A stretch of 64,000 bases of DNA. Origin: Symplocastrum torsivum CPER-KK1 (GTDB lineage Bacteria > Cyanobacteriota > Cyanobacteriia > Cyanobacteriales > Coleofasciculaceae). The stretch lies in contig JAHHIF010000023.1 of the NCBI GenBank assembly GCA_019358875.1, forward strand, positions 1 to 64,000. Reading direction: 5' to 3'. The notes below the pieces were generated by a model, which saw nothing but the letters and a program-made list of their open reading frames with translations, did no database searches and was not told the DNA's origin. Below, one piece after another: positions 1 through 64,000 of the stretch. The translations under genes were made by a program, and so were the position numbers. Numbering within the stretch: the first letter of the stretch is position 1; every line of letters starts with the position of its first letter.

Positions 1-124
1 GTCAATTATTAATCCCAGTTATGATTGGAGGAATTATCAGCAACAAGAGCTTATTATTCCTTGAGCCTTAAATAACTAATTAATCCATCGGTTGTTTTCC
101 TCTGACTTATTCAGCAAGCCCTAA

Positions 125-345
125 TTATCCTAAGCAGGATGCGGAGTGCGATCGCATCCTACCTTCAAGCTGTGAGAGTTCAACTTCAACAGGAGCCACC
201 CAAACGGTTTTCGGTTTATCTAGATTGAGTTGAACCGGGGTAAAATCCTCTACCGACAAAGATTCGGCTAACTTATCTAGGCGAATCTCTTCTCATTTAC
301 CTGTTGAGCATTCCAGGGGGCTTCCGTCAAAAAGTGGATGCGCCG
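125..345 (-). pseudogene. decayed coding remnant with a frameshift
   Basis: On the minus strand a coherent frame runs from about 292 to a TAA at 125-127 and reads EIRLDKLAESL, then VEDFTPVQLNLDKP, then KTVWVAPVEVELSQLEG. It has no start codon and is preceded in frame by TGA. The frame one base over, just upstream (about 345-286), reads FLTEAPWNAQQVNE and ends in TAG. Removing one G near 292 would join the two. I read this as the 3' end of a dead gene. I do not recognise the family. It could also be a chance open frame, but the composition is protein-like. Confidence 0.4.
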
Positions 346-375
346 CCTCGGAGGTTTCCTCCGAATTTAGGCGCA
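339..375. repeat. two-stage hairpin
   Basis: TCGGAGG-TTT-CCTCCGA (348-364) is a perfect 7-bp stem. It is nested in an outer 6-bp stem, TGCGCC (339-344) with GGCGCA (370-375). There is no T-run, so it is not an obvious terminator. It overlaps the 5' part of the decayed frame at 125-345. Confidence 0.5.
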
Positions 376-505
376 CCAAGAGTGTAATCGGTGGTAAGTC
401 ACTCCCACCGCGTTATCCGCCATTTGAGACAGGTTTTTTCGTTCACTTTCCCCTAATAATCCCCCTTTATTAACTCTTTATTTTCGTTTAAGTCCCGTTA
501 AGCCT

Positions 506-550
506 AAAAAAGCACTAGGCAATTGGTTTATACCCAATTGCCTAGTTTTT
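506..550 (-). terminator. bidirectional intrinsic terminator
   Basis: A perfect 13-bp stem (514-526 with 534-546) has a 7-nt loop. It carries A-run bases on the left and a T-run on the right, so it could stop transcription from either side. It lies just downstream of the minus-strand gene ending at 583. Confidence 0.85.
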
Positions 551-582
551 GCCTATTTACTAATAACCAGTAACTACAAGTG

Positions 583-834
583 CTAATAGTAGTCAGTTTC
601 TGGTTCTGGGAGAGGCATCACTTCAAAATTAGAAGGGTCTCGTAGGTAGCGGGTAGCTTCCTCTTCTAAACGGTGGATGCGGTAGGATTCAAGGGCATTT
701 GTGTGCCGGAGGGCTGCCAGGTAGCCATCAATATACAACCGCAGGTCATCGAAGCGATAACCTCTATTCCACATAAAAACTAAAGCATCAGTAAGCTGTT
801 GGTAGTAGCGTATGGTTTCAGTATCTTGAAGCAT
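583..834 (-). CDS. small conserved cyanobacterial protein (DUF6761-like)
   Basis: This is an 83-residue acidic soluble protein beginning MLQDTETIRYYQQLTDALV and ending in an EPETDYY tail. There is no signal peptide or membrane segment. The sequence resembles a short protein family I know only from cyanobacteria (DUF6761, recalled from memory). No function is established, and none can be inferred from the neighbours. The gene stands alone, facing away from the OmpR-type regulator at 1391, and ends just before a strong terminator at 506-550. The ATG at 832-834 is the only good start. Confidence 0.7.
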   Translation of the reverse strand: MLQDTETIRYYQQLTDALVFMWNRGYRFDDLRLYIDGYLAALRHTNALESYRIHRLEEEATRYLRDPSNFEVMPLPEPETDYY

Positions 835-1042
835 GGTTTAAAGAGTTTTGAGTTGCTAATTTTAAGTTTTGAGTTGTACGCTGTCAATTCGATGAGTCAT
901 AACTACAATGACAGATACTACTCATTGTTATTGTGCCCAAGGTAAGCAGGGAAATCTCCTAGCTTGGGTAAGAAGAATATTTCCCGCTTAGTTGGCAAAA
1001 TTGTCATAGGACTGATTTTTCGGAAACTAAAGTGTATAGGTA

Positions 1043-1071
1043 AGAAAGGCGATCGCATGGATCGCCTTTCT
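1043..1071. repeat. HIP1-containing perfect hairpin
   Basis: A 12-bp perfect stem (1043-1054 with 1060-1071) surrounds a 5-nt loop and includes a GCGATCGC octamer. No T-run follows. It lies in the 556-bp gap between the minus gene at 583-834 and the regulator at 1391, in which I see no other gene. Confidence 0.6.
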
Positions 1072-1390
1072 CTCAGCTGAGGTAGAGATGCTTGATTATA
1101 CGGCATCGCCCAGTTGGGGGTATTTTTTTGAGCAATCGGCGGTTCAGACATCAGCTTACTCAGCAGCAGTCGAATACGTTAATGTTCGTTAAGCTTATTG
1201 TACCCCTAGAGCCACTATACGGTTGGAGCCTTCCTATTACTATCTGGTAGAACAGTTCTGGGGAACTGTTGAACTGGCTATCTTTATATCTTCCCTCGAA
1301 GTGAGCTTGCTTCCTCAGTAACAGCTGTTACAAAATCTTGACATTAGCTTTGATAACCTGAGACGCACCGCGTCAAGGAAGTAAGCTGCC

Positions 1391-2170
1391 GTGGGATTGG
1401 TTTCTATTCAAATTGTTGAGGGTAATCCTCATTTGCGATCGCTATTGGGCTGGCACTTACAGCAATCAGGCTACTGGGTGCATCAATCAGCAACACTGCA
1501 TCAGGCAAGAGACACGTTCTACCATCGTCAACCGACACTGGTTGTTCTTGACTCTGATTTACCTGATGGTGACGGTGTCGAGTTTTGTCGCTGGCTTCAG
1601 CAGCAGCGGCAATCGCTGATTTTAATGTTGTCTGCCCGCAACACAGAAAGTGATATCGTTGCCGGACTCAAAGCTGGTGCGGATGATTACTTGACTAAAC
1701 CGTTTGGGATGCAAGAGTTTATGGCGCGGATTGAGGCACTAATTCGACGTGTCCGCACAACCGCTGCGCCAATTTCTCTTGAATATGGTGACCTTAAAAT
1801 TGACCTCGTGCAGCGTCGTGTTCGCTTCAAAGACGAGTTTATTGACCTAACACCTCAGGAATTTAGCTTGCTCTATGTGCTGGCACAAGCAGAAGGACTG
1901 CCTCTAAGTCGTTCTGAACTCCTACGCCGCGCTTGGCCGGATGCCATTGACAACCCACGCACGATTGACACCCACGTCCTCTCCCTCCGTAAAAAGATTG
2001 AAACCGATCCCCGACAACCTAGCTTGATTCAAACCGTTCGCAACGTCGGTTATCGGTTCAACCCCGCCGTAATTCAAGGAAATCAGATTCCATCAGGAGA
2101 ACTAGCGACTCAAAGAATTAATGCTGGATATCCTGCTGCATCAGTAGCAGCCAGAGTAATTCAGCAGTAA
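1391..2170 (+). CDS. OmpR/PhoB-family response regulator, atypical receiver
   Basis: This 259-residue DNA-binding regulator has a receiver at about 4-118 (phospho-acceptor D54 in [13 protein letters not shown]81, K103) and a winged-helix DNA-binding domain at about 128-227 (LTPQEFSLLYVL, DTHVLSLRKKIE, VRNVGYRF). The tail of about 30 residues looks disordered. The receiver's usual acidic pair near the start is altered: E10 is followed by G11 instead of Asp/Glu, which weakens Mg2+ binding. Some cyanobacterial regulators such as NblR work without phosphorylation, and this may be similar, but I cannot assign it to NblR, RpaB or another named regulator. The start is GTG at 1391. No partner kinase gene is adjacent. 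Confidence 0.9.
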   Translation: MGLVSIQIVEGNPHLRSLLGWHLQQSGYWVHQSATLHQARDTFYHRQPTLVVLDSDLPDGDGVEFCRWLQQQRQSLILMLSARNTESDIVAGLKAGADDYLTKPFGMQEFMARIEALIRRVRTTAAPISLEYGDLKIDLVQRRVRFKDEFIDLTPQEFSLLYVLAQAEGLPLSRSELLRRAWPDAIDNPRTIDTHVLSLRKKIETDPRQPSLIQTVRNVGYRFNPAVIQGNQIPSGELATQRINAGYPAASVAARVIQQ

Positions 2171-2315
2171 ATCAAATGAAGTAGGTAGCAGCGCCTCAGA
2201 TAGGCTTCGTAATTCATCCCACCTTAAAAAAACTGGGATGAACGGCGACATTTCTGTAAACTAGAATGGGATGCAAACTGTTTAAGTTTGTGTGAAGTAT
2301 TCTGGTAACTGCGTT

Positions 2316-2642
2316 ATGACTATGGTATTCACAGCAGCTTTTCTCGCGGCTTCTGCTTCGCCGATCGTAGCTCCTGAACGCTCCAGTCAAGTTACCCCCA
2401 AGCACTATCCCAACTACAAGGTAATTGTGCTAAACGATGACTTCAACACGTTCCCGCACGTTGCCGAGTGCTTGATGAAGTATATTCCCAACATGACAAG
2501 CGATCGCGCTTGGGAACTTACCAATCAGGTACACTACGAAGGCCAAGCAACTGTCTGGGTTGGCCCTCAAGAGCAAGCGGAACTTTATCACCAGCAGCTT
2601 AGTCGTGCTGGATTAACAATGGCGCCTCTAGAAGCTGCCTAA
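2316..2642 (+). CDS. clpS: ATP-dependent Clp protease adaptor ClpS
   Basis: ClpS delivers N-degron substrates to the ClpC/ClpP protease by binding the Clp N-domain. The core motif YKVIVLNDDFNTF and the following VAECLMKYIP are the canonical substrate-pocket region. About 108 residues from the ATG at 2316, with a short Ala-rich N-terminus. The frame is open back to a GTG at 2292, so eight more residues are possible, and a second ATG lies at 2322. The stop is 9 bp from the DUF2103 gene at 2652, so the two probably share a transcript. Cyanobacteria often carry two ClpS forms, and I cannot say from this alone which one this is. Confidence 0.93.
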   Translation: MTMVFTAAFLAASASPIVAPERSSQVTPKHYPNYKVIVLNDDFNTFPHVAECLMKYIPNMTSDRAWELTNQVHYEGQATVWVGPQEQAELYHQQLSRAGLTMAPLEAA

Positions 2643-2651
2643 ATAAACATC

Positions 2652-2948
2652 ATGAGCAACCCCAACGGCGGTAGACTGGTTTGGAATCACTCAACTCACA
2701 TTCCGGGGCTAATTCCCGTACTCGAACGACTCCTCGGTAACAGTAGTAGCATTCAAACCATTACTCCTGCCGTGATTGGACGTGCTAGAAGTCATTGTCC
2801 TAGGTTGGAATTGAAAGTATCTGTACCGATTCGGGGCGGATATAAGATTATTGCTAGGGCTGGAAAGACGTTTCAAGAAGTGTTTATTCTGACTGTCTTG
2901 GATAAGGAAGAGCTAGAAAATGCGATCGCAAAAGCTCTAAAACGCTAA
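2652..2948 (+). CDS. DUF2103 family predicted metal-binding protein
   Basis: This 98-residue basic protein matches the cyanobacterial DUF2103 family: GGRLVWNHSTHIPGLIPVLE, then PAVIGRARSHCPRLELKV, and a Lys-rich end. The conserved His and Cys residues (H in WNHSTH, C in SHCPRL) are the likely basis for the 'metal-binding' label; the role is unknown. It follows clpS by 9 bp, a pairing I recall from other cyanobacteria. There is no signal peptide. A weak hairpin with a T-run at about 2970-3012 may end the transcript. Confidence 0.8.
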   Translation: MSNPNGGRLVWNHSTHIPGLIPVLERLLGNSSSIQTITPAVIGRARSHCPRLELKVSVPIRGGYKIIARAGKTFQEVFILTVLDKEELENAIAKALKR

Positions 2949-2967
2949 GAAGTTCTCAAAAAGCCCT

Positions 2968-3014
2968 CATAGCTGAAAGCCGTCAGCTTGTCGCGTATCA
3001 GCTTTTTTGTTTTC
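2968..3014 (+). terminator. possible terminator after clpS-DUF2103
   Basis: AGCTGA at about 2971 can pair with TCAGCT at about 2983, or with the TCAGCT that leads directly into a TTTTTT run at about 3003-3009. The stem is short and has alternative pairings, so this is only a moderate call. Confidence 0.4.
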
Positions 3015-3215
3015 CTTGTTCTGTCTAAATTTCACATACCACCCCCTGCACCTCATCTCTCCAGGAAACCGCTATAGCCACTAGCTATCGGTAAAACTAA
3101 TAGAGAAAAAATGCGAACAAAGCTTTGTACAACTCCCTAGGACTTGTGCGAAATCCCCTATTCACAAGTTTTTCACAATTTCTACTTAGTATTCAAAAAT
3201 CAGGGTTCTAATAGT

Positions 3216-3262
3216 TGTTAGGTATTAGGTGGTAGGGGAGAGGGATTTTCATTGCAATGTTT
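3216..3262 (+). repeat. heptad array with conserved tail (copy 1)
   Basis: Degenerate TAGGTGG-type heptads (TTAGGTATTAGGTGGTAGG) are followed by GGATTTTCATTGCAATGTTTGTG. The same heptad-plus-tail layout recurs at 16818-16881 and 63249-63292. Heptad repeats of this kind are known from filamentous cyanobacteria as STRR/LTRR sequences. The rest of the 505-bp gap (2949-3453) holds no gene. Confidence 0.7.
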
Positions 3263-3411
3263 GTGTACTCCTGTTCATGGGTGTCTTCTTGCTAAGTTGA
3301 TGTGCAATAAAACTGTATAAATCTTGATAGTGAGTTGTTAGTTTTTAGGCGTTAGTAATAAAAAATGTTGCTCAACTCCTCCTTTGACTTTTCAGCAACC
3401 AATATTTCCCT

Positions 3412-3450
3412 AATAACCAATAACCAACAATTAACAACTAACAACCAACA
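3412..3450 (+). repeat. heptad array, C/A-rich strand
   Basis: Consecutive heptads ATAACCA, ATAACCA, ACAATTA, ACAACTA, ACAACCA run up to the moaE stop codon. A partly complementary T/G-rich stretch lies at about 3332-3357, so the region can fold. It belongs to the same general class of 7-bp repeats as the GGTGGTA arrays. Confidence 0.55.
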
Positions 3451-3453
3451 CCC

Positions 3454-3951
3454 TTAGCATTTAGAATCGGTGTCTTCACAAGCACCAATACTCACCCAGC
3501 TACTGGAACCATCAGTCCAATGTTCTTTTTTCCAAATTGGGGCATTATGTTTTAGCGTGTCAATCGCATACTTGCAAGCTTCAAACGCTTCGGAACGATG
3601 AGGACACCCAACAGCTAGCAAGACACTAATTTCCCCAACCTGTAAGCGACCAATACGATGATGAATTACCACACGATTCACATCAGACCATTTCTGTCGA
3701 ATCTCAGCAGCAATTGAAGTGAAGACCTGTACTGCCATCGGTTCATACGCCTGATACTCCAGGGCAACAACTGGCTTACCGTCCGTTTGCTTGCGTACTG
3801 TCCCACTCATGACAACGATAGCCCCATTCGCTGGATCATCGGCGAGGGCATAAATTTCCGTCAGGGATAACGGCGCAAAGGTAATCGTAAAACTATCTCC
3901 AGCATACTGTTGAGCTGAAGCGCTAAGAGACTTGATTAATCCTAAATTCAT
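3454..3951 (-). CDS. moaE: molybdopterin synthase catalytic subunit MoaE
   Basis: MoaE is the large subunit of molybdopterin synthase. With thiocarboxylated MoaD it converts cyclic pyranopterin monophosphate (precursor Z) to molybdopterin in the cytosol. At 165 residues it is slightly longer than usual, from an N-terminal extension of about 20. Diagnostic stretches are GAIVVMSGTVR, LEYQAYEPMA, IHHRIGRLQVGE and APIWKKEHW with the catalytic lysines. No other moa gene is in the window, so it is isolated here. It points away from the kinase gene at 4123, and the 171-bp gap probably holds divergent promoters. Confidence 0.95.
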   Translation of the reverse strand: MNLGLIKSLSASAQQYAGDSFTITFAPLSLTEIYALADDPANGAIVVMSGTVRKQTDGKPVVALEYQAYEPMAVQVFTSIAAEIRQKWSDVNRVVIHHRIGRLQVGEISVLLAVGCPHRSEAFEACKYAIDTLKHNAPIWKKEHWTDGSSSWVSIGACEDTDSKC

Positions 3952-4122
3952 CGCAACTATCGCAACTTCTGTGTTGTTAATTAAAACGCCTAAACCTATT
4001 GTGTTTGATCTAGTGCCATTGGTGTTTACTCAATTAGTGCTGAAATACACTAAAGAAGAAGCCTCTTTTTCACATTCCGATGAGACTAGCAACAACTAAC
4101 TACGGAAAAACTTTTCAGCATA

Positions 4123-7100
4123 ATGAAAGCAGTACTGCCTAATAATGAAATGGATGGGTTTGAGGTGACGTACCAGGATAAGATTCTTGAGCCTGGTGCT
4201 AAAGAGGCATTGGATGATTTCACGCTGTTAGCCGCACAAATTTGTGAAGCGCCAACCGCCTTGATCACGCTGCTTGACCACAATCGGCAACAGATTCACT
4301 CACAATACGGTTTAACACTTACACAGACGGCTAAGGAAATCGCTTTTTGCGCCCATGTCGCTCTAAAAGCTGACGTATTCATCGTTCCAGATGCTCTTGT
4401 TGATGAACGGTTTGCGGCTGATCCTTTAGTCATTTCTGCTCCCTACATTCGATTTTATGCAGGTGTACCCCTGATTACGTCTCAAGGATATACAGTGGGA
4501 ACACTTAGTATTATTGACTATGTACCACGGGAACTGACTCCTGGGCAGTTGGCAAGGCTACAAACCTTAAGCCGTCAAGTCATTAGGCAACTGGAACTAA
4601 GACAGAATTTAGTCAATCTAGAACACACAGCGCGAGAAAGTGAACAGTTAGAGCGTAAGCTGCGCCATCGGGAGTTAGAACTCCTTGATGTCTTTGAAAA
4701 TGGGCCTAGTGGTTTACACTGTCTGGATGCGAACGGGATGATCCTGTGGGCGAATCAATCTGAACTCGATCTTCTTGGTTACACTCGCGAAGAGTATGTT
4801 GGTCATCCAGCCGCAAACTTCTACGCTGACAAGGCAGTAATTGAGGATATCCTCAAAAGGCTAGCAGCAAACGAGACACTACATAACTACGAAGCACGGA
4901 TGCTGTGCAAGGATGGCTCAAGCCGCTATGTACTCATCAACTCCAATGTGCTGTGGGAAGATGGCAAGTTTAGCCATACACGTTGCTTTACTCGTGACAT
5001 CACTGAGCGCAAATTGGCTGAGGAGGCGCTACGGCAGACTGAAGAGCGCTTCCGCAACTTAGTTGAAACGAGTAGTGATTGGGTGTGGGAAGTGGATGAA
5101 AATGCCGTCTATACCTATGCCAGTCCCAAAGTACGTGATGTGTTGGGTTATGAACCCGAAGAAGTCATTGGCAAGACTCCTTTTGATTGGATGCCTGCCG
5201 AAGAAGCTCGTCGGGTCGCTGATATTTTTGCTCCCATTGCCGCTCAAGCCTTGCCCTTTTCCTGTTTGGAAAACCTCAACATTCATAAAGATGGGCATTT
5301 AGTTGTTCTTGAAACCAGTGGCATTCCTTTCTTCAATGCTGAAGGGAGATTTCGCGGTTATCGAGGGATGGATCGAGATATCACAAGGCGAAAATCAGTA
5401 GAGGCAGAACTTCGTGATTTAGGAGCGGCACTGGAAAATGCAGTTGAGGGAATTTCTCGTTTAGATGCCCAAGGGCGCTACATCGCTGTCAACAAATCCT
5501 ATGCCAATACTCACGGCTATGAGCCGGAAGAAATGATCGGGATGGAGTGGCAGTTAACAGTACATCCTGAAGACGTGGATAAGCTGACAGCAGCTTACCA
5601 ACAGATGTTGGTCTCAGGCAAGGTGGACACTGAAGCCAGAGGGATACGCAAAGGAGGTGCAGTTTTTTATAAGCAAGTGGTGATGATTGCGGCTTACGAC
5701 GGACAAAAGCAATTTATCGGTCATCACTGCTTTATGAAAGATATTAGCGATCGCAAACGAACGGAGCAGAAAATCCATGAACAAGCGGCACTACTCGATG
5801 TTGCCACTGAAGCGATTTTTGTCCACAGTCTAGACAACAAAATTCTATTTTGGAATAAAGGTGCTGAGCGTCTTTATGGCTGGAAGAGAGAGGAGGTTGT
5901 GGGAAAAAATGCCTGGAGGCTCTTGTACCAGAACAGCCAGTCCCAACAGGAAATTCAAAAGACTCTGCTTGAGAGAGGTGAGTGGCAGGGTGAGCTACAT
6001 AAAGTTACGAAAGATAACAGAGATATTATTGTTGAAAGTCGTCTGACCTTAGTACGGGATACCCAAAATCAACCAAAATCAATTCTCGTTGTCAATACCG
6101 ATATAACAGAAAAAAAACAACTGGAAGCACAATTTCTCCGTACTCAACGAATGGAGAGTATTGGTACATTAGCAGGTGGTATTGCCCATGATTTAAACAA
6201 TGTGCTTGCTCCAATTTTGATGGCGGTTCAACTGTTACAAATAAAACTAACAGATGAGCGTTCCCAGCAGTGGCTAGATATTCTAGAAACGAGCGCTCGG
6301 CGAGGAGCAGATTTAGTTAAGCAGGTTGTCTCTTTTGCGAGAGGGATGGATGGCGATCGCACAATTGTCCAAGTCAGGCATATTCTCTCGGAAATTCGGC
6401 AAATTGCTAGGGAGACATTTCCCAAATCAATTGAAATGTATGTTGATGTGTCACAAGATTTATGGGCGGTTTCTGGTGATGCAACCCAACTACATCAAGT
6501 GTTTATGAATCTTTGCGTCAACGCCCGTGACGCTCTCCCTGATGGCGGTACGCTTAGTATTTCTGCGGAAAATCTGCTTATTGATGAAGATTATGCGCGG
6601 ATGAATATTGAGGCAAAAGTTGGTACTTATGTTGTGGTGACTGTTTCCGATACAGGAATCGGTATTCCTAAGGAAATATTGGATCGAATTTTCGAGCCAT
6701 TTTTTACAACTAAAGAAATAGGAAAAGGCACAGGGCTGGGTCTTTCAACAGTAATGGGTATCATCAAGAGCCATGGGGGTTTTATCAATGTGTATAGTGA
6801 AATCGGTCAAGGTACAGAATTTAAGATATACTTGCCAGCCTTAGAAGAGACGGAAGCGCGGTCGTTTGAAGAACTCGAACCACCCGCAGGACGAGGAGAA
6901 CTTATTCTTGTTGTTGATGATGAAGTATCAATTCGGACGATTACTAAAACGGCATTAGAAAACCATCATTATCGAGTGTTGACAGCTAGTGATGGGATAG
7001 AAGCGATCGCTTTATACGCTCAGCACAAAAAATCTATCAATGCCGTTTTGATTGACATAATGATGCCTGAAATGGATGGCTCAACGACTATTCGTACTTT

Positions 7101-7266
7101 ACGGAAAATGGAGCCACAGGTTAAAATTATTGCCGTTAGTGGATTAGTCTCTACTGATAAGCTGGCACAACTAGCAATGCTTGAAGTTAATACTTTCTTA
7201 TCAAAACCTTATACAACAATAGACTTGCTAAAAAGCCTACATACTGTTCTCAACTCTCACGTCTAG
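4123..7266 (+). CDS. GAF-PAS4 hybrid histidine kinase with C-terminal receiver
   Basis: This 1047-residue cytoplasmic sensor kinase has a GAF domain (about 25-162), a short coiled coil, four PAS/PAC units (about 185-298, 305-425, 430-547, 552-667, three ending in D-I-T/S-x-R-K), a DHp domain with H689 in GGIAHDLNN, an HATPase ([26 protein letters not shown]) and a receiver from about 897 ([20 protein letters not shown]). There are no membrane segments. The ligand is unknown. From the fourth PAS to the end it is a close paralogue of the protein encoded at 7376-9310, which faces it tail to tail across 109 bp. The ATG at 4123 is the first good start. It may feed the phosphorelay of the facing operon, but this is inference. 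Confidence 0.93.
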
Positions 7267-7375
7267 AAACTATTTCCATAGCACTCGCCCAGGCAATTAG
7301 GACTCTCGCCAAATGCTAAAAGCTTGACACAAGTCAATATGTATCCCTTTTGCCTTCTGCCTTTTGTTATAAAGC

Positions 7376-9310
7376 TCAGAGTCGTGTTTGTAGTTGCTCG
7401 TTGCTAGCATTAGATGTTGGATTGTAGCGGAGTAATCCGTCAAGAGTTTTTAGTAATTCCTGTGTGGTGAAAGGTTTGGACAAAAATGTTTTAACCCCTG
7501 TACCGATAACAGCGGCAAGCTTATCACTTGAGGCGAGTCCACTGATAGCAATAATCTTGACTTGAGGGTTAATCTTACGCAACGTGCGGATAGTTGTTAG
7601 ACCATCCATAGACGGCATCATCATATCTGTCAATACAACACTAATTTTGTCACGATGTTCAGCATATAGAGCGACTGCCTCAATTCCATCACAAGCTGTC
7701 ATCACCTTGTAGTTGTAAGCTTCTAGTGAAGTTTTAGTAATTTCGCGAATCGCCACTTCATCATCGACAACGAGAATTAATTCTTCATGTCCGATCGGTA
7801 GTTCTGTATCTTCCAATACCTCTGTTTCTGTTGACTCTATAGCAGGTATGTACACCTTAAATTCGGTACCTTTTCCGATAACGCTGGATACATTAATAAA
7901 ACCGTTGTGGCTTTTAATAATACCCATTACTGTTGAAAGACCCAGCCCTGTGCCTTTCCCCAGTTCTTTAGTTGTAAAAAATGGCTCAAAAATGCGATCT
8001 AAGATTTCAGGCGGAATGCCGATTCCTGTATCTGTAACAGTAACAACAATGTAAGAACCGACTTGAGCATCAAGATGCATCTGAGCATAGCTTCGATCAA
8101 TAAATTGGTTTTCCGCACAGATGCTCAACCTTCCACCATCAGGCATCGCATCACGAGCGTTTACACAAAGGTTCATGAGAACCTGATGCAGTTGTGTTGC
8201 ATCTCCGGAAACCGTCCAAAGGGTTTGTGGAATATCAGTGCGAATTTCGATGGATTTTGGAAATGTTTCCTTAATAATCTGCCTAATTTCTGATATTAAG
8301 TGCTTGACTTGTAAAATTGTAAACTTACCTTCTAATCCTTTGGCAAATGACAGCACTTGCTTCACTAAATTCGCGCCGCGTTTAGCATTTGCTACTAGTA
8401 CAGGAATCAATCGCTGATATCGCTCCTCCTGAGGTTCTGCCTCTAGCAGTTGAGCCGTCATCAGAATAGGAGTCAGCACATTATTCAAGTCGTGGGCAAT
8501 GCCGCTAGCCAGTGTACCAATGCTCTCCATTCGCTGAGCGCGGAGAAACTGAGCTTCGAGTTGTTTTTTCTGTGTAATATCAGTGTTGACAACTAGGATG
8601 GATTTGGGTTGACCCTCCTCATCACGTACCAGTGTCCAACGGCTTTCGACGATGACTTCCTTGTCATCTTTGGTAAGTTGATGCAACTCTCCTTGCCACT
8701 CACCGTTCTGGACAAGAATTTTTTGGACTTGTTTGAGCTTAGCTTGCTGTTCCCCATCCAATAGATCCAGGGCATTCTTCCCGACAGCTTCAAGCGCCTT
8801 CCATCCATACAGACGCTCAGCGCCTTTATTCCAGAAGAGGATTTGGTTGTCTAAATCTCTAACCAGAATAGCGTCTGTTGCAACATCTAGCAGTGCCGCT
8901 TGTTCGCTGATTTTCTGTTCTGCCCGTTTGCGCTCGATCGCATAACGAATCGAACGCTCCAAGAGGGGGGCACCGAGTTTGTCTTTTTCCAGGTAATCTG
9001 CTGCACCAGCATTCATTGCCTCGATGTCTACTTCGTGGTCTCCCTGACCTGTAAGTAGGATGATTGGTGCTTTGCAGCCATTTGCCACCGCTTCTTGTAG
9101 GAGTTCTAGTCCAGTGCGCTCTCCTAGGCGGTAGTCGAAGAGATAGACATCATGCTGATTTTTGGCGATCGCTTTTAATGCCGCCTCATAACTTGCGACC
9201 CAGTCCACCTCAAATCGTATCCCTTCAATTTCAGTAAACCAACCCTGCGTCAGGATATAGTCATCTTCATCATCGTCCACTAAAAGGACTTTAACGGGAT
9301 CGTTGTTCAT
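7376..9310 (-). CDS. REC-PAS hybrid histidine kinase with second receiver
   Basis: About 644 residues from the ATG at 9310: an N-terminal receiver (LLVDDDEDD, phospho-Asp in YLFDYRLG), a PAS domain, a DHp with the phospho-His in SGIAHDLNN, an HATPase ([26 protein letters not shown]) and a C-terminal receiver (LVVDDEVAI, LTDMMMPSMDG). The frame is open to 9367, but GGAG seven bases before the ATG at 9310 supports that start and gives a 20-bp overlap with the Rcp1-like gene. It is the last gene of the overlapping operon. Two receivers flanking a kinase suggest it both receives and passes phosphate. Its PAS-to-receiver part closely matches the kinase at 4123-7266. Confidence 0.92.
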   Translation of the reverse strand: MNNDPVKVLLVDDDEDDYILTQGWFTEIEGIRFEVDWVASYEAALKAIAKNQHDVYLFDYRLGERTGLELLQEAVANGCKAPIILLTGQGDHEVDIEAMNAGAADYLEKDKLGAPLLERSIRYAIERKRAEQKISEQAALLDVATDAILVRDLDNQILFWNKGAERLYGWKALEAVGKNALDLLDGEQQAKLKQVQKILVQNGEWQGELHQLTKDDKEVIVESRWTLVRDEEGQPKSILVVNTDITQKKQLEAQFLRAQRMESIGTLASGIAHDLNNVLTPILMTAQLLEAEPQEERYQRLIPVLVANAKRGANLVKQVLSFAKGLEGKFTILQVKHLISEIRQIIKETFPKSIEIRTDIPQTLWTVSGDATQLHQVLMNLCVNARDAMPDGGRLSICAENQFIDRSYAQMHLDAQVGSYIVVTVTDTGIGIPPEILDRIFEPFFTTKELGKGTGLGLSTVMGIIKSHNGFINVSSVIGKGTEFKVYIPAIESTETEVLEDTELPIGHEELILVVDDEVAIREITKTSLEAYNYKVMTACDGIEAVALYAEHRDKISVVLTDMMMPSMDGLTTIRTLRKINPQVKIIAISGLASSDKLAAVIGTGVKTFLSKPFTTQELLKTLDGLLRYNPTSNASNEQLQTRL

Positions 9311-9773
9311 GGTTTTCTCCAACCCGTTCCTGCGGCAATTCAACAATTTCAAACCAGTATTTCCCAATCGTCTTGATCACATCGACTAACGATGCGAAGG
9401 TCACTGGCTTTGTAATGAACGAGTTTGCGCCCAAGTCATAGCTACGATATATATCTTCTTCTGCTTTTGAGGTTGTCAGCACCACAACAGGAATTTGCCG
9501 AAGATTCGGGTCGGACTTGATCAACGTCAGTGCCTCACGACCGTCTTTTTTCGGCATATTTAGATCCAAGAGGATTAGACCTGGACGTGGAGAATCGCTC
9601 TCTCGAACATACTTTCCACGTCGATACAGATAATCCATCAACTCCTCGCCATCCTTAACAAAGTACAGTTCATTGGCTAATCGGCTCTCAGCCAACGCCT
9701 CACGAGCTAACAGGCAGTCGTCGTCATCGTCATCCGCCATCAAGATTGTGACAACTGTTGGGTTGCCCTTCAC
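9291..9773 (-). CDS. Rcp1-like single-domain response regulator
   Basis: A stand-alone receiver of 160 residues in the style of Rcp1, the partner of cyanobacterial phytochrome Cph1: MADDDDDD at the start, phospho-Asp in LILLDLNMPKKDG, TT in VLTTSKAEED, and K in FITKPV. There is no output domain, so it probably acts by docking or as a phosphate shuttle. Its start overlaps the stop of the REC-PAS-GAF kinase by 4 bp (ATGA at 9770-9773), a classic pairing of such kinases with Rcp1-type regulators. Its end overlaps the next kinase by 20 bp. Confidence 0.92.
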   Translation of the reverse strand: MKGNPTVVTILMADDDDDDCLLAREALAESRLANELYFVKDGEELMDYLYRRGKYVRESDSPRPGLILLDLNMPKKDGREALTLIKSDPNLRQIPVVVLTTSKAEEDIYRSYDLGANSFITKPVTFASLVDVIKTIGKYWFEIVELPQERVGENHEQRSR

Positions 9774-11917
9774 TCTGTGTGTTCTCCTATCTTTTGTTTT
9801 AGAGGTAGTGTGACAATGAAGCTTGCTCCCTCTCCTAGTGTGCTTTTTGCTGTAATGCTGCCGCTATGACGCTCTGCGATTTTACGGCAGATTGCTAGAC
9901 CCATGCCTGTACCTTCGTATTCGCTGCGACCGTGCAAACGTTGAAAAACGTTGAAGATGCGATCGAGATACTTTTCATCAAACCCAATACCATTATCCTC
10001 TACTATAATTTGACAAAGTTCGGCAACTGGAGAACCCTCTATCGGCTGATTTCCTTCTGGGGCAACAAGGTGTCGGCTGTAAATCTTGACGACTTGTGGC
10101 TCTCCATCTCGGTGAAATTTCAGCGCGTTGCTGATCAGGTTCTGGAGTAATTGACGCATTTGTAGCGGATCGGCGTGAATTGTTGGCAATTCACCTACTT
10201 CTACACGCGCTCCTGTCTGCTGGATACGCACTTCTAAATCAGATAAAACTTCTTGCGTCACTTGGAAAAGATTCACCGGAATGAAAGGCTGGGCTTTTGT
10301 CGTAATTCGAGACAGTACCAGTAAGTCATCAATGAGAGCCTGCATTCGTCCTGCGGCGTTCTGCATCCGATCCAGGTAGTCGCGTCCCTGATCAGCCAGT
10401 GTCTCACCGTATTTATCTTTGAGTCGGTTGCCAAAGGCTTGAATTTTACGCAGGGGTTCTTGCAAGTCGTGTGAGGCAACAGAAGCAAACTGTTGGAGTT
10501 CCGCATTAGAACGAGCGAGTTCTTGCGAGTAGCGGGTTTCTTGTTCTAAGAGTTGCGATTGCGCTAAGGCGATACCGATTTGATCGGCTAGCTGTCCCAG
10601 GAGTTCTGTTTCAAAGCTTGACCATTGCCGAGGATTGGCACATTGATGAGTAATCAGCAAACCCCAGAGCTTTTCCTTCAAGAAAATCGGTACGGATAGC
10701 TTCGCTTTCACATCGAAGTGACCCATAAATTCAACTAGGCAAGCGGGTACCTTTGCCGTTTTTATATCCGCAATCGTGTAAACTCGCCCTCGTCTATACC
10801 TCTGTAAATAATCTATGTCAAAACAGTCCTCCGTAATATCTCTGCCTAAAACCGACGGCCAATTGGGATGTACGGCTTCTGTAACGATTTTGCCGAGTCC
10901 ATTAGCACGAAGCTCAAAGATCAAAACACGATCAGTCTGGAAAATCCTTTGGACTTCAGTAACCGTGGTTTGGAGAATTTCCTGGATGTGCAAAGACTGG
11001 CGAATTTTTAGCGTCACTTCAGCAAACAACTGCGATCGCAAATTCTGTCGCTGCAATTCTTCTTGGGCAAGCTTACGCTCGGTAATGTCCATATTGATGC
11101 CAGTCATGCGTACCGCTTTGCCAATTTTGTTGTGATAAACTTGACCTTTGCTGGCGACCCAATGAACACTACCATCAGGCCAGACAACACGGTATTCTAA
11201 ATCGTAGTTGGCTCCCTCCTCCAAAGCCGCTCGCAGGCTTTCAATGACCAATTCCCGATCTTCAGGGTAAACGCTGCGAAGGAAGCTTTGATGAGTGCCG
11301 CCGAAAGACCTTGGGGCAAGACCAAAGTTTGATTCCGTGGTTACTGAGAAAGTAACTTTTCCACTTGAGACATCCCAATCCCAACTGCCCATCTTTGCCG
11401 CTTCTAAGGCGAGTCTCAGACGTTCCTCACTCAATTGCGCCCGCTCTGTCTGCTGTCGGAGTTCCCGCATTGAGTGACTCGCTTGGAGAAGACGACGCAC
11501 ACGTTGACGCAGGACTGCCCAGTGAATCGGTTTCGTAATGTAATCTGTAGCACCCGCCTTAAACGCTTGATCGACCGACTCTTGGTCTTCCAGGGCTGTA
11601 ATCATTAACACAGGTGTGCGTAAGGCTAAGCCTACCTCATCTGGAGACACTTCACCATTGCTATCCCAACCAGGGCAGGAAAGGGCTTGTAACTGGTGGC
11701 AGCAGGTAAAGCCGTCCATTACTGGCATCAAAGCATCGAGCAAAACCACATCCGGGCATAAACGCAGGTATGATGCGATCGCTTCCTCTCCATCACTCGC
11801 CTCTGCCACCTGATACCCAGCTTGTTCCATCGCTCGACGAAGCTGAATCCGCATGAACTTGTCATCGTCTACCACGAGGATGAGGGGGCTATCGTTTTGA
11901 GCATCGGTGATGTTCAT
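9770..11917 (-). CDS. REC-PAS-GAF histidine kinase, cyanobacteriochrome-like GAF
   Basis: 715 residues: receiver (about 11-145, D61, with an insert near 78-98), PAS (about 163-285, ending NMDITERK), GAF (about 305-455), DHp with H483 in [10 protein letters not shown], and an HATPase (N597, [15 protein letters not shown]). The kinase core is of the phytochrome type. The GAF looks like cyanobacteriochrome GAFs: it has EDCF at 363-366 (compare DXCF) and Cys393 in PACLVEF, where bilin-binding domains usually have Cys-His. His is replaced by Leu, so bilin binding is uncertain. The start overlaps the upstream kinase stop by 4 bp (ATGA at 11914-11917). Confidence 0.92.
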
Positions 11918-14900
11918 TGCTGACCTTGTTGTCGTACTATTTGCAAAGCGTCCAGGACTCTTTCTAACTCGGCTTCCAGTTGTTGTAGCTTGTCTTCTCC
12001 ATAATCACTAATTCCAGACCGACTCATTTCCTCTATCTTGCGACAGAAATTGGCAAGCGTTGTTGCACCAAGTGTGAGACTGCTGGATTTTAGGGTATGT
12101 GCAGCTTGTCGTAACTGCATTGCATCAGCTTGAGCTATGGCGGATGCGATCGCGTCCATCAGTTTGGGTGCATCTTCAAGGTAACAATCAATCATCTCAG
12201 CCAAAACCGAGTCAGCGTCTGAACCCACCATTTCTCGGAATGCTTGCAGCACGTTCATATCAATCGGGGAATGGAGAGTAGGAGATGAGGAAGACACAAC
12301 AGACAAGTCCGCAAAATCTCCCTTGTCCTCTTTTTCCTCCTTATTCTCACTTTCTTCTGATTGCCTATTTCCTTTCTCTGGCTGCCACTTACTCAGCGTC
12401 TTGCTTAATACTTCAATGCGGATTGGTTTGCTGATGTAGTCATCCATACCTGCCTCAATGCACTCCTCGCGATCGCCTTGCATGGCATTCGCCGTCATTG
12501 CAATAATTCGAGGGCGTGTGTCTGGCGGCAATTCCTGGCAAATGCGTCGGGTTGTTTCCAAACCATCCAGTTTTGGCATCTGCACATCCATCAGCACCAG
12601 ATCATAGGATTGGCGATGTAGAGCTTCTAGCACCTCTAGTCCGTTGGTAGCCAAATCAGCTTGATAGCCCAGTTGTTTTAGGAGGTTTAATGCCACTTTC
12701 TGATTCACTCGATTGTCCTCTGCCAAAAGAATCCGCAACGGGAACTGTGATGCGAGTTGAGGAATAGACTGAACTGTAGTCGAGTGGGACGGCTTGAATT
12801 GAATAGGCTGTCCACTGAAAATCCGACTGACAACATTAAACAGATGCGATTGTTTGATCGGCTTGGTTAGGAAGGCAGCGAAATCGACAGGGGCAACGTG
12901 ATAACTTGGGTCTGGTCTACCAATAGAAGTCAACATAATTAAAGGTAATTTTTGGTAACCAGGCTGCTTGCGAATTGCTGCGGCAAGAGTCAGACCATCC
13001 ATTTTTGGCATCTGCATATCCAGAATTGCCATATCAAACACTTCCCCTTGCTGTAGACAATCAAGGGCTTCAAACCCTGATTGTGTAAGCTTCGTCAGCA
13101 TTCCCCAAGACTGGGCTTGCAGCGCTAAAATCTTCCGATTAGTCGCGTTGTCATCCACAATCAGCAGTCGCTTGCCCTCTAACTGAGGTGGTCGATTGTC
13201 AAGGTTAATAATCGGTGCATTGGAATCACAGGGAGCAACTACAGTGAAATAAAACGTGGAACCACGATCAACTTCACTTTCAACCCACATCCGACCCCCC
13301 ATCATCTCACTTAGCTGCTTACCGATCGCTAAACCGAGTCCAGTTCCTCCATATTGACGAGTAATCGAAGAATCGACTTGGCTAAAAGACTTGAATAGGC
13401 GATCTAGTCGATCTGAGGGAATGCCGCAGCCTGTATCCTTGACAGCAAATTGAATTTCATAATCAAGTTGAGGAGTGGAGAGTTCAGAAGCGGGATTTGT
13501 GCTGCAATTATTCTCCTTGTCCCCTTCCCCACTCCCTAATTTTCGAGCTGTCACCGAAACAACCACTTCTCCTTTCTCTGTGAACTTGACAGCATTACTG
13601 AGCAAATTCACTAAGATTTGGCGCAATCGGGTCACGTCTCCCACAATTGTGGCTGGGGTTTCGGGATGAATTAGGTATGCCAGTTCAATGTCTTTTTCTG
13701 CGGCTTTGAAAGCCAGTAAATCTAGGGATTCTTCAATACAAGTTCGTAGGTTAAAGCCGTGTGATTCGAGTTCCAGCTTGCCGGATTCAATTTTGGAGAG
13801 GTCAAGGATGTCATTGATCAGTGCCAGTAAAGCATCGCTACTACTTTGAGTTGTTTCTACGAAATCATACTGCTGGGGTGTTAGTTCTGTATTGAGCAAC
13901 AAACCCGTCATGCCAATAATCGCATTCATTGGCGTGCGGATTTCATGGCTCATATTGGCGAGAAATTGACTCTTGATGCGGGTTGCCTCTTCAGCGGCGG
14001 CTTTTGCCTTTTCCAGTTCAAGATTCGCCTGAGATACTTCCTGTGTGCGTTCAAACAGCGCTTGTTGAGCGAAGTAGCGTTCAGTAATATCGTCAATAAT
14101 CCAGAGACGACCCGGTACGTCACGCACACGAGTCACTGTGCTAGAGAGACTCAGGACTTTCGGCTGAGGTTGGCTGAAAATCCAGTTCCAGTTGCGAATT
14201 TCTGGCTGAGGCTGGGAAAAAAACTGGGCTGCCTGTGCGGCGATTTCGGCTTGGTTATCCGCACTAGTGCGTAAGATTGCCATGCCTTGGGCGAGTAGGT
14301 GTGGCTCGATCGCACCTGGGGTTAAGTCGAGTTGTAGTGCTGCGGCTTGGTTAACCCAACCTTGTTCACCACTTTCATCAACGAATACGACACCTTGATG
14401 AATGGTTTCTAACATTGCCCCAAAGCGTGCCTGGAGTTTATCAAGACGTAGAGTCGTGTCGCTAAATTGCAGCAGGGTGCGTAATTCACCCAGTAGCGAC
14501 TCGATAAATTGTTGTAGGTAGAATGAGATTTCGGTCGGCTGATGCCAGATTAGCAAGATTGCGCCCTGTACTCCCTCTTGTTTTCCTTGACGAAGCGGGT
14601 CAAGGGGAGGTTGCAGTGGCAAAATCGCCAGGGACTTAGTACCTTGGGCTAGTAAAACATGGGAAGCGTTGGGGGTGGCGGGGTAATTGGTATGGTAGAG
14701 GCAGCGATTTTGAGCGATCGCTTCTTCAAAGAGGATCGGCGTGGTGAGTTGATCGGGGAGTGCCTTCGGAGGCAAACATACCAATGCCTCAGCGGTTACC
14801 TCATCCAGTCTGCGTAACGCGATCGCAGCATCAGCACAGGCATACTCACGGAGTAAGGTAAGGGCTTGTGTGATTAGTGTAGAAGGCGTATCGGCAATGT

Positions 14901-15291
14901 CTGCTTCAGTAAGTTTTGCTAGCACCTCTTGGGAAGCCAATCGCCACTCAATTCCCCGTAAGAACCTGCCGAGTAGGAATCCGAACCCGGTGACACTGCC
15001 CAGTTGAAATGCCTGACGCACGAGCGTTTCCTCACTCCCAGGTACTATGCTCGTTAGCACCAGGCAAAGTCCTGCTAATGAGCCTACTACCACCACTGGT
15101 AGGGGTAACAGGGTGCAGATTGTCAATAGCGCTAGAGCAACAAACCGCTCTGGTATCCAGCCATCAAACACACCTAGCGCAATAGTAAGAAAGAGTGTGA
15201 GTCCTAGTAAGCCTTTGCCAAAGGTTGGTAACTGGTCAGGAGGATGTCGCCATCGTGAAACTAGGCGCTGTAGCATTAAGTGGAAAGACAT
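11914..15291 (-). CDS. membrane BarA-like hybrid histidine kinase with Hpt
   Basis: 1125 residues. Hydrophobic stretches at about 27-46, 50-82 and 97-110 form an N-terminal membrane anchor. A GAF-like region follows (about 125-275), then a PAS-like region (about 285-405), a coiled coil, a DHp with H449 in [10 protein letters not shown], an HATPase ([24 protein letters not shown]), receiver 1 (D758, [10 protein letters not shown]), receiver 2 (D902, [10 protein letters not shown]), an acidic low-complexity linker (about 975-1008) and an Hpt domain with H1065 in AHTLKSSS. It holds a complete His-Asp-His relay and may pass phosphate to the downstream receivers. Its start overlaps the RsbQ-like stop by 16 bp, so translation is coupled. 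Confidence 0.93.
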
Positions 15292-16076
15292 GAAGCGATC
15301 GCACTCGTAACAACATCGGGTGCGCTGATATGAGGAAGGTGTCCCTTAGCATCGATGTTAAGGAGCTTACTAAAAGGAATTTTATCTGCCATATACTGAC
15401 CGACTTCAGGGGGTACAGCAATATCATCACTTGCCTGTAAAATCACAGTGGGTACAGTAAGTCGCGGCAATTCAGCTCGGTGATCGGATTGGAAAATCAT
15501 CTTCGCAACGGCTTGTGCAATATCAGGACGGATAGCGGTAAGGGTATTTGCAAACTCCCTCGCCAATTCTGGTCTATCCTGGGTAGCCATCGCAATCGGA
15601 GCAAAGCCACTTGCCCAAGCATAGTAGTTAGATGACATGGATTCATAAAGCGCATCCAGGTCAGATTGCTCAAAGCCTCCGTAATAACCTGCATCATTGA
15701 GGTAACGGGGAGAGGCATCGATAAAAAATAGTTGACTAAAGCAATCAGGCTCAACTAACGCCGCGAGTAAGCTAACCATTCCACTAACCGAGTGACCCAC
15801 AAGAATGGTCTTGGTTAGCTTTAACTCAGCGCACAAATCCAACAAATCCTCAGCATAGCTGTAGAGACTGCTGTAACGGCGTGGACTATAGGCAGAAAAA
15901 TCTGACTTACCCGCCCCCACATGGTCAAAGAGCACGATACGGAAATCTGAGGAAAAGCTAGCGACTTGAGGTCGCCAAGCGGTTTGATCTGAGCCAAAGC
16001 CGTGGGCAAATATGATCGTCTGGCTGCCGTTCCCCAGGACTTTAACATTATTGCGCTGAACAATACTATTTCCCAT
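15276..16076 (-). CDS. RsbQ-like alpha/beta hydrolase
   Basis: 266 residues in the RsbQ/KAI2/D14 family of alpha/beta hydrolases. The nucleophile elbow is GHSVSGM with S96, the acid is D218 in SDDIAVP and the base is H246 in KGHLPH, nearly the same register as Bacillus RsbQ (Ser96, Asp219, His247). [20 protein letters not shown] and QSDHRAELP are RsbQ signatures. In Bacillus, RsbQ acts with the PAS-bearing phosphatase RsbP to signal energy stress; plant relatives are hormone receptors. Here it is the first gene of the kinase operon and overlaps the next by 16 bp, so it probably supplies a ligand or signal state to one of the kinases. The ligand is unknown. There is no signal peptide. Confidence 0.9.
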
Positions 16077-16227
16077 AAGTGGGTATTCCTGATTGCATCA
16101 CCTAAGTCAAGGATGGCACAAGTTTGACACGGATTGAATAGTGCTCAATCCCTCATCCAAAAGCCTGCGTATAAGCTCAAGGCTTTATTGATATATTAAC
16201 TAGCAACATACCGCTTATCTAGACTTA

Positions 16228-16803
16228 TTAAAGCTTCCTTGTATAAATAACTTCCCAGCTCTCTACATCCTCTCGGTTTTGGACTGTATCTGAAGTTGCA
16301 ATAGCTTGTACTTCATCAAAAAAGACTTCAGTCTTTTGTAAATTCACCCTAGTCATTAAACCTTGCTTGATTAGCTTATTCAAATGTTTGTAAATTAAGC
16401 TCAAATGGGGATTAAGAGCGAAGTTAGAAGGCTTTTGTGAGCTGTTTCGTAACGTTTCTGATATCTGGCTCAGAATTGAACTAGGGTTGAATTGCACAAA
16501 AAAAGACTTAGTATACTCCTCTGTATACAGAAGCTTATCTACTCTTAGGCTAAAACCTTGAACTTGCTGTGTTGCTTTTTCAAGTAGGGCAGTTGGCGAT
16601 TCTTCCGGCGCATATTCGCCTGAGTAAATAGTGACATGAGGAGTGAAAGCTGGAGCATCATACTCTTGTGCAAGAGTATTGATAATTTCCTGGAAATATG
16701 CCCTATCCTCGTCTGAGGGAATAAGCCAGAACGATACTTTGGTTTTCAACTTACAACTCCTGAATAGATCGTTTTCCTCTGAAGCTTGGAGTGCTTTAAT
16801 CAA
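16228..16803 (-). CDS. 2H phosphoesterase, cyclic phosphodiesterase-like
   Basis: This 191-residue protein carries both 2H-superfamily motifs: H56-V-T58 in FTPHVTIYSG and H133-L-S135 in NPHLSLIYK. The spacing and the SFWLIPSDED opening fit the plant-type cyclic phosphodiesterase branch, which opens ADP-ribose 1'',2''-cyclic phosphate or other 2',3'-cyclic phosphates, rather than LigT/ThpR. It sits directly downstream of rtcA, the enzyme that makes 2',3'-cyclic RNA ends, with 124 bp between them containing a heptad array. A shared RNA-end role is inferred. The start is ATG at 16803; the first 20 residues may be an extension and an internal start is possible. Confidence 0.82.
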   Translation of the reverse strand: MIKALQASEENDLFRSCKLKTKVSFWLIPSDEDRAYFQEIINTLAQEYDAPAFTPHVTIYSGEYAPEESPTALLEKATQQVQGFSLRVDKLLYTEEYTKSFFVQFNPSSILSQISETLRNSSQKPSNFALNPHLSLIYKHLNKLIKQGLMTRVNLQKTEVFFDEVQAIATSDTVQNREDVESWEVIYTRKL

Positions 16804-16817
16804 GACTTAAAATAGGG

Positions 16818-16881
16818 GTTAGGTGGTAGGTGGTAGGTGGTAGGTGGTAGGGGAGAGAACTTTCATCGCAATGTTTGTGGG
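16818..16881 (+). repeat. heptad array with conserved tail (copy 2)
   Basis: Four to five exact TAGGTGG heptads (about 16819-16850) are followed by GGGAGAGAACTTTCATCGCA and ATGTTTGTG. The tail matches copy 1 (3243-3262) and copy 3 (63273-63292) closely. It lies between rtcA and the 2H phosphoesterase gene and would be transcribed in any rtcA read-through. Confidence 0.8.
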
Positions 16882-16927
16882 CGTGAATGCATGAGGTTTA
16901 ATCCATCAATTATTCGGGTAAGCAAGG

Positions 16928-18025
16928 TCATTCATTGGTAGGCTCCAGAGATGGAACTGAGCCACCAAGCAATACGCTGTTTGTCGGTATAACAGTAACG
17001 AGCTGAGCATCTTCATCAATGCCAACCTTGGCTAATCCAAATTGCTCGATTACCCAAGCATTGGTTGTTAGGTGTAAGCTAATTTCGGTAGCTCGGTACT
17101 GACTTGATTCTGATGCCAATGCAGCTGGTAGGAGTAACTGATCTGCCAGATGCAACTCTACAGGTGCGCCGTTGGCATGAAACTCTAGCAACTCCTCCGT
17201 TGCCATCTCAGCAACTCGCTCTGCTGGTACTCCCAGTTTTCCCACCGCACCGAAGCCAGCTCTACTATGCTCGTACTCAGCCGTGAGAACAATTCCCGCT
17301 CCTGGTGCGATTCCCCGTCCTCGCAGTGGCTGTACATGAGCTTTGAGGTGTGCTTCCCGCAATAGGTTTTCTGCTCGACTCGCCATTCGTTGAGGGATAT
17401 GGGAGGGAAGTTGCGTCACAACAGCTAAGCCCCGTACCTGCTGTAATTCTCCTCGCTCTAGCAATTGAATACCCTGTAGAGGCGAAGCGTTCCTGCCGAT
17501 TATTCGCAATTCCACCTCACCATTGCCTTGAGGATACCAACCCCAAGCGTGTAGCTGCACTTCTGCCTGCACACCCATCTGGTTCAGGATGGGGAGATAC
17601 ACTTGCTCAATGTAAGTGATAGGCGGACTCCAAGGTACATGCGTTCCTCCCTTGAGTGTCACTACAGAGTCACCCGTTGCTAGTGCCAAGGGCAGTAGGA
17701 TTGTCTGCAAAATCAGAGTGATAGCACCTGCGGAACCTGCGCCTGTAGTCTGAGCAACATCAAAGGTGTAGTGTCCCGCTTGAACTGGGCAACTGGGAAT
17801 AAACTCTAGTGTTGTTGAACGGACGGCATCCCCTTTTAGCTGAGCCTGACAGATGCTAGCGGCTGCTCGCACAGCCGTCAAGTGTTGAATTGATAGTCCT
17901 GGCTTTTCACGCCCTGCCCGAATACGATCAAGATGAATGGGTTGACCAGTAATGGCAGCTAAGCTTAGGGAAGTCCGTAAGATCTGACCACCACCCTCGC
18001 CGTGGGAGCCGTCAATGTGAAGCAT
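16928..18025 (-). CDS. rtcA: RNA 3'-terminal phosphate cyclase
   Basis: RtcA converts RNA 3'-phosphates to 2',3'-cyclic phosphates using ATP through an adenylated-His intermediate. 365 residues, slightly above the usual 340. Family hallmarks are DGSHGEGGGQILRTSL at the start, RAGREKPGLS, the Gly-rich RGRGIAPGAGI, and LHLADQLLLPAAL with the probable adenylated His near residue 300. No rtcB or rtcR lies in this window. The neighbour is a 2H phosphoesterase acting on cyclic phosphates. It is divergent from the ArsB-like gene at 18299, and heptad repeats occupy the shared gap. Confidence 0.95.
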   Translation of the reverse strand: MLHIDGSHGEGGGQILRTSLSLAAITGQPIHLDRIRAGREKPGLSIQHLTAVRAAASICQAQLKGDAVRSTTLEFIPSCPVQAGHYTFDVAQTTGAGSAGAITLILQTILLPLALATGDSVVTLKGGTHVPWSPPITYIEQVYLPILNQMGVQAEVQLHAWGWYPQGNGEVELRIIGRNASPLQGIQLLERGELQQVRGLAVVTQLPSHIPQRMASRAENLLREAHLKAHVQPLRGRGIAPGAGIVLTAEYEHSRAGFGAVGKLGVPAERVAEMATEELLEFHANGAPVELHLADQLLLPAALASESSQYRATEISLHLTTNAWVIEQFGLAKVGIDEDAQLVTVIPTNSVLLGGSVPSLEPTNE

Positions 18026-18151
18026 ATTGGCTAATGTGTGTCTTTAATTAAAGCTGGATTCAGCACTGGCTTATCCACTGTAAGGTTATCGTCACATCAA
18101 GACAAAGAGCATACGCCTTAGAGGGGAGAATGTAGTGAAGGGGCGATCGTT

Positions 18152-18227
18152 AAGGTGGTAGGTGTTAGGTGGTAGGTGGTAGGTGATGAAGAGACTTTCC
18201 CTACAACCTGCAACCTACAACCTACAG
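18152..18227 (+). repeat. inverted heptad arrays
   Basis: GGTGGTA/GGTGTTA heptads (18154-18186) are followed by CCTACAA/CCTGCAA heptads on the complementary sense (18200-18227), so the two arms can pair into a long imperfect hairpin. It lacks the CGCAATG tail of the other copies. It lies in the promoter gap between rtcA and the transporter gene. Confidence 0.75.
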
Positions 18228-18298
18228 ACTGCCTTTGAGATAGATCCCGTACAATAAACTGGTTCTATTGCCTCCGAAGAGAGAATTTAAGCTTCCTA

Positions 18299-19606
18299 GT
18301 GGCGATCGCAATTTTTCTTCTCACTCTTATCCTGGTTATCTGGCAGCCGCGAGGACTGGGGATTGGATTTAGTGCTATTGGTGGGGCGCTGCTTGCCCTT
18401 GCCACGGGTGTTGTTACGTTGCAGGCTGTCCCAACAGTTTGGGCAATTGTCTGGAATGCGACATTTACCTTAGTTGCTTTGGTGATTATTTCCCTCATCC
18501 TGGATGAAGCCGGTTTTTTCCGCTGGTTGGCATTGATTTTGGCTCGTTGGGGGGTTGGGAATGGGCGTCTACTGTTCTTCTTAGTAGTATTGCTGGGAGC
18601 CTTGGTGACAGCCTTGTTTACCAATGATGGAACTGCCCTGATCTGGACAGCTACAGTAATGGAACTGCTGCTACTACTGGGGTTTAACCCAAAAGCAACG
18701 TTTGCGTTTGTCTTCGCTACGGGGTTTATTGCCGACGCGACAAGCTTACCCTTGCCAGTTAGTAATCTCGTCAATATCATTGCGGCTGACTATTTCAATA
18801 TTTCTTTTTTGCGCTACGTTTTGGTGATGGTGCCGATCAATTTCGTTGCGATCGCATCCAGTTTAGCTGTTCTTTGGTTCTACTTTGACCGTCATATCCC
18901 ACTCACCTATGATTCCGCTTGTTTGCCGCCACCACGGGAGGTAATTCGCGATCCCCTCGTCTGTCAGTGGAGCTTTGCGATTTTAGGGTTACTCTTAATT
19001 GGCTACTTTTTTGCGGAACCGTTGGGTGTGCCCGTTTCCTGTATTGCCGGAATTGGGGCATTGGTAATGCTGGCCTTAGCAGGGCGTTGGTTTCATAAAG
19101 ATGCGATCCCCATCATTCCCATCCGTAAGATTTTGCAGGAAGCCCCTTGGCAGGTGATTTTATTTAGCTTAGGGATGTATCTGGTTGTCATCGGCTTGCG
19201 TAATGCTGGAATAACAGCGCTATTGAGTCAGTGTTTAGAATTCCTCTCAAGTTGGGGGCTAACGCTTGCCGCGACTGGAACTGGTGTTCTGGCAACTCTG
19301 CTTTCTGGGGTGATGAATAATCTGCCAACGGTATTACTCAACTCTCTAGCGATTCAAGATGTCTCTGGAGGCGATCGCATTCTTCAAGAAATCATGGTGT
19401 ACGCGAATATAATTGGTTGTAATATAGGAGCAAAAATTACACCGCTCGGTAGCCTATCAACACTGCTCTGGCTGGATGTTCTAGCGCGTAAAGGATTTCG
19501 GATTAGTGCCTTTCAATACATTCCTATCGCTCTCATCCTAACCATTCCTGTTTTGTTTATTAGCTTGCTCAGTTTAGCGATTTGGCTTCCCTGGATCATT
19601 GCCTAA
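18299..19606 (+). CDS. ArsB-type arsenite/ion transporter
   Basis: This 435-residue integral membrane protein has about 11-12 hydrophobic segments and no large soluble domain. The conserved ArsB/NhaD (IT superfamily) features are present: LFTNDGTALIWTA in the first half and MNNLPTVLLNS in the second, plus NIIGCNIGAKITPLGSLSTLLW. Members export arsenite or exchange other ions at the inner membrane. No arsR, arsC or arsH is nearby, so arsenite as substrate is a family-based guess. The start is GTG at 18299, partly overlapping a HIP1 site. An upstream GAGAGAAT may serve as ribosome binding site. Confidence 0.85.
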   Translation: MAIAIFLLTLILVIWQPRGLGIGFSAIGGALLALATGVVTLQAVPTVWAIVWNATFTLVALVIISLILDEAGFFRWLALILARWGVGNGRLLFFLVVLLGALVTALFTNDGTALIWTATVMELLLLLGFNPKATFAFVFATGFIADATSLPLPVSNLVNIIAADYFNISFLRYVLVMVPINFVAIASSLAVLWFYFDRHIPLTYDSACLPPPREVIRDPLVCQWSFAILGLLLIGYFFAEPLGVPVSCIAGIGALVMLALAGRWFHKDAIPIIPIRKILQEAPWQVILFSLGMYLVVIGLRNAGITALLSQCLEFLSSWGLTLAATGTGVLATLLSGVMNNLPTVLLNSLAIQDVSGGDRILQEIMVYANIIGCNIGAKITPLGSLSTLLWLDVLARKGFRISAFQYIPIALILTIPVLFISLLSLAIWLPWIIA

Positions 19607-19965
19607 TTGTCTTGTACATCTAGGGTAGACGTGATATCTTCTGGTCTCTAAGCAATATTAATAACAATTTAAGAAAGATAAAGTAGTATAAATTTATCAA
19701 GGAAACTAGACATAGGGTTTAAACTAGCAATAAAGATTTAAAAGTTTCATTACTATTAGGGTGTATCTGCTTACCTCTCAACAATAGCTTCTGAGCTAGC
19801 ACGGCGTAATATTTTGTTATGCCAGTTGCTTTCTCAAAAGCACTTTTCGACTACCCCGCGCCTTGGCTTTTGTAGACTTAGCCTAAAAACTAGGTCTTTT
19901 AGAGTCTCCTTGTCGCTCTCAAAACGCTAGAGAGGAGTTGAGCCAATAAACTAGGTGAATGATCA

Positions 19966-21882
19966 ATGGTAACCAAAGTGGCAGAAAGCCCAACCACTAA
20001 GCGAAAGAGAGAAAAAACTGAACCCGAACACTTTCTTGAGGGTGCGCTGGAGAAGTTCTTCAACCTGACGCTAGATATGTTTTTCATCGTGGGGGTTGAT
20101 GGCTATTTCAAGCAACTCAACCCGATGTGCGAGAAAACACTGGGTTACACCACTGAGGAACTAAGAGGTCAACCGTGGGTTGAGTTTGTTCATCCAGAAG
20201 ACCAACAATCAACCCGTGATCAGTTACACAAGCTTGCCACAGAAACTTGCCCAGTACAGTTTGAAAATCGCTACCGTTGCCAAGATGGTTCCTATAAGTG
20301 GCTGTCGTGGAACGTCACGCTATGCCAAGAACACGAATTAATCTACGCAGTTGCTCGTGATAATACCGAGCATAAACAAGCAGAAGCTGCTAGAGCAGAA
20401 ACTGAAGAGAGCTTTCGCTTATTGGTAGAGGGCGTTAACGACTACGCCATTTTCATGCTTGATTCCCAAGGTTATGTGGTTAGCTGGAACTCAGGTGCCG
20501 AGCGCACTAAGCAGTATTCCGCTTTAGAAATCATTGGTCAGCATGTCTCCTGCTTTTATTCAAACGAGGATATAAAGCTAGGCAAACCGCAGCAAGGATT
20601 AGACATTGCAGCACGTCAGGGTCGCTTTGAAGAAGAAGGTTGGCGAGTACGCAAAGATGGCTCGAAGTTCTTGGCAAATGTTGTCACTACCGCCTTACAT
20701 GCAGAGGACGGACAGCTAAGTGGTTTTGCCAGAGTGACACGGGATATTACGGAACGCAAGCTTGCTGAAGATGCGTTGCAAAAGGCGAATGACGAGTTAG
20801 AAAAACGGGTTGAGGAGCGAACCGCTGAACTGATAGAGACGAATGAGCTTCTCAAGCAGAAGATTACTGAACATAAGCGCACTGAGATGGCTTTACGCCG
20901 TTCAGAAGCGCGCTTGAAAAACCAAGCTGAGCAATTGGAGATTGAAACGCGAAACGCTACGTCTCTTTTGCAAGAACTTCAGCGCACTCAAGCTCAGTTA
21001 ATTCAAACAGAAAAAATGTCAAGTCTGGGGCAACTCGTCGCTGGTGTTGCTCACGAAATCAACAATCCTGTTGGTTTTATCTATGGCAACATCGACTATG
21101 CGACTTGCTACATCAAAGACTTGATGCGCTTAATGAAGCTCTATTCCCATTACTACCCAGAGCCACTGCCTCAAATCCAGTCGGAGATGAATGCCATTGA
21201 CTTCGATTTCCTAATGGCAGATATGCCAAAACTCCTGGCTTCGATGAAGGTAGGAGCAACCCGGATTCGCCAAATTGTTCTGTCATTGCAGAACTTTTTA
21301 AGGGCTGAGCAAGTCGAGATGACACCCGTAGATATCCATGACGGGCTTGAAAGTACACTCTTAATTTTGCAGAACCGCTTGAAAGCAACAGACCAGCATC
21401 CGGAAATTACACTTCTCAAAGAGTACGGAATCCTGCCACTGGTGGAATGTTATGCGGGACAAATCAATCAAGTATTCATGAATCTCCTCACTAATGCCAT
21501 TGATGTGTTGGAGGGGTCACCAGAACTCCGCGATATGTCGCGTTGCATCACAATCAAGACTGGCGTTCAGGATATGCGGAGAGAGTATGCCGGAAACAGC
21601 ACGGAGGAAAAAGTTCCTCATGCTGTAATCCGGATTGCTGACACAGGCCCAGGAATGAGCGAGAACGTTTGCCGTAAGTTATTTGACCCATTCTTTACGA
21701 CAAAACCAGTGGGCAAAGGCACTGGCTTAGGCTTATCCATTAGTTACCAAATCATTGTGGAAAAGCACGGCGGTCAGTTAACTTGTGTTTCCGAACCTGG
21801 AAAAGGGGCAGAGTTCTTAATCGCAATTCCAATCAGGCAGCGTAAGTCCTCATCAGAATTATCTGAGTCTGAGTGTGACTGA
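19966..21882 (+). CDS. PAS-PAS histidine kinase
   Basis: A 638-residue soluble kinase: PAS1 (about 25-138, ending VARDNTEHK), PAS2 (about 147-266, ending VTRDITERK), a long coiled coil (about 267-350, Glu/Lys/Leu-rich), a DHp with H363 in GVAHEINNPVG, and an HATPase ([27 protein letters not shown]). It has no receiver and no membrane segment. The HEINNP-type histidine box is typical of cyanobacterial orphan kinases. No regulator gene is adjacent, so its partner is unknown. The 359-bp gap before it (19607-19965) holds no gene; it is A/T-rich at 19660-19760. The ATG at 19966 is the only good start. Confidence 0.92.
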   Translation: MVTKVAESPTTKRKREKTEPEHFLEGALEKFFNLTLDMFFIVGVDGYFKQLNPMCEKTLGYTTEELRGQPWVEFVHPEDQQSTRDQLHKLATETCPVQFENRYRCQDGSYKWLSWNVTLCQEHELIYAVARDNTEHKQAEAARAETEESFRLLVEGVNDYAIFMLDSQGYVVSWNSGAERTKQYSALEIIGQHVSCFYSNEDIKLGKPQQGLDIAARQGRFEEEGWRVRKDGSKFLANVVTTALHAEDGQLSGFARVTRDITERKLAEDALQKANDELEKRVEERTAELIETNELLKQKITEHKRTEMALRRSEARLKNQAEQLEIETRNATSLLQELQRTQAQLIQTEKMSSLGQLVAGVAHEINNPVGFIYGNIDYATCYIKDLMRLMKLYSHYYPEPLPQIQSEMNAIDFDFLMADMPKLLASMKVGATRIRQIVLSLQNFLRAEQVEMTPVDIHDGLESTLLILQNRLKATDQHPEITLLKEYGILPLVECYAGQINQVFMNLLTNAIDVLEGSPELRDMSRCITIKTGVQDMRREYAGNSTEEKVPHAVIRIADTGPGMSENVCRKLFDPFFTTKPVGKGTGLGLSISYQIIVEKHGGQLTCVSEPGKGAEFLIAIPIRQRKSSSELSESECD

Positions 21883-21897
21883 GGGTATTAAGCCATG

Positions 21898-22080
21898 TCA
21901 ACACCCTAGTTCTATGCCATCTGAGGCTGGTATATTCATTGCTTGCTGCGCTACTACTGAGGGCGAGGAGGCAGCCTGTTCGATTTGAGCCAAAAGCGTT
22001 TGCGCCTCTAGGTCGCCCTTATTGGCTTGCTGTTTGAGGTAGCGCTTCAGTTCATCGGCTAGGTTTGTTGGGATATACAT
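21898..22080 (-). CDS. hypothetical small protein
   Basis: A 60-residue frame reading MYIPTNLADELKRYLKQQA then Ala/Glu-rich helical sequence and a less ordered end. I do not recognise it. The first 35 residues look like an amphipathic helical pair, and codon use resembles neighbouring genes. It is convergent with the kinase gene ending at 21882, 15 bp away, and 61 bp downstream of the hypothetical protein at 22142. No clear Shine-Dalgarno is seen. It could still be a chance frame. Confidence 0.5.
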   Translation of the reverse strand: MYIPTNLADELKRYLKQQANKGDLEAQTLLAQIEQAASSPSVVAQQAMNIPASDGIELGC

Positions 22081-22141
22081 TGGGCTTTTTCTGTTTTAAA
22101 CTTCAGCCGCTTCTAGCTGAAAGCTGAAAGCTTTTCCTTGC

Positions 22142-22555
22142 TCAAGGTTTACCAATCCACTTCCATAAGGGGTGACTTGGTCCTTGCTGAGAAATTCGAC
22201 GTACTTGTTGCTCTAGACGGTGTTGTTCTTGGGGTGGTAGTCCCCATATTACATTCCGACTTTGCCAAACTAAGACAGCGACAGTCATACCAATACAGAA
22301 AGCAAGACCGAGTGCAGGTATGCGGTTGTAGACAATTGCGTAGCGTAGGGCTGCCCAGGTAAAATGCGATCGCATCAACGAAAGTTCATACTGCCACCCC
22401 CACAAACTTAATGGCGCAAGCGTTAGCCAGAGGATGCCAACCAGCAACCAACGACCGTAGACGGTTAGCTTATGTAACCGTTTTACCTGTGCCTTAAAGG
22501 TAGGGTCAAGGTCTGGGTGGGTAGTTTGAGGCATCTCGGTGTCTGGCTGATCCAT
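22142..22555 (-). CDS. conserved hypothetical membrane protein downstream of secF
   Basis: About 137 residues from the ATG at 22555, with two hydrophobic segments (WLLVGILWLTLAPLSLW and PALGLAFCIGMTVAVLVW) and a basic, Gln-rich cytoplasmic end (EQHRLEQQVRRI). The frame continues upstream to 22717, but that extension would overlap secF by 97 bp and reads unlike protein, so I prefer 22555. It follows secF by 65 bp on the same strand and may share its transcript. The function is unknown. Confidence 0.7.
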   Translation of the reverse strand: MDQPDTEMPQTTHPDLDPTFKAQVKRLHKLTVYGRWLLVGILWLTLAPLSLWGWQYELSLMRSHFTWAALRYAIVYNRIPALGLAFCIGMTVAVLVWQSRNVIWGLPPQEQHRLEQQVRRISQQGPSHPLWKWIGKP

Positions 22556-22620
22556 TTTTGCGGTTAAGTCTGGCGAGGGCAGTGCATATCCTCTAAGCAG
22601 TTGGGCAGCAATCAACAAAA

Positions 22621-23544
22621 TCAGGCTTTGGCAGTGCGTTTTCTCCACCAGGCAAGTAGTGTGCTGGCGATGAAAATACTCGAATAAGCACCGGCTGTAA
22701 ATCCAACAATTAGACACAGGGCGAAGTTTTTCAGCGTTTCACCGCCAAACAGGAAGATAGAGAACAATGTCAGCAGCACCGTCAACGTAGTGTTAATCGA
22801 CCGAGTTAGAGTTTGATTTACAGCATCATCAACAACTTGGTCAATGTTCTGCTCTGGATTCAGGCTGATTACCTCCCGCACTCGGTCGTAAATGACAACC
22901 GTATCATTGACCGAGAAACCAATAATCGTCAGGATACCAACAACGAAGAGACTATCGATTTCAACACCTTGCACTAAACCCAAGATGGAAAATATCCCAA
23001 GTGTAATAATGACATCGTGGAATAGGGCAACAAAGGCGAAAAATGCATAGTCTAACTGGAATCGGAAGGTTAGGTAGACGAGGATACCCGCGAAAGAAAG
23101 AATAATCGCCAGTAAGCCAGACGAAAACAACTGCCGACCTAAGGTTGGACCAACTGTATCTATCTGAGTGGCTTGAGGATCAAATGCACCAACTTTTTCG
23201 CTTAGGGTATTTCGTAGTTGGGTGCGTTCCTCACCATTAAGTGTCTTGGTGCGAATCGTCAGCGCTTGTTGTTTTTCGCCCAACACTTGGATGCTGCTAC
23301 CACCTAAGCCCTGCTGGGCCATTACATCCCGAACAGTTGCCACATCAATCGGTTTGTCACAGTTACCAGGTTTTGTGCAATCCAGTTCAAATTGCAGCCT
23401 TGTACCACCAACAAAATCTAGACCTAGACGTAAAGGTGTTCCCAGTGTAGCTGTGGAAATCACCATGCTGATGATACCCGCAAGGATGATAGTGGCAGAA
23501 ACCGTCCACCAAAGCGATCGCTGTTTGATTACATTGAGTTTCAT
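22621..23544 (-). CDS. secF: protein translocase subunit SecF
   Basis: SecF is a membrane component that, with SecD, uses the proton gradient to help Sec-exported proteins leave the translocon. 307 residues with six membrane segments: one at about 13-35, a periplasmic/lumenal loop ([13 protein letters not shown] is the conserved RND-type signature), then a cluster from about 140. The conserved [15 protein letters not shown] and the C-terminal [16 protein letters not shown] are present. It lies 14 bp downstream of secD and is certainly cotranscribed with it. Confidence 0.97.
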
Positions 23545-23558
23545 CTTGACCCCTTCAC

Positions 23559-24962
23559 CTATGACTTAACTGACGCTGGTGGGTTGGGAACAAAGAGTTC
23601 AGGCTTCTGACGCAATCCTGGAAATCCCAGAACCACAAGTAGCAGGAAGGTGCGACTACAGGTAAGCGCAGTAAACATACTCACCGCTACTCCCAAACCG
23701 AGTGTTAGGGCAAAACCCTTGACTAAACCTGAACCCAACCAAAACAGCGCTGTACAAGCAATCACTGTGGTCACGTTACCATCCAAAATACTCGAAAATG
23801 CCCGGTAAAAACCTGATTCTACAGAACGATAGAGTGTCTTTCCCGATCTTAATTCTTCTCGTGTTCGCTCAAAAATCAGCACGTTGGCATCAACCGCCAT
23901 ACCAATGCTGAGGATGAATCCCGCAATTCCTGGCAGAGTTAAAGTAACTCCTAATAGAGCAAAAGACGCGATTGTCAGCACTGAGTAGATAACCAGTGAA
24001 ACATCAGCAATCAAACCGGGTAACCGATAGTAGACAGCCATGAATATCAAGACCAAGACCAAACCACCGATGCCAGCATAGATACTGCGTTGAATACTAT
24101 CTCGCCCTAACGTTGCACCGACAGTGCGGTTCTCCACAATCTCCACTGGTACAGGTAGTGCGCCTCCTCGCAACTGTACAGCTAACTCGTTAGCTGTTTG
24201 AACCGTAAAGTTTCCAGTAATTACAGCATTTCCACCCGTAATGCCATTTGCGGCAAATTCTGGCCCAACTGTAGGCGAGCTAATCAGAGCATTATCAAGG
24301 AAAATACCAATGCTGCGACCCGTTCCTGCCAAGTTTTTAGTTAGCTGAGCAAAGCCTTCCGCGCCTGCTGGGTCAAATCGGAGAGTTACTTCCCAGGCAT
24401 TATCGCCTTGAGCGGGTTGGGTGCCAGCATCTTTAAGATTTTTTCCTGTAAGTTTGGCAGGTTCAAATAGCTTGATGATTGCTTCGTTACTGCTTTGGAG
24501 TTCTTCTTGATTAGCGGCGATCGCGTTTTGATCACCTGCCTGTCTCAGTTGTTCCTGTCTCAGTAATTTCTCCTGTTGCACCTGCCTTTCTATTCCCAAT
24601 TGCGCCTCGGTTCCAGGTTTTTGTTCCCGAAACTCTAGCTGTGCTGTTCCCCCCAGCACTCGTTCTGCCTGTTGCGGGTCATTCACCCCTGGCAGTTGCA
24701 CCAAGATTTGATCAGAACCGACCGTTTGTACCACGGGTTCTGAAACCCCAAGTCCGTTGACTCGATTTTCAACGACACTAAGAACAGCTTCGAGTTCCTT
24801 TGACGTGATTTGTTTAATGTCTTCTGTTGTCTTTACCTGAATAGTCAGTTGCGCTCCTCCCTGTAAGTCCAGTCCCAACTGGATGGGAATCTTGACCAGC
24901 ACTGTGACCGCTGCTATTACAAGGACTAGGATAAAGGCTAATAATAAACGCTGTTTTTGCAT
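23559..24962 (-). CDS. secD: protein translocase subunit SecD
   Basis: The partner of SecF in Sec-dependent export. 467 residues from the ATG at 24962; a TTG at 24983 would add seven and is less likely. It has an N-terminal membrane segment ([18 protein letters not shown]), the [12 protein letters not shown] signature, a large P1 loop with a Gln/Glu-rich insert at about 130-165, and five C-terminal membrane segments including [21 protein letters not shown]. The order pdhB-secD-secF is one I recall from other cyanobacteria. The 305-bp gap to pdhB holds no gene. Confidence 0.97.
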
Positions 24963-25267
24963 AACTCCGACTCGCCGCAACAAGTGATATGATATCTCTT
25001 TTGCAGATGCCCCTACCTTTTGAGCAATGTCCTTAGTCGCTGGCGAACTATTAACCTTGGCAAAGCAGGGGAAGAGGTGCAGTAGGGAAAAAGCCTTCCC
25101 ATTTCATTGTTGAAACAAGTCTAAACTTCCTCCAAGAGCTACCTTTTGCACCTCTAGCTTCCTTTGAATGCGCGATGTGCAACTCCTAAAAAAGACTTTT
25201 GAAACCCCTAGGGTTAATCCATTCCAACCAATCGCCTTTCTTTCGCTAGAAAATGAGCGATCGCAAC

Positions 25268-26251
25268 TTAAACTCGCAACGCGACCATTTTTTGTACAGC
25301 CTCCACAATCTGTTGAGGTTGCACAATCGTCAGGTTCTCCAAAACCCCGTTATACGGCGTTGGAATATCTTGAGATGACAGTCGCAGTACGGGTGCATCC
25401 AGTTCATCAAATAATCGATCATTAATTGAAGCGGTTAATTCTGCACCAATCCCACCCGTCTTCATACACTCCTCAACGATAATGACTCGGTGAGTTTTGC
25501 GAATAGAAGCACCAATCGTGTCAAAGTCTAGAGGCTTGATGGAAATCAGGTCAATGACCTCCGGGTCAAATCCCTCTTTCTCCAACTGCTTCACCGCTTG
25601 CATGGCATGGTGACGCATCCGGGAATAGGTCAGAATTGTGACATCTTTACCCGTTCGTACTACTTCCGCTTTATCAAGGGGTAGTACGTACTCCTCTTCT
25701 GGCAGGTCTTCTTTGAGGTTGTAGAGAAGAACGTGTTCAAAGAACAAAACAGGATTATCGTCACGAATCGCCGCCTTAAGCAGCCCCTTGGCGTTATAGG
25801 GAGTGGAACAGGTGACAATTTTTAAACCTGGAACCGCTTGAAAGTAAGCTTCTAGTCGCTGTGAGTGTTCTGCACCCAACTGACGCCCAACACCACCGGG
25901 TCCTCGAATCACCAAGGGGATTTTGAAATTACCACCGGAGGTATAGCGTAGCATTCCAGCATTGTTGGAAATTTGGTTGAAGGCAAGGAGCAAAAAGCCC
26001 ATGTTCATGCCTTCGATAATTGGTCGTAAACCTGTCATTGCTGCACCGACTGCCATGCCAGTGAAGCTATTTTCAGCGATCGGGGTATCGAGAACCCGCA
26101 GATCACCGTATTTTTTATACAAATCTCTTGTAACTTTGTAGGAGCCGCCGTAGTGACCAACGTCCTCCCCCAGAACAAATACCGCCTCATCGCGTGCCAT
26201 TTCTTCATCAATGGCTTCACGCAGCGCGTTGAAGAAAAGTGTTTCTGCCAT
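25268..26251 (-). CDS. pdhB: pyruvate dehydrogenase E1 component beta subunit
   Basis: The beta subunit of the thiamine-dependent E1 that decarboxylates pyruvate in the pyruvate dehydrogenase complex. About 327 residues. Conserved sequence includes [14 protein letters not shown], the [20 protein letters not shown] region, [20 protein letters not shown] and the C-terminal [17 protein letters not shown] with [11 protein letters not shown]. Two adjacent Met codons allow a start at 26251 or 26254. The alpha subunit gene is not in the window, as is usual in cyanobacteria. Confidence 0.95.
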
Positions 26252-26432
26252 CAATCCCTAACCAAATGGGGCAAATGCCATCCTAACATTGCCTTAGCCA
26301 GGGAAAAGAAGATTTTGTTACCAGTTCTCATCGCTCCTCGAAGAGTGCATCATTCCAGGGAATGCCGCACACTCTCTTAGCATGAATGGCGTTGACTTAA
26401 TAAATTCAGTTGCAACCAACCGACCCTTGCGC

Positions 26433-26493
26433 GGGGGGTTTGGGGGAGACGCTTGTCCCCCAATGGGGGGTTTGGGGGGCAACGTCCCCCAAT
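26433..26493. repeat. tandem palindromic G/C-run repeat
   Basis: Two adjacent copies of a unit of about 30 bp, GGGGGTTTGGGGG followed by CCCCCAAT. Each folds as TTGGGGG...CCCCCAA with a short loop (GAGACGCTTGT or GCAACGT). Such extragenic palindromes are common in cyanobacterial genomes. They lie in the 584-bp gap between pdhB and dnaK, which I find otherwise empty of genes. Confidence 0.75.
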
Positions 26494-26835
26494 CCGGGTT
26501 CTTCTACAAACGACTAGTTTTCGCTCAAGGAGAGTGACTTCCTCTTAGCACTCAGATGCCTTACGCTAAGCAATTATACTAATTGCGACTAGTTAGCTGA
26601 GGCGATTGGCTGGCTAGTTTAGGCGATCGCATCAACAGGGAGGCAACTGCTGCACGATAGAATATGTTCAGAACTTCCGTGTACGGCTCTTTAATCAGCT
26701 AACAGTGAGGAGTGATTTGTGATTAAGCCTTTGGGCAATCGCACGCAAGGAAAAACCCTCTTGTCAGCAGTATATAGGAAAATTTAAGTCGAAAAGCTGA
26801 GTTAGCACTTCACGAGAGAGGAGATAAAATCACGC

Positions 26836-28944
26836 ATGGGCAAGGTAGTCGGCATTGACCTGGGTACAACAAACTCCGTGGTGGCTGTCATGGAGGGTGG
26901 CAAGCCGGTTGTAATTGCCAATGCAGAAGGAATGCGGACAACGCCTTCCGTGGTTGGCTTCAGTAAGGACGGAGAACAGCTTGTTGGACAAATGGCACGC
27001 CGCCAAGCGGTACTCAACCCCCAGAATACGTTTTATGGGGTCAAGCGGTTCATTGGGCGCAAGTATACAGAACTGAGTGCAGATTCTAAGCGCGTTGCCT
27101 ACACGGTTCGTCGAGATGACACTGGTAACATCAAAATTAAGTGTCCTCGTTTGAAGAAGGACTTTGCCCCTGAAGAAATTGCGGCAATGGTGTTGCGAAA
27201 GCTAGCAGATGAGGCAGGTCGCTATCTAGGACAACCCGTGACAGGTGCGGTAATTACGGTTCCCGCTTACTTTAATGATTCTCAGCGACAGGCAACCAAA
27301 GATGCGGGACGGATTGCGGGTTTAGAGGTCTTACGGATACTCAATGAACCAACGGCAGCATCTTTGGCGTATGGATTAGACCGCCAAGAGAGCGAGACAA
27401 TCTTGGTATTTGACTTAGGAGGTGGTACGTTTGATGTCTCTATCCTCGAAGTTGGGGATGGAGTATTTGAGGTCAAAGCAACGAGTGGTGATACTCAACT
27501 CGGTGGGAATGATTTTGACCAAAAAATTGTTGACTGGTTGGCAGAGCAATTTTTGGAAACAGAAGGGGTCGATTTAAGACGCGATCGCCAAGCCTTACAA
27601 CGTCTCTTTGAAGCGGCGGAAAGAGCGAAAATTGAACTTTCAGGGGTCGGTGTCAGTGACATCAATTTACCCTTTATTACCGCGACAGAGGATGGTCCAA
27701 AGCATCTAGAAACACGCCTGACTCGCCCTCAATTTGAGGGATTATGTGCTGATCTAATCAACCGCTTGCGTAGACCGTTAAAACGTGCATTGGGAGACGC
27801 AGGCTTAAGTCCAGTTCAAATTGATGAAATTGTTTTAGTCGGTGGCTCAACACGTATCCCACTCGTCCAACAACTGGTGCGAAGCTTAATAGATAAGGAG
27901 CCAAATCAGAACGTTAATCCTGATGAAGTGGTGGCAGTAGGAGCGGCAATTCAAGCAGGCATTCTCACCAGTGAAGTGAAGGATGTGCTGTTGTTGGATG
28001 TGTCACCGTTGTCCTTAGGATTAGAAACCATCGGTGGTGTAACTAAAAAGCTTATCCCCCGTAACACCACAATCCCGGTACGGCGTTCTGATATATTTTC
28101 CACGGCTGAAAACAATCAGACGCTTGTGGAGATTCATGTCCTGCAAGGCGAACGGGATATGGCGGCGGATAACAAGTCACTCGGTCGGTTTAAGCTCACG
28201 GGTATTCCTCCAGCGCCAAGGGGTGTGCCTCAAATCCAGGTAGCGTTTGATATTGATGCGAATGGGATTTTGCAGGTTACAGCGTTAGATCGGACAACGG
28301 GTCGAGAACAAAGTGTCACGATTCAAGGCGCTTCTACTCTTAGTGACTCAGAAGTGAACCAGATGATTCGTGAAGCGGAGCAATTTGCCCAAACCGATAG
28401 GGAACGGCGGGAGCGGGTGGAGAAGCGTAACCGTGCTGAGACACTAGCAAATGACGCAGAACGGCAACTCAAAGAGGTGACTCTAGATTTCGGTTCGCAG
28501 TTTGCTAGTGGTTATCGACGTCGGATTGAAGCGTTGGCGGCTGAACTCCGTGAGGCGATCAAACGTGATGATGAGCGTAGTATTGATCGGGCACAATCTG
28601 ATCTTCAGGATGCCGTGTATGAGCTGAAGCGCGAGGTGCGGATGCAATACGCGGATGATGAGGATGATGACTTCTTTGGCTCGATTCGTCGTACCTTTAC
28701 GGGAGAGAGTGATAGTGACCGATATCGCGATGATCGGCGTGACTCTTCTCGTGATTCCTACCGTGACTCCTCTCGTGATTCTTACCGTGACTCTTCTCGT
28801 GATTCCTACCGTGACTCTTCTCGTGACTCTTCTCGTGATTCTTACCGTGACCCTTACGATGCTGGCGGTCGTTCATCACGACCTCAACCGCGTCGTGCGC
28901 CACTACAAAATGATTGGGATGATGATGACGATGATTGGTTCTAA
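26836..28944 (+). CDS. dnaK: Hsp70 chaperone DnaK (DnaK1-like)
   Basis: An ATP-driven chaperone. 702 residues: nucleotide-binding domain ([12 protein letters not shown] at the start, [18 protein letters not shown]), substrate-binding domain (about 385-500) and a helical lid (about 505-610). The unusual end (about 625-702) has an acidic patch, Arg-Asp-Ser-Ser-Arg-Asp-Ser-Tyr repeats, and a terminal run of Asp followed by WF. Cyanobacteria carry several DnaKs with different tails; this one most resembles DnaK1, which I cannot confirm. Strong ribosome binding site GAGAGGAGA 10 bases before the ATG. A J-protein gene follows, in the same direction. Confidence 0.95.
28741..28848 (+). repeat. 24-bp in-frame tandem repeat in dnaK tail
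   Basis: Units of 24 bp (GACTCTTCTCGTGATTCCTA + CCGT, with a few T/C changes) begin at 28741, 28765 and 28789, then a 12-bp half unit at 28813 and a full unit at 28825. Each encodes Asp-Ser-Ser-Arg-Asp-Ser-Tyr-Arg. All variation is synonymous, and the copy number is likely to vary between strains. Confidence 0.9.
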
Positions 28945-29083
28945 CCACAATTAGCTGTTAAAGCTTTTTTTGAGAAAGTCGTTTAAGGGAGCTAATCTAA
29001 AGTTCATCACGTTTCTCGCCCCAAACCAACCTTTGGCAACGAAGAGCTAGCCGCTAATTAAAGGATCGATAAACACTATCTCT

Positions 29084-30100
29084 ATGCAAAACTTTCGGGA
29101 CTATTATGAGATTTTGGGGGTGCCCATAGAGGCATCCAATGAAGAAATTAAAAAGGTTTATCGGCGGCTGGCTCGGCAGTATCACCCTGATCTAAATCCG
29201 GGAGACAAAGAAGCAGAAGAGAAGTTCAAGGATATCGGTGAGGCGTATGAGGTTCTCTCCGACCCAAATAAGCGATCGCAATACGACCAGTTCAGCCGCT
29301 TTTTGAGGAAAAAAGGTTTCAAAAAAGGCTCTAAAGTACCAAACTTTAGAACAACAGGCGATAATGACGGAACATTCCGCAATCGCAATGGTGGTCGTAG
29401 CTCTACCCAAGAAGTTGATTTCAGTCAGTTTGGAGACTTTAATAGCTTTGTTGACCAACTGCTAGGACGCCGTAACGCGGCAAGGGCAGCAACAGAACCG
29501 GAACGTTCTAGTGTCCGAGTCAACACATCAGATGCCTTCCGACCAGGAACAACAAAAACGGCTTACACCATTAATCCTCGTGCCGATCGCAAAGATATCG
29601 AGGCACGACTAACGCTGCCTTTAGAAAAAGCCTATGAAGGAGGGCGAGAGAGAATCCGCCTAGAAGACGGGCGGTCTTTGGAAATTGATTTACCTCCTGC
29701 AATGGTGACAGGTCAGCGTGTGCGGCTTAAGGGGCAGGGCATCGCGGGTGGCAACCTCTACCTGAGAATTACAGTTGCTCCCCATTCCTTCTTCAAACTA
29801 GAGGGTTCAGATATCTTCTGTCAGTTGCCAGTAACTCCCAGTGAGGCGGTGCTAGGTAGCGCAATCGAAGTGCCAACCCTGGATGGCAGAGTGAAAATGA
29901 CTGTTCCGAATGGAGTCCGGTCAGGGCAACGACTCCGACTTGCGGGTAAAGGCTACCCCAGCACCACTGGAAGCAGAGGCGATCAGCTAGTCGAAATCCA
30001 AATCACCGTTCCCAGAGACCCTAGTCCCCAAGCACGAGAACTCTACGAAAAACTGCGGCAGATTGAAAACTTCAACCCTCGTCTTGATTTGCCAGTTTAA
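29084..30100 (+). CDS. dnaJ: DnaJ/CbpA-type co-chaperone
   Basis: 338 residues. The J domain is at about 6-72 with H34-P35-D36; it stimulates the ATPase of DnaK. A glycine-poor linker (about 75-175) follows, then two DnaJ C-terminal substrate-binding domains ([41 protein letters not shown]). There is no CXXCXGXG zinc finger, so it is a class II (CbpA/DnaJ2-like) protein. It lies 139 bp after dnaK on the same strand, and the pair presumably work together. Confidence 0.93.
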
Positions 30101-30259
30101 TTGAATCTTGTGCCGCTATCAGAGTGTTGATACGGCTAGAGGATTAGTGATTGGGGATTGGGGAAACTTGCTGGAAAGCGATCGCTACTCCCAAGCTGAA
30201 TTACTTTGCATTCAGCAATATAGTCAAGGGCGCACAGCCGTGCGGCTTTAACTGTATTG

Positions 30260-30265
30260 TTTAAT
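30260..30265 (+). repeat. target site duplication, left
   Basis: TTTAAT immediately before the left end of the insertion element, matched by TTTAAT at 32147-32152 immediately after the right end. Confidence 0.85.
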
Positions 30266-30393
30266 CCCCCATTCCGCACCCTCAACTGTCACAGAGCGGC
30301 AAGGGCTGGTAGCAGTGACTAGATGCCACAATTTTTAAGTAGAAATACTCGATTTCGCTGATGACAATGATCATCGAAATCAGGGGAGAGGGG
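30266..30393 (+). repeat. left terminal inverted repeat
   Basis: Matches the reverse complement of 32019-32146 at about 120 of 128 positions with no gaps, counted by eye. The inner end contains the small palindrome GATGATCATC. Confidence 0.9.
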
Positions 30394-30569
30394 TGAGCGA
30401 CACTCGCCCCTCCCCCACCCTGTCGATTACAGGATAAAGAGAAGTCAAAGTTGACAGGAAGAGTCAAAAAATCAAGGAATAAAGGTTGACTGGCATAAGA
30501 GATAGTTGAGATGAGCCAACAATCTTTTAACTCACTTGACAAGAATCCAACTGAAACTGAATGATTGAC

Positions 30570-31898
30570 TCATGAGGTTGAGAGTAATAAATAGTAAGCG
30601 CGACAGGAAGCGGGAAAAAACCTTAAAATATCTAAGCGCTCCTGGGTCAGATTAGAAATTTGTTTGACCGTAGCAATCCGCAGGAAATGAACCGACTGAA
30701 AGCATTGAAAAATCCAACGTAAAGTGGGATTGATGGTGGGTTGACCCAACTGATTTTTCAAGGTGGAGTTGGATTGCTGCAACTGGGAACGGAGATATCG
30801 TTGACCCAAAGTATAGACCAACAAACACAACCCCATTACTAAAGCCAAAGCCTCAATTCTTTCGGGAGATTTGAGAAAAACACTATCGGCAAAAAATAAA
30901 GGGTCTTTCAGAAAAGCAAAACCTCTCTCGGAAGATTGCTGTTCCTTGTACTTGGCAATCATTTCATCACAGCTAAGCTGGTCAAGATCTAAAACATTGG
31001 TAGCCAGTATGAATCGTCCCGCTGCTAGAGTCTGTCTAGCAATGGCACCAGCATCCGGTTCCAGTTGTGCTTGAATTTTATAAACCTGTTGAGAGGATTC
31101 AGCTCTAGAAAAGGAATTAGCCTCAGATTCAGATTCACAGAGAACTGACACTATCTGAATCTGTGTTAAGTTGTGATATTTAAGTTGTTTAGATAACCGA
31201 CTGGCAGCCGCCAGCGCATCGGGTTGACAAGCGAATTCTTGAGCAGCTAACTCCCGCAATTTTTTTTTAGCTTCTTGATGCGCTTTGGTGATATTTTTTT
31301 CCAGTTGGCGCAAGTCTGAGATTCGACGGCTTTCGCTCTCTACAACCAACCACCGTTGGCGAACTCCACCATAATTACTGGTATGAGCTGCCCAACGATA
31401 TCCAGCAATTGTACTTTCAACGAAGTCTTTAGAGTTCAGTTGCTCTATCAGTTGCTTGGCTTGAGAAAGAGTTAGGGGAACTCGGCATAACCATCTTAAG
31501 CTAGCCATCTGCTCGATGTTAGGGGCTGTATATAAAGCACTGTCAGCCACCATCAAAGCATCCAGTTCTAGCTGCTTTTTAAACTCCCTAAAAATTTGGG
31601 CAAAGGCGGCTGAATCTGATTCATTGCCAGAAGCGACCCGTAAAAACAACGGCACATCTCCATCGCCACTACAAATTAGGTTTAAGATGAACTGCTTTAA
31701 ATCAGGACGATGGTCACGGGAATAACCGTAAGTAATTCTAATCGGTATCGGAGCTGTTTTGGGGCTACTAACTATTTCTCCCGGTTTTTCCCCTACTAGC
31801 TGGTTGATTTGCTCTACTATTCCTATCTCATCTATTAGACCCGCAACTAAGCCAAGATGGTCTAGATTTTGTACGGAAATTTCTGGTACGGAACTCAT
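30570..31898 (-). CDS. IS1634-family transposase, internally deleted
   Basis: 442 residues of an IS4-superfamily (IS1634/DUF4277) transposase. The DUF4277 start is present (LDHLGLVAGLIDEIGIVEQI) but jumps at about residue 43 from EKPGEIVS straight to IRITYGYSRDHRPDLKQF. Typical relatives, as I recall them, are near 550 residues and have about 110 more here, including the HLDST block with the first catalytic Asp. The later blocks remain: MVADSALY and ERGFAFLKDP. The frame is intact, so the deletion was in frame, but the protein should be inactive on its own. The end of the gene lies 177 bp inside the left repeat. Confidence 0.88.
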   Translation of the reverse strand: MSSVPEISVQNLDHLGLVAGLIDEIGIVEQINQLVGEKPGEIVSSPKTAPIPIRITYGYSRDHRPDLKQFILNLICSGDGDVPLFLRVASGNESDSAAFAQIFREFKKQLELDALMVADSALYTAPNIEQMASLRWLCRVPLTLSQAKQLIEQLNSKDFVESTIAGYRWAAHTSNYGGVRQRWLVVESESRRISDLRQLEKNITKAHQEAKKKLRELAAQEFACQPDALAAASRLSKQLKYHNLTQIQIVSVLCESESEANSFSRAESSQQVYKIQAQLEPDAGAIARQTLAAGRFILATNVLDLDQLSCDEMIAKYKEQQSSERGFAFLKDPLFFADSVFLKSPERIEALALVMGLCLLVYTLGQRYLRSQLQQSNSTLKNQLGQPTINPTLRWIFQCFQSVHFLRIATVKQISNLTQERLDILRFFPASCRAYYLLLSTS

Positions 31899-32018
31899 CG
31901 ACTCTTCGAGGAATCAACCCCTGCCACTCAACGGGTAGAGTCTATTATTTCATTACTATTGTCTGGCTCAAAAAATAGCGCAGCTTTTTTGAGCCAGCTT
32001 CTCAGCGAATGATTATCA

Positions 32019-32146
32019 CCCCTCCCCCCTGATTTCGATGATCATTGTCATCAGCAAGATTGAGTATTTCTACTTAAAAATTTGGGCATCTAGTCACTGC
32101 CACCAGCCCTTGCCGCCCTGTGACAGTTGAGGGTGCGGAATGGGGG
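32019..32146 (-). repeat. right terminal inverted repeat
   Basis: Inverted partner of 30266-30393, with about 8 mismatches. The element's right boundary is GGGGG at 32142-32146, followed by the TTTAAT duplication. Confidence 0.9.
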
Positions 32147-32152
32147 TTTAAT
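32147..32152 (+). repeat. target site duplication, right
   Basis: TTTAAT, a direct copy of 30260-30265. Confidence 0.85.
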
Positions 32153-32308
32153 GAAAACTTGATTCAGTTTGTTTTTGAGGGAGAGTTAAAGGCGATCGCA
32201 CTCTTCAATTTGAACATCGCACTTCGGAAGAAACGCGCTAGCGTTAGCGAAGCGAGGCGTTAGCCTAGCATCCCGCTCTTGGTTATCGCTCCTACACAGA
32301 TGGACTAA

Positions 32309-33271
32309 CTATCCAAAACCCTTCAGCAGGCAGTTGTGCTTCTTCGCCTGAGCGGATTGGGCTTGAGTTTGGGTTTGGGGCTGGGAAGCAGAAGCCACTC
32401 CTACTCCCGAAAGCGGGTGTGTGCTAACGACTTTCCAGACAGCATCCTGAATGATACTAACTAACTCAGGATTGTTCACCTTGTAAGGGCTTGCGGTCAA
32501 CCCTTTTGGGTTTTCCTTGAATAGCGTTGCATAGAACGTAGACCCCACAATGTAGGAACCTACATCGTTAAAGTGAATGCCGTCAGAATAGACTTGCGTG
32601 ATGTTTGTATATCCTGGTACCTGACCCGCTTTTATCCGTTGGTTCAGTTCATACAGAACATCACCCACTGGCACCATGAAAATACGATCTTGTGTCTTGG
32701 GGTACGCTTTTCTCAACTCGGAAGTCAGCTTCTCAAAATAGTCCCGCGACTCTTCTGTGCCATTCCCTTCACTCGTATACTTCCTAAGCCATTTCTCGTC
32801 AAAATCAAGACTGCCATTTTCATTGCGGCGAGGCCAGCGAGAGTAGACATAGATGCGAAGGTTGGGGCTTTTTGGTAAGGCTAGGTTGATGTAGTTCTTT
32901 GCCATCGCCAAATCTCCGTCGTTGCTGTCAAGCTGGCGGTCAAATGGCTGGAGGGTAAGGACATCCCATTGGTAATTTGGCAAAGCGTTCGGGTAGTAGC
33001 CAAAAGGTTCTTCGCAGAAGCCGTCGGCTGGATGTTCCCAAATCCAAGCCAAAGGTGCCCCAGGAATCATGTGCCTACCAAAAACATACTGATGTCCCCG
33101 ACTCTCTACCAACTGGCGAAGAGCATTGTAGTTGATAGTATCTGTGACGCTGTTGCCAATATGATAAACGCGAAGCGTCTGGGCGCTATGTGCAGCAAAG
33201 TTAAGTAGAACCACCGTCAAGATTGCTAACAAGCCTACTGTGAGCATCCTTACAACTCTTCGATAAGACAT
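32309..33271 (-). CDS. secreted SGNH-hydrolase-like protein
   Basis: 320 residues with an N-terminal signal sequence (about 10-30: MLTVGLLAILTVVLLNFAAHSA). After it, VYHIGNSVTD resembles SGNH block I (nucleophile Ser), and SDGIHFNDVGSYIVG near residue 245 supplies the Asp-x-x-His of block V. Such proteins are esterases or acyl-modifying enzymes acting outside the cytoplasm, and the substrate is unknown. The Gln/Thr-rich end (QPQTQTQAQSAQAKK) looks disordered. It stands alone between the insertion element and Ycf35. Confidence 0.7.
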   Translation of the reverse strand: MSYRRVVRMLTVGLLAILTVVLLNFAAHSAQTLRVYHIGNSVTDTINYNALRQLVESRGHQYVFGRHMIPGAPLAWIWEHPADGFCEEPFGYYPNALPNYQWDVLTLQPFDRQLDSNDGDLAMAKNYINLALPKSPNLRIYVYSRWPRRNENGSLDFDEKWLRKYTSEGNGTEESRDYFEKLTSELRKAYPKTQDRIFMVPVGDVLYELNQRIKAGQVPGYTNITQVYSDGIHFNDVGSYIVGSTFYATLFKENPKGLTASPYKVNNPELVSIIQDAVWKVVSTHPLSGVGVASASQPQTQTQAQSAQAKKHNCLLKGFG

Positions 33272-33405
33272 GAAAGCATTCTCCTAGGGTGAAAAGGAAA
33301 CAATGAGGAATCTCCGCTTCCGTTTTGTTGGCATAACGGCGGTTAGTTTAGCGTCGATGCTTAGTGTGGTTTAGCTATGCAAGGAGTGTTAGCGTAGCTT
33401 TCGCC

Positions 33406-33780
33406 TTACACCCACCGTCCTACAACTACCCGCACCGTTCCATCTTCCAGGGTTTCTTCCTCTTCAACATTAAAACCCTGCTCCTGCACCGATGTCATCA
33501 GCATTTTATGAGCATACTTCTGCATAATTGAATTTACAAAAGCCTGCTGATCTATCTTCGCTCCCCAAAAATCTGCAACTAGCTCGTAAGTTTCACCATT
33601 GCGGCGAAAACCCAAATCATAGCCATTGTCTTGCCGGATGACGTACTCAGCGTTTGTTTTATTCCCTGCGTAGCCTCGGACTTTTTTGTTGTACTCTAAC
33701 GTGTATCCCAATTCCTGCAATGTCTGCTGTAGGATTTCACCATTTTTGATTTGAACTTTGATTGTGGTGAAATGAGACAT
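33406..33780 (-). CDS. ycf35: Ycf35 family protein (DUF1257)
   Basis: 124 residues with the Ycf35/DUF1257 pattern: MSHFTTIKVQIKN at the start, ELGYTLEYNKKVRGYAGNKT, FWGAKIDQQAFVN and LEDGTVRVVVGRWV at the end. It is encoded in many red-algal plastids and nearly all cyanobacteria; its function is unknown. A clear GGAG-type site (GGAGAAAAATTTC) precedes the ATG. A decayed copy of its 3' end lies upstream at 33923-33983, and a Ycf46-type ATPase gene follows at 34773 on the same strand. Confidence 0.92.
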   Translation of the reverse strand: MSHFTTIKVQIKNGEILQQTLQELGYTLEYNKKVRGYAGNKTNAEYVIRQDNGYDLGFRRNGETYELVADFWGAKIDQQAFVNSIMQKYAHKMLMTSVQEQGFNVEEEETLEDGTVRVVVGRWV

Positions 33781-33922
33781 GAAATTTTTCTCCTTAGTTA
33801 TGTTGTTATTAGCTGCCTAAAATTGACCTCTCCCCCAACTGCTCCTGCTCTTGACTGAGGAGTCTAGCTCTCCTTTCCTTCGCAAGGGTTGCGGTACTGG
33901 GGGAAGTCTTAACTTCTTCTAA

Positions 33923-33983
33923 ACCCACCAGGCAATTACTACTCTAATCGTGCCATCTTCTAACGTTTTTCCTCCTCAACTGT
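33923..33983 (-). pseudogene. remnant of a second ycf35 copy
   Basis: On the minus strand this stretch encodes VEEEK, then after a one-base shift LEDGTIRVVIAWWV and TAG, closely matching the last 20 residues of Ycf35 (VEEEETLEDGTVRVVVGRWV). The shift falls in a run of five A. Upstream sequence (34000-34240) no longer resembles ycf35; it is rich in GCGATCGC and GACGAGCC. I read this as the tail of a lost tandem duplicate. Confidence 0.65.
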
Positions 33984-34241
33984 AACGAAGTGACTATGGT
34001 ATTAGTTGTCGCAGACGGTTGTACCCTAGTGTTGGGGTTCACGACCAAGATTCAGACGTTCGTAGCCTCATGCGATCGCGTCTTTACGGTCATCGACGAG
34101 CCGCCTGCGATCGCGGACGAGCCTGATGCGCGATCACTTCCTGTCTATCCCCGCACACTAGCCCTTTGAGACGTGAGCTTTGAGTACAACTCTGGGCAAC
34201 CCTACTGTAAAACCAAGTCGGCAGTAGGTATGTCATCCGGC

Positions 34242-34715
34242 TTAATTGTTATAAGTCACCGTCCAGTTTTGAGGTTGTTTAAGCTGTCCTAGTAATCCCT
34301 TAGTAGTTGACAACAAAGTTGTGCGAGTTCTCAAAGGATATCTCGTTAGGGCGTATCCAGGTGGGGCGTCTATTCCTTCAAAATGTTGATGGGGATTAGT
34401 ATATTTGGCTCTTTGACAGTAATTGCCTACACCCTTGATTGTTAGGAGGACTGGCTCAGACCGATTGCATTTCTCAAAAGGAAGCGGAAAAATTCCATAG
34501 ACTTGATGCCGACCCAACCACGGCTTAACAACTACTTTGAGAGCAGGAACGGTAGTAGTGGGACGGTTAGATGCTAGATATCCTAATCCAGTACACCGAC
34601 CATCCAGTGGTTCCTGTAGGCGATGAACTAACTGGGTGATACCCACCATTGTAAGTAGAACAATGGTAAAGAAAAGTTGACCTTTTCGTAAGTTCAATCT
34701 CAACCTTTGTTTCAT
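34242..34715 (-). CDS. hypothetical membrane-anchored or secreted protein
   Basis: 157 residues. A basic N-terminus (MKQRLRLNLRKGQ) precedes one hydrophobic segment (LFFTIVLLTMVGITQLV, about 14-30), so it is anchored or exported. The remainder is soluble with three Cys (C41, C83, C100) that could form disulphides. I do not recognise the family. It lies 57 bp downstream of the Ycf46-type ATPase gene on the same strand and may be cotranscribed with it. Confidence 0.65.
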   Translation of the reverse strand: MKQRLRLNLRKGQLFFTIVLLTMVGITQLVHRLQEPLDGRCTGLGYLASNRPTTTVPALKVVVKPWLGRHQVYGIFPLPFEKCNRSEPVLLTIKGVGNYCQRAKYTNPHQHFEGIDAPPGYALTRYPLRTRTTLLSTTKGLLGQLKQPQNWTVTYNN

Positions 34716-34772
34716 ACCTTGTTTTAGTTCAAAGTTGATATACGGGGAATGGGGAATGGGGAATTGATAAAT

Positions 34773-36371
34773 TTAATCGACTTCGAGAGGGCCGATGCCT
34801 CGTTGCTGAGTGTAGCGTTTCAACTCATCCACTAGCTGGGTATCATTGGAGGCTGTTCTTGCACCTGCTTCGGCTGCCCAGTGTTTCAAATCTTCAATTT
34901 GTTCGCGTGCGATCGCAGCTATTGGTACTGTCTCCTCTATGGCCCGTAAAATATCTGTTATCACCAAGTCCCGTCTGTTACCTGACTCTGTTCGCTCAAA
35001 AAAGGCTCGGTGCATTGCATCCACCACTACCTGCTCAATCTCTGCGCCACTAAAGTCTTTCGCTGTTTTTGCCAACAGTGCCATATCGAACTCCCGCAAT
35101 CGAGAAGGACGCAATCGTTGCAAATGTACTTTAAATATCTCCTGTCGCTCACTTTCTGTCGGTAAATTCAAAAAGAAGATTTCATCAAATCGTCCTTTCC
35201 GTAGTAATTCAGCAGGCAAAATTCGTACATTATTCGCCGTTGCCACAAGAAATACAGGTGTTGTTTTCTCCTGCATCCAAGTGATCAAACTGCCAAACAC
35301 GCGGCGAGATGTGCCAGAGTCGCCATCAACACCACTGGCAAGATTGCCAAACGCTTTATCAATTTCATCAATCCACAAGACACAGGGTGCCATGGCTTCT
35401 GCTAATTGAATCATCTGCCTGACTCGGCTTTCACTTTCCCCGACAATGCCACCAAATAACCGCCCTGTATCCAGTCGCAATAGGGGCAATCGCCACTCAT
35501 TAGCAATGGTTTTGGCACTTAGGGATTTACCTGTACCTTGAATTCCCACGAGCAACACACCTTTGGGGTTAGGAATGCCGTATTGTCTCGCTTCTTCCGT
35601 AAACGCATCCGATCGCATTCTTACCCATTGCTTCAAGTTTTCCAACCCACCGACATTCTTGAGCGATTCATGAGTTGTAAAGAACTCTAAAATGCCTGTC
35701 TGACGAATTGTTTGTTTTTTCTCTTCTAATACTTGGTCAATATCAGTCTCATCCACTTGTTGTTTTGCGGCAAGGGCAAGGGCAAGTACCCGCCGAATTC
35801 GCTCCCGGCTTAATCCTTGGCAAGCTTTAATCAGTTGTTCGAGGGCAAGTCCCGTAAGTTTGAGTTTTTCCGAGACTACCAGTTGCTCAAGTAAGTAATT
35901 AATTTCCTGTACATTGGGTAGGGGAAAATCAATGACTGTCACTTCTTCGCTTAGCTCAGCCGGAAGTTCTAAGGTATGACTAGTGAGAATTAGGGTTTTA
36001 CGACTGCGTTTGAGTTCCCGTATGAGGTTTTTCAACTCTCGAACTACAGGCGCGTTGCGATCGCTATGGGGATTTTTCAGCAAAAAGTGCAAATCTCGTA
36101 GTACAAAAATTGTACCTTCGGTTGTCGAGGTCTTGGCAATCCGGTTCAGCGCTCCCATCACTGAACCTTTATCAGCACCGTTGTCATCCCAACCGCGCAC
36201 AATGTCCCATAGTAATAGCTTACGTTCCGGCTCTGACATCAGTGCGACTTCGAGCAATACATCTTCAACTGGCTCTTCTTCCACGCCAACGATGTACAGT
36301 AGCGGGTAACGTGCCCGCAGCATTAAATCTAGCTGTTGCACTAGGGCACTATGGGGACTCATTGAGGACAT
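34773..36371 (-). CDS. ycf46: Ycf46-type AAA+ ATPase
   Basis: 532 residues. The N-terminal domain (about 1-240) begins with ALVQQLDLMLRARYPLLYIVG, typical of Ycf46. The AAA domain (about 250-460) has Walker A GIQGTGKS, Walker B CVLWIDEIDKAF, and the arginine-finger region ELLRKGRFDEIF. Ycf46 proteins occur in plastids and cyanobacteria; a Synechocystis member has been linked to inorganic-carbon responses, which may or may not hold here. Start: ATG at 36371, or at 36362 three codons on. Ycf35 lies two genes downstream. Confidence 0.88.
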   Translation of the reverse strand: MSSMSPHSALVQQLDLMLRARYPLLYIVGVEEEPVEDVLLEVALMSEPERKLLLWDIVRGWDDNGADKGSVMGALNRIAKTSTTEGTIFVLRDLHFLLKNPHSDRNAPVVRELKNLIRELKRSRKTLILTSHTLELPAELSEEVTVIDFPLPNVQEINYLLEQLVVSEKLKLTGLALEQLIKACQGLSRERIRRVLALALAAKQQVDETDIDQVLEEKKQTIRQTGILEFFTTHESLKNVGGLENLKQWVRMRSDAFTEEARQYGIPNPKGVLLVGIQGTGKSLSAKTIANEWRLPLLRLDTGRLFGGIVGESESRVRQMIQLAEAMAPCVLWIDEIDKAFGNLASGVDGDSGTSRRVFGSLITWMQEKTTPVFLVATANNVRILPAELLRKGRFDEIFFLNLPTESERQEIFKVHLQRLRPSRLREFDMALLAKTAKDFSGAEIEQVVVDAMHRAFFERTESGNRRDLVITDILRAIEETVPIAAIAREQIEDLKHWAAEAGARTASNDTQLVDELKRYTQQRGIGPLEVD

Positions 36372-36647
36372 TGGACTTGTCGTGTTGGTGGATAGGTGAG
36401 CCAGAAGCGATCGCGTTTTGACGAAAATCGGTTACTAAAGTTATGGGACACTTGAGTTGATGTGTACCTAGCTCGATTGTACTGAAGTCAAGCAAGCGTC
36501 TATTATCTCCAACTACTAAATAGCGATAACTGTTCTTCTCCAAACACTCGCTCTTGCTCATTTAGTTGCATCACTCTCCGCTTCAGATTGGATAAATTCT
36601 AAGCATTCTGTACTGTCTCCACTCTTCAACAAAATGAGGAAAAAAAC

Positions 36648-37250
36648 ATGACGACGCTATTAATTCAAACCGAAAGCGTCCCGCTGATGGTGAATTTTCC
36701 TGCTATAAAATCGATGAGTATTGAACAGTTCTATGAATTCTGTCAAGCGAATCGCGATTTTAGAATTGAGCGTACTGCTAGTGGAGAAGTTATCATTATG
36801 CCACCAGCTTTTTCAGATATAGGCAATCGAAACATTAAAATTGCTCAGCAACTTGCAAACTGGGCAGATTACGATGGAACAGGTGAAACGTTTGACTCTA
36901 GTACAAGCTTTACCCTGCCTAATGGGGCAACCCGCTCTCCTGATGCTTCCTGGATTAAACTAGAGCGTTGGTATGCTTTAAGTAAAGAACAACAAGCCTC
37001 ATTTGCTCCAATTTGTCCAGATTTTGTGATTGAGTTACGCTATAGGAGCGATACTCTTAGAGGATTGCAAGACAAAATGCAGGAATATATTGATAACGGT
37101 GCATTACTCGGATTGTTGATTGATCGTAAAATCCGAAAAGTATATATATACCGTCCTCATCAAGAACCTGAGATTTTAGATAATCCCGAAGTCGTGTGTG
37201 CTGATCCAGAGCTTCCAGGATTTATCTTGCGGATGGCAACAATCTGGTGA
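36648..37250 (+). CDS. Uma2 family endonuclease
   Basis: 200 residues of the Uma2 (DUF820) family, PD-(D/E)XK-fold proteins much expanded in cyanobacteria. Visible motifs are FYEFCQANRDFRIERTASGE, the first acidic block in TRSPDASWIKLERW, and the core CPDFVIELRYRSDTL followed by DKMQEYIDNGALLGLLID. The usual ExK is E-L-R here, as in many members. Their biological role is unsettled; few have been shown to cut DNA. It stands alone and is unrelated to the ycf46 gene upstream. A second Uma2 domain is found at 62002-63192. Confidence 0.9.
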   Translation: MTTLLIQTESVPLMVNFPAIKSMSIEQFYEFCQANRDFRIERTASGEVIIMPPAFSDIGNRNIKIAQQLANWADYDGTGETFDSSTSFTLPNGATRSPDASWIKLERWYALSKEQQASFAPICPDFVIELRYRSDTLRGLQDKMQEYIDNGALLGLLIDRKIRKVYIYRPHQEPEILDNPEVVCADPELPGFILRMATIW

Positions 37251-37379
37251 TTAATAATATTTTGCCTGAAATAAGTTTTGGAGTGAGCAGCTTTACTAGC
37301 GTTCTTATATGAGCAATCAGTCATGAGGAATTGACAACAGTTGAGGGTTAACTGTCAACACAAAGTGACTAAATTTAAA

Positions 37380-38600
37380 TTATCTAGCAAGCTCCTTGAA
37401 CAACTGCCAACATTCCTTTGCGATCGCCCAATCTTCTTCTGTATGTATAACCACGACTGGGATGGTGGAGTCGGTTGCGGCTATATCTTCATCTACAGGA
37501 GAGGCTTGATTTTTCGCTTGGTCAAGTTTTAGTCCGAGAAATCCAAAGCCTTCAACGGCAGCAGCGCGTACAGGTGCAGAATTTTCCCCAACACCACCAG
37601 TAAAGATGAGTGCGTCTAAGCCTCCAAGAGAGGCAAGCATTGCACCAATATGCGATCGCAAGCGATGGACATACACATCAAATGCTAGCTGTGCGCGGGA
37701 GTTTCCCTCTTCAATGGATTGCTTGATTTGGCGCATATCACCACTAACGCCAGAAAGTCCTTTTAACCCAGACTGCTTGTTGAGGATATTGTCCAACTGC
37801 TCAGCGTCATAGCCTTGCCGAATCAGGTGAATCAGGATACTGGGGTCAACTGAACCAGAGCGAGTACCCATCATCAACCCTTCTAAGGGTGTATAACCCA
37901 TTGTTGTATCAATACAGACACCGTTACGAACAGCGGCGAGTGAGCAACCATTACCTAAATGGCAGCTAATGATTCGTAGGGAGTCTAAAGGTTTACCTAA
38001 CAGTTGAGCTGCTCGTTGTACACAATATTGATGACTAATTCCGTGAAATCCGTAGCGGCGAATCCCTTGCTCAAACCATGCATAGGGGCCAGGGTAAACG
38101 GCGGCTGAGAGCGGCAATTGGCTGTGGAAGGCTGTATCAAATACTGCCACTTGCGGCACTTGTGCCAATATTTGTTCAATCGCTTCAATTCCTTCTAGGT
38201 TAATTGGATTATGGGCGGGAGCAAGCTCTGCTAGCTGTTGGATGGCGGCTTTCACATCCGGTGTAACGAGTGTTGCCTCAGTGTATTCTTGTCCTCCGTG
38301 AACAATCCGATGTCCAACAATATCAATGTCACTCAGTTGAGTAATCACCTGAGTGCTACCGCGCCAGAGGGTATTGAGCATATAAGCGATCGCTTTTTGT
38401 CGCTCATCCACTGGTCGTTCTTCTTCTAAGGACGCACCTAGAGAGGTTTTCACCTGGAAAACAGCTACATCTGATTTCCCTGTCCAGTCGATTTTTGCCT
38501 CCCATAGTGGTGCTATGGCAGCATCCGGAAGAGAATCATCCAACTGGTAAAGGCAACTCTTTTGGCTACTTGACCCCGCATTCAGCACCAAGATTTTCAT
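37380..38600 (-). CDS. ackA: acetate kinase
   Basis: AckA interconverts acetyl phosphate + ADP and acetate + ATP. 406 residues, normal length. Signatures: LVLNAGSSSQKSCLY at the N-terminus (phosphate-binding), FDTAFHSQLP, RYGFHGISHQY, CHLGNGCSL, DTTMGYTPLEGLMMGTRSG and FTGGVGENSA. There is no pta nearby; instead a phosphoketolase gene lies 2.2 kb away on the same strand, so acetyl phosphate could come from sugar phosphates. Two unrelated plus-strand genes intervene, so it is not an operon. Confidence 0.97.
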   Translation of the reverse strand: MKILVLNAGSSSQKSCLYQLDDSLPDAAIAPLWEAKIDWTGKSDVAVFQVKTSLGASLEEERPVDERQKAIAYMLNTLWRGSTQVITQLSDIDIVGHRIVHGGQEYTEATLVTPDVKAAIQQLAELAPAHNPINLEGIEAIEQILAQVPQVAVFDTAFHSQLPLSAAVYPGPYAWFEQGIRRYGFHGISHQYCVQRAAQLLGKPLDSLRIISCHLGNGCSLAAVRNGVCIDTTMGYTPLEGLMMGTRSGSVDPSILIHLIRQGYDAEQLDNILNKQSGLKGLSGVSGDMRQIKQSIEEGNSRAQLAFDVYVHRLRSHIGAMLASLGGLDALIFTGGVGENSAPVRAAAVEGFGFLGLKLDQAKNQASPVDEDIAATDSTIPVVVIHTEEDWAIAKECWQLFKELAR

Positions 38601-38894
38601 TAAAATCCCTTGAATTCTTCTAACGCTTGTAAAGAGAGATTGAGCAGCAGGTTAAGGCTCCACTTTCAACATCAGGACAAGCTGCCTTGTGATAGCTCCG
38701 TGAACAATTTACTGCCCAATGCCGTCAATCTCATTATCGCGAGGCAATAACCTGAGTTTTGCTGCGCTATGAATATTGAGCATAAAGGAATCTATCAACA
38801 ATCTGCTAGGCAGTTGGCTTGGCTGTGACTAATGTGCTGACCCTTATAGTTCAATAACTTTTTTTAACTGAGTAGATATATCGTTGGAAGGTAA

Positions 38895-39479
38895 ATGATG
38901 AAATTCAAAACTATTTTATTAGGAGCCGCATTAGCAAGCGTTACTCTTTTCGCTTCATCCAATCTAGTACAGGCTCAAGTCTGTCCCAATATTGCAGAAG
39001 TTCCTCCTGCCAAGCAAACCAGAATCATTCGTAATGATAGCTATGGTTATCGCTTTAGCATCCCGCAGAACTACAGAGCAATGGCATTTCGTAGCAATGC
39101 AGTACTGGTATTTGACCCTGGAACTTTTGAAACGGCACAGTGCTATGTGAGGAATAGAGTTCCTACAGAGCTTCCTTCTAGTATCTCTGTATATACAACC
39201 CCCGTTAATCCTGGAAACCGCAGTGTAGCCGATCTGGTTAGACAAAACAACCCGACAATCGAGAAGATTGAAAATACCAGAGTTGCCAACCAAACCGCTG
39301 TCTCTTATACCTCTAACGCTCTGGGATACCAGAGAGGTGTTGCTTTCTTTACTCCCGACCGAAGGTACATGATTACTGTCTCGGCTCCGTTTAATCTTGA
39401 ACAGGGTCGTCCTACTACTATCCTTAATAAAGAGGTGTTTGATACGGTTCTCTCAAGCTTTACTTTTGGGCGTAGTTAA
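38895..39479 (+). CDS. secreted protein of unknown function
   Basis: 194 residues with a clear signal peptide (MMKFKTILLGAALASVTLFA, cleavage near ANLVQAQ). The mature part has a pattern like PsbP/DUF1795-type lumenal or periplasmic folds (YGYRFSIPQNY, VLVFDPG, SISVYTTP, VSAPFN), but that is only a resemblance. Two Cys (VCPN and QCYV) could pair. It ends directly before a strong palindrome at 39481. The start is the first of two adjacent ATGs, with GGAAGG upstream. Confidence 0.75.
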   Translation: MMKFKTILLGAALASVTLFASSNLVQAQVCPNIAEVPPAKQTRIIRNDSYGYRFSIPQNYRAMAFRSNAVLVFDPGTFETAQCYVRNRVPTELPSSISVYTTPVNPGNRSVADLVRQNNPTIEKIENTRVANQTAVSYTSNALGYQRGVAFFTPDRRYMITVSAPFNLEQGRPTTILNKEVFDTVLSSFTFGRS

Positions 39480-39480
39480 T

Positions 39481-39519
39481 ACTTTTGTAGGGTGCGTTAT
39501 GAATGCACCCTACAAAAGT
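39481..39519 (+). terminator. 15-bp perfect hairpin after the secreted protein gene
   Basis: 39481-39495 pairs perfectly with 39505-39519 around a 9-nt loop; the stem reads ACTTTTGTAGGGTGC. It has an A/T flank but no clean T-run. It could be a terminator, or a member of a dispersed GTAGGGTGC palindrome family. The rest of the gap to 39899 holds no gene. Confidence 0.55.
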
Positions 39520-39899
39520 GCTACACACCTGTTTTCCGAATGGCACCTGCCCAACCGATCGCATTTAAAGTACGTAGTGAGTCAACAATAGATTTCAGGG
39601 AAATGTCCTCTGGATAGCCAATCTCGCCGCCGGATCAGTCCCACTTTTGGAGTCAATAGTGGGGGGATAAGGCATGTTGGATCAAGAGATTCAATGCTCT
39701 TTCAACTTAATCAATAAGCTTTTATATGTATTAATTCTTTATCCTAAAAACGTTATAAATTGGCAAACATATGTTAAACATCAATTTTCAAAATAGAGCG
39801 AAACCCTTAAAATTTTATTGATAAATAAGCTCTGGAGCCTCGATGTCTGATAATAAGTCTGCATCACCTTTTGAGATTTAGCAATCCTAAGGATAAACC

Positions 39900-40649
39900 A
39901 TGATTGAACTTCACCAATCTTCACCTTGTTGGGGACTACCAGATTTAAGTCCTTTTTGTATCAAGTTACATACATATTTTCGGATTGCTAAACTGCCCTA
40001 TGAAGTGAGCAGGGAACTAACGTTTCAAGATGCGCCTAAAGGGAAGACCCCATTTATTCGATACAACAATAAACTGATTGGTGACTCGAATTTAATTATT
40101 GATTACCTGAATAAAACATTAGAAATAGACCCGAATGAAAACTTAAGTCACGAAGAAAAAGGTGTTTCCTTAGCATTTATACGGCTAATAGAAGAAAACC
40201 TTTACTGGGGGCTAATTTATTACATTTATAAAGTAGAAGATAACTGGCTATCCTATAGAACGATTCTAGAAGAATTAATATTAAAGCAATTCCCAGAATC
40301 TATTCGGAACCAGATTCTTGAAGAATTGTACGACCAAATTGTCAAACAATTGTGGGGTCATGGCATGGGTCGTCATTCTGAGCCGGAAATCTATGAAATT
40401 GGAAAGCGTGATTTGTGCGCTTTGTCTGATTTCTTGGGAAATAAGCCGTTTTTCATGGGTGAGAAAGCCACCACTCTCGATGCGGCTGCCTATGGTTTTC
40501 TCTCACGGTTGATGTATGATTCTTTACCATCCTCCCTCAAAGAAGAAGCACTAAAACTGGATAATTTACAACTATTTTGTGAGCGAGTGAGGGCAGAATT
40601 TTACACACAGCAAGAGACAAAAGCCTGGAACGTTCAAATTGGATCATAG
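39900..40649 (+). CDS. glutathione S-transferase-like (FAX/metaxin type)
   Basis: 249 residues. A thioredoxin-like N-terminal part (LHQSSPCWGLPDLSPFCIKLHTYF, then GKTPFIRYNNKLIGDSNLIIDYL) and an all-helical C-terminal part (LSDFLGNKPFFMGEKATTLDAAAYGF) match the 'failed axon connections'/metaxin branch of the GST fold seen in bacteria. Enzymatic activity is unproven for this branch. The gene lies alone, convergent with the phosphoketolase, with a terminator between them. It is AT-richer than its neighbours. Confidence 0.85.
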   Translation: MIELHQSSPCWGLPDLSPFCIKLHTYFRIAKLPYEVSRELTFQDAPKGKTPFIRYNNKLIGDSNLIIDYLNKTLEIDPNENLSHEEKGVSLAFIRLIEENLYWGLIYYIYKVEDNWLSYRTILEELILKQFPESIRNQILEELYDQIVKQLWGHGMGRHSEPEIYEIGKRDLCALSDFLGNKPFFMGEKATTLDAAAYGFLSRLMYDSLPSSLKEEALKLDNLQLFCERVRAEFYTQQETKAWNVQIGS

Positions 40650-40683
40650 GTCAGAGAGGAGCATCAATCAATCACCCTCTATA

Positions 40684-40712
40684 AGAAGGGGGCGTTATTA
40701 AGGCCCCCTTCT
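40684..40712. terminator. terminator between convergent genes
   Basis: A 10-bp perfect stem, AGAAGGGGGC with GCCCCCTTCT (40684-40693 and 40703-40712), around a 9-nt loop. It lies between the stop codons of the GST-like gene (+) and phosphoketolase (-) and could serve both. Confidence 0.75.
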
Positions 40713-40757
40713 CTTAACTAGAACTGTTGCAAATAAATGCTTGAGAAAACGGTATTG

Positions 40758-43238
40758 CTACTTAACAGGAGCGCCCGATCGCACAGTTCCCCCTTCATCA
40801 GCAGCATCCGTTGATTTAGTTTCACTGGGCGTTTCAGGTTGAGCGCCACCAGAGTGGGGCCACTTCCAATCCCGAACATCTGGCAGATCATCGCCATACT
40901 GAGAGATGTAATGGACGTGTTCAACGAGCTTATCGCGGAGCATCTGTTTGACGTGCGCTCCGATATACTGAAGCCCTGGCACGCGATCGATCACATCCAT
41001 GACTAGATGGAAGCGATCCATATCGTTCCGCACCACCATATCAAAAGGCGTGGTTGTCGTTCCCTCTTCTTTGTAACCCCGCACATGGAAGTTCTGGTGG
41101 TTTGTCCGGCGGTAGGTTAAGCGGTGAATCAGCCAGGGGTAGCCATGATAGGCAAAGATGACGGGCTTATCGGGCGTAAAGATCGAGTCGAAGTCTTTAT
41201 CGTTCAGACCATGAGGATGTTCTGTCTCCGGCTGGAGTTTCATCAGGTCTACCACGTTTACGACTCGTACCTTGAGTTGTGGGAAGTGCTGGCGCAGTAA
41301 GTCAACGGCAGCTAAGGTTTCCAGAGTAGGAACATCGCCTGCACAGGCCATGACTACATCAGGTTCACCTTCCTGGTCGTTACTTGCCCATTCCCAGATA
41401 CCAACACCTGCGGTGCAGTGCTTGACAGCAGCATCCATATCCAAAAACTGCAACGCGGGTTGTTTTCCGGCAACGATGACGTTGACATAATGGCGGCTAC
41501 GCAAACAGTGGTCGGTCACAGATAACAGCGTATTGGCATCGGGTGGTAAGTAAACCCGAATCACACTTGCCTTCTTGTTTACCACATGGTCAATAAAGCC
41601 TGGGTCTTGGTGGCTGAAACCATTATGATCTTGCCGCCAGACGTGGGAAGTCAGGAGGTAATTGAGCGAGGCGATCGGTCTACGCCAAGGGATGTGGCGG
41701 CAACTCTCTAGCCACTTGGCGTGTTGGTTGAACATCGAGTCAACGAGGTGGATAAATGCCTCATAACACGAGAAGAAGCCATGACGCCCTGTGAGTAAAT
41801 AGCCTTCTAGCCATCCTTGACAGGTATGTTCACTGAGGATTTCCATCACGCGACCGTCAGGAGAAAGATGATCGTCGTAGGAGTAGGTGTCATCCATCCA
41901 GGTGCGATCAGTTGCTTCAAAGACATCGCCCCAACGGTTAGATGCGGTTTCATCGGGTCCCACAATCCGGAAATTGCGGCTTTCCTGGTTGAGCTTCATG
42001 ACATCCCGCAGGAATTTACCGGAGACGCGGGTTGCTTCTGCATACGTTGTACCGGGCTTCGTCACATCGACGGCATAATCTTGGAAATCAGGCAGCTTCA
42101 ATCCTCGAAGTAGGACACCGCCGTTGGCGTGGGGGTTGTCACCCATGCGACGCTGCCCCTTGGGAGCGAGTGCGGCTAGTTCATCAATCAGCTTACCCGT
42201 TTCATCGAAGAGTTCTTCCGGCTTGTAGCTCTTCATCCACTCTTCGAGCATTTTGATGTGGTCGGGTTTGCTGGCGAGTTCTGCAAAGGGAACTTGATGC
42301 GATCGCCAAAAACCTTCGGTTTTCTTCCCATCCACTTCCTTGGGTCCCGTCCAACCTTTAGGCGATCGCAAAATAATCATCGGCCACCGAGGACGCTTGC
42401 TAAAGCCATTAGTACGGGCATCCTGCTGAATCGCTTTGATTTCCTCAATGGCAGCATCCAGCGTTTGAGCCATCAACTGATGCATGGCTTCAGGATCGGA
42501 GCCTTCTACAAAGTAAGGCTTGTAACCGTAGCCAACAAACAAGCTTTCTAATTCCTCATGGCTAATTCGCGAAAGAATTGTCGGGTTCGCAATCTTGTAG
42601 CCATTCAGGTGCAGGATGGGCAATACAGCGCCGTCAGTTGCAGGGTTGAGGAACTTATTGGAGTGCCAAGCGGTAGCGAGTGGACCAGTTTCCGCTTCCC
42701 CGTCACCCACAACGCAGCAAACCACCAAATCAGGGTTATCGAATGCCGCACCGTAAGCATGAGAAACCGCGTAACCCAGTTCACCACCTTCGTGAATCGA
42801 GCCAGGAGTTTCAGGGGCAACGTGGCTAGGAATTCCACGCGGAAAGGAGAACTGCTTAAACAGTTTATGCATCCCCTCGGCATCTTGGGAAATATGAGGG
42901 AAGTACTCGCTGTAGCTACCCTCCAGGTAAGTGTTGGCCACTAATCCTGGACCGCCATGTCCTGGCCCTGCAATGTAGATGGAATTTAGATCGTATTTTT
43001 TAATGATGCGGTTGAAGTGAACGTAGATGAAGTTAAGCCCCGGAGTCGTACCCCAATGTCCGAGTAGCCGAGGCTTAACGTGTTCTAGCGTCAGTGGTTC
43101 CTTCAGCAGTGGATTGTCAAGTAGATAGATTTGCCCGACGGAAAGGTAGTTAGCCGCACGCCAGTAGGCGTTCATTTTGCGTAATTCTTCTGCGGCAAGG
43201 GGTTTTGTTTCTACGGTAGGTGCGATCGCTTGAGTCAT
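40758..43238 (-). CDS. xfp: phosphoketolase (Xfp family)
   Basis: A thiamine-diphosphate enzyme that splits xylulose 5-phosphate (and often fructose 6-phosphate) with phosphate into acetyl phosphate plus an aldose phosphate. 826 residues, with about 30 extra at the Ala/Pro/Glu-rich end. Motifs: [57 protein letters not shown] (thiamine site), and [13 protein letters not shown]. With ackA it makes an ATP-yielding bypass. Divergent, 450 bp away, is an interrupted HxlR-type regulator that may once have controlled it. The gap has no other gene. Confidence 0.97.
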
Positions 43239-43688
43239 ACTGAATTTCTGCCTTTTTCAATAAGTGCAATGCGTGAAGCAGTTAAGTGAGTCGTTTATGG
43301 ATTCAGTAACAATCAACAAATGATGAATGACCTTTTGACTGATACCAAACCATGTGCTATTAGCAAAGCGCCTCCGTTACCAGTACACCGACAAGCAATC
43401 TGTTCATCAGGAACCTCTCTAGTAAAAAGCAAATATTCTGTTAAGAATGTGGCTTTTAATTGCTGTACATCTTTCCTAATTGCATCCTACTAATCCCTGC
43501 TCTACTTAACAAGTTAGTTACTTCCTCAACCGTATAGTTACCAGAAGTAAAAAAATTAGGCACAGTCTTTCACTGAGTGTTTCCTTAAGATAAAGTTAAA
43601 TCTCCAATTAATGAGCAACTTCTGATTAGAACTCATAGGAAGATAGTTGAGAATACAAATTGTAAACATCTGCATTTAGAGTGATCTC

Positions 43689-44072
43689 ATGCTGGAGACG
43701 AGTGAGTGCTTGGAGGTGAAATGCCCGATTCAGTTTACATTAGACATCATTGGTAGTAAATGGGCACTTCTAATCCTGCGGGAGCTTTTCACAGGAAATC
43801 GTCGTACCCATGAATTTCTCGAAGCTCTACCAGGAATTAGCACGAAAACACTTACCATAAGACTGAGAGAATTAGAAGCTTATGGCTTAGTTTCCCTCCA
43901 CGTTTTTCCAGAAATCCCACCTCGTGTTGAGTACTCTCTAACCTAGAAAGGGAGAGAACTTCAGCCAGTGATGGCAAGTCTGTATCAGGTAGGGCAACAG
44001 TGGCTACAGCGAGACGATTGCGAGTGTCCTCTAAATGTGAATGTTGCGACAAAATTGGAGCATTTAGCTTAA
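43689..44072 (+). pseudogene. HxlR-family regulator interrupted by an in-frame TAG
   Basis: HxlR proteins are small winged-helix regulators. Residues 1-85 show the family core (CPIQFTLDIIGSKWALLILRE, RRTHEFLEALPGISTKTLT, RVEYSLT), then TAG at 43944-43946. The same frame continues KGRELQPVMASLYQVGQQWL, then RDDCECPLN, to TAA at 44070-44072, giving 127 codons, the normal length. Relatives usually read LTEKGREL here, so a Glu codon (GAG) has probably become TAG. The result is an 85-residue protein lacking the last helix needed for dimerisation. A sequencing error would also explain it. Confidence 0.85.
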
Positions 44073-44096
44073 GAGTTTATGTATTGAGCAATACAT

Positions 44097-45386
44097 TCAT
44101 CTATCAGACTCGATAGAATCTTTTCCAATATCCAAGCGATTCTGCTTCAAAAAATAACCAACAAGATAAAGGGAACCGCACAAGACAATTAAACGGTTTG
44201 AGGGTTCCGCCAAGTTTGAACTCGTTGCAGCTTGTAGCCCTGCTTCTAAGTTAGGATAAGTGCGGCAATCCTGTAGTTCTGGGCAACGATTTTTAGCGAC
44301 GATAGCGAGGGCATCTGGGTCGGCTGAACTGTGGTCAGGTACTGGGACTAGGTATAAGCGATCGCATGGGCGTAGGATTGCCTCAAAGATGTCAGCATGG
44401 TCTTTAGTCGAAAGAATGCCCATCACCCACGTAACCGGAGTATTTAGAGTATCAACATACTGACGCAGGGCAACGGCAGCAGCAGGATTGTGTGCCCCGT
44501 CAATGAGTAAGCGATGATTGCGCCAGTGAGTCCACTGAAGGCGTCCGTGCCAAGTTGTTTTTGCCATCCCAGAGGCAATTACATCGTCTGGAATCTTCCA
44601 ACCCTGTGAACGGAGGATTTGCAGGGTAGCGATCGCAAGTGCTGAATTACTTAGCTGAATATCTCCCAGTAGTTGCAACGGGTACTTAATACCCTCATAT
44701 TCTGCCCAACCTTCCTGAATCCGCTTAGCTGATGTTACCCAAACCGTAGGGCATTCTAATTCTTGTCTTCGCTGCTTTACAACTGCCTCAGCTTCTGCTG
44801 GAAATTGTCCGACGACAGCCGGACAACCTGCTTTGAGGATGCCAGCTTTCTCTCTTGCAATGTCAGCTAAGGTAGGGCCAAGGTTTTGCCAGTGTTCCCG
44901 ACTGAGGGACGTGATGATCGAGACAAGAGGGCGATCGCATACATTGGTGGCATCCAGCCGTCCCCCTAATCCCACTTCCACGACAGCGACATCAACCTGC
45001 TGATGTTGAAAATACAACCAAGCCGCTGCTGTAATGACTTCAAACTGAGTCGGTGAATCGTCACAGTCCTCTGGAATTGCCGCTTTAACCCGTAGCAGGA
45101 ATTCTCGCAAAGCGTCCGTTGAAACTGGCTGTTCATTCAGACAAATTCGCTCATTCCAATCAATTAAATGCGGGGAAGTATAACGTCCAACTCGATAACC
45201 TGCCTCAGTTAGCACAGCAGAGAGGTAAGCACAAACAGAACCTTTGCCATTTGTCCCGGCTACATGAATTACTGGAACTGCATGGTGTGGATTGCCTAAA
45301 TCTGCCAAAAGTTTAGTAATTCGCTCTAGTCCCAAATGCACACCAAAGCGTTGGAATGATTGAAGGATTTCGCTAATTTCTGCCAT
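44097..45386 (-). CDS. folC: folylpolyglutamate/dihydrofolate synthase
   Basis: FolC adds glutamate to dihydropteroate and to folates with ATP. 429 residues, normal length. Motifs: VIHVAGTNGKGSVCAYLSAVL (P-loop), YTSPHLIDWNERICLN, VVEVGLGGRLDATN, SIITSLSREHWQNLG, REKAGILK, IDGAHNPAAA and the C-terminal LIVLCGSLYLVGYFL. No other folate gene is nearby. It converges with the HxlR pseudogene, whose frame ends 24 bp away. Confidence 0.96.
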   Translation of the reverse strand: MAEISEILQSFQRFGVHLGLERITKLLADLGNPHHAVPVIHVAGTNGKGSVCAYLSAVLTEAGYRVGRYTSPHLIDWNERICLNEQPVSTDALREFLLRVKAAIPEDCDDSPTQFEVITAAAWLYFQHQQVDVAVVEVGLGGRLDATNVCDRPLVSIITSLSREHWQNLGPTLADIAREKAGILKAGCPAVVGQFPAEAEAVVKQRRQELECPTVWVTSAKRIQEGWAEYEGIKYPLQLLGDIQLSNSALAIATLQILRSQGWKIPDDVIASGMAKTTWHGRLQWTHWRNHRLLIDGAHNPAAAVALRQYVDTLNTPVTWVMGILSTKDHADIFEAILRPCDRLYLVPVPDHSSADPDALAIVAKNRCPELQDCRTYPNLEAGLQAATSSNLAEPSNRLIVLCGSLYLVGYFLKQNRLDIGKDSIESDR

Positions 45387-45472
45387 TAAGAAAATATTTA
45401 CTGGAGGTTTAAACCAAAGAGTCGTTCAATCAGTATCTGAAATCTCATATCAAAGTGCATTCAAAGCGGCTA

Positions 45473-46096
45473 CTAAATCAATGGTGCCTTTCTCCTTAGC
45501 GGCGTTATCTGGGCATGATGAGAGAATGCGATCGCTCTATTCAATAACCAAGTAATACCCAGCAAACTCACTCCAAGAACGCCATCCGGCTCAGGAATCG
45601 AAGTAGAAGGCGAATCTAAAGAATACGTCACATTTCCTTCAAAGGAATCAAATGAATTAACTTGATAGTCAAACTGATTTCCAGCATTCAATAAAGTGGT
45701 GTCATCACCAAAAATAGAGAAAATGGAAAAATCATCAAGAGAATTATCAAAATCAGCAACTAGATAGTTCAATCCTACTAAATTACCATTATTGAACACA
45801 GCTATAGGGAAATTAGGGAAACTCAACTCATCAGTTTGAGTATAGGTTTCACCGAAAAAATCAAAGAGGATGAACAATCCCTCTGTGACTCCAACTGCCT
45901 CTACTCCGATTCCTGTTAAGGTTGAGTCATCGTAGTTGAAGGAACCCTCATAGGTATTGTTGGCTAATGAACCAGTGGTTATATCCACCCGGAAGTCATA
46001 AGTGATTACTGCTGCGTGTACAGAGTCAGGTTCTATTGCCGCGAAGCTCAAGGTTAATCCAGCGATCGCAACCGCCAATTTTCTATAGGTATTCAC
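45473..46096 (-). CDS. PEP-CTERM sorting-domain protein
   Basis: 207 residues. Signal peptide (about 1-28, ending SVHAA), an acidic Asn/Asp-rich beta-type body, and a C-terminal PEP-CTERM region: SIPEPDGVLGVSLLGITWLL then Asn-Arg. These domains direct exosortase-dependent sorting to the surface or sheath. Oddly, 20 more residues (AIAFSHHAQITPLRRKAPLI) follow the Arg where the protein normally stops within a few residues, so a late frameshift is possible. It lies just upstream of folC in the same direction, with 86 bp between. Confidence 0.78.
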   Translation of the reverse strand: MNTYRKLAVAIAGLTLSFAAIEPDSVHAAVITYDFRVDITTGSLANNTYEGSFNYDDSTLTGIGVEAVGVTEGLFILFDFFGETYTQTDELSFPNFPIAVFNNGNLVGLNYLVADFDNSLDDFSIFSIFGDDTTLLNAGNQFDYQVNSFDSFEGNVTYSLDSPSTSIPEPDGVLGVSLLGITWLLNRAIAFSHHAQITPLRRKAPLI

Positions 46097-46149
46097 GTTA
46101 TCCTCCAGTATGACTCACGACCTTCTCCCATTCTTTCAACCTCTACTAC

Positions 46150-46617
46150 TTACCTATCACTCCACTCGACATGAGTAATATTTACCTCAGCACCTGCTGA
46201 AATACTCCCTCCAAATGAGGCTGTTTTTCCCTGAGCAACTGTTGAGGGTTGAGCATAGATAAATCCATTATCAATCTGATTACCCTGCTCATCAATAACT
46301 TGATAATTGACTCTGACAAGATTCACTGTTTTACAAGTTCGATTGGTTACTTGACCTCTTAGTGAGTTACCGTTATACCTCACATTAGTAATTGGTATTT
46401 CAGCATCGCCTGAAGTGCAAGCACTGCTAACATCTTCCGTTCCTGAAGGACATAAATCTTTTAGATCTATCCTTCTCCCATCAACTGTTTCCATATAACA
46501 AAGGGGAAGCTCAACCTCCGATATCGGTATAGCGAGAGAGATGGCGCTCCCTGATAGAGAAGGAATCAACACTATTGCTGAAAAATTTAACAGAAAAGAT
46601 GAAACAGTTTTTGACAT
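46150..46617 (-). CDS. secreted FxLYD-like domain protein
   Basis: 155 residues with a signal peptide (about 1-28, MSKTVSSFLLNFSAIVLI then SLSGSA). The C-terminal half (about 72-155: ITNVRYNGNSLRGQVTNRT, VNYQVIDEQGN, AQGKTASFGGSI, ITHVEW) has the FxLYD-type beta-sandwich pattern found in bacterial exported proteins. Four Cys may form disulphides. The role is unknown. It sits between the PEP-CTERM gene (53 bp) and the amine oxidase gene (25 bp) on one strand, likely one transcript. Confidence 0.72.
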   Translation of the reverse strand: MSKTVSSFLLNFSAIVLIPSLSGSAISLAIPISEVELPLCYMETVDGRRIDLKDLCPSGTEDVSSACTSGDAEIPITNVRYNGNSLRGQVTNRTCKTVNLVRVNYQVIDEQGNQIDNGFIYAQPSTVAQGKTASFGGSISAGAEVNITHVEWSDR

Positions 46618-46642
46618 TTTGCCACCAACCTTTTAGGCTCCT

Positions 46643-48076
46643 TTACCATCGCTGAATTTGCAACCGCTTGCTTTTGCTAAGACGCGCACGGCGATTTTTT
46701 AAAAGTCTAGTTTTCTGTTGGACAGCGTGAGCTTGTAGCCCTAAATCTTCCAAGATTTCTGCGGCAGCGGCTTCGCCCGTTTCGCAGCCACCTTCCATGT
46801 AACCTTGATACTCTAGGGAGCAGTGTTCACCAGCAAAAAATAGATTGCCCACGCGCTCACCTTCTACGCCGTACATCTGTGTCCATTGCCCTACTAAATA
46901 ACAGGAGTATGAGCCACGACTGTATAGCTCTCCTAGCCAATACGCTCGTACAGCTTTACCCTGCAACTGGGTGGCACTAATGCCAGGGAAAATCTGTTCT
47001 AGTTGCGGCATTAGTCTTTGAACATGAAACTCTGGCGTTGCTGTTCCGAGGGTTATACCTTGCTGTCCTCCAGTGAAGTTAGTGATTAAGCCGTTTCCAC
47101 GGGTAAAGCGACTCTGACTAGTCTCCCAAGTATTTTGAAACCCTAAGTTTGTATAGACGTTGGCAGTGGAATTATAGCGGCTGCGCCAAACTTTTCCGGT
47201 ATAGCCAGTGATCAATTTGGTGTTGGTGCCATAGCCTAAAGTATCAATGGCTAATCTTTTCGCTGGCGGTAAAGTCACATTGAGCGGAATTGAGCGTAGT
47301 ACACTAAAGGGCAAGGTAAGCAAGATTCGTTCATACGTGCGATCGCTAGTACCTCCTGAGCGTAATGCAACTTGGTAGCGACCATCAGGACTGCGGCTAA
47401 GTGACTCTAAAACGGTTTCGGTTCTAAGAGAATTTGCTAATAACTCCCCTAATCGACGGGGAACTTGGTCATTACCGCCAGCAATATAGTAACGCTCATC
47501 ACTGGTTCCGTAGATCTCAAATTCACCAGATTCAGTGCCGATTAAATAGATGAGATTCAGACAGGACTGTTCTTCTGCCTCTCGACCATACTCTCCCGTA
47601 TAAGCAACCTGGATTATTTGCCGCATGGTCGTGGTGGTCGGGATACGCTCTAAATACTCTGTAATTGAGAGATTATCTAAAGCGGCTGTAGCTGGATCAG
47701 GTGTTGCATAACTTTCAAAATTCTCAATCGCTACTAAATCGGCATCAATTTGTTCAGCAACAGGCGCAAAGTCATTGATAATTTCCTCAATGGGAACTTT
47801 GCGTCCTCCAAAGAAGTACGTTTCTTGTATCAACCCCTGCTCAGCCGCTAGCAGGTCAACGATATTAAAGCCAAGTTCCTCAGCTAGCCCTCGCAAGCAA
47901 GTATGGTCTGTATCAATGAATTCTCCCCCCAGTTCTGCGGTAATCTGGGTGCCAGCCGCTTTGGGTAAACTCCGAATCCGACCACCCACCTGATTTCTGG
48001 CTTCAATGATATCCACAGGAACACCAGCTTGTTTCAGGCGATAGGCAGCCGTTAGTCCAGCAATGCCTGCACCCAC
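46643..48076 (-). CDS. FAD-dependent amine oxidase family protein
   Basis: 477 residues of the flavin monoamine oxidase/protoporphyrinogen oxidase fold: GAGIAGLTAAYRLKQAG, IEARNQVGGRIRS, LGGEFIDTDH, a C-terminal GNLFFAGEHCSLEYQGYMEGG. The only start in frame is GTG at 48076, which leaves out the first beta strand. Sequence before it still reads as protein in frame (FNRKNFSLVLVV, then the GTG) back to a TGA near 48151, with no ATG. An ATG at about 48147 lies in another frame, so a frameshift near the N-terminus is likely. The basic tail (RLLKNRRARLSKSKRLQIQRW) is unusual. The substrate is unknown. Confidence 0.85.
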   Translation of the reverse strand: MGAGIAGLTAAYRLKQAGVPVDIIEARNQVGGRIRSLPKAAGTQITAELGGEFIDTDHTCLRGLAEELGFNIVDLLAAEQGLIQETYFFGGRKVPIEEIINDFAPVAEQIDADLVAIENFESYATPDPATAALDNLSITEYLERIPTTTTMRQIIQVAYTGEYGREAEEQSCLNLIYLIGTESGEFEIYGTSDERYYIAGGNDQVPRRLGELLANSLRTETVLESLSRSPDGRYQVALRSGGTSDRTYERILLTLPFSVLRSIPLNVTLPPAKRLAIDTLGYGTNTKLITGYTGKVWRSRYNSTANVYTNLGFQNTWETSQSRFTRGNGLITNFTGGQQGITLGTATPEFHVQRLMPQLEQIFPGISATQLQGKAVRAYWLGELYSRGSYSCYLVGQWTQMYGVEGERVGNLFFAGEHCSLEYQGYMEGGCETGEAAAAEILEDLGLQAHAVQQKTRLLKNRRARLSKSKRLQIQRW

Positions 48077-48288
48077 GACTAAAACTAATGAGAAATTTTT
48101 CCGATTGAAGGCTAATCCTGTTGAGATTTTAGATAATTGAGCTTCATTTCAGTTCCTGTACTAGTTAGATTGCATCTTGTTATGCCATACGCTGCAAACG
48201 CTAAGGTGCAACAGGTGTGGGACAATCTAAAATTCCTGCATCAAGCGATTGATTGCGTAACATTAGCCTAGTTTGAGGAAGTTTGACT

Positions 48289-48774
48289 GTGAGACTGCAC
48301 TGGTTATTACCCAGTTTTTTGGGCTTTTTTCTGTTTTTATCTCCTGCTGAAGCGGCGAGACTGCTAACTTGGCGTTTTGACGCTGATCAGAATCAGCTAA
48401 GCTTTACGACAGACGAGGGGGTTCAACCTAAAGCACAGCTAATTGTTAACCCGACTCGTTTAGTGATTGATTTGCCTGGTATTAGCCTGGGACGCCCAAA
48501 AATCGAGCAGCCAGTGGGCGGGGCAATCCGTTCTGTGCGAGTGGGGCAATTTGACGAACAAACGACTCGCTTGGTAGTTGAATTAAACCCTGGCTATACA
48601 ATCGATCCCCAGCAAGTAAAGTTCCGGGGAATCTCTCCTACTCAATGGACGGTACAGTTACCGAGTCCGGAACAAACAGCGCAGTTGCCTGATACATCAT
48701 CCCTGCTGATTCAGAACCAAATGGCTCAGGCGATCGCAAATGGCATTCTAGAGTACATTCATCAAAACCTCTGA
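48289..48774 (+). CDS. AMIN-domain protein
   Basis: About 161 residues. Signal peptide (LHWLLPSFLGFFLFLSPAEA) then one AMIN domain (about 25-125: LLTWRFDADQNQLSFTTDEG, PTRLVIDLPGI, IRSVRVGQFDEQTTRLVVEL), the module that targets amidases to septal peptidoglycan. The amidase_3 catalytic domain that normally follows in AmiC is absent, so this is either a stand-alone binding protein or a truncated amidase. GAGGA about nine bases before GTG at 48289 favours that start over TTG at 48283. Confidence 0.8.
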   Translation: MRLHWLLPSFLGFFLFLSPAEAARLLTWRFDADQNQLSFTTDEGVQPKAQLIVNPTRLVIDLPGISLGRPKIEQPVGGAIRSVRVGQFDEQTTRLVVELNPGYTIDPQQVKFRGISPTQWTVQLPSPEQTAQLPDTSSLLIQNQMAQAIANGILEYIHQNL

Positions 48775-48870
48775 TGCTAATCAGGCACTTGGGGTTGTAG
48801 AAGCGATCGCCAAGTGCCCGTACTCTACTTAAGTATCTAGCCGTCTTTTTCAAAGACTTAATAAAGACAG

Positions 48871-48885
48871 TTTACTTTACTTTAC
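48871..48885. repeat. TTTACTTTACTTTAC motif
   Basis: Reverse complement GTAAAGTAAAGTAAA resembles the operator-like sites upstream of the XRE-Clp_N-Uma2 gene (63338-63353, 63360-63375). It sits in the gap between the AMIN gene and the pentapeptide-repeat gene, where the rest (48775-49172) shows no gene. Confidence 0.35.
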
Positions 48886-49172
48886 ATTTTTTAAAAGAAC
48901 AGCCAAGATATATCTAGATACCTTGCAAGTATTTTTCATTACCTAAATCTCAGTCCTCATTTGCGTAAATTAACTGAATGAAGTGAGATTGCCGCCATTG
49001 AGCTTAGGCTCAATCGCGACAGAGATACGTTTTTCATTAATCCCACTAACTACTTCGTACAGCCTCGCTGCATCTACTTATCTCGCTGCACGTTGTAGAG
49101 CGTCTAAGCCTCATTCAGGTGGCGCTAGTTTTTTTGAAAACAATTAAACTGCCAAAAATCTCAAACACAAAT

Positions 49173-49967
49173 ATGGATGCGTCAGAACTTCTAGAGCGTT
49201 ATCAAGCAGGAGAAAGAAATTTTCGTAACGCTCAATTGACCTGTGCCGACTTGAACGATGCCAATCTGTTGGGTGTCAATCTTAGTGGTGCCGACCTCAG
49301 TGGTGCTAGCTTAATTGATGCCGACCTCAGTGGTACCGACCTCAGTGGTGCGAACCTGTTTGGTGCCGACCTGTTGAGTACCGAGTTGTTAAATGCTGAC
49401 CTAAGTTATGCCAACTTGAGCGGTGCCGAGATGTTGGGTGCTTCCCTAAGTGATGCTGACCTACGTGGTGCTGTTTTGTTGAATGCCAACTTGAGGTATG
49501 CCAACCTGAGCGATGTCTGTTTGAGTCGTGCAAATCTAAGTTTTGCCAACCTATTGGGGGCAAATCTATTTGGGGCAAATCTCTTAGGTGCTGACCTGAG
49601 TTATACCAACTTGTTTGGTGCCGACCTGTTTGGGGCAAACCTGCTTGGTGCCGACCTAAGTTATGCGAATTTGTTTGGGACTAACCTGAGTTATGCGAAT
49701 TTGCTTGGTGCCAACATCTATTATCCGACGAGTTTACTTGCTGCCAACTTGAGCGGGGCAAACCTGAGTAGCACCAACCTGAACGGTGCCGACCTAAGTA
49801 CAGCGACATTGACTGAAGCTAAATTAGTTGATATGTACTTGCAGCAAGAAAATTTGCAGCCGTCTAACTTATACCATGCTAAGTTAAGCCGCTTGCTCAA
49901 TGCTCTTTCAAGTCGGAAATTATCCGATGGCGATCTAAGCCACCGATTACATGAACCAGACGTTTAG
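49173..49967 (+). CDS. pentapeptide-repeat protein
   Basis: About 264 residues from the ATG at 49173, built of about 40 A(D/N)LXX pentapeptides from residue 18 to about 225, forming a right-handed quadrilateral beta helix. A short N-terminal helix (MDASELLERYQAGERNFRNA) and a C-terminal helical cap end it. There is no signal peptide. Functions in such cyanobacterial proteins are mostly unknown. The frame extends upstream to GTG at 49119, but that part (MALVFLKTIKLPK) lacks family likeness. At DNA level the GGTGCCGACCTG 15-bp units invite slippage. Confidence 0.9.
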   Translation: MDASELLERYQAGERNFRNAQLTCADLNDANLLGVNLSGADLSGASLIDADLSGTDLSGANLFGADLLSTELLNADLSYANLSGAEMLGASLSDADLRGAVLLNANLRYANLSDVCLSRANLSFANLLGANLFGANLLGADLSYTNLFGADLFGANLLGADLSYANLFGTNLSYANLLGANIYYPTSLLAANLSGANLSSTNLNGADLSTATLTEAKLVDMYLQQENLQPSNLYHAKLSRLLNALSSRKLSDGDLSHRLHEPDV

Positions 49968-49974
49968 CAGCTTA

Positions 49975-50661
49975 TTAACATTCAGAAGACTTAGCCAAGA
50001 GAGTGTTGAGGCTCTGGATGATTAAGGGAGTTGCACTAATAATAATCAGCCCTGACACGAATAGGCTAATCACACCATCTGCCCATATCCAGTTCAGTGC
50101 CCAAACTGCGATCGCGGCAATAATCACACCCACTGAACTTGCCGCATCAGCAAGGACATGGAGAAATGCACCTCTAAGATTGAGGTCGTTGTGGCTGTCC
50201 TTGTGCAGCAGGAAAATATTGATACTATTAACCCCAAAACCGACGCTAGCCGTCGCTAACATAGGCAGACTGAGAATTTCAACTGGGGGAGACTGTAGGC
50301 GTTCAACCGCTTCCCAGCCAACCCATACTGCAATAACTACCAGTCCCACCCCATTGACCAGTGCTGCCAGTACCTCAAACCAGTGGTTTCCGGATTCTAA
50401 ATTACTGGCTCGACGCCTCTGAGAGAGCCAGGTCGCTAGCAGGGCTAAAATTAGGGCGAAACAATCCGATGCCATGTGTCCCGAATCAGCCAAGAGTGCA
50501 AGACTGTGGCTAAATAGCCCTACTGCTAGCTCTGCTAGGGCAAAGCTACAAATGAGAACTAGAACTGTAACCAGTAACCTCACCTTATTTGTGGTCTGAG
50601 ATGGCTGACTAATAGAGGTTGTGTGATGAGTACAGGAGGCAGAATGTTGATGCATGGACAT
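49975..50661 (-). CDS. cation diffusion facilitator transporter, short
   Basis: About 228 residues with a His-rich cytoplasmic start (MHQHSASCTHHTT) and six membrane segments. The metal-binding residues of TM2 (ALLADSGHMASD) and TM5 (HVLADAASSVG) are present, as in CzcD/ZnT-type zinc/cadmium exporters. It stops right after TM6 and lacks the cytoplasmic C-terminal domain (about 70 residues) typical of the family. Possible starts are TTG at 50682 or ATG at 50661, and the latter is preferred. It converges with the pentapeptide-repeat gene, 7 bp away. Confidence 0.87.
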   Translation of the reverse strand: MSMHQHSASCTHHTTSISQPSQTTNKVRLLVTVLVLICSFALAELAVGLFSHSLALLADSGHMASDCFALILALLATWLSQRRRASNLESGNHWFEVLAALVNGVGLVVIAVWVGWEAVERLQSPPVEILSLPMLATASVGFGVNSINIFLLHKDSHNDLNLRGAFLHVLADAASSVGVIIAAIAVWALNWIWADGVISLFVSGLIIISATPLIIQSLNTLLAKSSEC

Positions 50662-50768
50662 AAATGAGAGCGTGGAACTCAATCAAGGGTGATCTTACTG
50701 TGAGGACTAAACCCCGCAATTGGCGAAGAATATAGCGTTTTTCAAGTTGATGAAGTACAAATTGCTTG

Positions 50769-50794
50769 TAAGGGCGCACGGCGGTGCGCCCTTA
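50769..50794. repeat. GGGCGCAC palindrome
   Basis: TAAGGGCGCAC pairs perfectly with GTGCGCCCTTA around GGCG. A related imperfect copy (GGGCGCACAGCCGTGCGGC) lies at about 30229-30247, just left of the insertion element. This is the only structure I see in the 344-bp gap 50662-51005. Confidence 0.65.
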
Positions 50795-51005
50795 TGCTGT
50801 ACTGACTCGAAAACGGCTGTAAATAAACATAGCTTAGGAATAATAGGTAATGGACTGTTTGCGATCTGCCTTTGGTGGTGCCGAAAAGCGCGAGCGCCCA
50901 CTGTCTATGTACCCCTTCTCCAAAACTGTGTTATTGCCAAACTGCTATTTGGTTATGACTTTACAGCGTGTAGAGATGTTTCAGGTAACTCTCTACAACC
51001 ACCCA

Positions 51006-52223
51006 TCAAAGCTCAAGGTCTTTGAGCAAGTCTTTGGAAATTACCCCATGAATGCCTTTAACAATATCCACCACCTGGGAAACTTCAAAGTCAATTGCTG
51101 CACTTCCTAGTAGTAGGGCATCCGCTTTCGTCATTCCGTACTTCTCTTCAATAATCCGCAGGGACTCCCGTACCGACTTCTTCATCGCCTCGTCCAAGTC
51201 CTTGTCTAGTCCAATCGCTAGCCATGCATCCGGTGTTTCAGCCATTGGTGTATCTAGTTTCATGTCCTTATGGACAACTAGCTCAAATGTCGGAGTCAGG
51301 GAGCATTCAATCGCTGTCAAAGCGACTTCCCCATTGCCTTGAGCGCAGTGGGGGTCTCCGGAATAAAATAGTGCCCCTGGAACTTGAACAGGCAAGTAGA
51401 GGCTGGTGCCTTCTCCGATGTGCTTGATGTCGATATTCCCGCCATAAATTCCAGGCGGCACAGAGTTTACGGCATCTTCCCGGTTAGCCGGAACTACTCC
51501 CATGATTCCCATAAATGGCTTCAGAGGAATGTCTACATTCGGTCGTCCATTGGAGGGGCGGAAAACCCCAATTTTGCGCGCTGCATCTATGGGAATTACT
51601 TTTGAATAGATGGGAGCATCATTTTCTGGGTACTCACCCGGTAGTGAACCTTTGCTGTGACGGTTAGAAATTACGCCATAGGGTGCCCGATAATCAATTT
51701 TAAGGGTCTTGATTTCAAGGACATCTCCAGGTTCAGCACCTTCTACAAAGACTGGGCCTGTAATAACGTGTGGTCCTGGACCCGTTTTTTCTACCTTAGC
51801 CTTGACAGTAAGCTGGTCAGGCAGGATTTTCTCTTTAGTAATCCCTGCTTTTGTGAAAAACTCGGTGGTGTCTCCTTGGTCTGCTAGGATGCCTTCGTGG
51901 GAAATCGTCTGCATGACGATGCGATCGCCTGATTTCACGCTCAAAATTGGCTTGCTATCCGACTTAAATAGCTCTCCCCAGATCACATTTTCAGTTGTAG
52001 ACATCACCGTATGGGTTGCTGCTGTTGCCCCGACAACAGGTGACAAGGTGCCGACCAAACCCCAAAGCAGGACAACTCCAGCCGTTGTTCCGGCTATCCA
52101 AGCCCAGTGACGCGGTAAAAAAGACTTCAAAGATTTCGCAATCGTCTGCCCTAGACTTTTTACCACTACTACACCTCTATGCCAATGGCGATACGCCAAT
52201 CCTGACCACTTTGGCTTTTTCAT
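51006..52223 (-). CDS. membrane-anchored acetamidase/formamidase family protein
   Basis: About 405 residues from the ATG at 52223, with a GGAG site 12 bases upstream. The N-terminus (about 1-70) is basic, followed by one hydrophobic segment (WAWIAGTTAGVVLLWGLVG), so the enzyme is exported or anchored, which is unusual for this mainly cytosolic family. The catalytic domain shows TISHEGILADQGDTTEFF, ITGPVFVEGAEPGDVLEI, PPGIYGGNIDIKHIGEG, and the metal-site stretch SGDPHCAQGNGEVALTAIE. It would hydrolyse small amides to ammonia and acid. No transporter or urea genes are adjacent. Confidence 0.88.
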   Translation of the reverse strand: MKKPKWSGLAYRHWHRGVVVVKSLGQTIAKSLKSFLPRHWAWIAGTTAGVVLLWGLVGTLSPVVGATAATHTVMSTTENVIWGELFKSDSKPILSVKSGDRIVMQTISHEGILADQGDTTEFFTKAGITKEKILPDQLTVKAKVEKTGPGPHVITGPVFVEGAEPGDVLEIKTLKIDYRAPYGVISNRHSKGSLPGEYPENDAPIYSKVIPIDAARKIGVFRPSNGRPNVDIPLKPFMGIMGVVPANREDAVNSVPPGIYGGNIDIKHIGEGTSLYLPVQVPGALFYSGDPHCAQGNGEVALTAIECSLTPTFELVVHKDMKLDTPMAETPDAWLAIGLDKDLDEAMKKSVRESLRIIEEKYGMTKADALLLGSAAIDFEVSQVVDIVKGIHGVISKDLLKDLEL

Positions 52224-52371
52224 CGTATTTCTGTTCTCCTTCACACCCACGCCGCCTAATAATTAGAACCTTTTCAAGCCACCTTGATGGAATGTCAAGG
52301 CTCCATGCTTAACGTCGAAATATAAAAGGAATCTTAAGTAGTCTTTGTAACCTAAATTACAAATCAAGAGA

Positions 52372-52403
52372 AAAGCCCCCTACCTTTAGGAGTAGAGAGC
52401 TTT
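52372..52403 (-). terminator. terminator downstream of transketolase
   Basis: On the minus strand AAAGCTCTCTAC pairs with GTAGGGGGCTTT (12 bp with two G-U pairs) around an 8-nt loop, followed by TCT. It lies 58 bp past the tkt stop codon and before the amidase gene. Confidence 0.6.
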
Positions 52404-52460
52404 GTTAATTAACATTTTGAGTTGATTAGCCGTCTAAAAACTAACAACTCTTCAAGGCAC

Positions 52461-54497
52461 TTAACCCAACAACTCTTTAGCCTTTGCTACCACGTTATCT
52501 ACCGTGAAGCCGAACTTCTCCATGCAGACTGGGCCAGGAGCGGAAGCACCAAAGGTGTCAATGCTGACTGAGACTCCCTCACTGCCAGTGTATTTACTCC
52601 AGCCAAAGCTAGTGCCTGCTTCCACCGAAACTCGCTTGGTTACAGCTTTGGGCAGTACGGATTCCCGATAGTCTGCATCCTGAGCTTCAAACAACTCCCA
52701 ACAGGGCATTGAAACGACCCGTACTTTTTTGCCCTCACCACGCAACTGCTCTGCTGCTTTGACACAGAGTTGGGTTTCGCTACCTGTCCCAATCAGAATA
52801 AGATCAGGCGTACCATCGCTATCTGACAGGATATAAGCGCCTTTTGCTACACCCTCAATAGAGGTATTGGGAAGATTGGGCTGTGCTAGCCGAGAGAGAG
52901 CTAGGAGTGAAGGCAGTGTCTTATTACCGAATTTCATTCCCCTAGCCGTCTCAATCGCCACCTTGTATGCCCCGGATGTTTCATTGCCATCAGCAGGGCG
53001 AATTACCAGCAAGTCGGGAATCGCTCGTAGAGAGGCAATATGTTCAATCGGTTGGTGTGTCGGACCATCTTCGCCGAGCTGGATTGAGTCGTGAGTCATC
53101 ACATAGATGACACCCGCTTCAGACAAAGCAGAGAGGCGAATCGCCGCTCGCATATAGTCGGTAAACACCAAGAAGGTAGCGCAGTAAGGAATCAGCCCCG
53201 ATCCATCCAAAGCAAGACCGTTGCAGATGGCTCCCATACCATGCTCACGCACTCCAAAGCGGAGGTTGCGATGTTCGTATTGATCCTTTTGGAAGTCTCC
53301 GGGGAAAGTCTTCAGATAGGTATTGTTGGAAGGAGCTAAGTCAGCAGAACCACCGATGAGTTCTGGGAGAACGCCAGCTAGAGCATTGAGGACTTTACCT
53401 GATTGGACGCGGGTAGCTTCCCCCTTGTCCTCTGGTGTGTAGGTCGGCAGAACCGAATCCCAACCCTCTGGGAGTATAGCCTCATGCATCCGGTGTAGTT
53501 CGGCGGCTTCTTGAGGATATTTCTCCTTGTAACGATCAAACAGTTGATTCCACTCTTCTTCTATTTTTGCTCCGCGATCGATCGCTTTGCGCCAGTGATT
53601 AAAAGCATCTTCTGGAATAACAAATGGCTCGTATTCCCAACCCAAGTTCTTGCGTGTAGCCTCTACTTCTGCGGCACCGAGGGCGGCACCGTGGGCATCA
53701 TGGCTATCAGCTTTATTGGGTGAACCATAGCCGATTGTTGTGCGAACCTTAATTAAAGAAGGCTTGTCGGTGACCGATTTGGCTGTTTCGATGGCTTTAT
53801 GAATTGCCTCCAGGTCGGTGTTGCCATCTTCTACAACCAGGACGTGCCAGCCGTAAGCTTCATACCGCTTACCAACATCTTCTGTGAATGCTAGGTCGGT
53901 GGAACCGTCGATGGAAATATGATTGTCATCGTAGAGGGCAATCAGCTTGCCTAGCCCCAAGTGTCCAGCTAGGGAACAGGCTTCGCTGGTTACGCCTTCC
54001 ATGTTGCAACCATCACCTACGATGACGTAGGTATAGTGGTCTATGACTGGGAAATCGGGTTTATTAAATTTGGCTGCCAAGTGAGCTTCAGCCATTGCAA
54101 TTCCAACACCATTGGCAAGCCCTTGACCCAAAGGTCCGGTTGTAATCTCGACCCCAGGATTCATGAAGTTTTCTGGGTGACCAGGGGTTTTTGACTCCCA
54201 TTGGCGGAATTGCTTGAGGTCTTCGAGGGTAAGATCCTCGTAGCCAGTCAGGTAGAGCAGTGCATACTGCAACATACTGCCATGCCCCGCAGACAGCAAG
54301 AAGCGATCGCGATTCAACCAGGCAGGATTTTTTGGATTAAACCGCATAAAGCGATCCCACAGCACGAATGACATCGGTGCTGCGCCCATTGGCAGCCCTG
54401 GATGACCTGATTTCGCCTTCTCTACCGCGTCAATTGCTAAAAAGCGGATGGAGTTGATGCACAGTTCTTCGAGAGATTGTTGGGTTGCAACGGCCAT
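52461..54497 (-). CDS. tkt: transketolase
   Basis: A thiamine-diphosphate enzyme of the Calvin and pentose-phosphate pathways. 678 residues, normal length. Motifs: [58 protein letters not shown] (cofactor site), [21 protein letters not shown], and [17 protein letters not shown]. It ends the order acpP-fabF-tkt that I recall from many cyanobacteria. The 289-bp gap to fabF contains a palindromic element, so it may have its own promoter. Confidence 0.97.
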
Positions 54498-54610
54498 AAT
54501 TTCTGTTTAATGACTAAACGTGAACTAAGGTTTAACGCAAGATTTGTGTGAGCTAGAACTCTCGGACTTACGCACCCTTTAGATTATTTTAGGTATTTTT
54601 ACCCAGTTGA

Positions 54611-54651
54611 TCCCCCTTGTGTCGCCAAAAATTTTTGGGGCAATTGGGGGA
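54611..54651. repeat. palindromic element between fabF and tkt
   Basis: GATCCCCCTTGTG...GCAATTGGGGGAT forms an outer stem of ATCCCCC with GGGGGAT. CCAAAAATTTTTGG forms the inner stem (54626-54639). Its outer arms resemble the C/G-run repeat at 26433-26493. Confidence 0.55.
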
Positions 54652-54786
54652 TACTAGAGCGTCAGTCTTGAACTTGACAGCTCTCGGTTACCCTAAGGCT
54701 ATATACTCATCATCCCATTAGGGGGATCGATGAGCAAGCCTTGGGGATAGAGAGTAGAGCCGTCGATAGGGACTAGAAATTCATCC

Positions 54787-56037
54787 CTACCTGTATTTCT
54801 TGAATGCTAACGTGACATTGTGACCGCCAAACCCAAAAGAATTGGATAATACCACTTCTACCTTTTGATCGCGACTGGAACCTGGTACATAATCAAGGTC
54901 ACAAGCGGGATCGGGATTTTTTAAATTGATTGTTGGTGGAATTTTGTCATTAGCTACTGCCATCACCGCTGCGACAGCCTCAATGCCACCAGAGCCACCC
55001 AATAGATGTCCGGTCATTGATTTGGTGGAACTAACGGCTACTTTGTAAGCGTGCTCACCTAAAGCTTTTTTAATTGCTGCTGTTTCCGTCGCATCGTTAG
55101 CTGGGGTACTGGTGCCGTGAGCATTGATGTAGCTCACTTGCTCTGGCGTAATCCCAGCGTCTTTCAACGCTAGCTGCATTGCCCTAGCTGCACCTTCTCC
55201 ACCTGGTACAGGTGAGGTGATGTGATAAGCATCGCAGGTCATCCCGTAACCGACGATTTCGGCATAAATTTTCGCCCCACGGGAGAGAGCGTGTTCTAGT
55301 TCTTCCAAGAGGAGAATACCAGCTCCTTCGCCCATCACAAAGCCATCGCGATCGCGATCAAAGGGACAGCAAGCTGATTCAGGCGTATCGTTACGGGTAG
55401 AGAGGGCACGGGCAGCAGCGAAGCCTGCAAAAGACAACGGTGTTACAGCGGCTTCGGTGCCTCCACAAATCATCGCCTGAGCATAGCCTCGTTGCACCAA
55501 GCGAAATGCATCCCCTACAGCATTAGAACCCGCTGCACAGGCAGTCACTGTGCAGTTATTCGGTCCTTTTGCACCCGTATGAATTGCCGTCAGACCCGCT
55601 GCCATGTTGGCAATCATCATCGGAATCATAAACGGGCTACATCGATCAGGTCCACGAGTTAGGTAGATCTCTTGCTGATCTTCTAATACTTTGAGTCCAC
55701 CAATACCCGTGCCAATAATTGCACCCACCTGTTCTGCGTTCAGCTCGTTAATCACAAACTGAGCGTCTGCCAGAGCTTGCTTGCTGGCACATACCCCAAA
55801 TTGAGCAAAGCGATCCATACGCTTTGCTTCTTTGCGTTCCATGTACTTATGAGGATCGAAGCCTTTCACCTCACCAGCAATTCGGCAATCGTGCCGGGAT
55901 GGGTCAAACAAAGTAATCGGAGCAATGCCATTACGCCCGCTCAACAACCCTTCCCAGTACTCAGCTACAGTGTTGCCTATCGGTGTAATTGCACCGAGAC
56001 CTGTAACAACGACGCGCTTTTTTTCAAAATTTGTCAT
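54787..56037 (-). CDS. fabF: 3-oxoacyl-ACP synthase II
   Basis: Beta-ketoacyl-ACP synthase II elongates acyl-ACP with malonyl-ACP. About 416 residues from the ATG at 56037 ([19 protein letters not shown]). The Cys-His-His triad is visible in [31 protein letters not shown] and [15 protein letters not shown], plus the closing [15 protein letters not shown]. It lies 66 bp downstream of acpP, the substrate carrier it uses. Upstream in-frame codons to 56064 (MCKPCFTGI) are unlikely to be translated. Confidence 0.97.
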
Positions 56038-56103
56038 GATGCCAGTAAAACAGGGTTTGCACACCCAAAACGCAGAACTTCTCGTGAAATCCTAAAGCTC
56101 ATC

Positions 56104-56352
56104 TTAAGCAGGAGCTTCTGCTTTATTACTGATATAGTCTACAGCCGCTTGGACGGTCGCAATCTGTTCAGCAGCCTCATCCGGAATCTCGATGTCGAAC
56201 TCTTCTTCCAAAGCCATCACGAGTTCAACAGTATCCAGGGAATCGGCATTTAAATCGTTGGCAAAGTTGGCTTCAGGCGTTACGTCATTTGGGTCAACTT
56301 CCAGTTGTTCCGTAACTATTTTCTTAACTCTCTCAAAAATCTCTTGGTTCAT
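56104..56352 (-). CDS. acpP: acyl carrier protein
   Basis: Carries growing acyl chains on a 4'-phosphopantetheine arm. 82 residues from the ATG at 56352, very acidic, with the attachment Ser in [18 protein letters not shown]. The frame reaches 56388, but the extra 12 residues are not ACP-like; AGGAAC before 56352 supports the shorter start. It is followed by fabF in the same operon. Confidence 0.97.
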
Positions 56353-56650
56353 AAAATGTTCCTCAACCTGGTCGGTTGAACTTTTCAAGCTGTGTTACTT
56401 ACCTAGTTCTAGGCATTTTCTCATCTTATCGGAAAGCGGTGCGATCAATACGCTAGATGGTCGCTTCTCTAACTGGCACCTGATTTTTTTGGTAAGTCCA
56501 CACTTTCTTTGACAATTGCTAGCCCCATCCCAGTGCCAGACATAGTCCCGACCTGACTGCCTCGACGAAGGACTCAGATAGTTGAGGAAGGTCTTCTGAC
56601 CCAGTGTGATAATTAAGCGCAGGATGCGGCGCGATCGCAAAAAGCCAGGG

Positions 56651-56878
56651 CTAACTGTCTACAGAACTTGAAGCACAAAGACGTTGGCTATACTTCAATT
56701 CCCGGGACTCTTGCTTTACAAGACCTGCCATTGCGGATTGCTGTAATGTCATGAAAGCGTTTAAATCGTCTAAGCCATACTTGGTTGTTTGCAAAAGCAG
56801 CCGCAATCGATTCTCGGCTTCAACTGTTAAGTAGCCAGTGGCGAGAGCCTGTTGGACAATTTCAAGAATTCTATCCAT
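56651..56878 (-). CDS. small conserved cyanobacterial protein
   Basis: 75 residues from the ATG at 56878 (MDRILEIVQQALATGYLTVE, then AENRLRLLLQTTKYGLDDL and NAFMTLQQSAMAGLVKQES). Helical, soluble, with no domain I can name. The compact coding character and the closing VKQES motif look like a short protein conserved in cyanobacteria. Upstream in-frame sequence to 56935 is possible but less likely. It lies 298 bp before acpP, same strand. Confidence 0.7.
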   Translation of the reverse strand: MDRILEIVQQALATGYLTVEAENRLRLLLQTTKYGLDDLNAFMTLQQSAMAGLVKQESRELKYSQRLCASSSVDS

Positions 56879-56935
56879 TTGCTTAGACTTCCACCTGTTC
56901 AGCAAAATCGGAGATTCAGAAAACGTCTGAAGCAT

Positions 56936-57910
56936 ACATCACATTCAAATGCATTAGCAAAGAGAGCAGTCCAACTGATCTCTCCTGAGATTGAGGTAGA
57001 TGGCAACCCTGTGGAAGCCATTTCACAGCGGAAAAAGTAGACTAGAACGCTTGTAAAAGTCAGTTTTTGCGCGGTAGCTGCGGTAGCTATAGTACTTATC
57101 ACCCTTTCTTGTGCCTTTTATGCAAAAAGTTTCCTCGACTTGCCGTAACCGTCGGCAGGAAACAACGTGATGTTTAACAAAACTAAACAAGATTGTGACT
57201 TCATGCTTCACCCATTCGGGTAGTTTTGCCTAAAGTCATTGTCTAGTACCCTCAGAAAATCAGGGCTTTAGTGGTTGTTGCTTGGAAGAACGGCTTACTC
57301 TAAAAACCAAAAGTCACTGCCACCACCGAGTTGGGAAATTGCTGGATGATCTAGTTTTAGGCAACTTCCATCGGATACCGACTCTACTTTAGAGGATTAA
57401 AAAGGCGATCGCTGGCACCGGGTGCGATCGCTCTATTGAACTATTCTCTGTTTCACACCGATGATGAAGATATTTCAAAATGGCTGGACAAGGTGCTAAC
57501 AACTATACTGATACTTCCGTGGCGCTTAGCTATTCCTTGATTTACCTGTAAAACATCCTCATCATTTCACCGAATTATTTAGAAGCCATACTCTTAGTAA
57601 GGCGTTCTACTACAACTGTCTCCCTTTGATGTTATTTTCGACGCGAACATTCACTGAAAGTTCCGCTACAAACAATCTACTAAAGCAACATGATGAATTA
57701 CGATCTTCCTCAAGGTGAAAATAATTATAAAAAATATTCCCCCTTTCGGAGGGAATCTAAATTGTCATCAAGATTACTAACATCTACAAGGTAATTCAGC
57801 TACTTCATAAATCTTATCACCAATTTGGTGATTGACAATTGGGGCGAAGATACTGTTCTGTACTCGTTGTGAGCGTAAGGCTGATGGAGCCTCTTGCGAA
57901 AGCTACTGAT
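56936..57910. other. gene-poor stretch
   Basis: About 975 bp in which I find no convincing gene. It holds a HIP1 pair that can pair as a hairpin (57402-57432), several A/T-rich blocks, and a 34-codon frame at 57690-57794 without a ribosome binding site. A small RNA cannot be excluded by eye. Confidence 0.5.
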
Positions 57911-58849
57911 TTACTGCCTAGAGCAACGATCAAACATTTTCTGGTAGGTTTCCTGAAGTTCTGGGTTATCTAAAACCAGTTCCACACGTACTTTTGCACA
58001 GCCATGCCGTCCTTGAAGGGCGATCGCTTCTAAAAGATTACTCGCCGCTTTTGGAGACAGAAATTCCCCAGTCACAGTCGGACGGATATCAGAAGTTGGC
58101 ACTGCTAGCTGCGGTACAGCACTATCTGAACGAGATGCGTCTCTCAGTTCAACACCAGTAACTTCCCCATGTCCTAAGTCAATTTCTGCGAGTTGTATAG
58201 TTTCTGAGCCAACTTGCTCAATGATTAACTTCTCGCGTTGAACAGGTACCTCTACAATACGGGTTTCAATTTCTTTGCGAACAACAACCTCGCCTATTTT
58301 CCGTTTGCTGCGGTTGATAACCAACCGTTCTTCTAGCAAGCGAACAATTTCTTCTTCTACTACCTCTCCTAGGTCAGGATCGTCAATCATAGTTCGGTTA
58401 TTCAATTCTTCTGGATATTCCGTTGTTAAAGATTCCGGCTTGGGACGCGAAGTTTCACTATTCTCTAAACTGGTGTCGCTTACCTGAGTGACTGGGGGTG
58501 TCACCAAGGGTTCTGAAACCGCCTTCACGTCCTGGACAGAAGGTTGATACACAGGTAGCTGATTAAGTTCTGTTTGAGTGAGGTCTACAAAAAGCACTCG
58601 ATTAGGTGTATCAACTTTCTGAATATATCTACTACTTAATAAAAAAAGAGGGGAGGTAGATTGAGCCTCTGAACGAGACATAACCATGTTCAACTGGCGG
58701 CTCTGGTTGAGTATGAAATCCTCAATCCGTCCAATGAGTTGCCCTCGCATATCGATCACAGCGTATGAACGCAGTTTTGCTCTTAATTTTTCTAATAAGT
58801 CATTGATTCTCGTTTTATTTTTTATAAACTCCGCCTTGCTCCCAGACAT
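57911..58849 (-). CDS. DUF2382 protein with PRC-barrel-like N-terminus
   Basis: 312 residues. Near the N-terminus, YAVIDMRGQLIGRIEDFILN resembles a PRC-barrel strand set. A Pro/Ser/Glu-rich linker follows (about 105-160), then DUF2382 (about 168-235: EEIVRLLEERLVINRSKRKI, GEVVVRKEIETRIVEVPVQRE). A C-terminal piece (PKAASNLLEAIALQGRHGCA) is not part of DUF2382. DUF2382 proteins in bacteria are often linked to stress; the mechanism is unknown. It follows a second DUF2382 gene on the same strand after 159 bp. Confidence 0.82.
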   Translation of the reverse strand: MSGSKAEFIKNKTRINDLLEKLRAKLRSYAVIDMRGQLIGRIEDFILNQSRQLNMVMSRSEAQSTSPLFLLSSRYIQKVDTPNRVLFVDLTQTELNQLPVYQPSVQDVKAVSEPLVTPPVTQVSDTSLENSETSRPKPESLTTEYPEELNNRTMIDDPDLGEVVEEEIVRLLEERLVINRSKRKIGEVVVRKEIETRIVEVPVQREKLIIEQVGSETIQLAEIDLGHGEVTGVELRDASRSDSAVPQLAVPTSDIRPTVTGEFLSPKAASNLLEAIALQGRHGCAKVRVELVLDNPELQETYQKMFDRCSRQ

Positions 58850-59008
58850 TTCTGTTCCCTCTCTCTTCCAATTTAACTAAAGCCGTATTTAAAACTACAG
58901 GTAGAGCCAACTGAGTTGCTTGCTCTACCTGTATCAGCTATGAATGCTTTCTTACTAGTACAATTTTGGCTTGTGCAGGAAAGCTATTCAAGTTTGGGTT
59001 TTGGAAGC

Positions 59009-59863
59009 CTAGCGATTTCTGTTAATTACAGGATTACCGTCAGTATCAACATCTAGCTCTTCACGACGAAGTGTTTCTGTTGCATCGACAGTTTCATGAG
59101 TCACTTCTTTTCTGATGTTGATTTCTTCACGCACGAAGGCTTTCTTTTGAATGTCAGCTGTTTCTTCGTAAACTTCCATCCGTGCAACTTCTCCATCCTG
59201 GAAGTCAACACTACCGGGGGTAACTTCCCTTGTATCAGTTGGGGTTGTACGCTCAATAATTACGCGCTCTTTATCGAGTGGAACTGAAACCTGTGCTGTC
59301 TCAGTTTCGACGTGCTTACCAACTACAACTTCACCAGTCTTTTGACGGTTTTTGTTTGCAAACAAACGCTCTTCATACAGTTTGATTCTCTGCTGACCCT
59401 GCTCAGCTGTGTTATAGAGATGCTGGTCATGATCATCATATTTGTAGGTGTCACGGCTATAGCTAGGCTGAGTAGCAGCGGCAGCAGCTACACCTGTACT
59501 GGCTGCGGCTGGTCGGAAAACGCCTCTAATCCGCTCTTCGTAGTCGTAGTCAACCGTCATGTTATCGCTGTACTCAGGCAAGCTTTCTACTTGCTCTTTG
59601 GTCAGACCTGTAACATAAACGCGGTGGCGATCATAATCCATTTGAACGCGACCAACAGGTACCAAAACTTTCTTACCAAAGACCCAGAAACCAGTGTCTA
59701 GTACTAAGTACCGGAAGCGTCCTGTTTCATCAAGAAGAGCATCATAAACACCACCGACTTTATCGTCTTTTTCGGTGTAAACATCATATCCTTTGATGTC
59801 ATCGCCGCCGAAAATTTCTTGCTTGTAGTTTGGATAAGCATCTGCGAGTTTTACAAGAGCCAT
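59009..59863 (-). CDS. PRC-barrel and DUF2382 domain protein
   Basis: 284 residues. PRC-barrel domain (about 20-110: IKGYDVYTEKDDKVGGVYDAL, LVLDTGFWVFGKKVLVPVGR), an Ala-rich and Tyr/Asp-rich linker (about 118-158), and DUF2382 (about 160-270: IKLYEERLFANKNRQKTGEV, VVGKHVETETAQVSVPLDKE, REEINIRKEV). There is no signal peptide. It resembles proteins reported as stress-responsive in bacteria, but the role is not established. It is probably cotranscribed with the gene at 57911. A strong GGAGATTG site precedes the ATG. Confidence 0.88.
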   Translation of the reverse strand: MALVKLADAYPNYKQEIFGGDDIKGYDVYTEKDDKVGGVYDALLDETGRFRYLVLDTGFWVFGKKVLVPVGRVQMDYDRHRVYVTGLTKEQVESLPEYSDNMTVDYDYEERIRGVFRPAAASTGVAAAAATQPSYSRDTYKYDDHDQHLYNTAEQGQQRIKLYEERLFANKNRQKTGEVVVGKHVETETAQVSVPLDKERVIIERTTPTDTREVTPGSVDFQDGEVARMEVYEETADIQKKAFVREEINIRKEVTHETVDATETLRREELDVDTDGNPVINRNR

Positions 59864-60190
59864 ACAATCAATCTCCTATCTTTCATTTCTATTAAACACT
59901 TGAATAAACAATAGTCAAAAATGCATCTAGACTTCATCTTACTAATGGCAGATAAGTGAGAAATACTGTTTATGGCTTCAAAACTGTAAACTAGTTATAC
60001 CAAAGCTTTTACTTTAGGTTTATTTTTATTAGGGTTTTTAATCACTAAAATTGCTAATACTTCAATTCATCTATCGAATGACTGAAAGTAAAATATTAAA
60101 AAATAACTCTATTTATAGACGATAAAAATATATTATTAACTCTGGCGGAAACTCAATGGAGTTTGATAATGTCTCAAGTTTAGTTGAACA
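59864..60190. other. A/T-rich intergenic gap
   Basis: 327 bp between divergent genes, with long A/T runs at 60000-60140 and no coding character. It should hold the promoters of the DUF2382 operon and of the aldolase gene. I see no repeat or RNA structure that I can name. Confidence 0.5.
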
Positions 60191-60835
60191 ATGGATAATC
60201 ACTCTTGGTTAACGCTGTTGCAACAGCAGCGAGCGATCGCAGTCATTCGAGCATCTCGCCAGTCTCTAGGGGTTCAAATGGCTAAGGCAGTGGTGGCAGG
60301 TGGGATGTCGGTAATAGAAATTACTTGGAATAGCGATCGCGCGGCTGAATTAATTAGTCAATTGCGCTTGGAACTACCAACTTGCATCATCGGAACAGGT
60401 ACTTTATTAACTCAAGTACAATTACAACAAGCGATTGAAGCTGGGGCACAGTTTCTCTTTACCCCTCACGTAGACACGGCTTTAATTACGGCTGCTGTGG
60501 ATGCAGGTATTCCAATTGTTCCAGGCGCACTTTCCCCTACAGAAATTGTTACAGCTTGGCAAGCTGGCGCTAGCTGTATCAAGGTTTTCCCGATTGAGGC
60601 GGTAGGAGGAGCAAATTATATTAAAAGTTTGCAAGGACCATTAGGTCAGATTCCTCTAATTCCTACGGGTGGGGTTACGCTAGAAAATGCCAAGGAGTTT
60701 ATTACAGCCGGAGCCGTTGCTGTTGGTCTTTCTGGAGAGTTGTTTCCCAAGCCGTTAGTTGTTGCTGAAGAGTGGGAGGCGATCGCACAACGAGCAAACA
60801 CTTTAAGACAACACTTAGGAGTCCTACACACATAA
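60191..60835 (+). CDS. eda: KDPG/KHG aldolase
   Basis: A class I aldolase splitting 2-keto-3-deoxy-6-phosphogluconate into pyruvate and glyceraldehyde 3-phosphate (Entner-Doudoroff), and often 4-hydroxy-2-oxoglutarate. 214 residues, normal length. The Schiff-base Lys lies in ASCIKVFPIEAVGG, the general-base Glu in VIEITWNSDRA, with IGTGTLL and IPTGGVTLENA for phosphate binding. No edd gene is nearby, so the pathway cannot be judged complete from this window. Confidence 0.95.
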   Translation: MDNHSWLTLLQQQRAIAVIRASRQSLGVQMAKAVVAGGMSVIEITWNSDRAAELISQLRLELPTCIIGTGTLLTQVQLQQAIEAGAQFLFTPHVDTALITAAVDAGIPIVPGALSPTEIVTAWQAGASCIKVFPIEAVGGANYIKSLQGPLGQIPLIPTGGVTLENAKEFITAGAVAVGLSGELFPKPLVVAEEWEAIAQRANTLRQHLGVLHT

Positions 60836-61115
60836 CAGTAGTGTATGCATCCAAGAGTAGTTTTTTGTAGAACGAGAGAAGTAACTCAGCGATAAAATAC
60901 AGATAGCTACTGCTACCTTGAGTAGCTCAGTTGGGAAATTCCGTTAGTGGTTAATCGTGGAGTCAAGCGGTACGTTATCTATAAGAACGCTCGAAAATCT
61001 CTATTGCATTGCAAACAAGTTTGGAACGAACTTAGAGTGATGGATGTAGCTGTAGACTCCTTTGCCTGTTATAGTTGCCAAAACTCAGTCCTAGAATTTT
61101 CCGTTGTCATTACCA

Positions 61116-61928
61116 ATGAAGTCCTATCTTGCCGCTGCAATTCAAATGACAAGTCTGCCTGACCTAGAGAAAAATCTGGTTGAGGCAGAAGAACTCATAG
61201 AACTTGCCGTGCGTCGGGGTGCCGAACTCGTAAGCCTACCTGAAAATTTCTCCTTCCTGGGCACAGAGAAAGATAAAATTACTCAGGCAGAAGCGATCGC
61301 ACAACAAAGTGAGAAATTTCTCACAACGATGGCACAGCGTTTTCAGGTGACCATCCTAGGGGGTGGTTTCCCAGTGCCTGTAAACAGCACAAGGGTCTAT
61401 AATACGGCTCTGCTCATCGACCCTAGTGGCAATGAACTTGCTCGTTACCAGAAAGTTCATCTGTTTGATGTCAATGTCCCTGATGGCAACACGTATCGAG
61501 AATCGACTACAGTGATGTCCGGTACCCAGTTGCCCCCTGTCTATCCTTCAGAACAATTAGGCAACTTAGGGCTTTCCGTCTGCTACGATGTGCGCTTTCC
61601 AGAGCTTTATCGACACTTATCATACAAGGGTGCCGACATTTTATTTGTCCCTGCTGCCTTTACTGCCTACACTGGCAAAGACCACTGGCAAGTTCTTCTC
61701 CAAGCTAGAGCAATTGAAAATACCTGCTATGTCATAGCACCTGCCCAAACAGGTCGTCATTATGCGATGCGCCATACTCATGGTCACGCCATGATTATTG
61801 ACCCGTGGGGCTTAATTTTAGACGATGCTGGAGATACGCCAGGAGTAGCGATCGCGGAAATTAACCCAGCTCGCCTTCAACAAGTCCGCCGCCAGATGCC
61901 TTCATTGGAGCATCGAGTTTTTGTTTAA
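61116..61928 (+). CDS. nitrilase-superfamily amidase (Nit-type)
   Basis: About 270 residues from the ATG at 61116 (MKSYLAAAIQMTS). The Glu-Lys-Cys triad is in LPENFSFLG (E43), YQKVHLFDV and LSVCYDVRFPELYR. The pattern CYDVRFPELYR with HTHGHAMIIDPWG fits the Nit1/Nit2-type omega-amidase or deaminated-glutathione amidase group, which repairs damaged metabolites; the exact substrate is not certain. A TTG at 61104 is a weaker start. It is a lone gene. Confidence 0.9.
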   Translation: MKSYLAAAIQMTSLPDLEKNLVEAEELIELAVRRGAELVSLPENFSFLGTEKDKITQAEAIAQQSEKFLTTMAQRFQVTILGGGFPVPVNSTRVYNTALLIDPSGNELARYQKVHLFDVNVPDGNTYRESTTVMSGTQLPPVYPSEQLGNLGLSVCYDVRFPELYRHLSYKGADILFVPAAFTAYTGKDHWQVLLQARAIENTCYVIAPAQTGRHYAMRHTHGHAMIIDPWGLILDDAGDTPGVAIAEINPARLQQVRRQMPSLEHRVFV

Positions 61929-62001
61929 GTAGGGGAAGCAGGGGAAGCAAGGAGGGTATTTCAGCACGGCTTGGTCTACCAATTCCCAATTCCCCATTTT
62001 C

Positions 62002-63192
62002 CTAATCAAATACAGGTGACCAGAGTTCAGATACAGGAAGTTCCCATTCAGGTAGTAGTTCTGTGAGTGTCAAGGTTTCGCCATTCTTTAGGATAATCCT
62101 CTCACTCCCTTGGCGATCGCAAGTCACAGTCTGCTCATCCGGGTCAATCAGTAAGCCAATTTTTGCTCCTTGCTCCAAGAACAATTGAATTTTGTCTTGG
62201 AGTAAGGATACTCGGTCAAAAGCAGATTTTATTTCCACGACTAGGTCAGGTACCAGTTCAGGATAGGTTCGTGGTATCCGCTTCAAGCGTTCTCGTGAGA
62301 TGAATGCAAGGCGGGTAACCAAAACGTCTCCATTCGGTAGCGCAAAACCTGTTTGATGAACCACCCGCCCCAATTGCCGTGGTTCAATCCAAGACACTAA
62401 GCGGGTACTCAAACGGACACTAATTTCACCAGAAGTAAAGTCTGCTGGGCGTTCTGCCTCAGATGACTCACTACTTACAGCCCAGTTAAACCGACTCGTC
62501 CTCATTAGAACTGATGGTTCCTCTCGAAGAGGCTGTTGTAGTTGTTCAAGAACCTGTTGTTCCAAATCCTGAAGGTTGATGCCAAGGTTCTTGAGGACAG
62601 CCGTTGATACGCCATCTTTTTCGCGAATTAGACCCAAAAGAATATGCTCTGTGTCAATTTCATCATGGCTCAACCGCTTTACTGCCTCTGAGGCAAGTTT
62701 GAGAACCTGCTTTGCTCTGGGAGTCAAGGGTCTTTGCCTATCCAAAAGTGTTGAACCGTAGCCGATAATTTTCTGCACTTCCACTTGCGCCTTCCAGAGG
62801 TCTACCCCCATCGACTGGAGAAGCTGAGCAGAAAAGCTTGTTCGTTCACTGAGCAGTCCCAGCAGAATCTGTTCAGTGCCGACAAAGTTATGCCTCAAGC
62901 GTTTTGACTCATTTTGGGCTAGCCTTAGCACTTCGATCGCTTTTTCGCTAAGTCCTTCAAAGCTCTTTTCTTGGGGGAATCTTCTGGCGAACATAGACCT
63001 TTGCTCCAGAATGAATATTTTTTCAACAGGGCAGTTAAAAAGTTCAGCAATTTTGAAGGCGAGGGGAAGGCTGGGGTCAGATTTCCCCGTTTCCAGCGCA
63101 TTGACCGTTTGACGGCTGACATCTAAACGTTCTGCCAAGTTCGCCTGAGACCAATTCCGTTCAGTTCTAAGAACACGTAGACGGTTTTTCAT
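62002..63192 (-). CDS. XRE repressor, Clp_N domain and Uma2 nuclease fusion
   Basis: 396 residues with three parts. 1-62 is an XRE helix-turn-helix (WSQANLAERLDVSRQTVNAL, ETGKSDPSLPLAFKIAELF). 79-218 closely matches the double Clp_N repeat of ClpC (HNFVGTEQILLGLL and IDTEHILLGLIREKDGVSTA), but no AAA+ module follows. About 245-392 is Uma2, with PD-(D/E)XK residues D316, E320, K322 in VPDLVVEIKSAFDR. The ClpC N-domain normally binds substrates or adaptors such as ClpS; here it may sense misfolded protein or block ClpC. Two operator-like sites lie upstream (63338-63375). A paralogous XRE-alone ancestor is likely. The function is not known. Confidence 0.9.
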   Translation of the reverse strand: MKNRLRVLRTERNWSQANLAERLDVSRQTVNALETGKSDPSLPLAFKIAELFNCPVEKIFILEQRSMFARRFPQEKSFEGLSEKAIEVLRLAQNESKRLRHNFVGTEQILLGLLSERTSFSAQLLQSMGVDLWKAQVEVQKIIGYGSTLLDRQRPLTPRAKQVLKLASEAVKRLSHDEIDTEHILLGLIREKDGVSTAVLKNLGINLQDLEQQVLEQLQQPLREEPSVLMRTSRFNWAVSSESSEAERPADFTSGEISVRLSTRLVSWIEPRQLGRVVHQTGFALPNGDVLVTRLAFISRERLKRIPRTYPELVPDLVVEIKSAFDRVSLLQDKIQLFLEQGAKIGLLIDPDEQTVTCDRQGSERIILKNGETLTLTELLPEWELPVSELWSPVFD

Positions 63193-63248
63193 TCTTGGAA
63201 AACTGATTCATCAACGTCGCTCTATCTAGAAAATAGGTGAGAGGGGAC

Positions 63249-63292
63249 AGGTAGTAGGTGGTAGGTGGTAAGGATTTTCATCGCAATGCTAG
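63249..63292 (+). repeat. heptad array with conserved tail (copy 3)
   Basis: GGTAGTAGGTGGTAGGTGGT heptads are followed by AAGGATTTTCATCGCAATGC and TAGTG, matching copies at 3216-3262 and 16818-16881. It lies within the 5' region of the XRE-Clp_N-Uma2 gene, between its operator-like sites and start codon. Confidence 0.75.
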
Positions 63293-63337
63293 TGAACGCA
63301 GCGCATAGGCGACTGTCTTGATACGAGCCGTCGATTG

Positions 63338-63375
63338 GTAAAGTAAAGCTTACAAGCAAGTAAAGTAAACTTTAC
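63338..63375. promoter_or_regulatory. paired operator-like sites
   Basis: GTAAAGTAAAGCTTAC (63338-63353) and GTAAAGTAAACTTTAC (63360-63375) match at 14 of 16 positions, and their starts are 22 bp apart, about two helical turns. The second site is centred on AAAGTAAA-C-TTTACTTT (63362-63378), a perfect inverted repeat. They lie 146-183 bp upstream of the XRE-type gene at 63192 and may be its own operators. Confidence 0.6.
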
Positions 63376-63549
63376 TTTTTTAGAGTATAGCAGTTCTTCC
63401 AAAGGATGAAATACCCTCATGTGGGTTAGGAGAGACTATTGCTGTAAATTTCACAATTATTTGGCACTTATTCTTCAGCAGGAGAAGAGGCAAGTTAACC
63501 GTAGCTCGTTTTTGCGCTGTTGCTCTGCACGTACCTGATTCAATTCCAG

Positions 63550-64000
63550 TTAGTGCTGCAATAGAGGTAAAAAAGCACTAACAAACATGGCAGCCTGAGT
63601 GCGATCGCGCAAATTTAACTGACTCAAAATCCTGGTAATGTGGTTTTTGACCGTTCGTTCTGAAATGTAGAGCGCTTCTGCAATCTCCCGATTACTCGCA
63701 CCTGTAGCAATGAGGCACAGCACCTCTCGTTCTCTAGCCGTCAGTCCTGTGAGTTCTGGGGGAAGCTGGGTAGGCTGGGGTGGAGTTAAGGGTGGAGTGT
63801 GAGCGATCGCTTTTTCCATTAATCCTGGACCCATTTGGGTGTAGCCTTTATGAACGGCTCGAATGGCTCCTGCTAAGTCATCGGAATGAGTGTCTTTTAG
63901 CAGATACCCTCGCGCCCCTAATTGCATGGCTTGCGAGACATAATCATCGTCGTCAAATGTCGTCAGCACTAACACTTTGGTTGCGCTAAATTGCTGACAA
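63550..64000 (-). CDS. NarL/FixJ-family response regulator, partial
   Basis: The start lies beyond the right edge. 150 codons are visible: the last part of a receiver (VLTTFDDDDYVSQAMQLGARG, YLLKDTHSDDLAGAIRAVHKG), a Pro-rich linker, then a LuxR-type helix-turn-helix (LTAREREVLCLIATGASNRE, IAEALYISERTVKNHITRIL). The phospho-Asp is off the edge. The frame is open to 64000. A kinase partner would be expected beyond the window. The 357-bp gap before the XRE gene carries the repeats and operator-like sites and nothing else I can call. Confidence 0.92.
   Translation of the reverse strand, partial: CQQFSATKVLVLTTFDDDDYVSQAMQLGARGYLLKDTHSDDLAGAIRAVHKGYTQMGPGLMEKAIAHTPPLTPPQPTQLPPELTGLTAREREVLCLIATGASNREIAEALYISERTVKNHITRILSQLNLRDRTQAAMFVSAFLPLLQH

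Follow-up and report, generated by a model that had tools for sequence, protein, structure and literature searches.

What does the pair of near-identical sites upstream of an XRE-Clp_N-Uma2 fusion gene do, and which protein is likely to read it? The sites lie close to the end of the 64,000-nucleotide stretch of Symplocastrum torsivum CPER-KK1 DNA analyzed here (the window, for short), and the initial annotation of this DNA took them for a paired operator of the repressor type. Conservation upstream of orthologous genes, the tracking of the site with the HTH domain across four protein architectures, and an overlap with promoter elements all support that view. We consider it very likely that the two sites serve as operators through which the fusion gene controls itself, with an HTH homodimer occupying each dyad, RNA polymerase being blocked, and little else coming under control. 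The logic of such autoregulation is ordinary; what is unusual is the fused protein placed under it.

Results

A pair of inverted repeats conserved upstream of the fusion gene

The gene-proximal site, GTAAAGTAAAGCTTAC, occupies positions 63338-63353, and its partner, GTAAAGTAAACTTTAC, occupies 63360-63375. They had been described as 16-bp sequences that differ at two bases and lie 22 bp apart, and both the coordinates and the two differences are exact. From start to start the distance is 22 bp, or 2.1 helical turns. Also present is the perfect 17-bp inverted repeat reported earlier for the second site (63362-63378, AAAGTAAA-C-TTTACTTT), whose core is the 63360-63375 site. The sites are best described as 16-bp inverted repeats of the form GTMAAG-N4-CTTKAC, oriented on the minus strand towards the gene, and the pair stands about 146 bp before the ATG (63192) of the fusion gene. 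The features concerned are the following:

62002-63192, minus strand: target gene and predicted reader, a 396-aa XRE-Clp_N-Uma2 fusion (Pfam domains)
63360-63375, minus strand: O1, putative promoter-distal operator, GTAAAG-TTTA-CTTTAC, a perfect dyad conserved in orthologues
63338-63353, minus strand: O2, putative gene-proximal operator, GTAAGC-TTTA-CTTTAC, with two mismatches, both in its outer half-site; distance to O1, 22 bp

The layout of O2 relative to O1 is repeated in 14 orthologues. Within the window, GTAAAGTAAANNTTAC has six matches at up to two mismatches against 0.50 expected, a number reached in 0 of 100 shuffles, and four of the six fall inside the site cluster. When the motif put forward in the initial annotation, GTAAAGTAAA-NN-TTAC, was scanned across the whole 7.8-Mb genome by pattern search, exact copies were found only at 63338-63353 and 63360-63375.

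Orthologues of the fusion gene were gathered through an order-wide search and from named genomes (Desmonostoc, Nostoc, Komarekiella, Chlorogloeopsis, Calothrix, Hyella, Microseira and others), and dyads were counted in the 200 bp upstream of 19 entries representing 18 distinct genes (L054 and L081 being one and the same). Many of these orthologues are closely related, and the counts must therefore be read as non-independent events: the dyad GTMAAG-N4-CTTKAC is present with at most one mismatch upstream of 17 of the 18 genes and is perfect in 11, against 0.06 and 0.00, respectively, expected from dinucleotide shuffles. The motif thus recurs upstream of orthologues, where the initial annotation had proposed that it be sought. 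A pair spaced 20-22 bp apart precedes 15 of the 18 genes; the nearest orthologue (L045, 70% identical overall) has only two-mismatch sites and no proper pair. When the spacer was lengthened to 5 bp (N5), no site within two mismatches was found upstream of the fusion genes.

The site follows the HTH domain

Genes for HTH-Clp_N proteins that lack Uma2, referred to below as short forms, carry a pair in 16 of 16 cases, made of the same half-sites with an N5 spacer and with 34-35 bp between the members. An N5 operator-like site is also found upstream of an HTH-pentapeptide fusion (L060), with a second one seen by eye in the sequence. At this locus (genome G122, contig 138), the start codon lies near 1500 bases into the minus strand and pentapeptide repeats replace the Clp N-domain.

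A further group consists of HTH-only genes encoding 62-73 aa, with an HTH ~70-85% identical, from Chloroflexota, Caulobacterales, Gemmatimonadota, Latescibacterota and other groups. Upstream of 62 such loci, the N4 dyad occurs with at most one mismatch in 35 and perfectly in 11, and in 0 of 59 downstream control stretches; N5 sites were found at none of the HTH-only loci. Most of the sites are paired, at spacings of ~21, 32, 34 and 43-48 bp. Several of these loci (L090-L153; for example L147, L135 and L102) have a membrane-protein-like reading frame before the HTH gene, and in several the N4 dyad precedes that frame.

Spacer length changes together with the type of HTH. Judging from the alignment and from L060, domains with SRQT[VI]NALE go with N4 and those with SRQ[AS][VI]NGFE go with N5. 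Because the same site stands before HTH-Clp_N, HTH-pentapeptide and HTH-only genes, it follows the HTH domain rather than Clp_N or Uma2, and the HTH with its predicted operator forms a cassette that has been joined to different partner domains. Two other candidates were set aside: a match on an actinobacterial plasmid (H45) with apparent HTH and Clp_N, which spans two separate annotated genes, and NsrX (Alr1976) of Anabaena, an XRE protein whose partner is a metalloprotease and for which no Clp domain is mentioned.

The fusion protein and its neighborhood

The predicted reader is composed of an XRE HTH (residues 1-64; PF01381, E = 8.1e-16), a Clp N-domain of two repeats (78-220; PF02861) and a predicted Uma2 PD-(D/E)XK nuclease domain (247-387; PF05685, E = 1.3e-22, also matching 1wdj); AAA (ATPase) matches are absent from it. 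AlphaFold models the HTH (residues 1-66) with a pLDDT of 92.9, and a fold search with this model returned 9k3w (DR_2454, Z 14.0) and CylR2 (Z 13.2) as the closest among the matches listed. The full-length model is poor (pLDDT 58.7), and no claim about domain arrangement rests on it. Among solved chains, the Clp N-domain is nearest to that of chloroplast ClpC1 (E = 6e-41); its identity to the corresponding region of the genome's own ClpC is ~54%. Among the catalytic residues of Uma2, E320 and K322 are found in 10/10 fusions and D316 in 9/10, the remaining one having E.

The fusion is encoded by a single gene with a convergent downstream neighbor, and a constant neighbor gene, which was sought among orthologous loci, was not found. 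Both the window (60191-60835) and the Nostoc/Komarekiella loci L075, L076 and L089 have a KDPG-aldolase-like gene in the vicinity of the fusion gene, the family assignment by Pfam covering the window gene only; this shared neighbor is a weak sign of vertical descent.

A predicted autoregulated XRE domain joined to a nuclease domain in one unit, with the catalytic positions D/E316, E320 and K322 kept in all ten fusions, could also be read as a toxin-antitoxin-like module on one polypeptide. The HTH would then be an antitoxin-type repressor and Uma2 the toxin, with the Clp N-domain acting as a built-in handle for proteases, and the operators would serve antitoxin autoregulation. We regard this as unlikely given that there is neither a second gene nor a conserved neighbor and that the HTH-Clp_N unit also occurs without Uma2, which implies that the circuit does not need the nuclease. 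A type II toxin-antitoxin system is a two-gene operon with a separate toxin and antitoxin, whereas here a single gene is flanked by convergent or unrelated neighbors. As far as the cis sites themselves are concerned, however, such a module is compatible with an autoregulatory operator pair.

Overlap with the promoter

Among the 15 fusion-gene pairs, 12 have the -35 hexamer TTGACA inside O1, and in all but the window copy (14 pairs) a -10 hexamer TACNNT begins within the end of O2. Pairs 21 bp apart have a -35/-10 spacer of 17 bp; for those 22 bp apart, it is 18 bp. For the short forms, the sequences show 17-18 bp between TTGACA (in O1) and TAAAGT (in O2), so that a pair distance of 34-35 bp does the same job. 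Helical-face cooperativity, which the initial annotation had favored, is probably not what sets the spacing: the 21-22 bp between the sites match a 17- or 18-bp -35/-10 spacer, and a sigma-70 promoter explains this distance more simply than cooperative binding to one face of the helix would.

The corresponding elements at the window copy are these:

63359-63364, minus strand: -35-like hexamer TTTACT in O1, weak (4/6)
63335-63340, minus strand: -10-like hexamer TACCAA over the end of O2, weak (3/6)
63384-63389, minus strand: alternative -10-like hexamer TATACT just upstream of O1, 8/12 when combined with ATTTCA 17 bp away; conservation does not support it

A promoter consensus scan at the window sites found none, and the promoter matches there are the poorest of the 15 orthologous pairs. 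Transcription from TATACT would put the operators at the start site and immediately downstream of it. The leader, counted from the -10, is 142 nt long in the window and 26-68 nt in 14 orthologues, and a later insertion may have lengthened it. The window leader contains a ggtagtaggtggtaggtggtaagg run (63235-63275). With the -35 and -10 so poor and the leader so long, repression at the window copy may use another promoter or be decayed, and this weak promoter is the main weakness of the autoregulatory reading for the window itself. Such features, along with the two mismatches in O2, are what one might expect of a remnant, a decayed copy whose promoter no longer works. Yet the dyad of O1 is perfect, and the gene still has an uninterrupted reading frame of 396 aa in which the HTH and catalytic residues are conserved; decay of this kind strikes us as quite improbable.

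Sites elsewhere in the genome

Exact matches to GTMAAG-N4-CTTKAC occur at two places in the own genome, O1 being one of them, versus three for a reversed-pattern control. Across ten fusion genomes there are 25 exact dyads, 4 of them at the own gene, versus 15 for the control, and fifteen short-form genomes hold 45, 26 of them at the own gene, versus 27. Because the numbers elsewhere are near the control level, these operators probably serve autoregulation without a regulon, the regulator likely controlling little beyond its own gene.

One further sequence had been grouped with the pair in the initial annotation as a possible second target:

48871-48885, plus strand: direct repeat of three TTTAC units, judged unrelated to the site pair

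The sequence TTTACTTTACTTTAC is indeed there, and it is unique in the genome, but its three TTTAC units run head to tail without a dyad and it has three mismatches to GTMAAG-N4-CTTKAC. Relatives searched for conserved DNA upstream of the pentapeptide gene in this region yielded none, nor was a similar site found at the related locus L188, and we have rejected the grouping. A perfect single N4 dyad is located ~105 bp upstream of a dxs gene on contig 14 of the own genome (G000; 53665-53680, L154). This site is probably due to chance, the count being within the control level; dxs was not recognized in the flank of the exact site on contig 9 of genome G002, one of two sites in that genome. These two sequences, one preceding the pentapeptide gene at 49119 and the other dxs, are what would recommend a global regulon in which the motif serves many genes. 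We consider such a regulon very unlikely, with the counts away from the own gene so close to those of the reversed pattern and the 48871 sequence lacking both dyad and conservation. Another diffusible regulator acting on the fusion gene might own the sites; the LuxR-type response regulator encoded directly upstream (63550-63999) is an example, and such proteins do bind inverted repeats. We consider this very unlikely as well, as neighbors are not conserved among orthologous loci, while the site accompanies the HTH gene in several phyla and four architectures, its spacer varying with the HTH subfamily.

Discussion

The genetic arrangement of the locus and its orthologues suggests a simple circuit, in which we infer from sequence comparison that the fusion protein binds at the two sites and represses its own gene. 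A homodimer would engage each 16-bp dyad, GTMAAG-N4-CTTKAC, through the N-terminal XRE HTH. In most orthologues the -35 falls in site 1 and the leading half of the -10 in site 2, so that the bound protein would be expected to block RNA polymerase. The Clp N-domain may sense something that normally engages ClpC, be it a substrate, an adaptor or a peptide toxin, such that repression is lifted as in ClpC2, and the Uma2 domain may be the effector that is made once this happens.

A more speculative possibility, which we raise by analogy and with considerable doubt, is that HTH-Clp_N autorepressors constitute a cyanobacterial form of ClpC2-like surveillance. The Clp N-domain would act as bait for ClpC-attacking peptides or for phage or competitor factors, ligand binding would empty the operators, and the Uma2 form would flood the cell with bait and nuclease, the same HTH and operator being mounted on varied modules. 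According to this idea, the modules would be the HTH alone beside a membrane protein, Clp_N, Clp_N-Uma2 and pentapeptide repeats, and the one-base change in the spacer would mark the HTH subfamily.

Autoregulation of the fusion gene, for its part, supplies the XRE-Clp_N architecture, with or without Uma2, with a concrete predicted operator and the domain that would read it; an experimental study of this architecture was not found in the literature. The occurrence of N4 and N5 spacers on the same half-site also amounts to a two-subfamily natural experiment on how an XRE dimer measures its spacer.

Parts of this arrangement are familiar from known systems. DR_2454 of Deinococcus (9k3w) and CylR2 of Enterococcus (1utx/2xiu) have the HTH fold in common with the fusion, at 66% and 45% identity, respectively, over the whole HTH, but they are stand-alone proteins of 65-66 aa without a Clp N-domain or Uma2. 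The putative nuclease TT1808 (1wdj) matches the C-terminal domain, although in the fusion Uma2 sits behind a DNA-binding domain and a Clp N-domain. As for the mode of prediction, a systematic survey of XRE palindromes is of the same kind as ours: autoregulators and their palindromes were predicted from upstream regions, 223 clusters resulted, and 9 of 10 tested cases bound (PMC12565409).

The closest parallel in logic is mycobacterial ClpC2, an autorepressor and a decoy for cyclomarin, a ligand of ClpC1. ClpC2 sits on pairs of CGTCAAC-n5-GTTGACG that cover the -35/-10 of its own promoter, and cyclomarin, by occupying the Clp N-domain, causes its release (PMC10030653). Its N-terminal part, whose structure was determined de novo, forms a four-helix dimer; the passages cited here do not describe it as an HTH. 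The authors assign DNA contact to the Clp-like domain (PMC10030653), a mechanism that would differ from the HTH reading proposed here. The ClpC2 N-domain structure 8ADA is absent among the matches listed in our HTH fold search, which speaks neither for nor against homology, and the sequence comparison with ClpC2 covered its Clp-like part. At the positions through which ClpC1 contacts cyclomarin (F2, F80 and E89), F78 of the window protein aligns with F2, whereas F80 is replaced by L and E89 by K; among 10 fusions, the F80 position is F in 7 and the E89 position is E or D in 2. ClpC2 has no Uma2 domain, unlike the fusion. On the side of likeness, both proteins join an N-terminal dimerizing domain (predicted for the fusion) to a Clp N-domain, and both have pairs of pseudopalindromes over their own promoter. 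The Clp N-domain of the fusion comes without ATPase domains, as in ClpC2, and two pseudopalindromes over the own -35/-10 are found in the orthologues, the window elements being weak. The operators are also close, the ClpC2 sequence lying near the TGTCAAG-n5-CTTGACA of the cyanobacterial short forms, with half-sites that differ in the sixth base. We draw this analogy at the level of logic, in which the cyanobacterial proteins would work like ClpC2, and claim no membership on their behalf; at that level, it suggests that the ClpC2-style Clp-N-domain autorepressor may not be confined to actinobacteria.
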